Below are positions 1 through 57,048 of a stretch of 57,048 nucleotides of DNA, in pieces. The position numbers and the translations under genes were made by a program. Location of the stretch: positions 1 to 57,048 of the forward strand of contig PKUA01000067.1 in NCBI GenBank assembly GCA_002868905.1, given 5' to 3'. Source of the stretch: Desulfuromonas sp. GTDB taxonomy: Bacteria > Desulfobacterota > Desulfuromonadia > Desulfuromonadales > Geothermobacteraceae. Within the stretch, counting starts at the first letter, position 1, and the number at the start of each line of letters is the position of its first letter. Below the pieces are notes generated by a model. That model was not told the origin of the DNA and searched no databases. It saw only the letters and a list, made by a program, of their open reading frames with translations.

Positions 1-873
1 GTCGCGACCCAGGTATCGGCTCGGATCATCGGTCAGAATTTGCTTTCTGCCGAAGTTGCCGGTACGCCCGCTTCAGAGATCCTCCCTGATAGCGAAACAC
101 TGCACCTGCTTGACCCGTTGAGTGCCGAATGGTATGCCCTGGCTGGACGGCTGGAGTACCAGGCGGGGGATCCGGTACGGGCAGTGGAGAGGTTCCGAAC
201 TGCCAACATAAAACGTCCATTTAACCGGATTATCCTGCAGAGTCTTGGAGAACTGCTCATCAGCCAGGGGCGGATTGAGTCAGGTCTGCTGCTGGCGAGA
301 GCTGGGGCCGAGCAGGAGCGAATGTTTCCAGATGGCTGGCGTTGGTATGTCACGCTCCTGTCGCAAGCCAATCCCGAAGAGAGCCTTCCGGTTTTCAAGC
401 GGGTTATCAAGCTCGAACCCCTGAAAACACGCGACTACCTGACGATGATGGTTTTGCGAGGGTTTACCAATGACCAGATCGAACGGGCTCTCCCTGACGA
501 GTCAATTCCGTGGGTTTCTTATGGCGATTATCATCGTGAACTCGGCGATGAGGAGGCCGCCGAGGCGTGTTACCGAACTGCGACCCTGCATGCACTTTCC
601 TCTTCTGCTCCATCAGCGGTTGTGTTTCGAAAATATGCTGCTTTTCTCGTCAGTCGTCAGAGAATGGCCGAGGCAGTCGATCTGCTGGAGCAGGGGTGCG
701 CTCTGCTGCCGAACGATCCGGGTCTTCTGTTGCTGTACGCCAGGTACAGCGAGGTGGTCGGGTTGGTGCGCCAGGCGCATGACGGTTATCAGCGGGTGCT
801 GATGATCAGGCCCGGACATGTTGAAGCCCGCCGTCGGCTGACCCAGCTTGAGAAAGAGTGGACAACTCTTTAA
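1..873 (+). CDS. TPR-repeat protein, 5' end outside window
   Basis: The reading frame is open from the first base of the window, so this is the C-terminal part (about 290 residues) of a longer protein. It contains helix-turn-helix TPR-like units, for example around residues 45-65 (ALAGRLEYQAGDPVRAVERF), 180-200 and 225-285, the last ending in a typical GxxxxAxxxYxxxLxxxP pattern. TPR arrays are protein-protein scaffolds, often attached to polysaccharide-assembly or membrane proteins. The missing N-terminus prevents a specific call. It is convergent with the next gene, and a weak CCGG-rich hairpin lies between the two. Confidence 0.75.
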   Translation, partial: VATQVSARIIGQNLLSAEVAGTPASEILPDSETLHLLDPLSAEWYALAGRLEYQAGDPVRAVERFRTANIKRPFNRIILQSLGELLISQGRIESGLLLARAGAEQERMFPDGWRWYVTLLSQANPEESLPVFKRVIKLEPLKTRDYLTMMVLRGFTNDQIERALPDESIPWVSYGDYHRELGDEEAAEACYRTATLHALSSSAPSAVVFRKYAAFLVSRQRMAEAVDLLEQGCALLPNDPGLLLLYARYSEVVGLVRQAHDGYQRVLMIRPGHVEARRRLTQLEKEWTTL

Positions 874-939
874 TTTGAATCAGATTCTTGAGCCGGACAG
901 CCGGATTCGCAGCCGGTTCATGGATCGTCTGACAGAATC

Positions 940-2853
940 CTAACCGACCATTTTTGAAAAATGGCGTTTGGTGGAATCCTGCAATTTGCTGGCGACCCTG
1001 AACGCTTCACGCAGCAGGTCCTGCTCGTTCTTTGTCAGCGCATACGGGTCGAGATAGTGGCTCGGACGCTCCCCCTGCTCAATCATTGCGATCTCATTGC
1101 GCAGCCGTAAGAAGGTGAAAGCTTCGAACGCGGCCTTGATGTGCTCGGCCGACTCCTGGGTAAAGACTTTCAGCTCGACAAGTTTGTCGAGACGTTCAAT
1201 GGTCGTCGTCGCGTCGACCTGCTGTTCCAGCAGAAACATCCTGACACAGTCGACAATGAAGATACTGCCGGCCTGTTTGATAGAGAGGGTCCCCTTGTGT
1301 TCCTCCTCCCGATCGAGGGTGAAACGACCGAGCAGGCCGAGCGGAACCTTGTGCTTGAAGTCGAGTTCCATCATGTGGTAGAGGAACAGCGGAAATTCGG
1401 CAAGCAACTGGTGGACGATGTCACGCAAACCGTTGCAGAGAGAGGCCTCTCCCACCAACGGCATGAAATCGAAAAATATCGAGGAGTACCTGACCCGTTG
1501 CGGCTCCGGGACGTTGATCCAGGTGGTGATACGTTTTTTCCATTCCGACAGCCTACCCCGCCAGAGCGGATTGTCGGCCATGACCTTGCCGTCGCAGAGC
1601 TTGTAGCCGATGCGGGCGTAGGCATCGACCAGTTTGTCGGCAAACGGCACGAAAAAGGCGTCGACCTCGTCCTGCATGTCGTCGGGGAAGTCTTCGTAGA
1701 TGAAGCCGTTGTCCTGATCCGGTCCGAGCAGCATCTCCTTGCGACCACCGCTCCCCATAATCATGAAACAGAAGTCGATGTCGGGTGGAGTCATCCCTTG
1801 TTCCGCCATCTCCTTGAGAACCAGGTCGAAACCGCGTCGCATGATGGTGTGGTGGATGTAGGAGATGATCTCCATGGTCTCGAACGGGGATCGTGTCTCG
1901 CTCATCAGTGCCTTGGCCACCTTGACCACTTCCTGCCGGGCGGTGGCGAGCTGCTCGATGGTGGTTGCATCCTTGATGCTGCCAACCAGGAGCATCGACT
2001 TCTGGCTCCGGTAGCGCATCAGGTCCCGCAGAGTAACGATCCCGACCACCTCGCCATCCGCGAGAATCGGCAGGTGCTTGACCTTGTGGGACATCATGAA
2101 GGTCGTCGCTTCGTACATGTAGGTGTCTGGAGCCATGGTGTACGGATTCGGCGTCATGACATCCCGCGCGACCACTGTAGTGGAGTCGATGGTGTCATTG
2201 GCAAGGACTTTGGCGACCAGGTCCCGCTCGGTGACGATGCCGATCACTTTGTTCCGGTCAGCGCAGACCAGAATGGCACCGATGCCTCTCTTGATCAATC
2301 TTTGCGCAATGTCTCTGACACAAGTGTCCGGCGAACAGGTTTCGACCGGCGTCGACATGATTTCGGACAGCCGCTTCTTAAATGGGTAAGCCTCCATCTG
2401 GGTCAGGGCATTCTGCGCATGATCCCTGACCATATCGGCGTACAGTCCGCGTACCTGCGAGAGGACCGCTTTGGTGAAATGCTCGGTGATCTGGGGGTAA
2501 CGCTTGGCCGTTTTCTGCAGGTGTTCAGCCGGAATCAGGTAACACTCAGTCTCCTTCACGGTGCGGGCCCCGGCGGTATAGTCTTCGTTGGTAAAGACCG
2601 GGGTGCCCCCGAAGAAGTTGCCTTCTTTTCGGTAGTCGACCACCATTTCAACCCCGCCGGGAGTGAGGGCGACAATTTCCACCAGCCCGCTCTTGATAAC
2701 ATAAAGGTAGCCGGTCGGAGGGTCGTTCTGGTTGAAGATGTGTACGTGTGCCGGGAATTTTTTGAGGGTGGCAGCCTGCCTGAATTCATCGAATACTTCG
2801 TCGGGGATGTGGTTGAACGGTTCCGTCTGTTTCAGATTCCTGATCAGGCCCAT
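940..2853 (-). CDS. cNMP-binding / double CBS / DUF294 nucleotidyltransferase-like signalling protein
   Basis: 637 residues. Domains in order: cyclic-nucleotide-binding (Crp-like) fold about 14-130, two CBS domains about 160-215 and 230-282, then a DUF294 nucleotidyltransferase-like domain with GSGGRKEMLLGPDQDNG at 367-383, and a helical DUF294 C-terminal domain. The architecture matches the GlnD-like DUF294/CBS signal-transduction family. Such proteins are thought to sense nucleotides and are frequently encoded beside acetate/monocarboxylate symporters, as here, but their reaction is not established. The ATG at 2853 follows a GAGGG ribosome-binding site. Cytosolic; no membrane segment or signal peptide seen. 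It lies downstream of the small membrane protein and symporter on the same strand. Confidence 0.88.
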   Translation of the reverse strand: MGLIRNLKQTEPFNHIPDEVFDEFRQAATLKKFPAHVHIFNQNDPPTGYLYVIKSGLVEIVALTPGGVEMVVDYRKEGNFFGGTPVFTNEDYTAGARTVKETECYLIPAEHLQKTAKRYPQITEHFTKAVLSQVRGLYADMVRDHAQNALTQMEAYPFKKRLSEIMSTPVETCSPDTCVRDIAQRLIKRGIGAILVCADRNKVIGIVTERDLVAKVLANDTIDSTTVVARDVMTPNPYTMAPDTYMYEATTFMMSHKVKHLPILADGEVVGIVTLRDLMRYRSQKSMLLVGSIKDATTIEQLATARQEVVKVAKALMSETRSPFETMEIISYIHHTIMRRGFDLVLKEMAEQGMTPPDIDFCFMIMGSGGRKEMLLGPDQDNGFIYEDFPDDMQDEVDAFFVPFADKLVDAYARIGYKLCDGKVMADNPLWRGRLSEWKKRITTWINVPEPQRVRYSSIFFDFMPLVGEASLCNGLRDIVHQLLAEFPLFLYHMMELDFKHKVPLGLLGRFTLDREEEHKGTLSIKQAGSIFIVDCVRMFLLEQQVDATTTIERLDKLVELKVFTQESAEHIKAAFEAFTFLRLRNEIAMIEQGERPSHYLDPYALTKNEQDLLREAFRVASKLQDSTKRHFSKMVG

Positions 2854-2987
2854 GGTTTTCCCTCGTGCCGGTGGCGGCGCTTGATAGCATTGTCTGCGGG
2901 AGGGTCACCAGTCGAGACCCTCGCCGTCCGCGGACAACCATAGCATAGGAGATTCGGGGAAAAAAGAAATTAAGCGGGAGGTTGTGG

Positions 2988-3377
2988 TTACGGTTGCTTG
3001 GTTTTGCGACCGAATTTGAACGGGTGGGCCTGCAGACGAATGATCCAGTCGGCGAAGATTTTGCCCCAGATGGTAACGCCGGCCACGCCACTCCAGCTGT
3101 AAAAATCCTGAAAGGGGCCGAGCAGCAGACCGGTGAAAAGATACAGCGGCACCCCGACAATGACCCATACTGCGCACAGGCCGGCAACCAGGTTGACCAG
3201 ACCGGTATAAGGTGCCCATTTCTTGACGTCTGCAGGTGGTTCGCCGCGCTTGAGCGCGACTTCCTCGTAGTTCTTCTGCAGGAATATCCGGTGCGCGCGG
3301 CGCAGCCAGATAAATGCCATCGGGAAGAGGGCGAGAAAAAGAATCCAGTTCATCACGAGGGCAACAGTCAGTGTCAT
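2988..3377 (-). CDS. small membrane protein of unknown function
   Basis: 129 residues from ATG 3377, chosen over an in-frame TTG six bases upstream because GGAG sits six bases before the ATG. Hydrophobic segments lie near residues 5-25, 65-85 and 85-110, with a basic tail ending in KFGRKTKQP. I do not recognise a named family. It sits between the symporter operon, with its terminator, and the cNMP/CBS protein, all on the minus strand, so it may be co-transcribed with the latter. A role linked to the symporter or the signalling protein is inference only. Confidence 0.7.
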   Translation of the reverse strand: MTLTVALVMNWILFLALFPMAFIWLRRAHRIFLQKNYEEVALKRGEPPADVKKWAPYTGLVNLVAGLCAVWVIVGVPLYLFTGLLLGPFQDFYSWSGVAGVTIWGKIFADWIIRLQAHPFKFGRKTKQP

Positions 3378-3463
3378 TGGCAACTCCGGTCAGGCCCGCA
3401 TGGGCTTGTTAGTACTCCGGTCACTTTTTAGCCGACCGGGCGCATCAGTTCAACTAAAAAGTG

Positions 3464-3496
3464 GAAAAAAAGCCCCGCCAGTCGAACTGACGGGGC
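3464..3496 (-). terminator. Rho-independent terminator of the symporter operon
   Basis: Read on the minus strand, an AGCCCCGTCAG / CTGGCGGGGCT stem (one G-T wobble) with a four-base loop is followed by a run of seven T. It lies 36 bases past the symporter stop codon and ahead of the small membrane protein gene. Confidence 0.85.
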
Positions 3497-3531
3497 TATG
3501 CAATGGAACTTCAGTGTAAAGGCAGCGTATC

Positions 3532-5364
3532 TTAGTGGGCTCCACCGATCTCCTTGGAACCACGCGGGATACGGACGCTTTCGACCATGGCGGCGATGTC
3601 TTCCGGTACCGGCGGGGTCATGTTCTTGACCGCGAAGGCGACCGCGAAGTTCACCGCGGCACCGATGGCGCCGAAGGCGTTCGGCTCGATGCCGAGGAAG
3701 AAGTTAGCCTTGCCACCAAAGACGCCGAGGAAATCGGTCCCCTTGATGAAGAAGATGCCTTTGTGGGCGAAGACGTAGAGCATGGTGATGCCGAGACCGG
3801 CGAGCATGCCGGCGATGGCGCCCTGCTTGTTCATGGTCTTGCTGAAGATGCCCATCATCAACGCCGGGAAGATTGAGCTGGCGGCGAGACCGAAGGCGAT
3901 CGCCACGGTGCCGGCGGCGAAGTCAGGCGGGTTGAGGCCGAGATAGCCGGCCACGACGATGGAGCAGGCCATGGCGATCTTACCGGCCAACAGCTCGCCT
4001 TTTTCACTCAGGTCGGGCATGAACTTCTCTTTCAGCAGGTCATGGGAGATCGCCGAAGAGATGGCGAGCAACAGACCGGCCGCGGTCGAGAGGGCGGCGG
4101 CGAGGCCACCGGCTGCGACCAGGGCGATGACCCAGTTCGGCAGTCTGGCGATTTCCGGGTTGGCGAGAACCATGATGTCCCGGTTAACAGAAAGCTCACT
4201 CCCGGCCCAGCCGGCAGCCTTGGCTTTTGCGAGGAACGCCTCATTTTTCGATTTGGCGTTGTAATACTGAATGCGGCCGTCACCGTTCTTGTCTTCGAAC
4301 TTCAGCAGGCCGGTAACTTCCCAACGCTTCATCCAGGCCGGCCGCTCGTCGTACTTGATGCTGCCGTCAGGGGCGAAAAGGGCGGCATTACGCTCCGCTT
4401 CACTGGCGAAGACTTTCTTGACCGACGGGTTGACGGTAGCGTGCAGGTTCAGGCGGGCCATGGCGGCCACGGCCGGGGCGGTGGTGTAGAGGATGGCGAT
4501 GAAGACCAGCGCCCAACCGGCGGAGGCACGCGCATCCTTAACCTTGGGTACGGTGAAGAAACGGACGATGACGTGCGGCAGACCGGCGGTCCCGATCATC
4601 AGCGACACGGTGTAGACGAACATGTTCAGGGTGCTCAGGCGCGGCATGGTGGTGTACTTGGCGAAGCCGAGGTCCATGACGACCTGGTCAAGCTTCTGCA
4701 GCAGACCCATGCCGGAATCACCGAACTCACTACCGAGGCCGAGCTGCGGCAGCGGGTTGCCGGTCAGGTTCATCGAGATGAAGATCGCCGGCACGGTGTA
4801 AGCGAGAATCAGGACGCAGTACTGGGCGACCTGGGTGTAGGTGATCCCCTTCATGCCGCCGAACACCGCGTACATGAAGACGATGCCCATCCCGATGAAG
4901 ATCCCGGTTGTGTTGGAGACACCGAGGAAGCGGGAGAAGGCGACGCCGACACCGGTCATCTGGCCGATGATGTAAGTGACGGAAGCGGCCAGCAGGCACA
5001 TAACCGCCACGGTGCTGGCACCCTTGGAGTAGTAGCGGTCGCCGACGAACTGCGGCACGGTAAACTTACCGAACTTCCGCAGGTACGGGGCGAGCAGCAT
5101 GGCGAGCAGGACGTAACCGCCGGTCCAGCCCATCAGGAACAGCGCGCCGCCGTAGCCCATGTTGGCGATCAGGCCAGCCATGGAGATAAAGGAAGCGGCG
5201 GACATCCAGTCGGCGCCAGTCGCCATCCCGTTCACAACCGGGTGGACACCGCCACCGGCTACGTAAAATTCCTTGGTACTGCCAGCCCGGGCCCAAATAG
5301 CAATGCCGATGTACAGGGCAAAGGTCAGACCGACGATAATGTAGGTAATTAACTGAAGACTCAT
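3532..5364 (-). CDS. sodium:solute symporter, ActP-like (VC_2705 subfamily type)
   Basis: 610 residues, solute:sodium symporter family, about 13 membrane helices. The N-terminal FYVAGGGVHPVVNGMATGAD region and GGMKGITYTQVAQY are typical of the acetate/monocarboxylate ActP branch. Between helices there is a soluble insertion at about 306-400 carrying DKNGDGRIQYYN (358-369), which has the spacing of a calcium-binding EF-hand/dockerin loop. The ATG at 5364 has AAGGAGGAG upstream. The DUF4212 gene lies 15 bases upstream and is the usual small partner of this subfamily. Likely imports acetate or a similar short organic acid; the substrate is inferred from the family. A strong terminator follows. 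Confidence 0.93.
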   Translation of the reverse strand: MSLQLITYIIVGLTFALYIGIAIWARAGSTKEFYVAGGGVHPVVNGMATGADWMSAASFISMAGLIANMGYGGALFLMGWTGGYVLLAMLLAPYLRKFGKFTVPQFVGDRYYSKGASTVAVMCLLAASVTYIIGQMTGVGVAFSRFLGVSNTTGIFIGMGIVFMYAVFGGMKGITYTQVAQYCVLILAYTVPAIFISMNLTGNPLPQLGLGSEFGDSGMGLLQKLDQVVMDLGFAKYTTMPRLSTLNMFVYTVSLMIGTAGLPHVIVRFFTVPKVKDARASAGWALVFIAILYTTAPAVAAMARLNLHATVNPSVKKVFASEAERNAALFAPDGSIKYDERPAWMKRWEVTGLLKFEDKNGDGRIQYYNAKSKNEAFLAKAKAAGWAGSELSVNRDIMVLANPEIARLPNWVIALVAAGGLAAALSTAAGLLLAISSAISHDLLKEKFMPDLSEKGELLAGKIAMACSIVVAGYLGLNPPDFAAGTVAIAFGLAASSIFPALMMGIFSKTMNKQGAIAGMLAGLGITMLYVFAHKGIFFIKGTDFLGVFGGKANFFLGIEPNAFGAIGAAVNFAVAFAVKNMTPPVPEDIAAMVESVRIPRGSKEIGGAH

Positions 5365-5379
5365 GGTATTCGCTCCTCC

Positions 5380-5634
5380 TTAATCTTCGTGGACGTCAAA
5401 TTTTTCGTCGATTTTGCCCATCATTTTGGCATAGACGAAGATCATCGCCACGAAACAGTACATTGAACCCTGCTGGGCGAACCAGAAACCGAGCGGATAA
5501 CCGCCGAGCATAATGCCGTTCAGGGCAGGGGCGAACAGAATGCCGAGCCCGTACGATACGATGAACCAAACGATCAGGACGTTCCTGATCAGGCCCAGGG
5601 TGGCTTTCCAATAAGCAACACCGTCTGTAGTCAT
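5380..5634 (-). CDS. DUF4212 small membrane subunit of the symporter
   Basis: 84 residues with two predicted membrane helices (about 15-35 and 45-70). ATG 5634 is preferred over a TTG at 5655 because AGGAGG lies six bases upstream of it. The pattern of WKATLGLIRN, then a long hydrophobic stretch, then GFWFAQQGSMY fits the DUF4212 (putative solute:sodium symporter small subunit) family. Members are almost always encoded immediately before a VC_2705-type symporter, exactly as here. It probably forms or stabilises a complex with the large permease. Confidence 0.92.
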   Translation of the reverse strand: MTTDGVAYWKATLGLIRNVLIVWFIVSYGLGILFAPALNGIMLGGYPLGFWFAQQGSMYCFVAMIFVYAKMMGKIDEKFDVHED

Positions 5635-5717
5635 GAATTGCCTCCTCTCTCTCAAACTTGAAAAATGTGTGGTTACCTTCCTAACCAGACTTGCAACTGC
5701 TTGATCCGCACATATGG

Positions 5718-5743
5718 CGAATCGATTCGATTACAACGTTTAC
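5718..5743. promoter_or_regulatory. candidate operator upstream of the symporter operon
   Basis: A perfect 12-bp palindrome CGAATCGATTCG (5718-5729) abuts GATTAC-AAC-GTTTAC (5729-5743). The second part resembles the TAATAC-N3-GTTTTA element found upstream of both neighbouring IclR genes (8 of 12 half-site positions). A weak minus-strand promoter TTGTAA-16-TATGTG overlaps it. Plausible IclR binding site; weak by itself. Confidence 0.35.
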
Positions 5744-5847
5744 AGCGTAGTGTCGAAATGGCCTCCTTTCCTAGGTTCGTTGATTTCTGTCATCCTGTTG
5801 AAAAGTGACGTGCCCGAAGCCCGCATCATCGCGGGCAGATAATGGTT

Positions 5848-6606
5848 TCAATGCCCTGCACCACCAAGGTAGTGACCGACATAGCCGAGCTTGCTGGAGA
5901 TGATGACCCCAGCCTCACTTAGCATGGGCAATAGCTCTTGATTGATCTTTTCCTCGTTCATCCGGAAATCCGGTCCGACCAGGCAGAGGCTTGCGGTCAA
6001 CTTGCCGCTATTGCCGAGCAGCGGGACGGCGAGGGATGTGACCCCTTCACCCAGTGCGCCTTTGTCGATGCAGTTTCCTCGAACCTGGACTTGCGCCAGT
6101 TCGGCCATATTATCCACCTCATCCTCCGGCAGGTCTCCCGGCTCGCTGTAGGCGAGAAGGATCTGACCGGCGGCCGTTTCGGTCAGGGGATAACGCCGGC
6201 CTACCAGTGAGACGATCTTGACCTGATGGGATGTGTCAACCATGTCGAAGAAAAGGACATCTTTTCCGCGTCGTACCGTCAGGTAAACCGCCTCGTTCGT
6301 TGTCGTGACCAGTTTTTCCATGACCGGCTTGGCTTTGCGAAGCAACCCCATGCGTGATAAAAGCTTCTGGGCGATTTCGTAAGCCGAAAGCCCCACCCGG
6401 TATTTGCTGTCGCCATCGGTCCGTTCGACGTAACCGCGAGTTTCAAAGGTCGCCAGCAACCTGAAAACGCTCGTTTTGTTCATGCCGAGACGTTGACTGA
6501 GGCTCGAAATCCGAACCTCCTCTCCGCTCTCCGAGAGAGCCTCGAGAACATCAAGAGCGTTTTCGACCGATTGAATGGTATAGGTGGCTCGACCTCGGGG
6601 TGCCAT
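5848..6606 (-). CDS. IclR-family transcriptional regulator (paralogue 1)
   Basis: 252 residues. N-terminal winged helix about 10-75 (IQSVENALDVLEAL, then NKTSVFRLLATFETRGYVER), followed by an IclR effector-binding domain to the end (VGRRYPLTETAAGQILLAY). ATG 6606 is chosen although the frame continues upstream to a TTG at 6738: it places the protein start at exactly the same distance from the winged helix as in the paralogue at 7225-7992. The ribosome-binding site AAGGAG is about 14 bases away, which is long. The symporter operon starts just downstream on the same strand, so control of organic-acid uptake is likely but inferred. Confidence 0.9.
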   Translation of the reverse strand: MAPRGRATYTIQSVENALDVLEALSESGEEVRISSLSQRLGMNKTSVFRLLATFETRGYVERTDGDSKYRVGLSAYEIAQKLLSRMGLLRKAKPVMEKLVTTTNEAVYLTVRRGKDVLFFDMVDTSHQVKIVSLVGRRYPLTETAAGQILLAYSEPGDLPEDEVDNMAELAQVQVRGNCIDKGALGEGVTSLAVPLLGNSGKLTASLCLVGPDFRMNEEKINQELLPMLSEAGVIISSKLGYVGHYLGGAGH

Positions 6607-6737
6607 GTACGTCGACAAAGCTCCTTCTTTATTTTCGCTTCCCCTTAAAGGTGAAACGCTATCAATGCGACGTTTCGCCGGGACGGGGCGGGCATTTGCG
6701 AACTCTGCCCAAACAGTATTTGAATTCAGTGCGGCCA

Positions 6738-6766
6738 AATCTAATACGCCGTTTTATTTTTGTCAA
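6738..6766 (-). promoter_or_regulatory. promoter with palindromic operator for IclR paralogue 1
   Basis: Minus strand: TTGACA (6761-6766), 17-base spacer, TAGATT (6738-6743). The spacer carries the palindrome-like TAATAC-GCC-GTTTTA (plus-strand reading). A 25-bp block (6742-6766) matches 21 of 25 positions at 8100-8124 upstream of the second IclR gene. Confidence 0.6.
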
Positions 6767-7224
6767 CCAGTTTTTTAAAAGACACTTAAAAAAAACTTAA
6801 AAAGCTAGATAAAACATGTATTTGTCGAAATTAACAGTATTTACGAAATACAAACATTAGAGAAAACACATTGTTTGTTATATGACTTTTTTTGTTATAT
6901 AAGTGATGCTCATAATTTTTATGCCTTAAGATAAAAATATACGATGTTTCAGGAATTTCAACTGGTCGGGTAAAAAAGAAAACCGACATTCGAAATGGAG
7001 CATTTTGGTCTTAGTTCAAAACGGGGGTTCAGAATTCTCCCTCAGGGTGGCGAACTTGGATTTGTGATTTCAATAAAAGCTGGTCGATTCCCTGGCTGGT
7101 CGCGATTCTTTCCTGCGCATGTCCGAAGATGTGTCGATGCGGTTCCGTGAATGAAACGGTTTGGTCAAAAGGATTTGGATCGGCCCCTCGTGTTCGTGGG
7201 ATGAAGTCGTGAGAGTGTGCCGGG
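6767..7224. other. intergenic, AT-rich, no gene seen
   Basis: Between the promoter of IclR 1 and the end of IclR 2. The first half (to about 7020) is markedly AT-rich, with many A/T runs and repeated TTGTTATAT-type words. The second half returns to normal composition. I see no convincing ORF, RNA gene or clear terminator. The open frame entering IclR 2 on the minus strand from 7029 is only a shadow. Confidence 0.5.
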
Positions 7225-7992
7225 TCAGGCCATCTCTCGTCGGAGATAATGCCCGAGATATCCGAGTTTGGAAGAGATTGTGTGCCCTGCATTGATCAGG
7301 TTTGGCAGGAGCAGACCTTCGAGGAGTTCCTTGTTTATTCGATAATCGGGCAGGACAAAGCAGAGGGAGCCAGCTACTCCGCCACCGGAGTTGAGTAGCG
7401 GGGCGGACAGGCTGGCGACTCCTTCACCCAGCTCGTTCTGTCCCCGGCTCCAGCCGCACTCCCGAATCTCCTTGAGTTCGTTGAGGTCGAGAACGTCGGT
7501 TACCGGATATTTCTTGAGCTCGCTGTCAGTCTGGTGGGCAAGGAAGATTCGTCCGGCGGAAGAGGCGTGAAGGGGATAGCGTCTCCCGACCAGGGAAGCG
7601 ATTTTGACCTGCTGAGGCGTTTCGACTTTTTCGAGGAAAAGGGCATCTGTGCCACGCTGGATAACCAGGTAGACCGATTCTTGGCAATTACGAACCAGCA
7701 TGTCCATGACGGGACGGGCGTCTCGCAACAGGTGCATGCGGGAAAGGAGTTTTTGCCCGACCTCGAATGCCGAGATTCCCAGGCGGTAGCGACCGGACTG
7801 TTCCTCGCGTTCAACATAGCCGCGGTTTTCGAAAGTGGCCAGCAGGCGAAAAACGCTGGTTTTGGTCATGCCGAGTTTTTCACTCAGGCGAGAGATTTGA
7901 ACTTCATCCGGTTCGTCGCATAGGGCCTCAAGGACATCGAGGGCATTTTCAACCGAATGGATCGAGTAGGACTCTTTTTCTCTAGTCGTCAA
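7225..7992 (-). CDS. IclR-family transcriptional regulator (paralogue 2)
   Basis: 255 residues, clearly paralogous to the gene at 5848-6606: they share SVENALDVLEAL, KTSVFRLLATF, RGYVER, VGRRYPL and SSKLGYxGHYL. Winged helix about 10-75, effector domain about 90-250. TTG 7992 is chosen rather than a GTG at 8082: AGGGG lies four to five bases upstream, and the residue count before the conserved core then equals that of paralogue 1 (12 residues to the Ile of SIHSVENAL). Its promoter carries the same element as paralogue 1, suggesting auto- or cross-regulation. Effector unknown. Confidence 0.88.
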   Translation of the reverse strand: MTTREKESYSIHSVENALDVLEALCDEPDEVQISRLSEKLGMTKTSVFRLLATFENRGYVEREEQSGRYRLGISAFEVGQKLLSRMHLLRDARPVMDMLVRNCQESVYLVIQRGTDALFLEKVETPQQVKIASLVGRRYPLHASSAGRIFLAHQTDSELKKYPVTDVLDLNELKEIRECGWSRGQNELGEGVASLSAPLLNSGGGVAGSLCFVLPDYRINKELLEGLLLPNLINAGHTISSKLGYLGHYLRREMA

Positions 7993-8095
7993 AATGCCCC
8001 TGCCGGTGTTGGGAGATAGAGGTGGGTTGGTCAGTGGAGCCGAGGGAGTCGATTTGGGCCACAAATGGTTTGACCCCGCCACCTAATTAATTCAA

Positions 8096-8124
8096 TAGAT
8101 AATACAGTGTTTTATTGTTGTCAA
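8096..8124 (-). promoter_or_regulatory. promoter with palindromic operator for IclR paralogue 2
   Basis: Minus strand: TTGACA (8119-8124) and a 17-base spacer containing the element TAATAC-AGT-GTTTTA (plus-strand reading), then TATCTA. Nearly identical in sequence and geometry to 6738-6766. The surrounding gap (7993-8298) is AT-rich and holds nothing else that I can support. Confidence 0.6.
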
Positions 8125-8298
8125 TTTATTTTTGAGGAAAAAGTGATTTTTGGAAAAAGTCTCATAAATAATTGAAAAAAAACAAGAAAAAATACCATAA
8201 GCTGGTTCTTTGTTGCGGTGTTTTGCGGTGGTTCGGGGGACGTTCTCAGGTTGGAATTTCGGATGGTAAGAAAAGTTATATCTTACTAAAAAGATGTT

Positions 8299-8724
8299 TT
8301 ATTGATTGATTCGGTTCATGGGCCCACTTTGATTGATTTTTGTGTTCCGTAACCTTTCCACCAGGGGCCGGTCTGCCGGCAGGAGTCGGTACTGATCCAG
8401 CGCCGAGGGAGAAACCCAGGCATGTTCTGCCACGCCGATATTTTTTACGGCATCTGCAAGCGGTTGGCAAAGGTAGAACAGCAGTAAAACCGAGCCGAAA
8501 TCATAAGTGTGGTGAATTACGTCAAATATTCTCCCGACACGGATCGGAAGGCTCAATTCTTCCAGAATCTCACGCTGCAGGCCTTCTTCCGGAGACTCAC
8601 CCTCATGCAATTTCCCCCCGGGAAATTCCCACCAGCCCGCGTGGCGACTTCCCTCGGGACGCCGAGTGATAAGGATCTCCCCGTTACGATAAATGATAGC
8701 AGCGGTGACAATCAGTGGTGCCAT
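8299..8724 (-). CDS. Nudix hydrolase, MutT-like (8-oxo-dGTP diphosphatase type)
   Basis: 141 residues. The Nudix box GGKLHEGESPEEGLQREILEEL (about 36-57) has the catalytic REUxEE glutamates. The usual EELG glycine is replaced by serine (EELS), a mild deviation. The start VTAAIIYRNGEILITRRP and the GWWEFPGGK context are typical of MutT/(di)nucleoside-triphosphatase members that cleanse oxidised nucleotides. ATG 8724 has GGAG six bases upstream. It is divergent from the ubiE gene; the tail after about 125 residues is low-complexity and probably disordered. Exact substrate is uncertain. Confidence 0.88.
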   Translation of the reverse strand: MAPLIVTAAIIYRNGEILITRRPEGSRHAGWWEFPGGKLHEGESPEEGLQREILEELSLPIRVGRIFDVIHHTYDFGSVLLLFYLCQPLADAVKNIGVAEHAWVSPSALDQYRLLPADRPLVERLRNTKINQSGPMNRINQ

Positions 8725-8865
8725 GAGTACTCCGAGTCGGATAAGGTTTTTGCTGACAGTTTTGATTCCGATATGCTAATAAAGCGTGCTTGCGTAACCG
8801 TTCCGGGCCGTGACTGGAATTCCGGGACTGGGGAATGTTCCTCCATCCGAGAAAGCTCTTGAAAC

Positions 8866-9582
8866 ATGTTCCGCCTCTCCGACAAAGGGCGTGGCATCCG
8901 TGAGATGTTCGATGCCATCGCGCCCCGTTATGATTTTCTGAACCGGCTTCTCTCCTTCGGCATCGATCGCCGTTGGCGGCGTTTCACGGTGCGGCAGCTC
9001 GCAGTCCCGAAAGGAGGCGCGGTCCTTGACATCGCCACCGGGACCGGCGATGTTGCCCTGGAGGTTGCCCGCCAGACCGACCCGTCGGTCTCGATCGTCG
9101 GGGTCGACTTCACCCAGGGGATGCTGGTTCACGGCCTTGAGAAGGTTGCCGCATCTCTGTATCCGGAGAGGATTCGCCTGGTGAACGCCCCCTGCGAGGC
9201 GCTGCCTCACCCGGACTCCGTGTTTGATGGTGTTACCATTGCTTTTGGGATCCGCAACGTGGTTGAGCGTCAGCAGGGGTTGCGCGAAATGTTCCGGGTC
9301 TTGAAGCCGGGCGGTATTGTCGCCATCCTCGAGTTCTCTCAGCCGGAGTCTCAGCTTTTCCGCCAGATCTATTATTTCTATTTTCGACGTCTGCTCCCGT
9401 GGGTCGGTGGCCTGTTCTCCAAACGGAGTGCCTACCAGTATCTTCCCGATTCCGTCCTTGAATTTCCGACGACTGAAGAGTTCCAGCAGATGATGACGGC
9501 TGCCGGTTTTATCGAGCTTCGCTCCGTGCCCCTGACCTTCGGGATTGCCACACTCCATATCGGCCGGCGTCAGGCGGACTGA
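8866..9582 (+). CDS. ubiE: demethylmenaquinone/ubiquinone C-methyltransferase UbiE/MenG
   Basis: 238 residues. REMFDAIAPRYDFLNRLLSFG near the N-terminus is the UbiE signature, followed by the SAM site VLDIATGTGDVAL, then GVTIAFGIRNV and LKPGGIVAILEFS. It methylates demethylmenaquinone in the last step of menaquinone synthesis; this lineage normally uses menaquinone. An in-frame stop lies six bases before ATG 8866, so this is the first possible start; the ribosome-binding site is weak. It is convergent with the next gene (one base between the stops). Confidence 0.92.
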   Translation: MFRLSDKGRGIREMFDAIAPRYDFLNRLLSFGIDRRWRRFTVRQLAVPKGGAVLDIATGTGDVALEVARQTDPSVSIVGVDFTQGMLVHGLEKVAASLYPERIRLVNAPCEALPHPDSVFDGVTIAFGIRNVVERQQGLREMFRVLKPGGIVAILEFSQPESQLFRQIYYFYFRRLLPWVGGLFSKRSAYQYLPDSVLEFPTTEEFQQMMTAAGFIELRSVPLTFGIATLHIGRRQAD

Positions 9583-9583
9583 G

Positions 9584-10171
9584 TCAGGGCGTTTTTTCCA
9601 GAAGAACCGTCGCAAACTCCTCGAGCATCCTGTTCTGTAGAACCTTGCAGCCGAGTCGGGTATAAAGCTGCCTGACTTCGAAATTGTATTCCCAGAGCAT
9701 TCCTGATAGCAGCAGCTTTCCCCCCGGTTCGGCCCATGGTATCAGCTGAGGTGCCAGATCGACCAGCAGATCACCATAGATGTTGGCCAGAACCAGGTCG
9801 AAGGTCTCTTCTGACAGACTCTCCACGGTGCCGGTGACATGTCGAATTCGGTCGTTGACCCCGTTGATTTCACCGTTGTGGCGACAGGTTTTAACGGCGT
9901 CCGGGCTGATGTCGACGCAGACTGCCTCGCCGGCTCCAAGTTTGAGAGCAGCGATCGCCAGGATGCCGGTGCCGCTGCCGAGGTCGAGAATGCGTCGCCC
10001 GGCCAGGTCGGGGAGGTTGCATAGAATGTCCAGGCAGCTGGCCGTTGTCTCGTGTTCACCGGAACCGAAGGCCCCTTTGTCGATCAGGATGTCAATCCGA
10101 CCATCCGTCAAAGGCGCCGTTCCTGCCGAAACGACGCGCAGTCGATTCCCGATTTCAATGCTTCCTGTCAT
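9584..10171 (-). CDS. short PrmA-like (L11 methyltransferase family) SAM methyltransferase
   Basis: 195 residues from ATG 10171, which has AAGGAA upstream. It contains the PrmA-type substrate/SAM loop KGAFGSGEHETT, motif I ILDLGSGTGILAIAALKLGA and the NIYGDLL catalytic-region motif (NxxxxxL of PrmA). Typical PrmA is about 290-310 residues with an N-terminal ribosome-recognition domain, which is absent here. The open frame continues upstream to 10282, but that part runs into a dispersed repeat. Either a short paralogue acting on another protein, or a gene truncated at its 5' end. The target is not assignable. Confidence 0.75.
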   Translation of the reverse strand: MTGSIEIGNRLRVVSAGTAPLTDGRIDILIDKGAFGSGEHETTASCLDILCNLPDLAGRRILDLGSGTGILAIAALKLGAGEAVCVDISPDAVKTCRHNGEINGVNDRIRHVTGTVESLSEETFDLVLANIYGDLLVDLAPQLIPWAEPGGKLLLSGMLWEYNFEVRQLYTRLGCKVLQNRMLEEFATVLLEKTP

Positions 10172-10210
10172 CGTGGTCTTTTCCTTGATTGGATGAAATT
10201 CAAAATTAGT

Positions 10211-10300
10211 CCCTCTCCACAGGGAGAGGGTGGCGCGAAGCGTCGGGTGAGGGGAGACTTCAAAGACAAATATGCCCCTCATCCGTCCTCACGGGTACCT
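10211..10300. repeat. dispersed palindromic repeat, copy 1
   Basis: A left hairpin CCCTCTCC-acag-GGAGAGGG (10211-10230) is followed by a core beginning CGAAGCGTCGGGTGAGG (10236) and ending near CGGG(T/C)ACCT (10300). The core is closely similar to 16153-16217. It lies just upstream of the short prmA-like gene. No coding potential; may fold into a cruciform or mRNA hairpin. Confidence 0.75.
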
Positions 10301-10455
10301 AAGAAAAGCTTGAGCTGAAACTCATTGTTTTACATCTGCGTGCGGAAACAATAAATAATCGATGCCATGCTGTCTTGGCCCGCGCTTGAACCGTCTCTCT
10401 GGCCGACACGCTATCAAAGGTTTAGCGCGTAACTTTTCATGGATTCGAATCGGGG

Positions 10456-11463
10456 TCAAGTGACACAGACGTAGTCTTCTCCTTCTGAAAGCCGTTGTAC
10501 TGTTGCGACATCCCGTACTTCGCCGCGTGCGCCGCGGCTGCCGATGGTCACCAGGATCGGCGCGTGGGAAGCGGTAAGCTCGCTCCGGCCGATGACCGGG
10601 GCGTTGCAGATTCTCTGGCCGATTTTACGTCTGTCGACCTCGACCCAGCAGGAGATCTCGAAGCCGGATTCCCGGAGAAGTGTCTGCCACTTTTTCCCTT
10701 CCTGACCGGCTCCCCAGAGGGTCACGGTTTTTCGGTTGCTGAGAAAGTCGCGCTCGAGATAATGCAGGCGGCAGCGTCGGAATGCGTCAAGACTGCAGTT
10801 GGTTGCCGTCCGTGTCAGTCGTTGCGGACGGTCACGCCAATACAGGAGAGTTTCGGGCAGCCGTTGAAAGCGACGACCGGCGTCTGCCATCCTCAGCCAG
10901 AGGTCGTAATCTTCCGCCCATGGCTGGTCCCGGTAGCCGCCGACCCGTTCGACGGCTGACTTGCGAAACATCACGCTTGGATGAGCGAAAGGACTCTCGA
11001 CGAACCGGTCACGCATAATCTGGTCGTGACTGAGCAGTTCGTTCTGCCAAGTTTCGTATGCCTTCATTCCGGGTTGCATGTCCGACCGGGGGAAATGCTC
11101 AATCCTGCAGGCGACCAGGTCAAGCTGTGAATCTCTTTTTAGCGCATCAAGCTGTTTTTCGAGCCGTTTCGGGTGGCAGATATCATCCCCATCGAGGCGG
11201 GCGACGAAATCGCTCTGACAGTTTTCCAGGCCGTATTTGAGAGCTGCAACGATGCCACTGCGCGGGAGGAAAAAGGGACGGATTCTCGGGTCGGCGCTGG
11301 CGGCCTGACCTAGCAGCCTTTTGGTCCCGTCGTTTGATCCGTCATCGACGACCACCAGCTCCCACTGTCTCAGGGTTTGGTTCTGTAGAGAGGCAAGCGT
11401 GGATTGAAGGAACAATGCCTCGTTATAGACCGGCATCAGGATGGAGACTTGTGGTCGGCTCAT
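10456..11463 (-). CDS. family 2 glycosyltransferase with C-terminal Rossmann-like extension
   Basis: 335 residues. GT-A fold: VSILMPVYNEALFLQSTLAS at the start, VVDDGSNDGT, and the metal-binding DGDD. AEDYDLWLRMADAG is the usual acceptor/catalytic region. After about residue 245 comes TVTLWGAGQEGKKW, a GxGxxG-like segment that may bind a nucleotide or sugar-nucleotide. Probably transfers a sugar to a surface polysaccharide or lipid carrier; donor unknown. ATG 11463 overlaps the stop of the upstream transporter gene (TGATG), so the two are translationally coupled. Confidence 0.85.
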   Translation of the reverse strand: MSRPQVSILMPVYNEALFLQSTLASLQNQTLRQWELVVVDDGSNDGTKRLLGQAASADPRIRPFFLPRSGIVAALKYGLENCQSDFVARLDGDDICHPKRLEKQLDALKRDSQLDLVACRIEHFPRSDMQPGMKAYETWQNELLSHDQIMRDRFVESPFAHPSVMFRKSAVERVGGYRDQPWAEDYDLWLRMADAGRRFQRLPETLLYWRDRPQRLTRTATNCSLDAFRRCRLHYLERDFLSNRKTVTLWGAGQEGKKWQTLLRESGFEISCWVEVDRRKIGQRICNAPVIGRSELTASHAPILVTIGSRGARGEVRDVATVQRLSEGEDYVCVT

Positions 11464-12401
11464 CAAAGTCCCAGATACCGCAACGACAGGAGCAGCAACG
11501 AATAACTTGCGGCCGACAGCAGGGTGCTGAGCATAACGATGGAGGCGGCCAGTTCCGTATCCCCTTTCAGTTCGTACGCCATGATGAAATTGGCGGTGGC
11601 GGCCGGCGCACCGAGCAGGATCAGGCCGGTTGCCAGGTCGAGGCCGGATATTCCGAGAGCCGTCAGGCAGAGCAGTCCGGCAGCCGGCAGAAGTAGCAGC
11701 TTGACTGTTGAGGCGAGCAGAACGGGGCGCAGGTCACCTTTTAATTTTTTGAATGTGAAGGAACCACCAATGGCGATCAGGGCCAGAGGGAGAGCGAGAC
11801 CGGTTACGATTTTCAGCCCGCGATCGAGTGCGGTCGGCAGTCCGAAACCGAACATGCTCCAGATGATGCCGGCGGCAGAAGCGAGGATCAACGGGTTGAG
11901 CAGCAGTTGCTTTCGCCACTGGGCTTTCGAACCGGCTCCGGCATCCCCGTGGTGCGGCAGCAGCAGAACCACAATGGCGCAAAAATTGAGAACCGGCACC
12001 ATGAAGCCCATCAGTAGCCCGGCTCGGGTCAATCCTGCCTCTCCGTAGGCGTTGAAGGCGATGGCAAGACCGATATAGGCGAGGTTGCCGCGGAAGGATC
12101 CTTGGCTGAAAGCGCCGATGGCCGTTTGAGGGTATTTGCGCCAGTGAGCATACAGGTAAGAGCCGGCTGCGGCCAAAACAGTCAGAGCCGCGGCGGTCAG
12201 GACCAAGAGCCCGTTGAAGTTGCTTGCGAAGTCGGCGGTGCCGATTTTATAGAAGAGCAGCAACGGCAGGCAGAGGTAGTAAACCAGGCGGTTGGTTCGG
12301 TGCAGAAAGGCATCGTCGATCAGGCCGATGCGGAGCAGTGCCGCACCGAGGCCGATGACCAGGAAGACTGGCAGGACGATGTTGATGATGTCGATAATCA
12401 T
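11463..12401 (-). CDS. AEC (auxin efflux carrier) family transporter
   Basis: 312 residues, about ten membrane helices in two halves with the soluble loop near the middle. Characteristic stretches are VLPVFLVIGLGAALLRIGLI at the N-terminus, GNLAYIGLAIAFNAYG, and LPLALIAIGGSFTF in the second half. The family exports or imports organic acids and amino-acid derivatives by proton coupling; the substrate is unknown here. ATG 12401 is preferred over a TTG at 12434 because it opens directly into the first helix. Its stop overlaps the glycosyltransferase start. Confidence 0.85.
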   Translation of the reverse strand: MIIDIINIVLPVFLVIGLGAALLRIGLIDDAFLHRTNRLVYYLCLPLLLFYKIGTADFASNFNGLLVLTAAALTVLAAAGSYLYAHWRKYPQTAIGAFSQGSFRGNLAYIGLAIAFNAYGEAGLTRAGLLMGFMVPVLNFCAIVVLLLPHHGDAGAGSKAQWRKQLLLNPLILASAAGIIWSMFGFGLPTALDRGLKIVTGLALPLALIAIGGSFTFKKLKGDLRPVLLASTVKLLLLPAAGLLCLTALGISGLDLATGLILLGAPAATANFIMAYELKGDTELAASIVMLSTLLSAASYSLLLLSLRYLGL

Positions 12402-12519
12402 AGGTCCGAAACCCCGGGTCGGTAACGGCGGCAAGCATAATCAATTCGGCTGAAACTGTCCAACGGTTCTTCTCGGGGTGACTCACCTGTGGCAGGACGA
12501 ATTGCGAAAAATCAAGCTT

Positions 12520-12548
12520 TTGACTTGCACCGGGGTGTAGAATATTAC
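12520..12548 (+). promoter_or_regulatory. sigma-70-type promoter for the NtrB/NtrC-like pair
   Basis: TTGACT (12520-12525), 17-base spacer, TATTAC (12543-12548). The predicted start of transcription near 12555 is only about five bases before ATG 12560, implying an almost leaderless mRNA. No Shine-Dalgarno sequence is visible before that ATG. Confidence 0.55.
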
Positions 12549-12559
12549 ACAATTTGAAC

Positions 12560-13672
12560 ATGCCGAAAAGTACTCCGCAAAGAATAGTGATCCTGTTGCT
12601 GCTGGTGGTCGGAATTACGGCGCTGCATTACCTCACCACCATCCAGAAGGACTACTTTCACGACATTTATCGCCGTCTTTATTACCTGCCGGTTGTTCTC
12701 GGCGGTCTCTGGTTCGGATTCAGGGGCGGCCTGCTGACGGCTCTGGCGGTTTCGGTCATCTATGCTCCCCATGTGCTGTTCCAGTGGGGCCACCATCCGT
12801 CGGCCGAGTTGGAACAATATCTCGAGATTATGCTCTACAACATCATCGGTTGTCTCACCGGATTGCTTGCCGAGCGGCAACGAGTGGAGATTCGCCGCCA
12901 CCAGGCGACGGCGCAGCGACTGGAGGAGAGTTACCAGCACCTGAAGGAACAGGCGGACCAGATCCTCGAGATCGCAGAGCAGCTGAGACGTGCCGACAGG
13001 CTCACGGTGTTGGGGGAACTCTCGGCCGGAATGGCTCATGAGATCCGCAATCCGCTTGGCTCGATACGTGGGACGGCCGAGATCCTGCGTGATGGTGTGC
13101 CTCAGGACGACCCGAAGGCGGAGTTCGCCGAGATTCTGCTCAAGGAGGTCGATCGGTTGAACCGGGTGGTCCAGGAGTTCCTCGATTTCGCCCGACCCGG
13201 ACAGGCCGACATGTTCAAGCGGACCGAGATTTGCGCTCTGTTGCACGAATCTGTCCAGTTGATCGGGAATCAAGCGCGCAAGGGGAGGGTCGACATTACG
13301 CTGCGGTGCGACACTTTGCCTGCTTTTATGGGGGATGCCGAGAAAATCAAGCAGGCCTTGCTCAACCTGCTGCTCAATGCCCTGCAGGCAATGCCGGACG
13401 GGGGAGCACTCAGGATCGAGGCTGATTCGGGCGAGAAGGAACTCAGGGTCAGGATCAGTGACAGCGGGTGCGGGATTCCGGCCGAAGCTCGGGAGAAGAT
13501 TTTCAACCCGTTTTACACCACCCGGGCCGCAGGGACCGGACTCGGGTTGGCGATTACCCATCGAATCATCCAGAGTCACGGGGGGCGGCTTGAGGTCGAG
13601 AGCAGCGTCGGGGTTGGTACCACCTTTACGATGTTGGTCCCGCTGGCCGGGAATGGAGGGGAAGGCGGATGA
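12560..13672 (+). CDS. membrane sensor histidine kinase, NtrB-like
   Basis: 370 residues. The N-terminal membrane region (about residues 8-105) has three or four hydrophobic helices and short loops. It is followed by a coiled-coil linker, HisKA with GELSAGMAHEIRNPLGSIRG (phospho-acceptor His in AHEIRNP), and HATPase_c with NLLLNALQAMPDGG, DSGCGIP and GTGLGLAITHRIIQSHGG. The HEIRNP and QAMP motifs are of the NtrB/AtoS type that partners sigma-54 activators, and such an activator overlaps its 3' end by four bases. ATG 12560 is used; a TTG at 12554 is the alternative. The sensed signal is unknown. Confidence 0.9.
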   Translation: MPKSTPQRIVILLLLVVGITALHYLTTIQKDYFHDIYRRLYYLPVVLGGLWFGFRGGLLTALAVSVIYAPHVLFQWGHHPSAELEQYLEIMLYNIIGCLTGLLAERQRVEIRRHQATAQRLEESYQHLKEQADQILEIAEQLRRADRLTVLGELSAGMAHEIRNPLGSIRGTAEILRDGVPQDDPKAEFAEILLKEVDRLNRVVQEFLDFARPGQADMFKRTEICALLHESVQLIGNQARKGRVDITLRCDTLPAFMGDAEKIKQALLNLLLNALQAMPDGGALRIEADSGEKELRVRISDSGCGIPAEAREKIFNPFYTTRAAGTGLGLAITHRIIQSHGGRLEVESSVGVGTTFTMLVPLAGNGGEGG

Positions 13673-15027
13673 TGAAAACCATTCTCGTGATTGATGATGA
13701 CGATTCCCTGCGGCGGGTGGTCGAGTTCCAGTTGCAGCAGGCCGGGTACCAGGTGGAAACAGCAGTCGACGGGGAAGAGGGGATCGAGAAATTTCGTCAG
13801 CTGTCTCCCGACCTGGTCCTGACCGATGTCCAGATGCCAGGCTTATCGGGTGACGAGGTGCTGGAGGCTGTGCAGGAGGAAAAACCCGGCACCCTGGTGA
13901 TGGTGGTGACCGCCTTCGGGACGGTCGAAAAAGCTGTCGAGGCGATGAGGTCCGGCGCGACAGATTATCTGACCAAGCCGTTCAGCAGAGACGCCTTGCT
14001 GCTCGCGGTGGAACGGGCCTTTGCCTTTCGGGATCTGGAGCGGGAGAATCGGAAACTGCGTGAACAGCTGTCGGCCAAGGCCGATTTTTCCGGAGTGGTC
14101 GGGCGCTCCACCGTCATGCAACGGGTGTTCGATACGGTGAGCAAGGTTGCTGCGAGCGAGGCGACGGTCCTGATCGGTGGTGAAAGCGGAACCGGCAAGG
14201 AGTTGATCGCCCAGGCCCTGCACCAGGGGAGTGATCGAAAGAACGGACCTTTTATCCCGGTGAACTGTGCCGCGATTCCCCGGGAGCTGATTGAGAGTGA
14301 GCTGTTCGGACATCTCAAGGGGGCGTTCACCGGCGCGGTCAAGGACAGGACCGGCAAATTCGCCCAGGCTGAAGGCGGCACGATTTTTCTCGATGAAGTC
14401 GGCGAGCTTCCCCTGGAACTGCAGCCGAAGTTGCTGCGGGCTTTGCAGGAGCGAGAGATCGAGCCGGTCGGCGGGAAACCGTGCCGGGTTGATGTCAGGG
14501 TGGTGGCCGCCACCAATCGTGACCTTGACGAAGCCGTTCGCGAGGGATTGTTCCGCGAAGATCTTTATTACCGCCTGGCGGTGATTCCGGTCGAATTGCC
14601 CCCGTTGCGGGAGCGACGCGAGGATATACCGCTGCTGGTGCGGCATTTTCTACTCAAACACGGCGGGGACCTTCATCTCGACATCAATGAGGAGGCGATG
14701 AGAGCGTTGGCCGACTACCGTTGGCCGGGGAATGTGCGGGAGTTGGAAAACCTTGTGGAGCGGATGATCGTGTTGCGTCGGGGCGACGAAATCAACGTCG
14801 AAGATCTGCCGATTCAACTTTCAGGTGGCAAAAGGGACAAAAGCTCGGACGTTTTGAATCTGCCCGAAGAGGGGTATCCCCTCGAACAACTTGAGGCGGA
14901 TGCGGTGCGCCTGGCTCTGCAGCGCAGCGATGGCAATCAGACCAGGGCGGCCCGTTTTTTGAGTATTCCGCGACATACGTTGATCTATCGGATGGAAAAA
15001 TATGACATCAAGTCCCACGATAGTTGA
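13669..15027 (+). CDS. sigma-54-dependent response regulator, NtrC-like
   Basis: 452 residues. Receiver domain 1-118 with acidic DDD at 9-11, phospho-acceptor D53 and K103. AAA+ domain about 143-370 with Walker A GESGTGKE (171-178), the sigma-54 contact loop GAFTGA (218-223) and Walker B GTIFLDE. A Fis-type helix-turn-helix lies at about 410-445 (NQTRAARFLSIPRHTLIYRM). It activates RpoN-dependent promoters; rpoN itself is at 32408. Cognate of the kinase immediately upstream (overlapping ATGATG/TGA). Target genes are not evident in the window. Confidence 0.93.
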   Translation: MMKTILVIDDDDSLRRVVEFQLQQAGYQVETAVDGEEGIEKFRQLSPDLVLTDVQMPGLSGDEVLEAVQEEKPGTLVMVVTAFGTVEKAVEAMRSGATDYLTKPFSRDALLLAVERAFAFRDLERENRKLREQLSAKADFSGVVGRSTVMQRVFDTVSKVAASEATVLIGGESGTGKELIAQALHQGSDRKNGPFIPVNCAAIPRELIESELFGHLKGAFTGAVKDRTGKFAQAEGGTIFLDEVGELPLELQPKLLRALQEREIEPVGGKPCRVDVRVVAATNRDLDEAVREGLFREDLYYRLAVIPVELPPLRERREDIPLLVRHFLLKHGGDLHLDINEEAMRALADYRWPGNVRELENLVERMIVLRRGDEINVEDLPIQLSGGKRDKSSDVLNLPEEGYPLEQLEADAVRLALQRSDGNQTRAARFLSIPRHTLIYRMEKYDIKSHDS

Positions 15028-15031
15028 CCGG

Positions 15032-15178
15032 ATGTTGATTGTGAAGAGAACGTTGGGGACGATTGGTCGAGGCATTTTTCTGTTCGCTCTGTTTCTGGTC
15101 CTACCCGGAATGGCTTCGGGGGGAGACGTTTGTCGCACCTCGGTGGTCAGGTCGAGGTCGAACTACCATAACGACTGA
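15032..15178 (+). CDS. possible 48-residue exported peptide
   Basis: A short frame between the NtrC-like gene and the thioesterase: ATG 15032, stop 15176-15178. The product starts MLIVKRTLGTIGRG, then a hydrophobic stretch IFLFALFLVLPGMASG that looks like a signal peptide (cleavage after ASG or MAS), then a short basic tail with one Cys. No good ribosome-binding site. Its position, filling the gap exactly with four bases before and ten after, supports a real gene. The size and lack of homology that I can recognise leave it doubtful. Confidence 0.35.
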   Translation: MLIVKRTLGTIGRGIFLFALFLVLPGMASGGDVCRTSVVRSRSNYHND

Positions 15179-15188
15179 CGGAGGTTGC

Positions 15189-15662
15189 ATGTCGATTTTG
15201 CATAGCCCGTTCGAGGCGCAGCGCGATCCGGACCAGCCTCAGTTCGAACTCGAAGGCTGGATCGATTCCGCCCCTTTCGAAGACCTGCTGGAGATGACTA
15301 TTGAGTCGGCCGAGGCCGGTCGGGCACGCCTGCGAATGCCTTTTCTTGTCAAGCACGCCCAGGGCGGGGGCGTCATGCACGGCGGCGCCCTGACCTCACT
15401 GGCCGATACGGCGGTCGCCATGGCCATCAAGTCGCTGCTGCCGCCGGAGAGTTTTTTCGCCACGACGGAACTCACCATGCGGTTCCTTGCTTCCGTGAAG
15501 CAGGGGGAGGTGATCGCCGAAGCCGTTGTGCACGGCCCGGAGGGGCGAACGTTTATCGGTGAGGCGGATTTGATCAATGACGGCGTCACCGTCGCCACCT
15601 TCCGTTCTGTCTTCAAACTGCGCCGCCCAAAGGGGGCAGGGGATGACGCTCAAGCAGTTTGA
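15189..15662 (+). CDS. PaaI-type hotdog thioesterase
   Basis: 157 residues from ATG 15189, preceded by GGAGG at a good distance; an open frame upstream to 15063 is not needed. The hotdog motif GGVMHGGALTSLADTAVAMA carries the HGG and (D/E)-containing helix of PaaI/YbgC-like thioesterases that hydrolyse acyl-CoA. A long strand with TTELTMRFLASVKQGEV follows, as is usual. Likely a cytosolic acyl-CoA thioesterase of unknown chain preference. Overlaps the start of the zincin gene. Confidence 0.87.
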   Translation: MSILHSPFEAQRDPDQPQFELEGWIDSAPFEDLLEMTIESAEAGRARLRMPFLVKHAQGGGVMHGGALTSLADTAVAMAIKSLLPPESFFATTELTMRFLASVKQGEVIAEAVVHGPEGRTFIGEADLINDGVTVATFRSVFKLRRPKGAGDDAQAV

Positions 15663-16032
15663 AAGGTCGGTAGCGACCTTTCTCGAAGAGTTGCCTGAAG
15701 TCTATGCCCGGCGGATTTCAAATCTCTCGGTTCAGGTGGAGGACATCCCTTCCCCCGAAATCCTTGCAGAGGTCGGGTTTGCAGATCCTCTCGAACTGCT
15801 CGGGTATTATACCGGGACACCTTTGCATGAACGTGGTCATGACAGCGTCGATCTGCCGGATATCATCCTGCTGTTCCGTAAGCCGATCCTGGCTGAAGCA
15901 CATGCTGCGGATGTGGCGGTGGAGAGGGTCATTCTCGAGACCCTGCTGCACGAACTGGCCCATCATTTCGGTTTTTCCGAGGATGACATGGAGCGGGTCG
16001 AGCAGGATTGGGCCGAGCGACATGGTTGTTAG
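15643..16032 (+). CDS. predicted zinc metallopeptidase, zincin_1 (PF06262-type)
   Basis: 129 residues. HELAHHFGF at 103-111 is the HExxHxxGF zinc site. The size, the EEVGF-like FADPLELLGYYTGTP segment and the LPDIILLFRKPI strand match the small bacterial zincin_1 family (TTHA0227-like). ATG 15643 has a purine-rich AGGGGGCAGGGG upstream and overlaps the thioesterase stop by 20 bases, indicating coupling. The physiological substrate is unknown for the family. Confidence 0.88.
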   Translation: MTLKQFERSVATFLEELPEVYARRISNLSVQVEDIPSPEILAEVGFADPLELLGYYTGTPLHERGHDSVDLPDIILLFRKPILAEAHAADVAVERVILETLLHELAHHFGFSEDDMERVEQDWAERHGC

Positions 16033-16152
16033 CATCGCCTTGACTTGACTTTTATGTTGTCACGGTGGATAGTCCAAACCGCAGACGGCTAGCCCTGATT
16101 TAATCCGCTGGAAAAGGCGCTGTTTCCACTCCATCTGGGAAAGGTTGGCACA

Positions 16153-16234
16153 CGAAGCGTCGGGTGAGGTGATGCTCAAGAGACAAACATGCCCTTCATC
16201 CGCCCTTGCGGGCACCTTCTCCCCCTGGAGAAGG
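16153..16234. repeat. dispersed palindromic repeat, copy 2
   Basis: Core 16153-16217 closely matches 10236-10300 (shared CGAAGCGTCGGGTGAGG, GAGACAAA/AGACAAA, CCCTTCATCCG, CGGGCACCT). It is followed by a perfect hairpin CCTTCTCC-ccct-GGAGAAGG (16215-16234). The gap 16033-16324 also holds a degenerate left arm near 16128 and otherwise nothing recognisable except a weak promoter-like TTGAAC...TAATAG before 16325. Confidence 0.75.
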
Positions 16235-16324
16235 AAGATTGGTATTATTTGACAATGCTTGGGTCAAAGCCCATGGTTTTGAACCGGCGTACGAAAACTT
16301 AATAATAGGAAGAACAAATAAGAA

Positions 16325-16864
16325 ATGCAGAAAACAGTTTTTCTGGTGGTGTTAATCGTTGTTGTGTTCGGCCTTGCTCTGCTGATGAAGGGGAAGGGGG
16401 GCGAGACACCAAGCGGGCCGAAGGGGGCCGACCTGGTCGGCATGACCGCGCCCGATTTTGTCTTGCAGAGCAACCAGGGGGGAGAGATCCGTCTTTCGGA
16501 TCTTCAGGGTAAGGTGGTGATGCTCAACCTCTGGGCGACCTGGTGTCCCCCCTGTCGGGCGGAAATGCCCTCCATGGAGACGCTCTACCGGCAGATGAAG
16601 GACCAGGACTTTGCCATGCTGGCTGTCAATATCGAAGAGAACGGGCCTGACGTAGTGCCCGGGTTCCTGGAACAGAATCCGCACAGTTTTCCGGTCCTGT
16701 TCGATACGGAGAAAAAGGTCCAGAATCTTTATGGCGTAGATAAGTTCCCCGAAACATTTGTAATCGGGAAAAATGGCAAGGTTCTGGACCATATTATCGG
16801 TGCTCGCGAGTGGAGTCATCCAGACATGGTAAACTATTTCAAAGAGCTGACCCGGGAGAAATAA
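16325..16864 (+). CDS. membrane-anchored TlpA/ResA-like thiol-disulfide oxidoreductase
   Basis: 179 residues. One N-terminal membrane anchor (about 4-22), then a periplasmic thioredoxin fold of the AhpC/TSA-Redoxin type: GMTAPDFVLQSNQGGEIRLSD, active site WATWCPPCR, and the cis-Pro loop KFPETFVIGKNGK. The CPPC motif and the adjacent ccdA (four bases downstream) indicate a reductase that receives electrons from CcdA and reduces apocytochrome c haem-binding cysteines or other periplasmic disulfides. Confidence 0.92.
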   Translation: MQKTVFLVVLIVVVFGLALLMKGKGGETPSGPKGADLVGMTAPDFVLQSNQGGEIRLSDLQGKVVMLNLWATWCPPCRAEMPSMETLYRQMKDQDFAMLAVNIEENGPDVVPGFLEQNPHSFPVLFDTEKKVQNLYGVDKFPETFVIGKNGKVLDHIIGAREWSHPDMVNYFKELTREK

Positions 16865-16867
16865 TCA

Positions 16868-17617
16868 ATGCCGCAAGGGAATGACGTCACCATCTGGATT
16901 GCTTTTTCAGCAGGGATCCTGTCGTTTCTCTCTCCGTGCGTCTTGCCGCTGATCCCGTCCTATATCACCTATATCACCGGTCTCTCGTTCGGCCAGGTCA
17001 AGGAGAGTCACCCCGGCGCCAAGGTCCGGTTCACGGTTCTGCTCCATTCGCTGACCTTTATCCTTGGTTTTTCGGTTGTTTTCATCTCCCTTGGCGCTTT
17101 GGCCGGTCTCGCTTCTTCCGCATTCCAAAGTCATCTGCGTGAGGGTTTGATCTGGATTCAGCGTGTCGGGGGAGTTCTGGTTTTTCTCTTCGGTGTCCAC
17201 CTGACCGGATTGTTTCACTTCGGCGTTCTCCTCGGGGAGAAGCGGGTTCACCTGCAACGCAAACCGGGGGGCTTTGTCGGAACCTTCCTGGTCGGCATCG
17301 CTTTTGCTGCTGGTTGGACCCCCTGCATCGGCCCGATTCTCGGCACCATTCTCGCCATGACGGCCGGTACGTCCAGCAGTGTTGGCCACGGGGTCTTTCT
17401 GCTTGCCGTTTATTCGGCCGGCCTCGGTGTGCCGTTTCTGCTCTCCGGGTTGCTCTTCCATTCCTTCCTCTCGGCTTTTAATCGGTTCCGAAAGCATATT
17501 CGGCTGATCGAAATCGGAACCGGCGCCCTGTTGATGGTGGTCGGTGTCCTGCTGTTTTTCGATATGTTCAGCCGACTCTCCGGATATCTCTATCGTTATC
17601 TCCCGATGACCGGTTGA
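16868..17617 (+). CDS. ccdA: cytochrome c biogenesis / thiol transporter CcdA (DsbD transmembrane domain)
   Basis: 249 residues with six to seven membrane helices. The paired redox cysteines are in FLSPCVLPLIPSY (C24) and AAGWTPCIGPILGTI. It moves reducing equivalents from cytosolic thioredoxin across the inner membrane to periplasmic thioredoxin-like proteins, here most likely the upstream CPPC protein. ATG 16868 is four bases after the preceding stop; the frame opens with GNDVTIWIAFSAGILSF, as in other CcdA proteins. A bidirectional terminator follows. Confidence 0.93.
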   Translation: MPQGNDVTIWIAFSAGILSFLSPCVLPLIPSYITYITGLSFGQVKESHPGAKVRFTVLLHSLTFILGFSVVFISLGALAGLASSAFQSHLREGLIWIQRVGGVLVFLFGVHLTGLFHFGVLLGEKRVHLQRKPGGFVGTFLVGIAFAAGWTPCIGPILGTILAMTAGTSSSVGHGVFLLAVYSAGLGVPFLLSGLLFHSFLSAFNRFRKHIRLIEIGTGALLMVVGVLLFFDMFSRLSGYLYRYLPMTG

Positions 17618-17643
17618 ACAGCCCTGCATACCGAAAGAAATAA

Positions 17644-17677
17644 AACAGCCCCCACACCAGTCGGTGTGGGGGCTGTT
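17644..17677. terminator. bidirectional Rho-independent terminator
   Basis: A perfect 15-bp stem AACAGCCCCCACACC with a four-base loop and its complement lies between convergent ccdA (+) and uraA (-). On the minus strand it is followed by TTTTATTT; the plus-strand tail is less T-rich. Confidence 0.9.
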
Positions 17678-17704
17678 ATTGTGACAGCTTTATCCTGACA
17701 GTTC

Positions 17705-18952
17705 TCAGGGTTGTTTCCCGTTCTCCTTTTGGTGTGGCAATACCAGATTAAGAATCACTCCAGTGACACCGGCCAGTCCGATACCGCCGAGGGTGACCGG
17801 GCCTAATGTGATGGTCAGGCCGCCGATGCCGAAGACCAGGATAATGGCGATGATGATCATGCTGCGTGCCTGAAGAAGGTCGTCACCGGCCTTGACCAGT
17901 GTGTTGAGTCCGACGACCGTAATCGCTCCGAACAGCAGGACAAGAATTCCACCCATAACGGGAGTCGGGATGGTGGCAAGAAGAGCGCCGAGTTTGCCGA
18001 CAAACGCCAAAAGAACGGCGGTGATGGCAGCCCAGGTCATGATCGCGGGGTTGAAGGAGCGGGTCAACGCAACAGCGCCGCTCACTTCCGAATAAGTCGT
18101 GTTCTGCGGACCGCCAAGGAAGGCGGCCAGGGATGTTGCCAGCCCGTCTCCGAGCAGGGTTCTATGAATTCCGGGGTCCTTGATGTAATTCTTTCCCGTG
18201 ATCGAACTGACGGCCAGGACGTCGCCGAAATGCTCGATGGCCGGGGCCAGAGCCACCGGCAGCATGTAAATGACTGCCTCCCAGTGCCACTGCGGCAGGG
18301 TGAAGTTGGGTAGCGCGAACCAGGGTGCGGCCGCCACGGATTCAAAACTGACCAGCCCCATCAGCAGTGAGACGGCATACCCGACGCCGAGACCGGTCAG
18401 GATCGGGATCAGTTTCAGCATTCCCCTGCCGAACAGTGAGGCGACGACCGTCGCCCCCAGAGAGATCCCGGCTAACAGCATCGCGGTTTGTTGCGGTATC
18501 AGTTCAGCTGCACCGTCCCCGGTTTTTCCCGTCGCGAGGTTGACGGCGACCGGTGCCAGGATCAACCCGATGGTCATGATCACCGGACCAGTGACCAGCG
18601 GAGGAAAAATGCGGACGATAACGTGGCTCCCGCGGAACCTGACCACCAGGCTGATGATGATGTAGAAGACTCCGGCCGCGGCGAGGCCGCAGAGGGTGGC
18701 TGGGATACCCCAGGATTGCACCGCGTAAATAATCGGGGCGATAAAAGCGAAGGATGAGGCGAGGAACACCGGAACCTTGCCCCCGGTGACGAGCTGGAAA
18801 AGCAGGGTGCCCGCCCCGGCGGTGAAGAGCGCGACGTTCGGATCGAGGCCGGTCAGCAGGGGAACCAGGACCAGGGCGCCAAATGCGACGAACAGCATCT
18901 GGGCCCCGAGCAGGGAGTCTTTCAGACGGAAATTATAATCGGCCGGGTTCAT
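17705..18952 (-). CDS. uraA: uracil permease, NCS2 family
   Basis: 415 residues, about 14 membrane helices. NTTYSEVSGAVALTR is the family signature in the region of helix 10, and PAIEHFGDVLAVSSITGKN carries the substrate-binding Glu of UraA-like carriers. Imports uracil with protons. It lies 36 bases downstream of upp on the same strand, the common upp-uraA salvage pair. ATG 18952 opens directly into NFRLKDSLLGAQM. Confidence 0.93.
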   Translation of the reverse strand: MNPADYNFRLKDSLLGAQMLFVAFGALVLVPLLTGLDPNVALFTAGAGTLLFQLVTGGKVPVFLASSFAFIAPIIYAVQSWGIPATLCGLAAAGVFYIIISLVVRFRGSHVIVRIFPPLVTGPVIMTIGLILAPVAVNLATGKTGDGAAELIPQQTAMLLAGISLGATVVASLFGRGMLKLIPILTGLGVGYAVSLLMGLVSFESVAAAPWFALPNFTLPQWHWEAVIYMLPVALAPAIEHFGDVLAVSSITGKNYIKDPGIHRTLLGDGLATSLAAFLGGPQNTTYSEVSGAVALTRSFNPAIMTWAAITAVLLAFVGKLGALLATIPTPVMGGILVLLFGAITVVGLNTLVKAGDDLLQARSMIIIAIILVFGIGGLTITLGPVTLGGIGLAGVTGVILNLVLPHQKENGKQP

Positions 18953-18988
18953 TATGTTTCCTTTCGGTGCTGAAGAGAAATGAGGGTG

Positions 18989-19615
18989 TTACTTGGTGCC
19001 GAAAATTTTATCGCCCGCATCACCGAGGCCCGGGAGGATGTAGCCGATCTCGTTGAGGCGTTCGTCAATCGCAGCGGTGAAGATGTCGACATCCGGGTGT
19101 TCCTGCTGCAGGCGTTTGATCCCTTCAGGAGCAGCCACCAGGAAGAGACCCTTGATGTCCTTGCACCCAGCCTTTTTGAGCATACGGATACATTCAACGG
19201 TGCTGCCGCCGGTGGCCAGCATCGGATCGAGAATCAGCGCCGTACGGTCGGCGATGTTGTTGGTGAACTTCTCGAAATAGCCGACAGGTTCCAGCGTCTC
19301 CTCATCCCGGTAGAGTCCGACCACGCTGACCTTGGCACTCGGGATCAGGTCGAGGACACCCGACATCATGCCGAGCCCGGCTCGCAGGATGGGAACAACG
19401 GTGACTTTTTTCCCCTTGATCTGTCGAATTGAAACCGGTCCTGCCCATCCTTCAATGGTCTGGGTTTCAGTCTCCATCTGCTTGGTTGCTTCGTAGGTCA
19501 GCAGGCGGGCGACTTCTGATGCCAGGTCGCGAAAATCCTTGGTGCTGATATCTTTTGCCCGCATCAGGCCGATTTTGTGCTGTACCAGGGGGTGTGTCAC
19601 TTCGGTGATGGCCAC
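18989..19615 (-). CDS. upp: uracil phosphoribosyltransferase
   Basis: 208 residues, the standard length, from GTG 19615 ([19 protein letters not shown]), which has GAGGAG nine bases upstream. The in-frame upstream extension to 19711 is not conserved-looking. Motifs: PILRAGLGM, the PRPP-binding [12 protein letters not shown] and the C-terminal [16 protein letters not shown] uracil loop. Converts uracil plus PRPP to UMP, trapping uracil brought in by UraA. Confidence 0.95.
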
Positions 19616-19731
19616 AGATCGTCTCCTCGGTCGTGTTGAGCCTGTTTGGTTGTTGAACGCCAAAATGACGCATTCGAACTTGTGGGTTTGCCAGATATCT
19701 CCTGTTGACAAACATTAGGAATTGCGTTCAG

Positions 19732-19760
19732 AAGATAGCTTTTACCGGGGTTCGGGTCAA
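19732..19760 (-). promoter_or_regulatory. promoter of upp-uraA
   Basis: Minus strand TTGACC (19755-19760), 17-base spacer, TATCTT (19732-19737). The leader of about 110 bases before GTG 19615 starts with GAACGC, which can pair with a later GCGTTC; no known riboswitch was recognised. The rest of 19616-19917 is promoter DNA for the two divergent operons. Confidence 0.6.
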
Positions 19761-19860
19761 GGCGTGTCGAACAAATATTCCAGTAGCCCAAATAGGTTCG
19801 GGGGCCCAAGGTTGGTTTTTGAATTTACGGTGTGATTCACCACTCCCCGTGAATTGACGC

Positions 19861-19904
19861 TTGACAGGAGGCTGAGACTAAATTAACTTGACATTCGTTT
19901 TCAA
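19861..19904 (+). promoter_or_regulatory. promoter with candidate Fur box for the iron operon
   Basis: TTGACA (19861-19866), 17 bases, then TAACTT (19884-19889). Overlapping its downstream end is TTGACATTCGTTTTCAA (19888-19904), an imperfect 7-1-7 inverted repeat resembling a Fur box (5 of 7 in each arm against TGATAAT/ATTATCA). The placement would let Fur block transcription of its own operon. Confidence 0.5.
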
Positions 19905-19917
19905 AAAGGGGTGCCGT

Positions 19918-20349
19918 ATGCAAGAGACCAAGCAGGTGTTTCGGGAGTTTTTGCTGACCAAAGGGTTAAAGTCGACCCGGCAGAGAGAGATCATCCTCGA
20001 TGCCTTTCTGCGCAGCAAAACCCATCCTTCCATTGAGGACCTTTACCTCAAACTTCGCAAAAAACATCCGAATATCGGCTACGCCACGGTCTATCGTACG
20101 CTCAAGCTGTTCGCCGAATGCGGCATTGCGGCCGAGAGGAATTTCGGAGATGGTCAGCGTCGCTATGAATCAACCAATTCCGTCGAACATCACGATCACC
20201 TGATTTGTACCGGATGCGGGCGAATTATCGAATTCGAAAATCTTGGAATCGAGCGTTTGCAGGAGGACGTCGCCCGCGAGCACGGATTCCGGATCGAGAA
20301 CCATCGTCTTGAGATCTTCGGGACCTGCCCTGAGTGTGCCGGGTCGTAA
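19918..20349 (+). CDS. fur: ferric uptake regulator Fur
   Basis: 143 residues from ATG 19918 (AGGGG upstream). Winged helix about 10-80 (KGLKSTRQREIILDAF, then GYATVYRTLKLF), then the metal/dimerisation domain with EHHDHLICTGCG and a C-terminal CPEC pair. These are the regulatory-site histidines and structural-zinc cysteines of Fur. It represses iron-uptake genes when Fe(II) is bound. It is first in an operon with feoB, and a Fur-box-like repeat lies at its promoter. Confidence 0.93.
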   Translation: MQETKQVFREFLLTKGLKSTRQREIILDAFLRSKTHPSIEDLYLKLRKKHPNIGYATVYRTLKLFAECGIAAERNFGDGQRRYESTNSVEHHDHLICTGCGRIIEFENLGIERLQEDVAREHGFRIENHRLEIFGTCPECAGS

Positions 20350-20441
20350 GATCTGCAGCCAAAATACCTTTCCAATAACAACGACTATCAAAACACCTGG
20401 CCGGTATTCACCTATCCAGGTCCTGACCAGGTTTGCGGTGT

Positions 20442-22418
20442 ATGAGCGATAAAGAACAGACTATAACGGCGATCGATGGAAAGCCACGGACCATTTTGCT
20501 TGTCGGCAATCCGAATGTCGGCAAAAGCGTCCTGTTCAATGCCCTGACCGGAGCCTATACTACCGTCTCGAATTATCCCGGGACGTCGGTCGAGGTTTCC
20601 CGCGGCGATTGCGAGATTCACGGCGTACGATACCAGGTGCTCGACACCCCGGGCATGTATTCCCTTCTTCCCATAACGGAGGAGGAGCGTGTCGGCCGTG
20701 AAATCCTGTTGCGCGAGCGACCGGATGTGGTCCTGCATGTCATCGATGCCCGCAATATCGAGCGGATGCTGCCGATGACCTTGCAGCTTATCGAAGCGGG
20801 TCTGCCGACCATCCTGGTGGTCAACATCCTTGACGAAGCCGAACGTCGCGGCATGTTCTTCGACATCCCCCTTCTGGAAGAGAAACTCGGCATTCCCGTG
20901 GTCGGGGCGGCGGTGCGCCGTCGGCGCGGCCTCAAGGAAATTCGCGCGGCCATCGTCGGATTCGATACGACCCTGCGCGCCTCTTTCGGTTATGCGAGTG
21001 ATCTCGAACGTGACGTCCAGCGTTTAACAGCACTGATGACGGCCGATTACACCATCGATGCGCGTTCCTTAGCCTTGTTGCTGATGCAGAAAGACGAGGA
21101 GCTGCTGGCCCTGGTCAAGGATAAGGAGGAGGACAATTTCCCGGCCATCGAAGCGGCTCTGCGCGAAATTACCTTTGAACGCCGGGTCGACCTGAACTTG
21201 CGCATCAGCCTGGAGCGCAAAAGGGTTTGCAAAGGTTTGCTCGAAGGGATCGTTCGTCAGGAGGAGAGAAAGGGCCGTCCCCTGGCCGAACATCTCTCCG
21301 ACTTGACTATGAACCCCTGGACCGGGATACCGTTGTTGTTGTTGATCCTCTACTTCGGTCTGTATCAATTCGTTGGCGGTTTCGGTGCCGGGACCGTGGT
21401 CGATTTTCTCGAAGGGGGCCTGTTTGAAGAGATCCTCAACCCGTGGGTGATCGATTTTTGCCAGCGGGTCATTCCGTGGTATTGGCTTAAAGAACTCCTC
21501 GTTGGTGAGTACGGCATCTTCACTCTGGGGATTCGGTACGCAATTGCCATCGTTCTGCCAATCGTCGGGACATTTTTCGTCGCTTTTTCCCTGATCGAGG
21601 ATTCCGGTTACTTTCCGCGTCTGGCGATGCTGGTCGATCGTGTGTTCAAGTTGATCGGCCTGAACGGCCGGGCCGTGATACCGATTGTTCTCGGGTTTGG
21701 CTGCGACACCATGGCGACCATCGTGACCCGAACCCTGGAAACGGCCCGGGAGAGGGTGATCGCCACGCTGCTGCTCGCTCTGGCCATCCCCTGCAGTGCC
21801 CAGCTCGGTGTCATCCTCGGCCTGCTTTCGGCTGTTCCGGGCGCCCTGCTCGTCTGGACCGGCTGCCTGATCGGCATTTTCCTGTTCATCGGCCTGTTGT
21901 CGGCGCAGCTGATGCCGGGGGAACGACCGATGTTCTACATGGAGATTCCCCCTCTGCGCATGCCCCAGCCGCGCAACGTGTTGGTCAAGACTCTCACCCG
22001 GATGCAGTGGTATTTCCTGGAAATCTTCCCGCTGTTCATCATTGCCTCCGTTCTGCTGTGGGCCGGTAAATTGACCGGCGCCCTGAACTGGCTGGTCAAT
22101 GCCCTGGAGCCGGTCATGAGGCTGCTCGGTTTGCCAAGCGAAACGGCCGCCGCATTCATTTTCGGGTTTTTCCGTCGTGATTTCGGGGCGGCCGGGTTGT
22201 ATGACCTGCAGACCAGCGGCCTGCTCAGCCCGGTTCAACTGACCGTGGCAGCGGTTACCCTGACCCTGTTCGTGCCCTGCGTCGCTCAGTTCCTGGTGAT
22301 GCAGCGGGAGCGGGGCTGGAAGGTTTCCACCGGTATCCTGGTATCGGTGACAACCCTCGCTTTTGCAGTCGGTTGGGCCTTGAACCGTCTGTTGCTGGCG
22401 ACTGGTATGCTGCAATGA
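20442..22418 (+). CDS. feoB: ferrous iron transport protein B
   Basis: 658 residues. G domain: G1 GNPNVGKS (22-29), G2-region NYPGTSVE, G3 DTPG (68-71), G4 NILD (128-131). A helical GDI-like domain follows to about 275, then the membrane part with two Gate motifs (GCDTMATIVTRTLET; GFFRRDFGAAGLYDL) and eight or more helices. Imports Fe(II), a central need of a metal-reducing or anaerobic lifestyle. ATG 20442 is preferred over the TTG at 20433. FeoA is not a separate gene here; a FeoA domain appears in the DtxR fusion two genes on. Confidence 0.95.
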   Translation: MSDKEQTITAIDGKPRTILLVGNPNVGKSVLFNALTGAYTTVSNYPGTSVEVSRGDCEIHGVRYQVLDTPGMYSLLPITEEERVGREILLRERPDVVLHVIDARNIERMLPMTLQLIEAGLPTILVVNILDEAERRGMFFDIPLLEEKLGIPVVGAAVRRRRGLKEIRAAIVGFDTTLRASFGYASDLERDVQRLTALMTADYTIDARSLALLLMQKDEELLALVKDKEEDNFPAIEAALREITFERRVDLNLRISLERKRVCKGLLEGIVRQEERKGRPLAEHLSDLTMNPWTGIPLLLLILYFGLYQFVGGFGAGTVVDFLEGGLFEEILNPWVIDFCQRVIPWYWLKELLVGEYGIFTLGIRYAIAIVLPIVGTFFVAFSLIEDSGYFPRLAMLVDRVFKLIGLNGRAVIPIVLGFGCDTMATIVTRTLETARERVIATLLLALAIPCSAQLGVILGLLSAVPGALLVWTGCLIGIFLFIGLLSAQLMPGERPMFYMEIPPLRMPQPRNVLVKTLTRMQWYFLEIFPLFIIASVLLWAGKLTGALNWLVNALEPVMRLLGLPSETAAAFIFGFFRRDFGAAGLYDLQTSGLLSPVQLTVAAVTLTLFVPCVAQFLVMQRERGWKVSTGILVSVTTLAFAVGWALNRLLLATGMLQ

Positions 22419-22603
22419 AATGCGCGTTCTGCCAGAAGGACATCCCGGAGGAAGTGCCGGAGAAAAGCTGCGGACAGTGCGTCGGGGGATGTCGCAAGGT
22501 ACACTGTCCTTATTGCGGTTATGCCAACCCGTTGCCATCAGGCTGGTTGGAGCGGATGTTCGGCAGGAATGATGATAATCAGACAGACGGTAATAACGAA
22601 TGA
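22415..22603 (+). CDS. small Cys-rich zinc-ribbon-like protein of the feo operon
   Basis: 62 residues from ATG 22415, which overlaps the feoB stop (ATGA). Cysteines are arranged as CAFC at 3-6, then CGQC, a lone GGC, and CPYCGY, consistent with one or two metal sites of rubredoxin/zinc-ribbon type. The tail from about 45 is polar (DDNQTDGNNE). No named family is recognised. Its tight coupling to feoB suggests a helper or iron-binding role comparable in position to FeoC, which is inference. Confidence 0.8.
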   Translation: MKCAFCQKDIPEEVPEKSCGQCVGGCRKVHCPYCGYANPLPSGWLERMFGRNDDNQTDGNNE

Positions 22604-22658
22604 CGACAGGGTTAAGTTTTTCAGATTGCAGATGTCGTTCTCTTAGGGAGTCGGACTG

Positions 22659-23309
22659 ATGAAAGTATCTCATAAAGCCGAGGAAATTCTGGAACGGTTG
22701 TGGATCATCACCGAGGAGGGGGGGGACAATGCGGCTCATCTCGAGGCATTGTCGACCACTCTTGATGCCGAAGAACTGCTTGAGCTGCAACAGATGACCT
22801 ACATCGAGGTCAAGGGGGAGCGGGTTTATTTGCGACCTGAAGGGCGCGAGGAAGCGCGGATGACGGTGCGACGGCATCGTCTGGCCGAAAGGTTGCTGAT
22901 GGACGTCCTCGATTACAAGGGGAGCGGGGGCAACGAGCGAGCCTGTGAATTTGAGCATCTGCTGCATCATGGTGTCGACACCAAGCTCTGTACCCTGTTG
23001 AATCACCCGACAACCTGTCCGCACGGTAAGCCGATTCCTCCCGGAACCTGCTGCGAAGAAGCGCGCGCCACCGGGGAAACAGGGGTTGTCGCCCTGACAG
23101 AACTTAAACCGGGGGAAACGGGGGAGATCGCCTATCTCGCTACCGGCAATGAGAAAAAATTGCAGAAATTGATGGGGATGGGGGTACTTCCCGGGTCTGA
23201 ATTGGTACTCACCAGGCGTTTCCCTTCTTATATTTTTAAAGTTGGCCATTCCGAATTCGCGGTTGACGAGGATCTGGCAAAGGAGATTTTCGTTCGCCGT
23301 TCAACGTGA
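22659..23309 (+). CDS. DtxR-family metal-dependent regulator fused to a FeoA domain
   Basis: 216 residues. The N-terminal winged helix (about 1-70) is divergent. A metal-binding/dimerisation segment follows with VRRHRLAERLLMDVL, ACEFEHLLHHGVDTKLC and HPTTCPHGKPIPPG, the DtxR/IdeR signature with extra cysteines. The C-terminal FeoA/SH3 domain (about 140-214) has GETGEIAYLATGNEKKLQKL and GMGVLPGSEL. Likely binds Fe(II) or Mn(II) and regulates iron uptake; the FeoA domain may also contact FeoB. ATG 22659 follows AGGGAGT. Last gene of the iron operon, 55 bases after the zinc-ribbon gene. Confidence 0.9.
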   Translation: MKVSHKAEEILERLWIITEEGGDNAAHLEALSTTLDAEELLELQQMTYIEVKGERVYLRPEGREEARMTVRRHRLAERLLMDVLDYKGSGGNERACEFEHLLHHGVDTKLCTLLNHPTTCPHGKPIPPGTCCEEARATGETGVVALTELKPGETGEIAYLATGNEKKLQKLMGMGVLPGSELVLTRRFPSYIFKVGHSEFAVDEDLAKEIFVRRST

Positions 23310-23433
23310 TCGGGTTTGCGGTGTGGTCTTGCTGCGACCATCGTTGTCTCCCTTCCTTTTGGTGGGCCCGCTATTCACCACGATGATGATATGATATAAC
23401 CCTGAATCGATTGTGTGAGGGGATTGGTCTCAG

Positions 23434-25482
23434 GTGTTGGCATTGAGATGTTTTGGCATTGAATTGATTCGGTTTCTTGGCAGGATGACCCTATGCTTGT
23501 TGCTGGCGGCGAGCTGGGGTGAGGGTATCGGTTGGTCCGCTTCCGAAATTTCATCAGCTGTTAACAGTGATGCAGCGCCCTTGCTGCTGCGGGTTGAACT
23601 CCCGGACAAGCCAATCCGGAGCACATCCTGGACCTTGGTGGGGGTGTGTGCCGTTGACGCTGATATTTCCGTCCGGTTGCCGGCTCGAAACCAGGAAGTT
23701 CCGATTGAGCGAAGAGGTGAGAAATGGTTAGCTTACCTTGAGGACCTGCCCGAGGGGGAAACCAAGATTGAAATCACGCTCGTCTCTGCCGGTGGACGCA
23801 GTAAAGAATTGCAGGTGAGCCTGGAAGTCGATCGCGACCCGCCAACCATTACCATTACATCCCCGGAATCGCAGATTCATTATCCTGATATCCCACCGCT
23901 CGAGTTCTCCACGGAGGCTGAGACGGTACATTTTATCCTGGATGACAGACCCGTATCTGATATGGAAACAACATGGGCAAGTCTTCCTGACGGCGAGCAC
24001 CGTCTGGTTGTCGCCGCACTGGATGCTGCCGGGAACCTGGCTCGCGAAGAAGTTTCCTTTACCCTGGATCGAACGCCACCTGCCCTGTTTGCCGCCGTTG
24101 TTCCACCGGTCGTCAATCGCTCGATTCTGGTCATTTCCGGTTTGCGCGAGCCGGAAACGATGATCACCGTGCAGGCCCCCTCAGCTGTAACCGTCAGTGA
24201 GCCGACCTATCCTGGAAACGACGACTGGCAGTTTGCCTTGAGTGGTCTGACTGAGAGGGATTATCGGGTTACGGTCACCGGTACCGATCCTGCCGGTAAC
24301 ACATCTCACGAAACGATTGCTTTCAGTGTTGATATGACCCCGCCACCGTTGCTTGTGGTCTCGCCGGAGGATACTGCCTATAACGACCAGTTCGTCCCGT
24401 TTGCCGCCACCGGATTCGGGGCAAGGTCCCTGGTTTTGCTGAACGGGAAGAAAATTGATATTCAATCCCCCGGGCGTCTCGGGCCTCTTGTCGATGGGGA
24501 GCATGTCCTGCTGGTCCGTTCCCGTGACCAGGTCGGTAACGTTGCTACCGTACGACGGGTTTTTGTGGTTGATACCTCCCCCCCGCTCGCCAGGTTGCTG
24601 GAGCCGCGTGACGGAGACACGACAGACCTGACGCCGACAGTCCGGTTTCAGGCCGGGGAAGGGAGTGTCATGCTCTACCTGGACGGACGCCCGGTGTATG
24701 TCCCCTCCGGTGACCCCTTGCCGGCCCTGGAAGAAGGAGATCACCTGCTGCGGTTGCATGTTACCGACAGCGCCGGCAATCTGGGCAGTGATTGGGTCAG
24801 CTTTTATGCTAGTGGCGGTGCCCCCCGGGTCTCCATCCTCTCTCCACCCGATGGGGTTGTTTTTGACCAGACTCCTGAAGTTCGCTTTGATGTGGCCCGG
24901 GGAGAGGTTTCCGTCTTGCTCGATGAAAAACCACTCGACCTCGAATCGGGTGATTTCCTCCCCCCCCAGTCGATTGGTGTGCATCGTTTAAGGGTCTTTG
25001 CGGTTGACTCCGAGGGACGGGTTGGTTCAGCCGAGAGCCGGTTTGAGGTTCAAGACCGTCGACTCAAGGCGCCAGGTCATTTGTTGAGCCGGCCGTTGGC
25101 TCGTTATCGGGAGTTTTCGGTGAACATGACGCCGACCCGTTTCGAACCGGCCGGGGCAGTTGATGTCCGATTATTCGTCCGCGGCTTGCAACAATTCGGT
25201 GAGATGGTTTATCTCGAGCAGTGGTCGGATTTGAACCATAACGGGCAGGTTGACATGGGGGAGCCGCTTCTGCGCCAGATGCGCTTGCAGGACGGTGTTT
25301 CCTCCAAGGGAGGACGGGTCCCGGCCGACGAAGATGGTGAAGAGGATGGGACGATCAGTTCGCGCCTTTTTTTCTCCGATGATCACGGCTCTCTCTGGCA
25401 GCCGGGACATTATGTCCTCTTGGTGATGAGTGAGTTTGATATCGAGGAGATCCCTTTTCAAATTATGAATCCTGGACCCTGA
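23434..25482 (+). CDS. secreted protein with tandem Ig-like (Bap/cadherin-type) domains
   Basis: 682 residues from GTG 23434. The N-terminus has Arg residues then TLCLLLAASWGEGIGWSAS, a probable signal peptide; ATG 23485 is an alternative start. About six to seven beta-sandwich repeats follow, each marked by DxxxPP(T/A/L) at its start and a hydrophobic core then D(A/S)AGN(L/T/V) near its end (residues about 130, 210, 300, 390, 480). Near residue 598, DLNHNGQVDMGEP resembles a calcium-binding loop. Probably a surface or periplasmic adhesion/structural protein. It is flanked by iron and LPS genes without obvious coupling. Confidence 0.75.
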   Translation: MLALRCFGIELIRFLGRMTLCLLLAASWGEGIGWSASEISSAVNSDAAPLLLRVELPDKPIRSTSWTLVGVCAVDADISVRLPARNQEVPIERRGEKWLAYLEDLPEGETKIEITLVSAGGRSKELQVSLEVDRDPPTITITSPESQIHYPDIPPLEFSTEAETVHFILDDRPVSDMETTWASLPDGEHRLVVAALDAAGNLAREEVSFTLDRTPPALFAAVVPPVVNRSILVISGLREPETMITVQAPSAVTVSEPTYPGNDDWQFALSGLTERDYRVTVTGTDPAGNTSHETIAFSVDMTPPPLLVVSPEDTAYNDQFVPFAATGFGARSLVLLNGKKIDIQSPGRLGPLVDGEHVLLVRSRDQVGNVATVRRVFVVDTSPPLARLLEPRDGDTTDLTPTVRFQAGEGSVMLYLDGRPVYVPSGDPLPALEEGDHLLRLHVTDSAGNLGSDWVSFYASGGAPRVSILSPPDGVVFDQTPEVRFDVARGEVSVLLDEKPLDLESGDFLPPQSIGVHRLRVFAVDSEGRVGSAESRFEVQDRRLKAPGHLLSRPLARYREFSVNMTPTRFEPAGAVDVRLFVRGLQQFGEMVYLEQWSDLNHNGQVDMGEPLLRQMRLQDGVSSKGGRVPADEDGEEDGTISSRLFFSDDHGSLWQPGHYVLLVMSEFDIEEIPFQIMNPGP

Positions 25483-25549
25483 CCGAAAAGGGTTGTTGTT
25501 CTTCAAATTGAAAAGACCTGTTTTTGCGGACACGCTGGTCCGAATCAGG

Positions 25550-25578
25550 TTGACAGCCAAAGCCGAAATTTCTAACCT
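25550..25578 (+). promoter_or_regulatory. promoter before kdsB
   Basis: TTGACA (25550-25555), 17-base spacer, TAACCT (25573-25578), leaving a leader of about 40 bases to ATG 25624. Strong -35, weak -10. Confidence 0.45.
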
Positions 25579-25623
25579 GTTCAATTGTTGTGAAAACCTT
25601 CTTCAGGTGGTGTGATCTCTACC

Positions 25624-26382
25624 ATGAAAGTCGTTGCAATTATTCCGGCCCGGTATGCCTCAACCAGGTTTCCCGGCAAGCCGCTGGCACAAATTCTCGG
25701 GCGACCGATGATTCAATGGGTCTGGGAACGAACCGTCCGGGCTTCCTTGGTTTCACGAACCCTGGTCGCTACCGATGACAGTCGTATCGCCGAGGTTGTC
25801 AACGGTTTCGGTGGTGAGGTTGTTATGACCCGCCCTGACCATCCGAGCGGAACAGATCGTCTGGCCGAGGTGGCGCAGAAGGTCGAATCCGACTTGTTTG
25901 TCAATGTCCAGGGGGATGAGCCCCTTATCGATCCGCAAATTATCGATGCCGCGGTACAACCGTTGCTCGCTAATCCCGAATATGAAATGGGGACTCTGAA
26001 GTCGCCGATTTCCGATCAGGCGGATTATCGGAATCCGAACGTGGTCAAGGTCGTTACGGGGCTGGAGGGGCAAGCCCTCTATTTCTCGCGTGCATCGATC
26101 CCTTTCCGCCGAGATGGCAAGGTTGATGAGGAGACCATTGGCCGGCTGCCTGTTTTCCGTCATATCGGCCTTTATGTTTACCGGAAGGAGGCGTTACTGG
26201 CATATCCGACTCTTCCGGTCTCTCCGTTGGAGGGTCTAGAACAGCTCGAACAGCTGCGGGCTCTTGAGAACGGTTGGTCGATCATGACGGTCACCGTTGA
26301 CAGCGAGAGCCATGGGGTCGATACTCCGGAGGATTTGCAACGGATTGAAGAACTGGTGCGGCGGCATGGCCGTGGGATGTAA
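25624..26382 (+). CDS. kdsB: 3-deoxy-manno-octulosonate cytidylyltransferase (CMP-Kdo synthetase)
   Basis: 252 residues. VVAIIPARYASTRFPGKPLA is the nucleotide-binding start, followed by VATDD, TRPDHPSGTDRLAEV, VNVQGDEPLI and LEQLEQLRALENGW, all diagnostic of KdsB. Activates Kdo with CTP for lipid A core synthesis in the cytosol. ATG 25624 gives the family's usual start; a GTG 12 bases upstream is in frame. First of a long LPS/regulatory cluster, and pyrG, which makes the CTP it uses, is next. Confidence 0.96.
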   Translation: MKVVAIIPARYASTRFPGKPLAQILGRPMIQWVWERTVRASLVSRTLVATDDSRIAEVVNGFGGEVVMTRPDHPSGTDRLAEVAQKVESDLFVNVQGDEPLIDPQIIDAAVQPLLANPEYEMGTLKSPISDQADYRNPNVVKVVTGLEGQALYFSRASIPFRRDGKVDEETIGRLPVFRHIGLYVYRKEALLAYPTLPVSPLEGLEQLEQLRALENGWSIMTVTVDSESHGVDTPEDLQRIEELVRRHGRGM

Positions 26383-26488
26383 AATTAAGAGATTATCCAA
26401 AATATTTTTCGAGTCTTAAGTCTGATGTGATTGGACCGGGTGACAATGAAGAGCCTGGTTGATTTCGGTTTATCGGCGCTGAGAGTAA

Positions 26489-28930
<2,442 letters not shown>

Positions 28931-28938
<8 letters not shown>

Positions 28939-29905
28939 TCAGATGATTGAGACAGCACGAAAAGTTCTCCGGGTTGAGGCGGAAGCGATTCTGGCCCTGT
29001 GTGACCGGATCAACGGTGATTTTTCCCGTGCGGTCGAGATGGTTCTCGCCTGCCAGGGGCGGGTTGTCATTACCGGGATGGGCAAGTCGGGGTTGATTTG
29101 CCAGAAAATTGCCGCGACCATGGCTTCGACCGGAACGCCGGCCCTGTTTCTGCACCCGGCCGAGGGAATCCATGGTGATCTTGGTATGTTGATGAAGGGT
29201 GACGTGGTGATCGCTGTCTCCAATTCGGGTGAGACGGAGGAATTGACCCGGATTCTCCCCGTTATCAAACGGATGGGGTTGCCTTTGGTCGCTATGACCG
29301 GGAACCCGAGCAGCACTCTCGCCCGTGCCGGTGATGTGTTCCTCGATATTTCGGTCGCCGAAGAGGCCTGTCCCCTCGGACTCGCTCCGACGGCCAGCAC
29401 ATCGGCTACACTGGCGATGGGGGACGCCCTTGCTGTCGCTTTACTGGATCAACGTGGTTTTTCCGAGGACGATTTCGCTCTTTTTCATCCGGGCGGAGCT
29501 CTTGGCAAACGTCTACTGCTCAGAGTCGAGGACCTGATGCATTCGGGTGATGATGTTCCGTTGGTCCTGCCCCAGACGCTCTTGAAAGAGGCGCTGTTTG
29601 AAATTACCTCGAAAAAACTCGGGATTACCGGTGTGGCAGACGCTACCGGTGGACTTGTCGGAGTTTTTACCGATGGTGACTTGCGGCGCTGCATGGAGAG
29701 CGGGGTCGAGATCCTTGATCTGCCGATCGAAGAATTGATGACACGTCAACCGAAACGGATTCTGCGCCACAATTTGGCGGCAAAGGCATTACAGATCATG
29801 GAGCAGTTTTCCATCACCTCCCTGTTCGTGTTCGAGACCGAGGAGAGCGATCATCCGGTCGGGATTGTCCATCTACACGATCTCCTTCGGGCCGGAGTGG
29901 TCTGA
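28931..29905 (+). CDS. kdsD: arabinose-5-phosphate isomerase
   Basis: 324 residues. SIS domain about 30-175 ([45 protein letters not shown]) and two CBS domains about 200-320 ([27 protein letters not shown]). This is the KdsD/GutQ architecture. Makes arabinose-5-phosphate from ribulose-5-phosphate, the substrate for KdsA. The start overlaps the kdsA stop by eight bases. ATG 28943 is a possible alternative. Confidence 0.95.
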
Positions 29906-30420
29906 TGCAGGAGAAATTGAAAAGCATCAAACTGCTGTTGCTGGACGTCGATGGGATTTTGACCGACGGGAGCATCATCATCAACGACCGTGGTGAGGAG
30001 ACCAAAGTGTTCCATGTCCGTGATGGTCATGGATTGAAACTGGTACAGCGCTCTGGGATTCGGGTCGGACTGTTGACCGGCCGTGAGTCGGGCGTGGTTG
30101 CTCATCGATCCGCCGAACTCGGTATTGACCTGGTCATTCAGGGGGCCAAGGACAAACTGGAAAAGTTTGACCAACTCCTGCAGCAGGAGAACCTGAAAGC
30201 AGAGCAGGTTGCCTACCTCGGTGATGACCTGATCGATCTTCCGGTGCTTCGCCGTGCCGGTTTCTCTGCCACGGCCTCCGACGGTATTGTCGAGGTGCGT
30301 GAGATGGTCGATTATGTTGCGACGCTGCCGGGTGGAAGAGGGGCGGTGCGGGAGGTTTGCGAACTGCTTTTACGCGCAAACGGTGCTTGGGAACGGGTTA
30401 CGGCACGTTATCAGCGTTAG
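29905..30420 (+). CDS. kdsC: Kdo-8-phosphate phosphatase
   Basis: 171 residues, HAD superfamily C0 (no cap). Motif I LLLDVDGILTDG with both aspartates, motif II GLLTGRES, the conserved Lys of GAKDKL, and motif III YLGDDLIDLPVL. Hydrolyses Kdo-8-phosphate to Kdo. The start is inside kdsD's stop (TGATG). With kdsB, kdsA and kdsD this completes the cytosolic Kdo pathway. Confidence 0.96.
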   Translation: MQEKLKSIKLLLLDVDGILTDGSIIINDRGEETKVFHVRDGHGLKLVQRSGIRVGLLTGRESGVVAHRSAELGIDLVIQGAKDKLEKFDQLLQQENLKAEQVAYLGDDLIDLPVLRRAGFSATASDGIVEVREMVDYVATLPGGRGAVREVCELLLRANGAWERVTARYQR

Positions 30421-30532
30421 GAGTCTGTCAGGTTGTTCATGAGCCGGGACTCAGTCTCAATCGCCAAAATTTCACTTCGACCCCGTACTCTCTGGTCTCT
30501 TACAAGTCTTGTGCCAAATCCTTTTCTGCTGC

Positions 30533-30562
30533 TTTACAGTGGCGTTGAGGCAGTGTTATACT
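30533..30562 (+). promoter_or_regulatory. candidate promoter just before lptC
   Basis: TTTACA (30533-30538), 18-base spacer, TATACT (30557-30562). The predicted start of transcription near 30569 would be two bases before ATG 30571, which has no Shine-Dalgarno sequence; an essentially leaderless lptC mRNA is possible. Confidence 0.45.
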
Positions 30563-30570
30563 CCACCCTT

Positions 30571-31152
30571 ATGAAGCCTCGCAGTTACTTCCGAAAACTC
30601 CTGCTTGTCCTGCTGGTCCTGCTGGTGGGGAGCGTAGGTCTGATTCTCCTTAATGCTCCCCCGGATGAGCAACTGGCGGAGGTTCCTCCCGCATTGGATG
30701 CCGAGGCAGATATTTCCGTTTCGAGGTTTGATTACACTCAACTTCAAGACGGGACGACAGCCTGGCGATTGCAGGCCGAACGAGGTGGGGTCACCCTTGA
30801 AAGTGGAATCTCAAGTCTGCAGGACGTCAGGTTGAAGGTCTTTGATGTTGAGCCGTTCGGTCCGGTGGAGGCGAGTGCCGAAGCCGGAACCTGGGACAGG
30901 AAGGCCGGGGATATCCAATTGCAGGGGAATGTCATGGTTCGGACCGAGCAGGGGATGTCTCTCGCGTCCGAGGAGCTCTCCTGGCATTCGAAGGATCAAA
31001 CGGTCAGGTCCACGCGCCCTGTGGTTCTTCTGTCCCCGCAGTGGTCTGTCCGTGGCGATGCCCTTTTGGCAGATCTTGAACATCGCTCCATGACCATCAC
31101 CGGTCATGTCCGGGCTCGATGGTATTCGGCCATGTCTGGAGGTAAAGGGTGA
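30571..31152 (+). CDS. lptC: LPS export protein LptC
   Basis: 193 residues. One N-terminal membrane helix (about 8-27, preceded by KPRSYFRK), then a periplasmic OstA-like beta-jellyroll with DISVSRFDYTQ, AERGGVTLES, DIQLQGNVMVRTEQG and TITGHVRARW. LptC bridges the LptB2FG transporter to LptA. The frame is open upstream to ATG 30439, which would add 44 residues before the helix, so the start is not certain; 30571 gives the usual LptC topology. Confidence 0.85.
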   Translation: MKPRSYFRKLLLVLLVLLVGSVGLILLNAPPDEQLAEVPPALDAEADISVSRFDYTQLQDGTTAWRLQAERGGVTLESGISSLQDVRLKVFDVEPFGPVEASAEAGTWDRKAGDIQLQGNVMVRTEQGMSLASEELSWHSKDQTVRSTRPVVLLSPQWSVRGDALLADLEHRSMTITGHVRARWYSAMSGGKG

Positions 31153-31628
31153 GGCGGACCTGGTTGTGGTTGTTTTTCACGATCGTCCTGGCGGGAACGT
31201 GTTATGCCGGACAGGACGTTGATCTGGCGAGTCAGCCGGTCGATATCAGTTCCCGCAGACTGGAAGTCGATGAGCAGGCAAAAACAGCAACTTTCAGTGG
31301 TGATGTCATCGCCCGCCAAGGTGATGTGACGCTCTATTCAGACATGTTGATTCTTGTTCTGGGTGAGAAAGAAGCTCTGGAGAAACTGAACGCTGTCGAC
31401 AACGTCCGGATCGTTCGCGGCGATGAGGTGGCGACGGCCAACAGGGCCGATTACGATCTGAAGCGGCAGGAAATTATTCTGCAGGGCAATGCGAAGATTC
31501 ACCGTGGTGACAATAGTCTCAGCGGCGAACAAATCATGATCGACCTCACCACCCGCCGCAGTGTTGTTACGACAGATGCGGAAGGCCGGGTCAGGGCTCA
31601 GTTTAGGCCGCAGCAGGGGGGGGAGTGA
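31149..31628 (+). CDS. lptA: LPS transport protein LptA (OstA-like)
   Basis: 159 residues from GTG 31149, with GGAGG five to six bases upstream. Signal peptide RRTWLWLFFTIVLAGTCYAG (cleavage after CYA), then the OstA core: PVDISSRRLEVDEQAKTATF, GDVIARQGDVTLYSD, NRADYDLKRQEIILQGNAKI. It forms the periplasmic bridge for LPS. GTG overlaps the lptC stop; its own stop overlaps lptB. Confidence 0.93.
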   Translation: MRRTWLWLFFTIVLAGTCYAGQDVDLASQPVDISSRRLEVDEQAKTATFSGDVIARQGDVTLYSDMLILVLGEKEALEKLNAVDNVRIVRGDEVATANRADYDLKRQEIILQGNAKIHRGDNSLSGEQIMIDLTTRRSVVTTDAEGRVRAQFRPQQGGE

Positions 31629-32350
31629 ATAGGGAGCTTGTCGCGACCGGGCTCCGCAAGAGCTATCAGGGTCGACCGGTGGTTCGGAATGTCGATCTCA
31701 AGCTCTCTTCCGGAGAAGTGGTCGGATTGCTCGGGCCCAATGGTGCCGGAAAGACCACCTCGTTTTATATGGTTGTCGGTCTTGTCCGACCCGATGCCGG
31801 GGAGGTTTTTCTGGATGGAGAGAGGCTCACCGGCGAGCCGATGTTTCGTCGTGCCAGGCTCGGCATATCGTACCTGCCGCAAGAACCGTCCGTTTTTCGG
31901 CGTCTGAAGGTTGATGAGAATCTTACGGCTGTGTTGGAAACTCTCGGTTTGGACCGAAACGGTTGTCGGGAGAGGGCGGAGGAACTGCTGGAACAATTTC
32001 GCCTGACCAAGGTCGCGAAAAGTTACGGATATGCGCTCTCGGGCGGTGAGCGGCGTCGACTTGAAATCGCCCGTGCCCTGGTCGTCGATCCCGCTTTTAT
32101 GTTGCTCGATGAGCCTTTTTCCGGGATCGACCCGATTGCAGTGCATGAGATCCAGGAGATTATCCATGCTCTGCGTGGCAACGGAATCGGCATTTTGATT
32201 TCGGACCACAATGTTCGAGAGACCTTGGGGGTTTGTGACAGAGCTTATATCCTGAACGATGGGGCGGTCCTGGAACATGGCAGCCCGGAGCAGATTTCCG
32301 AGAGTCCGCAGGCTCGCAGGTTCTACCTGGGAGACCATTTTCGCCTTTAG
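31625..32350 (+). CDS. lptB: LPS export ABC transporter ATPase LptB
   Basis: 241 residues from GTG 31625, overlapping the lptA stop. Walker A GPNGAGKTT, Q-loop LPQEPSVFRRL, signature LSGGERRRLEIARAL, Walker B FMLLDEPFSGIDP, switch H in ISDHNVRETL. The LPQEPSVFR and FSGIDP sequences are specific to LptB. Powers LPS extraction with LptFG, which are not in this window. Confidence 0.96.
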   Translation: MNRELVATGLRKSYQGRPVVRNVDLKLSSGEVVGLLGPNGAGKTTSFYMVVGLVRPDAGEVFLDGERLTGEPMFRRARLGISYLPQEPSVFRRLKVDENLTAVLETLGLDRNGCRERAEELLEQFRLTKVAKSYGYALSGGERRRLEIARALVVDPAFMLLDEPFSGIDPIAVHEIQEIIHALRGNGIGILISDHNVRETLGVCDRAYILNDGAVLEHGSPEQISESPQARRFYLGDHFRL

Positions 32351-32407
32351 AAAAGAACTCCCTGGTGGTAAGCTAGCAGCAGGAGTAAATTTAAAACGGT
32401 AGACCCT

Positions 32408-33871
32408 ATGGCCATTGAAATACGCCAACAACTGAAATTGAGCCAACAGCTGGTTATGACCCCCCAGCTGCAACAGGCGATCAAGTTACTGCAACTCTCC
32501 CGTATGGAGTTGCTCGACATGGTTCAGCAGGAGCTGGAGGAAAACCCGGTTCTCGAGGAAGGATTGGACCAGGTCGAAGAGAAGGACCTTCCGGAGCAGG
32601 AAGCGGGAGAGGATGCCGAAGCTGCCGCGGCGGAAAAGACCGAAGAGGCTGCCGAGAGTGCCAGTCAGGAAGAAGAAACCTTTAACGATTTCGACTGGCA
32701 GACCTACCTCGAAGGTTACAATATGGGGAGCTCGGGTGGCGAGACGGCCTACGAAGAGGACGACGAGCGCCCCTCCTTTGAAAATCTTCTGACCCGGAAG
32801 ACCACTCTGGCTGAACACCTCCTCTGGCAGTTGAATCTGGTGCGTATTGATGACCGCACCCGATTCGTTGCCGGGGAAATCATCGGCAATGTCGATGACG
32901 ATGGCTATCTTCAGACGACCATGGAGGAGTTGGTTGCCGCGACGCGTGAGCCCCTCGAAGTTGTCGAAGCTGCCCTCAAGACGGTTCAGGAATTCGATCC
33001 CCCCGGCATCGCGGCCCGCAATCTGCAGGAATGCCTGTTGAAACAGGTCGAACACCTGGAGATGCAGGGTTCGGTGGTTGACAGAATCCTCAGTGAATGT
33101 CTCAAAGATCTCGAGGCAAGGCGTTACCAGGCTATAGCGCGGTCTCTCGAAATCCCGCTTGAAGACGTGTTCGAGGCGGCGAAAGTCATTGCCAATTTTG
33201 ATCCCCGCCCCGGCAGTAGTTTCGGCCAGGAAGATGTGCACTACATCATTCCCGATATTTTTGTCTACAAAATCGGGGATGAGTACGTGGTGGTTTTGAA
33301 CGATGAAGGCTTGCCGAATCTACGCATCAATTCCTTCTATCGAAGCGCGCTTTCAGGCGGAACCGAGGTTGATAAGAAGGCGGGTGAATTTATCCAGGAG
33401 AAAATGCGCGGCGCCATCTGGTTGATCAAGAGTATCCATCAGCGGCAGCGGACCATCTACCGGGTGACCAAAAGTATTGTCAAGTTCCAACGCGATTTTT
33501 TCGACAAGGGGATCGAGCATCTCAAGCCGCTTGTGTTGCGGGATGTGGCCGAAGATATCGAGATGCATGAATCAACAATCAGTCGGGTGACCACAAACAA
33601 GTATGTGCAAACACCGCAAGGGCTTTTTGAGTTGAAGTTCTTTTTCAATAGCGGTATAAGCACATTCGGCGGCGAGACCATCGCTTCGGAAAGCGTCAAG
33701 AGCAGAATCAAGGATATCATCACGGGAGAAAACCCGAAAAAGCCGTATTCCGACCAGAAAATCGTTGAAATCCTGAAGGACTACAATATCGATATTGCTC
33801 GTCGCACCGTCACCAAGTACCGTGAAATGCTGAATATCGGGTCTTCCACCGATCGGAAACGGTTATTCTGA
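32408..33871 (+). CDS. rpoN: RNA polymerase sigma-54 factor
   Basis: 487 residues. Region I is glutamine/leucine-rich (QQLKLSQQLVMTPQLQQAIK). Region II is acidic (about 50-110, many E/A). The core-binding domain follows, then the helix-turn-helix (LRDVAEDIEMHESTISRVT) and the RpoN box ARRTVTKYRE near the C-terminus, which reads the -24 element. Directs RNA polymerase to promoters opened by NtrC-type activators such as the one at 13669. No strong ribosome-binding site lies near ATG 32408; AGGAG is about 25 bases upstream. The lptB-rpoN-hpf-ptsN order is conserved in Gram-negative bacteria. Confidence 0.97.
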   Translation: MAIEIRQQLKLSQQLVMTPQLQQAIKLLQLSRMELLDMVQQELEENPVLEEGLDQVEEKDLPEQEAGEDAEAAAAEKTEEAAESASQEEETFNDFDWQTYLEGYNMGSSGGETAYEEDDERPSFENLLTRKTTLAEHLLWQLNLVRIDDRTRFVAGEIIGNVDDDGYLQTTMEELVAATREPLEVVEAALKTVQEFDPPGIAARNLQECLLKQVEHLEMQGSVVDRILSECLKDLEARRYQAIARSLEIPLEDVFEAAKVIANFDPRPGSSFGQEDVHYIIPDIFVYKIGDEYVVVLNDEGLPNLRINSFYRSALSGGTEVDKKAGEFIQEKMRGAIWLIKSIHQRQRTIYRVTKSIVKFQRDFFDKGIEHLKPLVLRDVAEDIEMHESTISRVTTNKYVQTPQGLFELKFFFNSGISTFGGETIASESVKSRIKDIITGENPKKPYSDQKIVEILKDYNIDIARRTVTKYREMLNIGSSTDRKRLF

Positions 33872-33877
33872 TACCGG

Positions 33878-33905
33878 TTGTCGTGGTCGACTTCGACGCT
33901 ATACT
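33878..33905 (+). promoter_or_regulatory. promoter before hpf
   Basis: TTGTCG (33878-33883), 16-base spacer, TATACT (33900-33905), giving a leader of about 45 bases that ends with a strong GGGAGGAG before ATG 33957. It would allow growth-phase control of hpf independently of rpoN. Confidence 0.5.
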
Positions 33906-33956
33906 TGAATTAAACGTCCTAACAAGACTTGGGAGCCTGCCCGGGAGGAGATCTCT

Positions 33957-34502
33957 ATGCAAGTTGCTGTAACGTTTCGTCATATGGAGACCAGTGAACC
34001 GATCCGAACCTACGCGGAAGAGAAGCTGTCCCGCATCAAGAAATACATCGATGAGCCGATTGATGCGCAAGCGGTACTCTCCGTGGAGAAAAAGATCAGG
34101 CATCGTGCCGAAGTGACCCTGCTTGCCAAGGGGATCACCATCAAGGGGAGTGAAGTAACCAACGATATGTATGCTGCCATTGACGCTGTCGTGGACAAGA
34201 TCGAGCGACAGGTCAAGCGGTATCGTGAGAAAATTAAAAACCACAAACCGCTTTCCGGACGGGAACGTCAGGTGCAGAAGACCATTGTGGAAGCGACCAG
34301 TGTTGACGAGGGAACGGATGAACCTGTCATTATCAAAACCGCCAACTTTTCCGTGAAGCCGATGGCTGTGGAGGAGGCGGTTATGCAGATGGATCTGCTC
34401 GACAAGGAGTTCCTGGTGTTTACGGATGACACAACCGATGAAATCAGTGTGGTCTATCGCCGTAAAGACGGCAACTACGGCTTGATTGTGCCGCAGGGTT
34501 GA
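33957..34502 (+). CDS. hpf: long-form ribosome hibernation promoting factor
   Basis: 181 residues. N-terminal S30AE domain (QVAVTFRHMETSEPIRTYAE, then DMYAAIDAVVDKIERQVKRY) and a C-terminal dimerisation domain (about 125-181: VIIKTANFSVKPMAVEEAVMQM, RRKDGNYGLIVP). The presence of the C-terminal domain makes this the long HPF that dimerises 70S ribosomes into 100S without RMF. GGGAGGAG lies before ATG 33957. It ends at a strong terminator. Confidence 0.95.
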   Translation: MQVAVTFRHMETSEPIRTYAEEKLSRIKKYIDEPIDAQAVLSVEKKIRHRAEVTLLAKGITIKGSEVTNDMYAAIDAVVDKIERQVKRYREKIKNHKPLSGRERQVQKTIVEATSVDEGTDEPVIIKTANFSVKPMAVEEAVMQMDLLDKEFLVFTDDTTDEISVVYRRKDGNYGLIVPQG

Positions 34503-34517
34503 TCATGTAGTAAATTT

Positions 34518-34558
34518 ATGGAAAAGGGTGGGCGAGGCTTCTGCCCTTTTCCATTTTT
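34518..34558 (+). terminator. Rho-independent terminator between hpf and ptsN
   Basis: A perfect 11-bp stem ATGGAAAAGGG (34518-34528) / CCCTTTTCCAT (34544-34554) with a 15-base loop is followed by a T run to 34558. It ends 13 bases before the ptsN start, so ptsN expression depends on read-through or its own promoter. Confidence 0.85.
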
Positions 34559-34571
34559 GATTGAGTGGGAC

Positions 34572-35036
34572 ATGATGAAAATCGCAGATTTGTTGGATCC
34601 CAAAGGAGTAACGGCCGAACTTAAGGCGCGCACCAAGCAGGACGCCTTGGCAGAGTTGACCGATACCTTGTTGCAGGTGAACGACGGCCTCGTCCACGAC
34701 GATGTCGTTCGTGTTTTGCTGGAGCGTGAAAGACTCGGCTCGACCGGTATCGGCGACGGAGTTGCGATTCCCCATGGCAAGTTGAAAAATCTGGAGCAGT
34801 TGCAAATTTCTTTTGGGAGGAGTCGAGAGGGCGTTGACTTCGATTCGATGGATGGACGTCCCGCCCATCTGTTTTTTCTTTTGGTTGCCCCGGAAGAGTC
34901 GGTTGGCATTCACCTGAAAACCCTGGCGCGCATTTCAAAACTTCTGAAAAACGGCTCGGTGCGTCAACGTCTGCTCGATGCTGTCGATGAAGATGAAATT
35001 TACCGTATCATCATCCAGGAGGATGAAGCGCTTTAG
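34572..35036 (+). CDS. ptsN: PTS IIA-like nitrogen-regulatory protein PtsN (EIIA-Ntr)
   Basis: 154 residues from ATG 34572; a second ATG follows at once. Fructose-type EIIA fold: KIADLLDPKGVTAELKARTK, ERERLGSTGIGDGVAIPHGK (phospho-acceptor His in IPHGK), LVAPEESVGIHLKTLARIS. EIIA-Ntr regulates potassium, phosphate and sigma-54-linked functions according to its phosphorylation. An upstream in-frame ATG at 34518 lies inside the terminator and is rejected as the start. Confidence 0.93.
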   Translation: MMKIADLLDPKGVTAELKARTKQDALAELTDTLLQVNDGLVHDDVVRVLLERERLGSTGIGDGVAIPHGKLKNLEQLQISFGRSREGVDFDSMDGRPAHLFFLLVAPEESVGIHLKTLARISKLLKNGSVRQRLLDAVDEDEIYRIIIQEDEAL

Positions 35037-35093
35037 GGCTCCATGGCGCTTTATTCGTTCCGAATGGGGAAAGCCAACGGCTGAACATCGTCC

Positions 35094-36068
35094 ATGCCCG
35101 GTCTGACCATTCAGGAAATTATCAATGAGAAAGAGGCGGGTCTTGACCTCGAGCTGCTTGCCGGAGAGCAGGGGCTTGACAAGGTCGTCACGGTTCCGCG
35201 CATCCAGAAGCCGGGCCTGGCAATCGCCGGTTATTTCGCCAACCTCCACCCCGACCGGATCCAGGTGCTAGGTTCTACGGAACTCAGCTACATCTTCCAG
35301 CTCCCCGAAAAAGTCGCTCGCAAAAATATCCGGAGACTCTGCGAACTCGACATCTCCTGTTTTATCATCACCAAATCACAGACGCCTCCGGAGGTTCTGG
35401 TCGCGGAGACGAGGCGTCACGGCATCCCCCTGCTGCGTTCGCACCATATCAGCTCGGCTTTTATCTCACTGATCACCCAGTTTCTCGAAGAGCGGCTGCT
35501 TCCTTCGACGACCGTGCACGGCGTGTTGGTTGACGTGCTTGGCGTCGGGGTTCTTCTGGTCGGGAAAAGTGGTATCGGAAAGAGCGAGTGTGCCCTCGAC
35601 CTCGTCCTGCGTGGGCACCGGTTGGTTGCCGATGACATCGTCAAGGTAAGAATGAAACTTCCGGCAGTCCTTTTCGGAGAAGGAATGGACCTGCTCCATT
35701 ACCATATGGAGATCCGGGGACTCGGCATCATCAATATCAAACATCTCTTCGGGGTGGCTGCCATCCGGGAGAGAAAAAAAATCGACCTTGCCATCGAGTT
35801 GGTGGAATGGGAAGACGGCAAACAGTATGATCGGCTCGGGCTTGAAGAGGAGACCTACAAAATCCTTGATCTGGAGATCCCTTTGTTGAATATTCCGGTT
35901 CGCCCGGGGCGAAACATGACCAGTATCGTCGAGGTCGCTGCCCGTAACCAGTTGCTCAAGGAGATGGGTTACCATAGCGCCAAGGAATTCCAGGACCGCC
36001 TGGACAAGAGAATGGCTGAAGTTGCCTGGCTGCACTCGCATACCATCATCGGAGACAACCTCGAATGA
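35094..36068 (+). CDS. hprK: HPr kinase/phosphorylase
   Basis: 324 residues. N-terminal domain to about 135; conserved H142 in the TVHGVLVDV segment; Walker A GKSGIGKS (157-164); the ADDIVKVR and HYHMEIRGLGIINI signatures; C-terminal RPGRNMTSIVEVAARNQLLK. Phosphorylates and dephosphorylates Ser46 of HPr. The HPr at 39348 carries that serine. Best known in Firmicutes but also present in many proteobacteria beside rapZ and PTS genes. ATG 35094 has only a weak ribosome-binding site. Confidence 0.95.
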   Translation: MPGLTIQEIINEKEAGLDLELLAGEQGLDKVVTVPRIQKPGLAIAGYFANLHPDRIQVLGSTELSYIFQLPEKVARKNIRRLCELDISCFIITKSQTPPEVLVAETRRHGIPLLRSHHISSAFISLITQFLEERLLPSTTVHGVLVDVLGVGVLLVGKSGIGKSECALDLVLRGHRLVADDIVKVRMKLPAVLFGEGMDLLHYHMEIRGLGIINIKHLFGVAAIRERKKIDLAIELVEWEDGKQYDRLGLEEETYKILDLEIPLLNIPVRPGRNMTSIVEVAARNQLLKEMGYHSAKEFQDRLDKRMAEVAWLHSHTIIGDNLE

Positions 36069-36925
36069 GGCGGCACCTGGTCATGATCACGGGTTTGTCC
36101 GGTTCCGGGAAAAGCTCCGCCGCCCGCGCTTTGGAGGATGAGGGGTTTTTCGTGGTGGACAACCTCCCTCTGCCGTTGTTGCCACAGTTGTTGACTTACT
36201 CACAGGAGCAACACCCCGTCGACAAGATAGCCGTCGTGACCGATGCCCGCCATTTCAGCGGGTTGGCTCAGATCAATCAGATCCTGGACGATCTTCGCAG
36301 CGGTGAAGTCACATTTGAACTCCTGTTTATCGAGGCGTGTGACGACGCCTTGGTGAGGCGATTTTCCGAAACACGCCGGCGTCATCCCCTGGCGCCTCAC
36401 GAAAGGTTGAGCGACGGCATCGCCAAGGAACGTGAACTGCTCGATGTTATGCGGCAGCAGGCAACCTGTCTTATCGATTCATCCTTCCTGACGCCACATC
36501 AGCTTCGTGCCGAAGTTCTCAATCGAATTTGCCCCAGGGAGGGGAAGGCCCCGCTGACAGTCCTGCTCCAATCATTCGGTTTTCGTTATGGAATTCCGCC
36601 GGGTTCGGACCTCGTCATGGATGTCCGGTTTTTACCAAACCCACATTTCGAGTCTGAGTTGCAGGCGAAGACCGGTGTTGATCAGGAAGTCAGCAACTTC
36701 GCGTTGCAGAATGAGACCGGCGGGGAGTTTCTGCATCGATTTTGCGAGTTGCTTTCCTATCTTCTTCCGAAGTACCGTGTCGAAGGAAAAAGTTACCTGA
36801 CGGTGTCCATCGGTTGTACCGGTGGGCGACATCGGAGTGTTGCCGTTGTCGAGTCGATCGCACGACGTCTCCCTGAGCAGGAGATGACGTTCGAAATCAG
36901 TCACCGCGATATTGCCAAGAGGTGA
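36065..36925 (+). CDS. rapZ: RNase adapter RapZ / YvcJ-family ATPase
   Basis: 286 residues. Walker A TGLSGSGKSSAARALEDEGF at the N-terminus, then VVDNLPLPLLPQL, TDARHFSG, FSETRRRHPL (E of Walker B region), and the C-terminal half with SFGFRYGIPPGSDLVMDVRFLPNPH and GCTGGRHRSV. In E. coli RapZ controls glmS through small RNAs; in other groups the role is less clear, and it likely binds a cell-wall precursor. The start overlaps the hprK stop by four bases. Confidence 0.95.
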   Translation: MRRHLVMITGLSGSGKSSAARALEDEGFFVVDNLPLPLLPQLLTYSQEQHPVDKIAVVTDARHFSGLAQINQILDDLRSGEVTFELLFIEACDDALVRRFSETRRRHPLAPHERLSDGIAKERELLDVMRQQATCLIDSSFLTPHQLRAEVLNRICPREGKAPLTVLLQSFGFRYGIPPGSDLVMDVRFLPNPHFESELQAKTGVDQEVSNFALQNETGGEFLHRFCELLSYLLPKYRVEGKSYLTVSIGCTGGRHRSVAVVESIARRLPEQEMTFEISHRDIAKR

Positions 36926-36928
36926 GTT

Positions 36929-37354
36929 ATGGTTGGATTGGTCATCGCTACCCATGCCCGGCTCGGGCATGAACTGATTGCCGCTGCGGAAATGATCATC
37001 GGTCCCAGCGAGCGTGTTCGCTCTGTTACGGTTGAATCATCGATGAGTGTTGATGCGATTCGCCAGGAGTTGGGGAAGGCGGTGGTTGAAGTCGGGTCAG
37101 ATGGAGACGGCGTCTTGATTATGACCGATATGTTCGGTGGTACGCCATCAAACCTTGGTGTCGCTTTTTTGGACCCCGGAAAGGTGGAAATGGTGACCGG
37201 TGTCAATCTTCCGATGGTGCTGAAATGTCTCAACTGTCAGGAGGGTATGCCACTGCAGGAGATGGCTGCTCTGTTGCGGGCTTATGGCCAACAGAGCATT
37301 TCCCTGGTTCGGGACCTTTTAAATCCGGATTCCGATCGAAGCAAGGCCAACTGA
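36929..37354 (+). CDS. PTS mannose-class EIIA component
   Basis: 141 residues. VGLVIATHARLGHELIAAAEMIIG has the phospho-acceptor at H9 (the THG-type position of EIIA-Man). LIMTDMFGGTPSNLG and VTGVNLPMVLKCL are the family's other motifs. It receives phosphate from HPr and passes it to EIIB. ATG 36929 lies three bases after the rapZ stop. First of four contiguous mannose-class EII genes, so either a real sugar uptake system or a regulatory PTS branch. Confidence 0.93.
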   Translation: MVGLVIATHARLGHELIAAAEMIIGPSERVRSVTVESSMSVDAIRQELGKAVVEVGSDGDGVLIMTDMFGGTPSNLGVAFLDPGKVEMVTGVNLPMVLKCLNCQEGMPLQEMAALLRAYGQQSISLVRDLLNPDSDRSKAN

Positions 37355-37383
37355 AACATTTATTACGTTTAACTGGATTTGCG

Positions 37384-37890
37384 ATGAACATTGTTCTGGC
37401 ACGGGTTGATAATCGTTTGATTCACGGGCAGGTCCTGGAGGCCTGGGTCCCCCACGTTCATGCTGACTGCATCATGGTTGCCAACGATCGGATTGCTGAA
37501 GTTCCCCTGCAAAAGGCCCTGATGGAAGCGGCTGTGCCAAGCGAGATCAAGGTTGTTATCGGAAGTGTCGAGATGATAGCCGGTGAGTTGTCGAATCCCG
37601 GCTGGGAGAATTCCCGAATTCTTCTATTGTTCGAAACCTCCTATGATGCTCTGGTCGGGCATCGCATCGGCATGCAGTTCGCAGAACTGAATCTTGGCAA
37701 CATGCACGCGGAGACAGGCAAGGTCAGGTTCTCCTGTACAATTGCTCTCGGGGAGGAAGATATCAAAAACCTCGCATCCCTGGAATCCGAAGAAGGAGTT
37801 TCTATCGTCTGCAAATGCATTCCGGCCGACCGCGGCCGTCCCTGGCGGAAGCTACTCGGCAAGGATGATACGGTTGATGGGAGTTCCTGA
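37384..37890 (+). CDS. PTS mannose-class EIIB component
   Basis: 168 residues from ATG 37384. IVLARVDNRLIHGQVLEAWV carries the phospho-acceptor H14; VANDRIAEVPLQKALMEAAVP follows as in EIIB-Man/Sor. Transfers phosphate from EIIA to the incoming sugar bound by EIIC/EIID. The longer in-frame extension to 37225 is inside EIIA and is not used. Its 3' end overlaps the EIIC gene by 26 bases. Confidence 0.93.
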   Translation: MNIVLARVDNRLIHGQVLEAWVPHVHADCIMVANDRIAEVPLQKALMEAAVPSEIKVVIGSVEMIAGELSNPGWENSRILLLFETSYDALVGHRIGMQFAELNLGNMHAETGKVRFSCTIALGEEDIKNLASLESEEGVSIVCKCIPADRGRPWRKLLGKDDTVDGSS

Positions 37891-38566
37891 AGTCTGTTTG
37901 GCCGGGATGATGGCGGTTGTCGCCGGCCTTGACCGTACCGCCATGCTGCAGGTGATGGTGTCGCGTCCCCTGGTTGTCGCACCCGTTGCCGGCCTCCTGC
38001 TTGGATGCCCCGAAGAAGGTCTCCAGATCGGTTTGATGTGCGAACTGCTCTGGCTCGGAAGATTGCCGATTGGCGCCGCCATCCCTCCCGATGATACGCA
38101 AGTGGCGATAGGGGCAACCACCCTGGTTGCGATGCAGGGTTCTGCCGATGTGGGTGGATTGCCGCTGGCGCTGCTCTGCCTGCTGGTCGCCATTCCCCTG
38201 GGAAAGACGGGACAGATTTTCGACCTCAAGGCACGCCAGTGGAACGGGCGCCTGCAACAACGTTGGGATGTTTGCCTTGATGCCGGTGACCTCGGTTCCC
38301 TGGAGAAAATTCATCTTCGTGGCGTGTTAAATTTCGCCCTTGCCTCAATTGGAACGTTTCTGGTGGTCGTGCTGGTCGGATCCCCGCTGGTTGAGATGGT
38401 GAAGGGGGTGCTTTTGCCAATGTTGCAGCCGGTTGCCGGCTGGCTCCGTCTTTCACTGGTCGCAATTGGGGTCGCCGGTATTGTCGGATCGCTGAACGTT
38501 GGTCGGACCCTGACACTTTTTTGTGCTTCGTTTCTCACGGGACTTATGGTCCTTTGGCTGCTCTGA
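37865..38566 (+). CDS. PTS mannose-class EIIC component
   Basis: 233 residues, about six to seven membrane helices. LDRTAMLQVMVSRPLVVAPVAGLLLG and GLQIGLMCELLWLGRLPIGAAIPPDDT are hallmarks of EIIC-Man/Sor. ATG 37865 is chosen; ATG 37877 is an equally reasonable start, as neither has a well-spaced ribosome-binding site. Forms the membrane channel with EIID. Translation is coupled to EIIB through their overlap. Confidence 0.85.
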   Translation: MIRLMGVPEVCLAGMMAVVAGLDRTAMLQVMVSRPLVVAPVAGLLLGCPEEGLQIGLMCELLWLGRLPIGAAIPPDDTQVAIGATTLVAMQGSADVGGLPLALLCLLVAIPLGKTGQIFDLKARQWNGRLQQRWDVCLDAGDLGSLEKIHLRGVLNFALASIGTFLVVVLVGSPLVEMVKGVLLPMLQPVAGWLRLSLVAIGVAGIVGSLNVGRTLTLFCASFLTGLMVLWLL

Positions 38567-38571
38567 TCACG

Positions 38572-39327
38572 ATGGCTGACTCGACACTGACATACGGGAC
38601 TTTACGCAGGATCATGGCGAGGACTCTGCTATTGCAGGCAAGCTGGAATTTTGAGCGGCTGCAGAATCTTGGTGCCCTGTTTGCTCTGGCGCCGGGGTTG
38701 AGAAAGATTTACCGGGGCGAGGAACTGAAGGAGGCATTTCACCGCTACAGTTCCTACTTCAATACCCATCCTTTTCTCGCCTCACCGGTGATCGGCATGA
38801 TCCTCGCCCTTGAGCGGGAGCGTAAAGAAAAAAAGGCGATTGACGTAGGTGGGGATGAGTTGCGCAAGATGGTCATGGCGCCGTATGCCGCTATGGGAGA
38901 TGCTCTTTTCTGGGGGGGTATGCGCCCTCTCGCGGCCGGTGCAGCCTTGTTAGTCGCAGTCAAAGGCTCTTTCTGGGCACCGGTTGTGTTGCTGACGATT
39001 TTCAACCTGCCGCATGTCTGGTTTCGCTGGGTTGGGTTGCGTCTTGGTTACCGGCTTGGGTTGGGGATGTTGCCGCGAATACAGAAATGGCGCATTCCAG
39101 ACTTGGCGGTCCGGATCAAGGAGACGACCATCGTCCTGCTCGGCGGGGCCTGTGCTTACCTGTTCGCCATAACGGCGCGCCAGGATGAGGTCGCGACCGG
39201 ATGGGGGTTGCTGCTGCTGCCGGTGATTGTTTTCATGTCTTATCTGACCCGCAAGGGGTTTTCTATCCTTGCGCTGGTGTTCTGTTCGGCCGCTTTTTGG
39301 GTTCTGGCCGGCGTTTTGATGAAGTAA
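38572..39327 (+). CDS. PTS mannose-class EIID component
   Basis: 251 residues. LLLQASWNFERLQNLGALFALAPGL is the diagnostic EIID-Man start, followed by NTHPFLASPVIGMILALERE, APYAAMGDALFWGGMRPLAA, and C-terminal hydrophobic helices. Pairs with EIIC. ATG 38572 is five bases after the EIIC stop; the frame is open to a TTG at 38521, but the conserved part starts after 38600. With EIIA, EIIB and EIIC this makes a complete mannose-class permease. Confidence 0.92.
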   Translation: MADSTLTYGTLRRIMARTLLLQASWNFERLQNLGALFALAPGLRKIYRGEELKEAFHRYSSYFNTHPFLASPVIGMILALERERKEKKAIDVGGDELRKMVMAPYAAMGDALFWGGMRPLAAGAALLVAVKGSFWAPVVLLTIFNLPHVWFRWVGLRLGYRLGLGMLPRIQKWRIPDLAVRIKETTIVLLGGACAYLFAITARQDEVATGWGLLLLPVIVFMSYLTRKGFSILALVFCSAAFWVLAGVLMK

Positions 39328-39347
39328 CGGAGGGGTGATAAATAACG

Positions 39348-39614
39348 ATGCTGGAGACAACTCTGAAAATTCCGAATCGCCTTGGTTTGCATGCCCGGGC
39401 TGCCGCACAGCTGGTTCAGACGGCCAATAGCTTCAAATCCGAGGTGCTTGTGCGAAAAGAGGACCTGGAGGTGAACGGGAAGAGTATCATGGGAATTCTG
39501 ATGCTGGCGGCACCGCAGGGGAGCCGCATTTCGATTAGTGTTCACGGAGAGGATGAGCAGGAGGCCATTCAGGCTCTTACGGAACTGGTGAATGACGGCT
39601 TCGGTGAAATGTGA
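39348..39614 (+). CDS. ptsH: phosphocarrier protein HPr
   Basis: 88 residues. H15 in NRLGLHARAAAQLV is the EI-dependent site and S46 in NGKSIMGILML is the HprK site; both are intact, so dual phosphorylation is possible. GGAGGGG lies upstream of ATG 39348. It overlaps the open frame of ptsI but not its preferred start. Central donor for the EIIA-Man and EIIA-Ntr proteins encoded upstream. Confidence 0.96.
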   Translation: MLETTLKIPNRLGLHARAAAQLVQTANSFKSEVLVRKEDLEVNGKSIMGILMLAAPQGSRISISVHGEDEQEAIQALTELVNDGFGEM

Positions 39615-39630
39615 CATAGCACAGGACACC

Positions 39631-41379
39631 ATGCTGATCGGTATCGGGGTCTCGCCCGGGGTCAGTATTGGTGAAGCCTACCTGATGCGTCGTGCCAAGA
39701 TGGCCGCGATCGAGCGTTCGATCGAGGGCCGGGATGTTGCGGGGGAGGTGCAGGCTTTTCGGGACGCCCTTGAGCAATCCCGTGGTCAGTTACATGAGGT
39801 CAAAAGGAAAGTCCAATCTCAGGTCTCATCAGACCATCTGTACATTCTCGATGCCCACCTGATGATTCTCGATGATCCGATGTTGATCGACGAGACCATC
39901 ACCACTATCCAGAAGGAACAGGTCAATGCCGAAGGAGCCCTGCAGCGATCGCTGCAGAAGTTTCGGCGCGTCTTCGATGAGATCGAGGACGAGTACTTGC
40001 GCGAACGTGGATCGGATATCGAAGCCGTAGGTGACCGGATTCTGCGCAATCTGATGGGTGAATCGCAATTCTCACTTACCGGGATCATGCGCCAGGCCGT
40101 CGTCGTGGCGCACGACCTCTCCCCCGCAGACACGGTCCAGATTGATAAGCGGAAGATCCTCGGGTTCGTAACCGACCTGGGGGGACGTACTTCGCACACG
40201 GCTATTCTGGCGCGATCTCTCGGAATTCCGGCAGTTGTCGGCCTGGAAAATGCCACCAGCCTGGTTCCGGGCAGTACGCCGATGATTATAGACGGCAGCA
40301 GCGGCACGGTAATCCTTAATCCTTCCACCGAAACTTTCCGTGAATATCTTAAAAAGAAGCAGGCGTTTGAATATTTCGAACAAGAGCTTCTCAGTTATCG
40401 TGACCTGCCCGCCGTCACCGAAGACGGTTATCGGCTGACCCTGAAGGGGAACGTTGAACTCCCGGAGGAAGTTGCGGCCACAATGAACCACGGTGGGGAA
40501 GGGATCGGGCTTTTTCGAACCGAATTCCTGTTTCTGGGGCAGGAGTCACCGCCGAGCGAGGAAGAACAGTTTTTGCTCTATCGCGACCTGGTCAAGAAAA
40601 TGGCGCCCCATTCGGTGACCATCCGTACCCTTGATATCGGTGGGGACAAGTATGCGCCGGATATCAACCTCGTAGATGAAGCGAATCCGGCTCTCGGATT
40701 GCGAGGTGTCCGTTTTTCCCTGACCGAACGCCGTATGCTGGAAACCCAACTTCGGGCCATTCTGCGTGCCTCTGCTTTCGGCCCGGTTCGCATCATGTTT
40801 CCAATGATCTCAGGGGTTGCTGAGGTCAGAGCTTGTCGTGCCATGATCAGGCAAATCATGGAAACCTTGGAGCAAAAAGGAATTCCTTTCGATCCAGCAA
40901 CCGAAGTCGGCATCATGATCGAGACCCCCTCGGCGGTACTGATAGCCGATTTCCTGGCGCAGGAAGTCGATTTTTTTTCTGTCGGGACCAATGACCTGAT
41001 TCAATACTGTCTGGCGGTTGATCGGGGGAACGAACATGTCGCTTATCTCTACGAACCACTTCATCCTGCGATTCTCAGAGCGTTGGCGTCGATTTGCAAA
41101 GCGGGTCGAGAGGCTGAGATCGAAGTGGCAATGTGCGGTGAAATGTCCTCTGACCCCCTCTACCTGCTGATCCTTATCGGCCTCGGTTTTACGGAACTCT
41201 CCATGAATGCTCCGTGCATTTCAAGAGTGAAGAGGGTGCTGCGCCGCCTGCGCCAGGCCGATGCCGGGCCTTTCCTGGAAAAAGCCATGCAAATGAGAAC
41301 CGCCGCCGAGGTGGCCTCCCTGGCAGACCGGGAAATGACCGCTCTGCTCCCCGATATTTTCGAGGAAGCATTGATCTGA
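39631..41379 (+). CDS. ptsI: PTS enzyme I (phosphoenolpyruvate-protein phosphotransferase)
   Basis: 582 residues from ATG 39631, which has AGGA five bases upstream. This start puts the active histidine at 189 (GGRTSHTAILARS), the classical number. In-frame ATG 39592 is less likely. Other motifs: LIGIGVSPGVSIGEAY, GIGLFRTEFLFL, LDIGGDKY, FFSVGTNDLIQYCLAVDR with the catalytic Cys in VAMCGEMS. Takes phosphate from PEP to HPr, linking PTS output to the PEP/pyruvate ratio. Confidence 0.96.
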   Translation: MLIGIGVSPGVSIGEAYLMRRAKMAAIERSIEGRDVAGEVQAFRDALEQSRGQLHEVKRKVQSQVSSDHLYILDAHLMILDDPMLIDETITTIQKEQVNAEGALQRSLQKFRRVFDEIEDEYLRERGSDIEAVGDRILRNLMGESQFSLTGIMRQAVVVAHDLSPADTVQIDKRKILGFVTDLGGRTSHTAILARSLGIPAVVGLENATSLVPGSTPMIIDGSSGTVILNPSTETFREYLKKKQAFEYFEQELLSYRDLPAVTEDGYRLTLKGNVELPEEVAATMNHGGEGIGLFRTEFLFLGQESPPSEEEQFLLYRDLVKKMAPHSVTIRTLDIGGDKYAPDINLVDEANPALGLRGVRFSLTERRMLETQLRAILRASAFGPVRIMFPMISGVAEVRACRAMIRQIMETLEQKGIPFDPATEVGIMIETPSAVLIADFLAQEVDFFSVGTNDLIQYCLAVDRGNEHVAYLYEPLHPAILRALASICKAGREAEIEVAMCGEMSSDPLYLLILIGLGFTELSMNAPCISRVKRVLRRLRQADAGPFLEKAMQMRTAAEVASLADREMTALLPDIFEEALI

Positions 41380-41414
41380 CAGGACTTTTGAACTGTCGAA
41401 GCCGAATCTTCCGG

Positions 41415-41443
41415 TTGACAATTCGTTCGATTCTTCTTATCGT
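41415..41443 (+). promoter_or_regulatory. promoter of metK
   Basis: TTGACA (41415-41420), 17-base spacer, TATCGT (41438-41443). The leader of about 35 bases is too short for a SAM riboswitch; GTGGAGGAT provides the ribosome-binding site. Confidence 0.65.
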
Positions 41444-41484
41444 TGCGTGTTTTTTGATCTCTCAAGTAGTGGAGGATTAAGTAT

Positions 41485-42654
41485 ATGGGTATGACCGATT
41501 TTCTGTTTACGTCTGAATCCGTCAGTGAAGGGCACCCCGACAAGGTTGCTGACCAAATTTCAGATGCCATTCTCGATGGCATCCTGACGCAGGACACCAA
41601 GGCGAGGGTTGCCTGCGAAACCCTGGTGACGACCGGAATGGCAATGATCGCCGGCGAAATCACCACCAGTGCCTATGTCGATATGCCGGAGATCGTGCGG
41701 CAGACGATCAAGGAGATCGGCTACAATGACTCGGCCATGGGGTTTGATTATGAAACCTGTGCGGTTTTAACCAGCATCGATCGTCAATCGCCCGATATCT
41801 CCCAGGGAGTGAGCGAAGGGGAGGGGCTGTTTAAAGACCAGGGTGCGGGTGACCAGGGTCTCATGTTCGGCTATGCCTGCAACGAGACCAGCGTCCTGAT
41901 GCCGATGCCGATCGTCTATGCTCATCAGTTGACCAAACGGCTGGCCGATGTGCGCAAGAGTGGTCTGCTCCCTTTCCTTCGGCCCGACAGCAAGTCTCAG
42001 GTTTCGGTGCAGTATATCAACGACAAGCCGATTCGCGTCGATACCGTGGTTGTTTCCTCACAGCACAACCCTGAGGTGACATACGACAATCTCAAAGAGG
42101 CGATTATCGAAGAGGTCGTTAAGAAGGTCGTTCCGGCAGAAATGTTGGATGAAAAAACCAAGTTCTTCATCAACCCGACCGGACGTTTCGTCGTCGGTGG
42201 TCCCATGGGGGATTGCGGACTGACCGGTCGCAAGATAATCGTCGATACTTACGGTGGGCAGGGGTCCCATGGCGGCGGCGCCTTTAGCGGCAAGGACCCT
42301 TCCAAGGTCGATCGAAGCGCCTCCTACATGGCCCGCTATGTTGCCAAGAACCTTGTGGCTGCCGGTCTGGCCGACAAGTGCGAAGTCCAGCTTGCCTATG
42401 CCATCGGGGTCGCCGAGCCGGTTTCTGTCATGATCAACACCTTTGGAACCGGCAAGATACCATCCAACGATATCGCTCGAATCGCGCAGGAAGAGTTCGA
42501 TATGCGTCCCTCTGGAATTATTGAGACACTTGACCTGTTGCGCCCGATTTATCGTAAAACAGCCGCCTACGGCCATTTCGGTCGTGAAGAGCCGGAATTC
42601 ACCTGGGAGAAAACCGATCGTGTCGACTCCTTGCGCAAACGGGCCGGAATCTGA
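41485..42654 (+). CDS. metK: S-adenosylmethionine synthetase
   Basis: 389 residues. [32 protein letters not shown], and [21 protein letters not shown] are the three MetK signatures. Makes SAM from methionine and ATP. GGAGG lies nine bases before ATG 41485. A strong terminator follows. The SAM-cycle partner ahcY and its SahR-like regulator are about 1.2 kb downstream. Confidence 0.97.
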
Positions 42655-42680
42655 CCCTGTTGTTATTTAGAGGATATTGA

Positions 42681-42715
42681 ACAAGGCGGGTCGGAAGACC
42701 CGCCTTTGTTTTTTT
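42681..42715 (+). terminator. Rho-independent terminator of metK
   Basis: Stem ACAAGGCGGGTC / GACCCGCCTTTGT (one bulged T), loop GGAA, then seven T. It ends three bases before the ATG of the next gene. Confidence 0.9.
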
Positions 42716-42718
42716 GTG

Positions 42719-43789
42719 ATGGAAAAACCAATCTTATCCATTATCGTTCCTGTATTAAACGAGGCCGCGGAGGTTCAGGGTTTTCTTGACTGTCTGACCA
42801 TGCAGGAAGATATCCGGTTCGAGGTTGTCTTCTGTGATGGCGGGTCGATTGACGGAACCCTGGACATGTTTGATGCGGCAGCTGGTGAAAGCCGTTTTCC
42901 AATCCGAACCATCGCCGGAAAGCCAGGTCGAGCCCGTCAGATGAATGCCGGAGCCAGCGTCGCAACCGGTAAATTCCTGCTTTTTCTCCACATCGATTCC
43001 CGTTTTCGCGACAACTATGCCTTAAATCAAGGGCTTCAGATGCTGCAGAGGTCAGTTGAGAGCTCTTCCCGGCCCGTCGCCGGCCGATTTCGACTTCGCT
43101 TCGACACGACAGACCGTGACCTGGCAGAGCAATTGTATTTCTGGGAGTGGAAAGCCCGCCTGAACAGGCCTGAGTGCATTCATGGCGATCAGGGGTTTTT
43201 GTTAACAAAAGCTGACTTTGCCGCATTGGGCCCGTTCGATGAATCGTTGCCGCTGGCTGAAGATTCGGCATTCGCGGAAGGGTTTCGGCGGGTTGGTCGC
43301 TGGATACTGCTCCCGGCTGAAATTTTGACCTCGGCACGGCGTTTCGCCCTGGAGGGTGTGCGGGAACGTCAGACGCTCAATGCATTGCTGATGAATTTTG
43401 TTGCGATCGGCTGGGATCGGTTTTTCGAAGCGGCAACCGATATTTATCGGCAACAAGACCGTGCCACCCGACTCCGACTTCCCCCCTATCTTGAACTGAT
43501 CCAAAAACTATTGGCCGAACACGACTGGAAGAGTCGGTTGCGCCTTTGGTACCGGACCGGTGTCTACGTTCGACCCAATGCCTGGCAAATCGCTTTTCAA
43601 TTCGACGTGTATCGAGCGCGTCGCCAGCACCTCCCTCCCGGAGTTTCGACAACTCCGTGTCTGAATTTTCATGATCGCTGGTTTGACCGGATCACCGACA
43701 ACCGTGTCGGCAACCTTGTGTCCGCGCTCTTGACCAGGGCTTGGTTTTCGCTCCTGGCAAGGCGGGAAAGACGGGTCGCTCAGGACTGA
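42719..43789 (+). CDS. family 2 glycosyltransferase, rSAM/selenodomain-associated (TIGR04283-like)
   Basis: 356 residues from ATG 42719. ILSIIVPVLNEAAEVQGFLD, VVFCDGGSIDGT, KPGRARQMNAGA and FLLFLHIDSRF match the short TIGR04283-type GT2 proteins; there is a C-terminal extension of about 100 residues. Donor and acceptor are unknown. There is no ribosome-binding site, and the ATG follows the T run of the metK terminator, so translation probably needs a read-through transcript or an unseen internal signal. Confidence 0.8.
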   Translation: MEKPILSIIVPVLNEAAEVQGFLDCLTMQEDIRFEVVFCDGGSIDGTLDMFDAAAGESRFPIRTIAGKPGRARQMNAGASVATGKFLLFLHIDSRFRDNYALNQGLQMLQRSVESSSRPVAGRFRLRFDTTDRDLAEQLYFWEWKARLNRPECIHGDQGFLLTKADFAALGPFDESLPLAEDSAFAEGFRRVGRWILLPAEILTSARRFALEGVRERQTLNALLMNFVAIGWDRFFEAATDIYRQQDRATRLRLPPYLELIQKLLAEHDWKSRLRLWYRTGVYVRPNAWQIAFQFDVYRARRQHLPPGVSTTPCLNFHDRWFDRITDNRVGNLVSALLTRAWFSLLARRERRVAQD

Positions 43790-43876
43790 AAAGAATCTTT
43801 ACCCTGTCTTGACGTGGAGCCTCGCCTGTGGTAAATCAGGAAAAACGGATCTATAAAAATCACTGAAAGTTGATTT

Positions 43877-44824
43877 ATGCTCCAGGTTTTCAAGGCTCTT
43901 GCCGACCCAACCCGTCTTCGGTTGCTTGCGCTGCTGACACACGGCGAACTCTCGGTTCAGGATATAACGACGGCCCTCGACATGGGACAGTCGCGTATAT
44001 CGCGCCACCTCAAGATACTGTTCCAAGCCGAACTCATCTCGCAGCAGAAACAAGGAACCTGGAGTTATTATCGTCTTCATGTCGGGCAGGAGCTGTTTGC
44101 CAGGATATGGCCGTTGTTAAGGGAGAAGTTCGACCATGACCCCCTCTACCGGGAGGACGCTTCAAACCTGGTTCGGCTTTTGGAGTCTCGCCGGCAACAG
44201 AGTCGGGAATTTTTTGATCAGCATGCCAGGCGCTGGGATGAGCTAAGCAGCAATTTGTTGCCGACTTCGGATTATCTCACGGAATTGCGAAGACGCATCG
44301 GATCCCCGACATCGTTGCTTGAAATCGGGGTCGGAACCGGCGCGTTGCTCCAGGAATTGGCAGGCGACATATCGCGACTGATCGGGATCGATCAATCGGC
44401 TGCCATGTTGGAGGAGGCGCGAAGTCGACTTGAGAAAGCCGGGATCAGGCATGCCGACCTTCGCCTCGGGGATATGGAGAACCTCCTGCTCGGCGATATT
44501 CAGGTTGATACCATCGTCTTAAATATGGTTCTTCACCATGCGGAGCAGCCACTGCTGGTTCTTAAAAAGATGGTACAGGCGTTGCGTCCCGGCGGGATGT
44601 TGGTGATCGCCGACTACCTTGAGCATAAGCATGATTGGGTGCGGCAGGCCCTGGCTGATGTCTGGCTCGGTTTTACCACGGATACTCTGCTTGCCTGGCT
44701 CGATGAAGTGGGCTTGCAGCAACTTGAGGCTGAAGTGACAGCACAGGATTCAAAAAAACAGTCGGTCGTTCTTGTTTCCGGAGTCCGACCTGAAACAACA
44801 GTGGAAACCAAAGGAGAAGAATGA
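43877..44824 (+). CDS. ArsR-family regulator fused to a SAM methyltransferase (SahR-like)
   Basis: 315 residues. ArsR winged helix about 1-90 ([33 protein letters not shown]). Class I methyltransferase domain about 110-290 with motif [16 protein letters not shown] and the VLHHAEQP and [15 protein letters not shown] motifs. This fusion next to ahcY resembles SahR, an ArsR-type regulator of the SAM cycle that responds to S-adenosylhomocysteine. Family and context support this, but the effector is not shown here. It overlaps ahcY (ATGATG/TGA). A weak TTGACG promoter lies at about 43819. Confidence 0.85.
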
Positions 44825-46260
44825 TGGCGGATACGAAAATCAATGATTTCAAGGTCAAAGATATCTCGCTGGCACCCTACGGTCGGCGTGAAATCGAATT
44901 GGCGGAAGTTGAAATGCCGGGTCTCATGGCATTGCGAGAGGAGTATGCCGGAGCGAAACCGCTCGCCGGTGCACGAATTACCGGTTCGCTGCATATGACG
45001 ATTCAGACGGCAGTCTTGATCGAAACCCTGATCGTCCTCGGTGCCGAGGTTCGATGGGCCTCCTGTAATATCTTTTCGACCCAGGACCATGCCGCCGCTG
45101 CAATCGCCGCTACGGGCGTTCCCGTGTTTGCCTGGAAAGGTGAGACTCTGAAGGAATACTGGTGGTGTACGGAACAGGCCTTGACCTGGCCGGATGGACA
45201 ATTGCCGAACATGATTCTCGATGATGGTGGTGACGCGACCATGATGGTCCTGAAGGGGGCTGAATGGGAGCAGAGCGGTGTCCCGGCGCTGCAGGAGGAC
45301 GATCCGGAAGACTGGGTCGAACTGGTCGAATGCCTGCGCGAATCCATTGCCGGTGACGGCAGTAAATGGTCGTCGATTCAGGACTCCATCAAGGGAGTTA
45401 CGGAAGAGACCACGACGGGCGTACACCGTCTCTATCAGATGCAACGGGATGGAGAACTCCCTTTCCCCGCAATGAATGTCAACGATTCGGTCACGAAGAG
45501 CAAGTTCGATAATATTTACGGTTGCCGACATTCCCTCGTGGATGGCATCATGCGCGCCACGGATGTCATGCTCTCCGGTAAAGTTGCCGTTGTCTGCGGA
45601 TATGGCGATGTCGGAAAAGGTTGCTGTCAGTCTTTGCGTGGCCAGGGAGCACGCGTTATCGTCACCGAAATCGATCCGATCTGCGCCCTGCAGGCTCTCA
45701 TGGAGGGTTACGAGGTCAAGACTCTGGAAGATGTGGTTGATGAAGGGGATATTTTTGTCACGACAACCGGCAATTATCATATTATCCGGGCTGATCACAT
45801 GCAAAGGATGAAGCATAATGCAATTGTCGGCAATATTGGTCATTTCGATAACGAAATCGATATGGCAGGGCTCGGGAAGGTTCAGGGCATTGAGAAAATT
45901 AATCTGAAGAATCCCCAGGAGCATGGAAACCAGGTTGACCAATGGGTCTTTCCTGACGGCCATGCGGTGATCGTCCTGGCAGAAGGCCGCTTGCTTAATC
46001 TCGGTTGCGCAACCGGGCATCCTTCGTTTGTGATGTCCAATAGCTTCAGTAATCAGGTTATTGCCCAGATCGAACTTTTCTCCCGGGGGGATGAGTACGA
46101 AAACAAGGTCTACGTGTTGCCCAAAATTCTCGATGAAAAAGTTGCCCGCCTCCATCTGGAAATGCTCGGAGCGAGATTGACGACCTTGACGAAACAGCAG
46201 GCAGATTATATCGGTGTCCCGGTGGATGGGCCCTACAAAGTGGACCATTATCGCTATTGA
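44821..46260 (+). CDS. ahcY: adenosylhomocysteinase
   Basis: 479 residues. [50 protein letters not shown], the Rossmann [16 protein letters not shown] and [11 protein letters not shown] are all SahH signatures; the C-terminus YKVDHYRY is standard. Hydrolyses SAH to adenosine and homocysteine. AAGGAG sits four bases before ATG 44821 and seven before ATG 44824, so the second may be the true start. It ends at a strong terminator. Confidence 0.96.
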
Positions 46261-46298
46261 ACTATTGACTTGAGTCCGACACGGACGGTTCAATTTGA

Positions 46299-46337
46299 AA
46301 GCCACCTCTTGACCAACGGTCGGGGTGGCTTTTTTTT
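46299..46337 (+). terminator. Rho-independent terminator of ahcY
   Basis: AAGCCACC / GGTGGCTT outer stem with an inner GACC-AAC-GGTC hairpin, followed by eight T ending at 46337. Confidence 0.9.
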
Positions 46338-46370
46338 ATTGAAAAGATTGATTTTAAACAATATTCAGAT

Positions 46371-46436
46371 TTGACTAAGAATGTGAAATTGTATAAATTT
46401 ATCAGTATGGAAACTTGCTTATGAAAAACATTTCAT
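46371..46436 (+). promoter_or_regulatory. promoter and inverted repeat upstream of the hybrid kinase
   Basis: TTGACT (46371-46376), 15-base spacer, TATAAA (46392-46397), then the inverted repeat ATGAAA-AACA-TTTCAT (46421-46436) just past the predicted start site. The 200-base leader to 46607 is AT-rich at first, then mixed; no riboswitch fold was recognised. Rest of gap 46261-46606: terminator only. Confidence 0.45.
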
Positions 46437-46606
46437 GATTTGTTTGTTGATTGAGATTTGTTTTTTTGTTGTCAAAAGATGATTGGCCTGTCAGGGCAAG
46501 GAAAGTCGGAGAGAAACTTCTGTTGCCTGTCGAGTTCTTGCCTTTTAAGGCACTCTCTCAATCGATCCCCTCGTTTCTGACGTCGAATTCGCCCGAGGAA
46601 ATTTTC

Positions 46607-48484
46607 ATGGAAAGCCCCTGTCTCGATCGCCCGCTGCGGGTTCTTATTGTCGAAGATGTTGATGATGATGCCCTGCTGTTGGTGCGAAATCTTCGCAAAG
46701 GCGGATTCAAGCCTGATTACTTACGGGTTGATACACCGGACGGGTTGCGTAACGCATTACGCGACAATCAATGGGACCTGGTTCTGTCCGATTTCAATAT
46801 GCCGAGTTTTGACGGGTTCAACGCCTTGAAAATTGTCTCGGAACTTCGAAGCGATCTGCCTTTCATAATCGTATCAGGCGTCATTGGTGAGGAAGCGGCC
46901 GTTAATGTCATGAAGGCCGGTGCCAATGATTATGTTATGAAACGCAATCTTCCATTGTTACCGACTGCGGTTGAGAGAAGCCTGCGGGAGGCAGAGGAAG
47001 GGCGCCAATTACAGTCCGCACAGGAGCGACTGCGACATTCCGAGGAAAAATTTCGCAGTCTGTTTGAGGGGGCAGCCGATGCGATATTTTATCATCACCG
47101 TAATGGATCGATTCTTGAGGTTAATCAGGTAGCCTGTTTATCATTAGGGATGACCAGAGATGAATTGTTGCGTTGCAGAATCCAGGATTTTGTACGTGAA
47201 GCCCTTGATCCCGAGCAGACATCTCAGCTGGAGTGCCGGGGGAAGCTGGTTTTTCAGACTGTTCTTGTTGGAAAGGACGACCGGGAGATCCCGGTCGAAG
47301 TCAACAGTCGACTTTTGGACTATTCGGGTGAACAGGCCGTGTTGAGCATAGCCCGTGACATCAGTGAGCGCAAGAAAACTGCGATTGCACTAGGTGCGGC
47401 CCTGCAGAAAGCCGAGGAGGCACGCGACAAGATCAATGCTATTTTAAGTTCAATTGCAGACGGACTAATTGTGACGGATCCGGCTGGTCGGGTTGTCATG
47501 ATGAACCGAGCCGCCGAGGCGATGTTTTCTATGGAGGCCGAATCCGCTCTCGGGTGCCTGATCGAAGATGTCTTCCGGCAAGGGCCTTTGCACAAGGCTA
47601 TTGTGGAGGCTTATGCAGACAGCTTTGTCCCACGAACCATCGAATGGGACCAGAAGCCGGAGAGCGGAGGAAGTCCGCAGATTATCGAAGCTCGGATCGC
47701 TACGGTCAACAATCTGCAGGGTGAAAAGACCGGAGCGATTGCCATATTGCGAGATATTTCTCGCGAACGTGAACTCGACCGGATGAAAAGCGAGTTCGTC
47801 ACGGTCACCGCCCATGAACTCAGTACGCCTCTTGCTTCGATAATGGGATTCGCCGAACTTTTGCTGGATGAAAAAAAATTGAATCCGGAAGTGGAACAGG
47901 AAGCGCTCCAATATATTTATGAAAAGGCCGAGAAGCTGGAAAGAATAGTCGATGATTTGCTCAGCCTTAACCGGATCGAATTCGGTTTGCCGATTCGGTT
48001 GTCGGTGGCCCCGGTTGATTTAAAGGCAGTTATCGAAAAAATTTGTCGGTACTTTGCAAACCGCTCTCCGCACCACAGCTTCGAGGTCAACATTTCGCGA
48101 GACGATTTTGTTTTGAATTGTGACCAGGACCGGATGGAACAGGTTCTGGAGAACCTTCTCAGCAATGCGGTCAAATACTCGCCCGGCGGTGGCGTTGTCC
48201 GGCTCTCTGTCTCAATGGCCAATGGTCAGCTTGTCTTGCAAATTGAAGATGAAGGGGTCGGGATGAGCAAGGAACATCTTGCTCGGGTGTTCGACAAGTT
48301 CTACCGGGTCGATTCTTCAGATACGACCGCCAGTGGATTGGGACTCGGGCTCAGTATCGCCCGGGATATTATCGGGGCACATGGTGGGAACCTGGAATTG
48401 AAGAGTGAACCGAATCGGGGCACGATTGTAGAGGTCGCTCTGCCGATGGAGAGAGTTTGTCCCCAAACCATCAAAGTGCACTAG
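46607..48484 (+). CDS. soluble hybrid histidine kinase: REC-PAS-PAS-HisKA-HATPase
   Basis: 625 residues from ATG 46607 (GAGGA eight bases upstream); a longer frame to 46451 is rejected. N-terminal receiver with phospho-acceptor D62 (LVLSDFNMP), two PAS domains (about 150-265 and 275-390), HisKA with VTVTAHELSTPLASIMGFAE, and HATPase_c (NLLSNAVKYSPGGG, DEGVGM, GLGLGLSIARDI). No membrane segment. The receiver may be fed by another kinase, and the PAS domains suggest redox or small-ligand sensing. No partner gene is adjacent on the same transcript. Confidence 0.9.
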   Translation: MESPCLDRPLRVLIVEDVDDDALLLVRNLRKGGFKPDYLRVDTPDGLRNALRDNQWDLVLSDFNMPSFDGFNALKIVSELRSDLPFIIVSGVIGEEAAVNVMKAGANDYVMKRNLPLLPTAVERSLREAEEGRQLQSAQERLRHSEEKFRSLFEGAADAIFYHHRNGSILEVNQVACLSLGMTRDELLRCRIQDFVREALDPEQTSQLECRGKLVFQTVLVGKDDREIPVEVNSRLLDYSGEQAVLSIARDISERKKTAIALGAALQKAEEARDKINAILSSIADGLIVTDPAGRVVMMNRAAEAMFSMEAESALGCLIEDVFRQGPLHKAIVEAYADSFVPRTIEWDQKPESGGSPQIIEARIATVNNLQGEKTGAIAILRDISRERELDRMKSEFVTVTAHELSTPLASIMGFAELLLDEKKLNPEVEQEALQYIYEKAEKLERIVDDLLSLNRIEFGLPIRLSVAPVDLKAVIEKICRYFANRSPHHSFEVNISRDDFVLNCDQDRMEQVLENLLSNAVKYSPGGGVVRLSVSMANGQLVLQIEDEGVGMSKEHLARVFDKFYRVDSSDTTASGLGLGLSIARDIIGAHGGNLELKSEPNRGTIVEVALPMERVCPQTIKVH

Positions 48485-48761
48485 GGTGGTTTTGCAGAGG
48501 AAGAGTTTGTTTGGGCGCTCTTGACAAGGTCGTTGCATCTGAATGGAGATTTCCAGAGCAGTCGGCTTCTCTAGATTGACCCGGGTTCGTTTTCCCTCCG
48601 CGAGCTGTTCCGTCGGATGTTTTTCTGAGAGTTTCCCATTTTTGGGATTTCAGCTTCCTGGAAACATTCGGTGGCGCCCAGGAGTAGACTTGAGGTTCCG
48701 GTCCAGGAGTTCCTGGTCAGGAACATTGTTTTGTGTCCGTTTTTCGTTGAGTGGAGTTTGT

Positions 48762-50558
48762 ATGTCGAGTGGGGCAAGTCAGGGGGGAGCACCAACAAGA
48801 AGCGTCTCCTTGCCGGCCAAAGTACTGCTGGTTTCAGTGCTTGTCGGGGGCGCAGTTTGGTGGATCGTCAATATGCTCTGGTGTCCCCTGGATGTGTCCG
48901 ATATCTTCAACCAATCGTTAGATGATTTGTTGAGGGAAAAGGCTAGGCAGCAACGGGTTGGACTGAGTCAGCACATTCTATTGCATCGGCAGACGGTCAA
49001 TTTTCTCGCCGCGTCCGCTGCCATTCGGGAATATATGGAGGGGCCGGATTGGAAAGACACACCGGCCGCTGATGTGGATTTCCTGGATCGACCTCCAAAA
49101 TGGCTCCCGGAAATGGCCGGACTCAATCTTCCTTTGAAACCTCGCTATTTGATGGTGTTGAACTCCCGGGGCGAAATTAAGGAGGTTTATCAGGCCCGTC
49201 CCGACCCATTCCCTGCTCAATTTTTTCATCTTCCACAGGAATTGGTTGAGAACAGCCACGACAGGGTTGTGCTGACCATTCTTAAAGGGGGGGCTTTTTT
49301 GTGTGCATCCGAATCGATCAAGGGGGAGCGGGGCGAGGTGCTCGGCTCTTTGATGCTGTTCAGCCCGGTCGATGACGAGTTTTTTCGAATGTCAAATGGT
49401 GAGGCAAGTGAATGGAACTTGATTGTATTGTTGGATGGCGAGACACAGAAAGTCGTTGCCAGCAATCAACCGAAGTGGATTCCCAAAGGGATGTTGCTGG
49501 GGGATCTCGAACAGATTTTTCAGGTTGCAGGGATGGCAGCCAAGATTGATGGGAGCGAAGTTTACGGCCTTCAAATCGTGTCTCTGGTCCAACAAAAAGC
49601 CACAGCATCCTTGTCTGAGATGCTTCAGAAGAAAGAGAGGATCAACAGCGTCATTCAGGCTTTTTTATACATGGTTCCTCTTTTGGTTATCGTCCTCTGG
49701 TTGACGCGACGAATTACGAATTTGACCAGGCAAATTGAAATCGATACTGATGAGTTGGTTGGCCCAGGTGAATTGCAAGCCCATCAGGGAGACCAGCTAA
49801 AAGTTCTGGAACAGAGAATCAAAAGCATTATAAACGGACTGAAAACCAGGACTTCACAGCTGGAAACCGTAAATCGTGAGCTTGACAATATTACCTATGC
49901 GGTTTCACATGATCTTCGAGCACCGCTCAGAAGCATTGACGGGTTCAGTCAGGCGTTGGAAGAGGACAGTATGACAGCACTTGACGAGGATGGTCGTGAC
50001 TATCTCCGGCGGGTGAGAAAGGCAACCCAAAGACTCGAGTCTCTGATCGATTCACTGCTTAATTTGTCCCGAATCAATCGCCAGGAGTTAAGAATTGAAC
50101 CGGTGAATTTAAGTCATTGTGCCAAAGAGGTGATTGACAACCTGCGTCAGTCGGAGCCTGAAAGGACGGTCAATGTCATGATTGCTGACGGGGTTGTTGC
50201 TCAAGGCGACCCCCAGTTGCTTCATGTGGTTATGACGAATTTGCTGGAAAATGCCTGGAAGTTTTCCGCAAAGAGGGTCGACTCAAAGATCGAGTTCGGG
50301 GCCGTTGACCGGAAAGATTTGCGGTCTGAGATTTTAACCGATAAGCATGTTTACTTCCTGCGGGATAATGGTGTTGGATTTGATATGTCCTTTGCTGAAC
50401 AGATGTTCGGTCCCTTCCAACGCCTGCATCGAACCGAAGAATTTCCTGGCGTCGGGATTGGTCTGGCAACTGTACAACGGATCATTCAACGTCATGGGGG
50501 CCGGATATGGGCCGAAGGTGAAATTGATCGAGGGGCGACATTTTATTTTTATTTTTGA
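48762..50558 (+). CDS. membrane sensor histidine kinase, phytochrome-type HisKA
   Basis: 598 residues from ATG 48762 (GGAG six bases upstream). TM1 about 20-40, extracytoplasmic sensor region about 41-298, TM2 about 299-317, a HAMP-like linker and coiled coil, then HisKA with AVSHDLRAPLRSIDGF (His near 382), HATPase_c with NLLENAWKFSA, DNGVGFD and GIGLATVQRIIQRHGG. The C-terminus FYFYF is common in kinases that pair with Rcp1-like CheY proteins, and one lies 69 bases downstream. The signal is unknown. The 277-base gap before it holds no other recognisable feature. Confidence 0.9.
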   Translation: MSSGASQGGAPTRSVSLPAKVLLVSVLVGGAVWWIVNMLWCPLDVSDIFNQSLDDLLREKARQQRVGLSQHILLHRQTVNFLAASAAIREYMEGPDWKDTPAADVDFLDRPPKWLPEMAGLNLPLKPRYLMVLNSRGEIKEVYQARPDPFPAQFFHLPQELVENSHDRVVLTILKGGAFLCASESIKGERGEVLGSLMLFSPVDDEFFRMSNGEASEWNLIVLLDGETQKVVASNQPKWIPKGMLLGDLEQIFQVAGMAAKIDGSEVYGLQIVSLVQQKATASLSEMLQKKERINSVIQAFLYMVPLLVIVLWLTRRITNLTRQIEIDTDELVGPGELQAHQGDQLKVLEQRIKSIINGLKTRTSQLETVNRELDNITYAVSHDLRAPLRSIDGFSQALEEDSMTALDEDGRDYLRRVRKATQRLESLIDSLLNLSRINRQELRIEPVNLSHCAKEVIDNLRQSEPERTVNVMIADGVVAQGDPQLLHVVMTNLLENAWKFSAKRVDSKIEFGAVDRKDLRSEILTDKHVYFLRDNGVGFDMSFAEQMFGPFQRLHRTEEFPGVGIGLATVQRIIQRHGGRIWAEGEIDRGATFYFYF

Positions 50559-50627
50559 TGTTAAAAGCGGATAAGTTATTATTTCAAGGTGGGCCTACGA
50601 TTTAATGAGCCAAAAGGTGGTGGTGGA

Positions 50628-51086
50628 ATGCAGATTAAAACGGTTTTGTTGGTCGAAGACAATCAGGATGACGAACTTCTGACGATTCGAGCTTTCAGGA
50701 AAAACAGGATTACCAACGAAGTAGCCGTCGTGCGGGACGGCGCCGAAGCTCTTGATTACCTGCACGGGACAGGTGATTTCAGCGGAAAGGAGCCTCCGCC
50801 GTTGCCGGAATGCGTTTTGCTGGATTTGAATCTGCCCAAGGTTTCCGGATTGCAGGTTTTAAAGAAGATTCGCGAGCATTCCCGTACCAAGTTGTTACCG
50901 GTTATCGTGCTGACCTCCTCGAAGGAAGAGAGAGACCTGGTCGAGAGTTATAAACTCGGTGCCAACAGTTATATCCGCAAACCGGTCGATTTCGAGCAAT
51001 TCATTGAGGCGGTGCGGCAATTAGGCTTGTACTGGCTGGTGTTGAACGAGTCCCCGATCAAGGATGATCAGGCAGAACAGGAATAG
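50628..51086 (+). CDS. CheY/Rcp1-like single-domain response regulator
   Basis: 152 residues from ATG 50628 (AAGGTGGTGG upstream). Acidic pocket E10 D11, phospho-acceptor D66 (VLLDLNLP), conserved Thr/Ser in VIVLTSS, and Lys in IRKPVDF. The NDDE/EALDYLHGTG insertion after helix 1 is characteristic of Rcp1-type regulators that partner phytochrome-like kinases. No output domain, so it acts by phosphotransfer or protein contact. Likely cognate of the kinase just upstream. Confidence 0.92.
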   Translation: MQIKTVLLVEDNQDDELLTIRAFRKNRITNEVAVVRDGAEALDYLHGTGDFSGKEPPPLPECVLLDLNLPKVSGLQVLKKIREHSRTKLLPVIVLTSSKEERDLVESYKLGANSYIRKPVDFEQFIEAVRQLGLYWLVLNESPIKDDQAEQE

Positions 51087-51090
51087 GCGA

Positions 51091-51363
51091 TCAAAGCCGG
51101 AAGGAACTCCCTTCTTCCCGAATGACCTGAATCAATACTTCGCATTGGGAACAGGCTATAGCGTTAGAACGCGGGGCAAGCATAAGGTCCCTGCGACATT
51201 CGGTATTTTCTATCCGCCAGCAGTAGCGGCCAGCATTTACACCATTGTTGATCCCATTAAAAAACGGTTCCGTTGCGGCGGGGCAGGTGCCGTTTTCCTT
51301 GACTCTCTCTCCCCCCGGCTCTTTGCCGCAATGCTTTATTTCCCAGCAGTTCAATTTTTTCAT
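51091..51363 (-). CDS. two-CW domain protein
   Basis: 90 residues from ATG 51363 (AAGGA five bases upstream). NCWEIKHCGKEPGG, CPAA, NAGRYCWRIENTEC and CSQCEVL are the spaced Cys-Trp motifs of the two-CW family common in Deltaproteobacteria, probably metal- or disulfide-stabilised. The family is often found with or inside signalling proteins. It is convergent with the CheY-like gene (four bases between stops). Function unknown. Confidence 0.85.
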   Translation of the reverse strand: MKKLNCWEIKHCGKEPGGERVKENGTCPAATEPFFNGINNGVNAGRYCWRIENTECRRDLMLAPRSNAIACSQCEVLIQVIREEGSSFRL

Positions 51364-51495
51364 CACAATCCTTCAGGGCGGGTTGGTTCACATCTTGTTC
51401 CGTTGCTACGAATAATTCTAAAGTGAATTCATTCTGATATCAAGTCTGTTTTTCGCCCGGGTTGACGAGGAACCAGGTCCGGAGGTTAAGGGAAA

Positions 51496-53001
51496 TCAGT
51501 GCCTGGGTTTGACCGAAAAGGGATAATCGAGCCAATCCGCATCGTCATAATGGGCTCGACCGACGAGAGTGATAGGTTGATGACCCCGTTGCTTCATGCT
51601 TCCAACCGATGGGATTCCCATCGGGAAAAAGAAAAAGCGCTCGATCCTTTCACTGCCAGGTAAAACTCCCTGGCTGTCAAACAGGCTGATACTTTGTCCT
51701 CCTGACAGAGGGATCTGCTCAAGTAATTTGTAGGGAAGGAGTCGGTAGGTTCCGGTTCGCTCCAATTCAGGCTCTCTTTTCAGGAGGCGTTCAACCTGGT
51801 GCCACCCTGCATTGATGGCGATAGTCGGCTTGTGGCGTTCATCCCACTTCGGCAGGGTCTGGGCTAAGAGAGGATCGGGAGCCCATGGGACATCCCGTGA
51901 TTCAAGACCGGAATCAACGGCTGGAAAATATTGGAGATAGCAGCCGCAGTTGTTCATGACCTGCAACAGGAACGGTTGTCCCGAATCATCAATCGAAACA
52001 CCAATGGTCAGGCCGTCGAACGCGCCGTGTTCGAACCACGGGGTTTTCTCCCCGGTCCGTTCGGGGTACCAGTTGACATAGTTGATGCGTAAGAAGGGCT
52101 GTCCGGCGCGGAGTCCATGATCCAGGTAGTAATAGAAAGTTGGCTCTTCCGTTACGATATGGGGAGCGTTGCCATTGTGATCAACACGTCCCCACAGGTC
52201 GGCACCGGTTTCTTCCTGCTGGATGAGAGTCGGCGCGTAGGTTGCGGCCAACAGTTGAGCCTGGTGTTCATCCGGCAGAGGAACTCCCAGTGGGTTGCTG
52301 CTGGTTTGGCGAATGAGTTCTCCGGCCTGGGCCATTGACAGGGGGGCGTCGTCCATCAGGCTGTAGAGTCTCCAGTCTCCATCATTCAGAAGCTCGCTCT
52401 CGGGACGTTGCAGCCAGGATTCGCGTTCCTCATAAGCATCCACGACGGCAAGGGTAAAAACGGGGGCAATCAGCGGGTAGAGACCGAGAACCCGATAAGT
52501 CGTAGAGTAGTTATCCGGCACCTTAGCGTCTCTCAAGGCCTCGAGGAGTTGAGAGGGGTCGGTCAGATGATGACGTAGTAAAATTCGGGCTCCTGCCTCA
52601 TATTGCTCCAGAATGGAAGCCGTCGAACTGTTGTTGAGAGAGAGCCGATCGGCTAATTGGCTTTTGCTGGTTGAATCCAGACAGGAAATTTCACCAGCCA
52701 CGCTTTTGCTGTCGAATTCACGGGCCACTTTCAGAAGCAGGGCGAGAGTTTCTGCCGAGAGTGGATGGTTTGTTTGGCTCTGCCAGAAGCGGTTGAGTCG
52801 AAGGAAGGGAAGACCCGGAACCTGGTGGTAGGCGATGTTACGACAACTCTGGCTATCTATGATTTCGTGAATAATTGCGACGGAATCGCCTTCGTTCTCC
52901 AGGGGGGCTGGTCGCTGTGGAATTGTTCTTAAAGGAGTTGAACAGCCGCAGATTGAAGCGACTAACAGAGGGAGGAAAAACGTGAACAGAAAGAATTTCA
53001 T
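51496..53001 (-). CDS. unknown lipoprotein
   Basis: 501 residues from ATG 53001 (AGGGGG upstream). Signal peptide with lipobox I-C-G-C, acylated Cys at 20. The mature part contains segments such as SLMDDAPLSMAQAGELIRQ, FYYYLDHGLRAGQPFLRINY and NAGWHQVERLL that suggest a compact enzyme-like domain, but I do not recognise the family. It follows the FXD gene by 56 bases on the same strand and could be co-transcribed. Surface or periplasmic location is inferred from the signal. Confidence 0.8.
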   Translation of the reverse strand: MKFFLFTFFLPLLVASICGCSTPLRTIPQRPAPLENEGDSVAIIHEIIDSQSCRNIAYHQVPGLPFLRLNRFWQSQTNHPLSAETLALLLKVAREFDSKSVAGEISCLDSTSKSQLADRLSLNNSSTASILEQYEAGARILLRHHLTDPSQLLEALRDAKVPDNYSTTYRVLGLYPLIAPVFTLAVVDAYEERESWLQRPESELLNDGDWRLYSLMDDAPLSMAQAGELIRQTSSNPLGVPLPDEHQAQLLAATYAPTLIQQEETGADLWGRVDHNGNAPHIVTEEPTFYYYLDHGLRAGQPFLRINYVNWYPERTGEKTPWFEHGAFDGLTIGVSIDDSGQPFLLQVMNNCGCYLQYFPAVDSGLESRDVPWAPDPLLAQTLPKWDERHKPTIAINAGWHQVERLLKREPELERTGTYRLLPYKLLEQIPLSGGQSISLFDSQGVLPGSERIERFFFFPMGIPSVGSMKQRGHQPITLVGRAHYDDADWLDYPFSVKPRH

Positions 53002-53057
53002 GGTGCCGAACCCCCTCATTTCGGGATGAATTCAGTGCGCGAATCAGAAATGGACAG

Positions 53058-53264
53058 CTACTCCTCAGGTATCTTGAATACCTCCAGGACGCCGGGAAGC
53101 TGACGCAGTGAATCCTGGTCTATGTTGGCAGTTTCGCCGATCACTCCGAGAATGATCCTGTTAGCCCCGGTTGATTGGTGAAAATCGAAATCCCGATCGA
53201 CCAGGTACTGCTTGACCTGCTGCAACTGATTTTCATCGGCACTTTTGCTCATAACCACCAACAT
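53058..53264 (-). CDS. free-standing DAHP-synthase-type ferredoxin-like (FXD) domain
   Basis: 68 residues from ATG 53264 (GGGGAG eight bases upstream), ending in TAG. LVVMSKSADENQLQQVKQYL, then ANRIILGVIGETANIDQD and LPGVLEVFKI match the N-terminal FXD regulatory domain of type-I-beta DAHP synthases, which normally continues into a catalytic barrel. Here the barrel is absent and the next gene is a lipoprotein. It lies four bases after chorismate mutase, so the two are coupled. Either a trans-acting allosteric subunit or a remnant of a split aroF. Confidence 0.8.
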   Translation of the reverse strand: MLVVMSKSADENQLQQVKQYLVDRDFDFHQSTGANRIILGVIGETANIDQDSLRQLPGVLEVFKIPEE

Positions 53265-53268
53265 AGTC

Positions 53269-53541
53269 TTACTCCCCTTTGGATTTGGCTCGTTCCAGGC
53301 TGCGCGATTCATCGATCACCCGCTCAAAAAGCCTGATGATTGCCGCGTTGTCCAGCGGCCCGGAGTTCATGTCGCACATCCGCTTGAAGATACGTTTCTC
53401 GCGCTCCGGGTCGTAAATCGGTTTGCCGATATCCTTCTTCAGGTGGCCGATTTCCAAGGCCAATGCAGCCCGCCGATTGAAAATCTGCAAAAGTTCGTCG
53501 TCGAGGCGATCAATGGCAATTCGAATGTCGTCTATTGTCAT
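53269..53541 (-). CDS. chorismate mutase, AroQ class
   Basis: 90 residues from ATG 53541 (AGGA seven bases upstream). The helical AroQ pattern IDRLDDELLQIFNRRAALALEIGHLKK, then YDPEREKRIFKRM and AAIIRLFERVIDESRSLE, carries the usual Arg, Lys and Glu/Gln active-site residues. Converts chorismate to prephenate for Phe/Tyr synthesis. It lies 49 bases after nadB and four bases before the FXD gene. It stands alone, without fused prephenate dehydratase. Confidence 0.92.
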   Translation of the reverse strand: MTIDDIRIAIDRLDDELLQIFNRRAALALEIGHLKKDIGKPIYDPEREKRIFKRMCDMNSGPLDNAAIIRLFERVIDESRSLERAKSKGE

Positions 53542-53590
53542 AGGGTGTCCTGCTCGTCAGGCAAACCGGAGAGTGCAACTCTGTTATGTT

Positions 53591-55189
53591 TCAAAAGGGC
53601 CGGTGAAGTACCGTGTCACGCTTCCAGTGGGCATCATCCACGTTCGGGTAGTCGATGTTGAAGTGCAGCCCCCGACTTTCTTTCCGTTCCAGGGCGCAGC
53701 GTACAATCAGTTCGGCCACGGTGGTGATGTTGCGCAGCTCGATTAAATCGGAGGTGATCAGGAAATCCCAGTAGTAATCGGTGATCTCCTCCTGAATCAT
53801 TTTGATACGTCGGAGTGCTCTGACCAGGCGTTTGTTGGAGCGCACGATGCCGACGTAATTCCACATGCTGCGTCGGATTTCATCCCAGTTGTGGGCGACA
53901 ACCACTTCTTCGTCGCTGTCGGTGGCGTTGCCGCTGTCCCAGGGTGGGATGGCCGGAAAATCTTGAGGACAATCGGAGTATCTCTCAAGACAGCGCCGGG
54001 CACCGCGCTCGGCATAGACCACACCTTCGAGCAGGCTGTTGCTCGCAAGGCGGTTTGCGCCATGCAACCCGGAGCAAGAGACTTCGCCAATGGCAAACAG
54101 GTTGGGTAGATCGGTCTCTCCCCAACCATCGATCCGGACTCCACCGCAAAGGTAGTGTGCCGCCGGAACGACCGGTATCGGCTCGGTCGTGATGTCGATG
54201 CCATACGTGCGACAGGTCTCCGAAATGTGTGGAAAATGATTGTGGATGAAATCGGCCCCTTTGTGGGTGATATCGAGAAAGACGCAATCATCTCCGTGCA
54301 CCTTCATCTCATTGTCGATAGCGCGGGCAACGATGTCTCTGGGAGCCAGGTCCTTGAGTTGGTGATACTGTTCCATGAACGGAGTGCCGTCCTTGCGTTG
54401 TAGAACGGCCCCCTCTCCACGGACCGCTTCCGAAATCAGAAATGACTTGGCGTGCGGATGATACAGGGTGGTTGGGTGGAATTGCATGAATTCCATGTTC
54501 GAGACCGTAGCGCCGGCCCGGTAGGCCATAGCTACGCCATCGCCGGTCGCAACATCCGGATTGCAGGTGTAGAGGTAGACCTTCCCAGCTCCTCCTGTTG
54601 CAAGAACGGTAAAGCGCGCTCCAATGGTGATGATATCGTTGTCATTGATGTCGAGGATATAAGCGCCGAGGCAGCGATCAGGTCCGGCAACCTTGCCGGT
54701 TGCCTTGTGCGCCGTGATCAGGTCGATGGCGATATGATGTTCATGAATCGTGATGTTGGGATGGGCCAGGGCCGCTTCGACCAGGGCTCGCTCGATCTCC
54801 TGACCGGTCAGATCCTTGGCATGCAGAATACGTCGATGGCTGTGCCCCCCCTCGCGGTGCAGGTCGAAGCTGTCATCTTCGTTCCGGGTAAACTGGACTC
54901 CCCAGTCGACCAGGTCCTTGATGGCGTCAGGACCGGACTCGACGACCATTTTGACAATTTCGGAGTTGGAGAGATGCACGCCGGCAACCATGGTATCCTT
55001 GACGTGGTTGGCAAACGAGTCATCCTGGGAGATGACCGAGGCAATGCCACCCTGGGCCAGGTTGGTTGCTGTTTCCGAGATGCTTCGCTTGGTGACGACC
55101 GTGACAGCTCCTCGCTCCGCAACCTTGAGGGCATAGGAAAGGCCGGCAATGCCGCTGCCGATAATCAGGAAATCGGTGGTCCGTTTCAT
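53591..55189 (-). CDS. nadB: L-aspartate oxidase
   Basis: 532 residues. FAD-binding DFLIIGSGIAGLSYALKVAE, then TNLAQGGIASV, HREGGHSHRRILHA (catalytic region), EFMQFHPTTLYHP, GGVRIDGWGETDLPNLFAIGEV and the C-terminal helical domain with RNITTVAELIVRCALERKESRG. Oxidises aspartate to iminoaspartate, the first step of NAD synthesis; nadA and nadC are not in the window. Anaerobes of this group use fumarate or another acceptor instead of oxygen. Promoter at 55292-55320. Confidence 0.95.
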   Translation of the reverse strand: MKRTTDFLIIGSGIAGLSYALKVAERGAVTVVTKRSISETATNLAQGGIASVISQDDSFANHVKDTMVAGVHLSNSEIVKMVVESGPDAIKDLVDWGVQFTRNEDDSFDLHREGGHSHRRILHAKDLTGQEIERALVEAALAHPNITIHEHHIAIDLITAHKATGKVAGPDRCLGAYILDINDNDIITIGARFTVLATGGAGKVYLYTCNPDVATGDGVAMAYRAGATVSNMEFMQFHPTTLYHPHAKSFLISEAVRGEGAVLQRKDGTPFMEQYHQLKDLAPRDIVARAIDNEMKVHGDDCVFLDITHKGADFIHNHFPHISETCRTYGIDITTEPIPVVPAAHYLCGGVRIDGWGETDLPNLFAIGEVSCSGLHGANRLASNSLLEGVVYAERGARRCLERYSDCPQDFPAIPPWDSGNATDSDEEVVVAHNWDEIRRSMWNYVGIVRSNKRLVRALRRIKMIQEEITDYYWDFLITSDLIELRNITTVAELIVRCALERKESRGLHFNIDYPNVDDAHWKRDTVLHRPF

Positions 55190-55291
55190 GGTTGCATCTG
55201 CCTTTGTCGTCGTAAATCAGGCCAGTGTTTTTTTTCGGCACGCCACTTGCTAAAGATATGCAGTAGCCGACGCCTTGCCTTGAACGTGTAA

Positions 55292-55320
55292 ACATTATCC
55301 GTAGTCTGAGGCTCTGTCAA
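55292..55320 (-). promoter_or_regulatory. promoter of nadB operon
   Basis: Minus strand TTGACA (55315-55320), 17-base spacer, TAATGT (55292-55297). The leader is about 95 bases to ATG 55189; no riboswitch recognised. Confidence 0.7.
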
Positions 55321-55400
55321 CCTTTTTGCCGGGCAAAACAGCTTGAAATCAAAGAGGTTTTCGGTTATACATAACTGGCTAGCCCATGAGGTGAGTCAGA

Positions 55401-55430
55401 GTGGGTGTTGTCGGTTCGGTGGGTGTTGTC
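55401..55430 (+). repeat. 12-bp direct repeat in the nadB / transglycosylase gap
   Basis: GTGGGTGTTGTC occurs at 55401-55412 and again at 55419-55430, 18 bases apart start to start. It lies upstream of the lytic transglycosylase (start 55525). Possible binding site for a tandem regulator. Otherwise the gap 55190-55524 holds only the nadB promoter. Confidence 0.5.
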
Positions 55431-55524
55431 CCGATCGATTCTGCAGGGTCGCATGCTGATTCTGTGGTCGCCATTGAGGAGGGCACCTGGTCCCCGCAGT
55501 GGGAGTGTTGAGTAAAGGGAATTC

Positions 55525-56085
55525 ATGCGTTATCTCGTGGTGATGTCACTGTTGTTTCACTTGGCTTCCGGGTGTTTTCAGCCTGCGGCGGCGGATAAAA
55601 TCTATCGCTATGTCGATGAGCGTGGGGTGACTCATTTTACCAACGTGCCGACCAGCAATCGTTACCGTGTCTGGTGGCAGGACCCGAGGGTTGATGAGAT
55701 AATTAAGCACTATGCGGCCAAGTTCAGTCTCGATCCTGCGCTGGTCAAAGCGGTCATCAGGGTCGAAAGTGATTTCAACCCCAGGGCTTTGAGTCATAAG
55801 GGCGCCGCCGGTTTGATGCAGTTGATCCCTGAAACAGCTTCGGATCTTGATGTCTCCAATCCGTTCGACCCGACCCAGTCGATCCGGGGCGGAAGTTCCT
55901 ATCTGCGCAAGATGCTGAATCGTTTTGATGGCAATCTCGACCTTGCGCTGGCTGCATACAATGCTGGGCCTACCACCGTCCAGAGATATGGGGGGGTTCC
56001 TCCCTATGAAGAGACCCAGAGATACATCAAAAAGGTTCGACATTACCTGAACCATTATCGGCGTGAAAGTGGGCCTAATACGTGA
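55525..56085 (+). CDS. lytic transglycosylase (SLT) with N-terminal DUF4124 segment
   Basis: 186 residues. Signal peptide MRYLVVMSLLFHLASGC (possible lipoprotein Cys17), then DUF4124-like DKIYRYVDERGVTHFTNVP, then the SLT domain: catalytic Glu in IRVESDFNPRALS, GAAGLMQLIPETA, AAYNAGPTTV and YVKKVxxxY-like YIKKVRHYLNHY. Cleaves peptidoglycan in the periplasm. AAAGGG lies before ATG 55525. Overlaps pgsA by four bases. Confidence 0.92.
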   Translation: MRYLVVMSLLFHLASGCFQPAAADKIYRYVDERGVTHFTNVPTSNRYRVWWQDPRVDEIIKHYAAKFSLDPALVKAVIRVESDFNPRALSHKGAAGLMQLIPETASDLDVSNPFDPTQSIRGGSSYLRKMLNRFDGNLDLALAAYNAGPTTVQRYGGVPPYEETQRYIKKVRHYLNHYRRESGPNT

Positions 56086-56684
56086 ATTTACGAAGTGGTT
56101 TGCTCAATTTGCCGAATATCCTCACCCTGGGACGCATTGCAGCCGTACCGGCCGTGGTCGTCTGCCTGATGTTCGACGGTCGCACCGCAGGTATGTGGGC
56201 TGCCGGCCTTTTCGGTATTGCGGCCATTACCGATGCTTTTGACGGTTGGTTGGCGAGGCGTTGGGGGGTGGTGACGGTCCTGGGGAAATTTCTCGACCCT
56301 CTCGCCGACAAGCTGATCGTGATGGCATCGCTGATCATGTTGATCCCGCTTGGGCGAGTTCCGGCCTGGGCGGTCTTTGTCATCCTGGCCAGGGAGATGG
56401 TGGTAACCGGTCTACGCGCCATCGCTTCCTCAGAGGGAGTGGTGATAGCCGCCAGTGACCTCGGGAAATACAAGACCATATTCCAGATGGCTGCCATTCC
56501 CGGTTTGATGCTTCACTACGACTATTACTGGTTGTTCGGTCTTCCCTGGGAACCGTTTCATATCAACGCTCACAATGTCGGGATTTTCTACTTTTACCTT
56601 GCTTTTATCCTGACTGTTTGGTCGGGGGGGGATTACCTGGTGAAGTTCTTCAGGGTTTTCACGGCAGAAGGAGGGAAGGCCTGA
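56082..56684 (+). CDS. pgsA: CDP-diacylglycerol-glycerol-3-phosphate 3-phosphatidyltransferase
   Basis: 200 residues from GTG 56082, overlapping the preceding stop. The CDP-alcohol motif DG-x2-AR-x8-G-x3-D-x3-D is complete (DGWLARRWGVVTVLGKFLD then PLAD). LPNILTLGRIAAVP at the N-terminus and four to five further helices are as in PgsA. Makes phosphatidylglycerophosphate for phosphatidylglycerol and cardiolipin. Inner membrane. Confidence 0.93.
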   Translation: MNLRSGLLNLPNILTLGRIAAVPAVVVCLMFDGRTAGMWAAGLFGIAAITDAFDGWLARRWGVVTVLGKFLDPLADKLIVMASLIMLIPLGRVPAWAVFVILAREMVVTGLRAIASSEGVVIAASDLGKYKTIFQMAAIPGLMLHYDYYWLFGLPWEPFHINAHNVGIFYFYLAFILTVWSGGDYLVKFFRVFTAEGGKA

Positions 56685-56726
56685 ATACGGTCGCTTCGCT
56701 GTGCCGTTCCGGGGTCGAAAAAAGTG

Positions 56727-56755
56727 TTGACTTGGTCAGGGTGTTTTGTTAATTA
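56727..56755 (+). promoter_or_regulatory. promoter of tRNA-Gly
   Basis: TTGACT (56727-56732), 17-base spacer, TAATTA (56750-56755), followed by a GC-rich discriminator (GGCCGCTCGCG), as expected for a stringently controlled stable-RNA promoter. Confidence 0.7.
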
Positions 56756-56789
56756 TTAGGCCGCTCGCGCCGGCGGGCATTTTCGATGA

Positions 56790-56864
<75 letters not shown>

Positions 56865-56871
56865 GCGATTC

Positions 56872-56901
56872 AGCCCCAGGGCATCTGCCCTGGGGCTTTT
56901 T
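56872..56901 (+). terminator. Rho-independent terminator of tRNA-Gly
   Basis: An 11-bp stem AGCCCCAGGGC / GCCCTGGGGCT with loop ATCT is followed by five T, eight bases after the CCA. Confidence 0.92.
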
Positions 56902-57003
56902 GCTTTGCCTGGATACGGATTTGTCGTTCCCGTGCAGGATATGGTCGCCTGGCTCGGAAAAGATCCCGGTGTTTTCGAGAAAGATTTCCCTCCAACGGAA
57001 CTC

Positions 57004-57048
57004 ATGAATATGCTGACACTGTTTGCAACGACACCTCGCGGCGTTGAA
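57004..57048 (+). CDS. start of a probable THUMP-domain RNA methyltransferase (RlmL-like), cut by window end
   Basis: Only 15 codons are present: MNMLTLFATTPRGVE from ATG 57004, or MLTLFATT from 57010. LFATTPRGVE matches the N-terminus of THUMP-containing 23S rRNA guanine-N2 methyltransferases, which typically begin with LFA(S/T)T(A/P)(R/K)G(L/V)E. The call rests on this short motif alone. Confidence 0.45.
   Translation, partial: MNMLTLFATTPRGVE

Follow-up and report, generated by a model that had tools for sequence, protein, structure and literature searches.

A solitary FXD domain encoded beside chorismate mutase, a candidate detached feedback sensor of aromatic amino acid synthesis

The small protein described here has a close known counterpart in the type I-β DAHP synthase of T. 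maritima (1rzm and 1vr6; chimera 4grs), with which it shares the Pfam domain, the predicted fold and the site residues. In the T. maritima enzyme the FXD domain is fused to a catalytic barrel, whereas in our locus it makes up the whole protein. Detached ACT subunits, such as IlvN/IlvH and the β subunit of aspartate kinase, are ferredoxin-fold sensors that are encoded apart from their enzymes. They belong to another domain family and another pathway, and the likeness is one of working principle; chains of such subunits appear among the weaker Foldseek and VIA-align rows for the FXD model. A further comparison is offered by the CM-DAHP synthase fusions, whose chains we take to come from Thermus, Geobacillus, Listeria and Bacillus. 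Chorismate mutase (CM) is tied to aromatic feedback in these fusions and in our locus, and the CM of our locus is nearest to their CM domains, but it is unfused, without a barrel, and has the FXD protein adjoining it. In Mycobacterium tuberculosis, an unfused small CM of the AroQ type borrows the allostery of its partner in a non-covalent CM:DAHP synthase complex, as described in a passage of PMC6435475. There the partner is a complete type II DAHP synthase, whereas the partner in our locus would be a domain on its own.

The arrangement itself is already on record. A short passage of a 2009 paper (PMC2700814), dealing with two species of Geobacter, describes the same stand-alone CM with an adjacent FXD-like protein (Gmet_1955/Gmet_1956; GSU1828/GSU1829). 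It proposes that this CM may serve tyrosine synthesis, and that it may be regulated by the adjoining protein, which it likens to the domain by which T. maritima DAHP synthase responds to Phe/Tyr. It also states, with the data not shown there, that the adjoining proteins of Geobacter cluster with the regulatory domains of one synthase. Judged by this published description, the Geobacter genes are very probably orthologous to our pair. The regulatory idea has thus been in print as a prediction since 2009, and our pair is a further case. Within the open-licence literature, the Geobacter pair was found named by locus tag only in PMC2700814, no paper was found under the name or number of PF18152, and no experimental test of CM regulation by FXD was found. 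New in the present work, which covers a broader set of genomes, are the class-wide presence of the pair, its constraint, the co-inheritance and probable co-transfer of FXD with CM, the presence of the solitary FXD in genomes without FXD-DAHP synthase matches, and the comparison of site residues.

Gene layout and identity of the two proteins

The window analysed here is a stretch of 57,048 nt, on the minus strand of which the genes run in the order nadB, CM, FXD. The unfused AroQ-type CM consists of 90 residues (PF01817; 53269..53541, minus strand). It is followed by a stand-alone FXD regulatory-domain protein of 68 residues (PF18152; 53061..53264, minus strand; stop codon 53058..53060), which starts 4 nt past the CM stop codon. 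The FXD start is preceded by a ribosome-binding site, AAAGGGGAG, read from the sequence and located within the 3' end of the CM gene (53272..53280, minus strand). Upstream of CM lies nadB, which encodes L-aspartate oxidase (PF00890, 326 bits; 53591..55189, minus strand) and which in the class probably shares one transcript with CM and FXD. The gene downstream of the pair encodes a 507-residue protein without a Pfam match (51496..53019, minus strand), so no DAHP synthase barrel follows FXD. Fusion of FXD to a catalytic barrel is accordingly absent from this 68-residue reading frame, and the profile matches and the measured gap confirm the initial annotation, which had described an FXD protein of this length, without a barrel, four bases after CM. 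The sole tRNA gene found in the window is a tRNA-Gly (gcc) on the plus strand (56790..56864). A scan for promoters and terminators gave counts close to the shuffle mean, and a plasmid search gave no match.

An alternative in-frame start at 53312 would extend the FXD protein to 84 residues. We favour the start at 53264, as it coincides with the beginning of the domain and as a Met codon occupies the same place in 53/53 loci of the order to which the source genome belongs (the FXD proteins of the order were cut at this conserved Met by choice, and the motif discussed below is present in each one). Three loci from the class (L185, L186 and L187) have Val at the start position, and their start codon is perhaps GTG.

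The FXD protein matches PF18152 with 64.5 bits against a cut-off of 27, covering profile positions 1–65 of 67. Its AlphaFold2 model, obtained with 53 orthologues, adopts a β-α-β-β-α-β arrangement with a mean pLDDT of 90.3. The first eight rows of a Foldseek search with this model are T. maritima DAHP synthase or a chimera bearing its FXD (E 3.2e-5 to 1.6e-3). VIA-align superimposes the model on the T. maritima FXD with Z-scores of 11.5–12.6 and an rmsd of 1.6–1.9 Å over 67–68 residues, the next chain being a designed ferredoxin fold with a Z-score of 8.5. Profile and fold carry the FXD identity, since a search of the PDB by sequence alone gives only a weak match (E 0.33). The whole of the small protein corresponds to the regulatory FXD domain of type I-β DAHP synthases; in place of the stretch by which a fused FXD continues into the barrel, it has a short acidic end.

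His29 and Ser31, which we take to be the tyrosine ligands of the FXD of T. maritima DAHP synthase, are both present in the T. maritima sequence and in all 53 solitary FXDs of the order. They form part of a run, H29, Q30, S31, T32 and G33, that is invariant in the same set (53/53). HQSTG also occurs in 19/19 loci from the class and from f47, a family of another class, and in 80/80 loci from named genomes, a set that overlaps with the other genomes and was partly selected by HQSTG. In the fused FXDs that were read, position 30 is Ile, Leu, Pro or Glu, and position 32 is Lys or Arg. Two types of fused FXD occur in the order: the A type has His29 but Ile31 (30/30), and the B type has neither His29 nor Ser31 (9/9), both counts referring to the sequences fetched, which are a subset of all A and B matches. 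Within the order, and as far as sequences were fetched, the solitary protein thus appears to be the only FXD with the full, ancestral-looking putative site. A general rule that the tyrosine site is kept by the solitary FXD alone was discarded, since H.S is present in 16/16 fused FXDs fetched from other parts of the phylum. Of these, two belong to f47 genomes, and the 16 were drawn from 29 listed fused matches that are themselves the most similar to the solitary form.

The CM of the window matches PF01817 with 85.3 bits (cut-off 27). Among solved chains, CM domains from CM-DAHP synthase fusions come closest to it (2d8d, E 3.6e-12; 5j6f, 3nvt and 5gmu), with E. coli CM (EcCM) ranking behind them. 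All NCBIfam CM equivalogs fall below their cut-offs, the best being TIGR01807 (68.1 vs 69.55 bits); TIGR01801 reaches 62.4 vs 106.35 bits. The catalytic residues of EcCM, as given in a passage of PMC5526877, are R11, R28, K39, D48, R51, E52 and Q88. When mapped via the alignment to 5gmu, six of these seven positions are kept in our CM, as R7, R24, K35, D44, R47 and E48. The equivalent of Q88 is Glu83, which lies just past the last aligned position and was assigned by extending the alignment without gaps, in 53/53, 19/19 and 77/77 rows (149 rows, partly overlapping). The other six residues are kept in all three row sets, except for an Asp-to-Asn change in one row in each of two sets. These rows were chosen by a motif that holds R24, at a loss of no rows in the first two sets and of one of 78 loci in the third. 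On the basis of these residues, the CM is probably active.

Distribution and joint inheritance of CM and FXD

All genome counts given here include the window's own genome. PF18152 matches were found in 57 of 58 genomes (our own and relatives), most of which have three; among the matches listed, two frames are usually of DAHP-synthase length and one is short. All 52 solitary-FXD loci fetched from relatives have CM directly upstream, with nadB before CM in 51 and the remaining locus ending at a contig edge. The pair that the initial annotation had regarded as stand-alone is therefore present as such in relatives, without a barrel in that place. A search of the order with a profile of the 53 solitary FXD proteins found one copy in 123/136 genomes, including 81 of the 84 of good quality, and one copy is likewise present in 192/200 genomes of the class that are at least 90% complete. 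Among the eight class genomes without FXD, G090 is interrupted there by a contig end, and G123 and G132 also lack CM. The last of these, a 99% complete genome of the order without solitary CM or FXD, is a candidate for a true loss of the pair.

In a scan of 394 genomes of the phylum, strong matches outside the class were confined to family f47 (10 genomes), and the 29 weaker matches listed are all frames of 337 to 420 residues. In named genomes, the order nadB-CM-FXD is seen in 77 of the best 80 of 399 loci, the other three being at contig ends. The records of these best 80 loci are titled Desulfuromonadales, Geobacteraceae and kin, unclassified Deltaproteobacteria and, in two cases, Desulfobacteraceae; named records of Geobacter, Geomonas and Citrifermentans show the same CM-FXD arrangement.

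The association of the two genes is strict. CM was found in 124 and FXD in 123 of the 136 order genomes, and FXD without CM in none. The distance from CM stop to FXD start is 0–10 nt in 53/53 order loci. In 122 order genomes the two genes are on one contig and strand, with 4–22 nt between the end of the CM match and FXD in 121 and 150 nt in G125. In G058 they are on two contigs, and the CM match is 52 nt from the first base of its contig. Thirteen order genomes have no FXD match: 12 of these also lack CM, and in the thirteenth the contig ends inside the first FXD codons. Ten of the 12 genomes lacking both genes fall below 90% completeness, and co-absence from incomplete genomes is expected because the genes adjoin.

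In family f47, CM-FXD is present in 10/10 loci. nadB was not seen upstream of the pair in any of the ten, most of which have about 1 to 1.5 kb of upstream sequence, and Pfam scans of 19 ORFs, selected from longer stretches around five f47 loci, found no shared neighbour and no nadB. Within the class, nadB was not seen in the stretch examined at one of nine loci (L184). A tree of joined CM and FXD sequences was built from 37 rows (18 of the 53 from the order, nine from the class and ten from f47). In this tree the f47 rows join families f22 and f24 of the class (support 98/97), and the class rows as a single clade are rejected (AU p 0.018, by a test that came after the FXD tree had already suggested this grouping of f47). 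The f47 rows form a single clade with a support of 63/90, and the bootstrap of the joined tree had not settled. Because the f47 pair is without nadB and is nested in a class branch, it is probable that CM and FXD were transferred and move together, as two genes.

CM and FXD were not seen as one fused protein at any of the loci read, which therefore offer no Rosetta-stone support. Open frames of up to 602 residues in f47 and other loci were considered as CM-FXD fusions and rejected, as CM lies in another frame and the long frame is a read-through artefact; the same applies to a 182-residue frame in G013. The f47 pairs L209 to L213 lie in differing neighbourhoods, with an enolase gene close to the pair in L213.

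Aromatic-pathway genes of the source genome and the origin of FXD

The source genome (3.3 Mb, 99.98% complete) has three FXD matches, namely two full DAHP synthases, A (contig C38) and B (C24), and the solitary protein. Four of its proteins match PF00793: A, B, a type I-α protein on C75 and a protein encoded in the window (28129..28914, plus strand; 247 bits). By NCBIfam, three of the four are type I DAHP synthases. The C75 protein is a type I-α DAHP synthase without FXD (TIGR00034, 505 bits), so that a DAHP synthase lacking this domain, which the initial annotation had proposed to look for in relatives, does exist in this genome. The window protein is a KdsA-like relative of DAHP synthase, which from its sequence we read as KdsA and not as a further DAHP synthase. 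There are two CM_2 matches, the CM of the window and a CM-prephenate dehydratase fusion on C64 that adjoins a prephenate dehydrogenase-like gene, partial at the end of the stretch. The FXD site reads His29/Ile31 in A and Glu29/Ile31 in B; as far as these residues indicate, the inhibitors of the two synthases may differ from tyrosine or may have been lost.

The six FXD pairs of lowest pS have dN/dS values of 0–0.05, three of them sharing loci L069, L070 and L083 and thus not being independent. The seventh-lowest pair has a value of 0.55 at similar pS. Over 192 FXD pairs the median is 0.27 and the maximum 0.55, while the median for CM is 0.23. We think that in the FXD pairs of higher dN/dS, pS is lowered by shared base composition and saturation. 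We base the case for purifying selection on the closely related pairs together with the invariant columns, which number 17 among the 53 order FXDs and include D27 to G33. A ribosome-binding site in the 3' end of CM was recognised by eye in most of the 53 order loci.

These observations bear on whether the FXD gene could be the remnant of a DAHP synthase that has lost its barrel. The two full FXD-DAHP synthases of the genome would suit such an origin, which is opposed by the single intact copy in 192/200 class genomes, by the near-zero dN/dS of the six lowest-pS pairs, and by the invariant motif and conserved start position. A remnant is scarcely credible in the light of these points, and we conclude that the solitary FXD is not one. 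Of the two signs of decay named in the initial annotation, a full FXD-DAHP synthase elsewhere in the genome is present, twice (C38 and C24), but the solitary copy is constrained and is not degrading. Its argument that an intact ribosome-binding site and coupling make decay unlikely is upheld by the spread of the gene, the dN/dS of 0–0.05 in the six pairs of lowest pS, the start position and the motif; its view of FXD as a real, coupled, stand-alone gene agrees with AAAGGGGAG, the class-wide presence and the constraint.

A tree of FXD sequences (21 of the 53 solitary, or S, sequences, 12 of the 30 A, all nine B, the 16 other fused FXDs, 19 from the class and f47, and T. maritima) left S, A and B unplaced relative to each other, its columns being few and its bootstrap not yet stable. 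It neither confirms nor rejects the clustering stated in the passage of PMC2700814. The solitary FXDs form a clade with a long stem.

Candidate partners and mechanism

The reading of FXD as a detached feedback sensor that works chiefly with CM has, in our estimate, an even chance of being correct. The CM and FXD genes would then encode one functional unit, consisting of an unfused AroQ CM plus a separate sensor. As in T. maritima DAHP synthase, FXD would form a dimer around its ligand, an aromatic amino acid for which tyrosine is the likeliest candidate. Ligand-bound FXD would act on the CM made from the same message, such that the prephenate branch would be damped at high tyrosine, while the fused CM-prephenate dehydratase would serve phenylalanine. 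We infer the ligand, the partner and the direction of the effect from the comparisons presented here.

Genomes in which a fused FXD was not matched are informative about the partner. Solitary FXD is present in 8/8 good-quality genomes without a B-type match and in 6/7 without an A-type match, one of which is without both. This genome, G096 (98% complete), has CM and FXD. Two of its proteins match PF00793, one being a type I-α-like synthase by its N-terminus and frame length and the other a 279-residue protein taken as KdsA. G096 is the only genome without a match to either A or B, and assembly gaps could mimic it and similar cases. An FXD that served one FXD-DAHP synthase should vanish with that synthase, and it does not. 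CM is the likelier main partner, since FXD is kept without A or B matches and is strictly tied to CM. The adjacency of CM and FXD can also reflect co-expression only.

It is also conceivable that FXD works in trans as a DAHP synthase subunit (type I-β A or B, or type I-α), docking via FXD-FXD pairing, and would give tyrosine sensitivity or tether CM as in the mycobacterial CM-DAHP synthase complex. Such a role fits the solved relatives, which by sequence are all DAHP synthases or a chimera, as are the top fold matches. It also fits the full site, found in the solitary FXD and not in the fetched A (30/30) and B (9/9) sequences, and the nearest solved kin of CM, which are CM domains fused to DAHP synthase. 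It is harder to reconcile with the persistence of FXD in genomes without B, without A and, in one case, without either, with the replacement of the barrel lead-in by a short acidic end, or with the lack of a second FXD domain beside the pair in the loci scanned for FXD. We consider a DAHP synthase partner unlikely. The initial annotation had suggested a split regulatory subunit that joins CM to a DAHP synthase encoded elsewhere; the stand-alone, coupled gene supports one half of this suggestion, and for the other half CM is a likelier partner than DAHP synthase.

Small ACT-like proteins have varied partners, and FXD might sense an aromatic amino acid and act on another target, for example the nadB product, TyrA, PheA or transcription. 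The adjoining position of nadB in the class (51/52 loci) is consistent with this. In f47, however, the pair is without a visible nadB in 10/10 loci and the 19 ORFs from five of these loci include no shared neighbour, so that the constant companion of FXD is CM; a target of this kind seems improbable to us. FXD could also be a structural chaperone that stabilises the CM dimer and has lost ligand sensing. A chaperone would agree with Q30 and T32, which do not vary among the solitary FXDs but differ from the fused FXDs read, and with the long stem of the solitary clade. The residues that we take to be the ligands, however, lie within the longest invariant run of FXD, which makes a loss of sensing very improbable.

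To return to FXD as a sensor for CM, its most specific form, in which we have somewhat less than even confidence, is that FXD is a tyrosine-gated allosteric subunit that clamps CM and perhaps docks on DAHP synthase as well. The pair would then be a mobile feedback cassette, and could become the first example of a split FXD system with demonstrated function. The CM-FXD idea is directly testable with two small proteins. If it is true, the FXD feedback module of DAHP synthase is able to function as a separate protein and to be reassigned to another enzyme, and the pair would represent a compact natural example of allosteric module swapping. If FXD also docks on DAHP synthase, one small sensor would set both the entry to the pathway and its branch point. 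A regulatory role of FXD would fill a gap in the control of aromatic amino acid synthesis in Geobacter and its kin.
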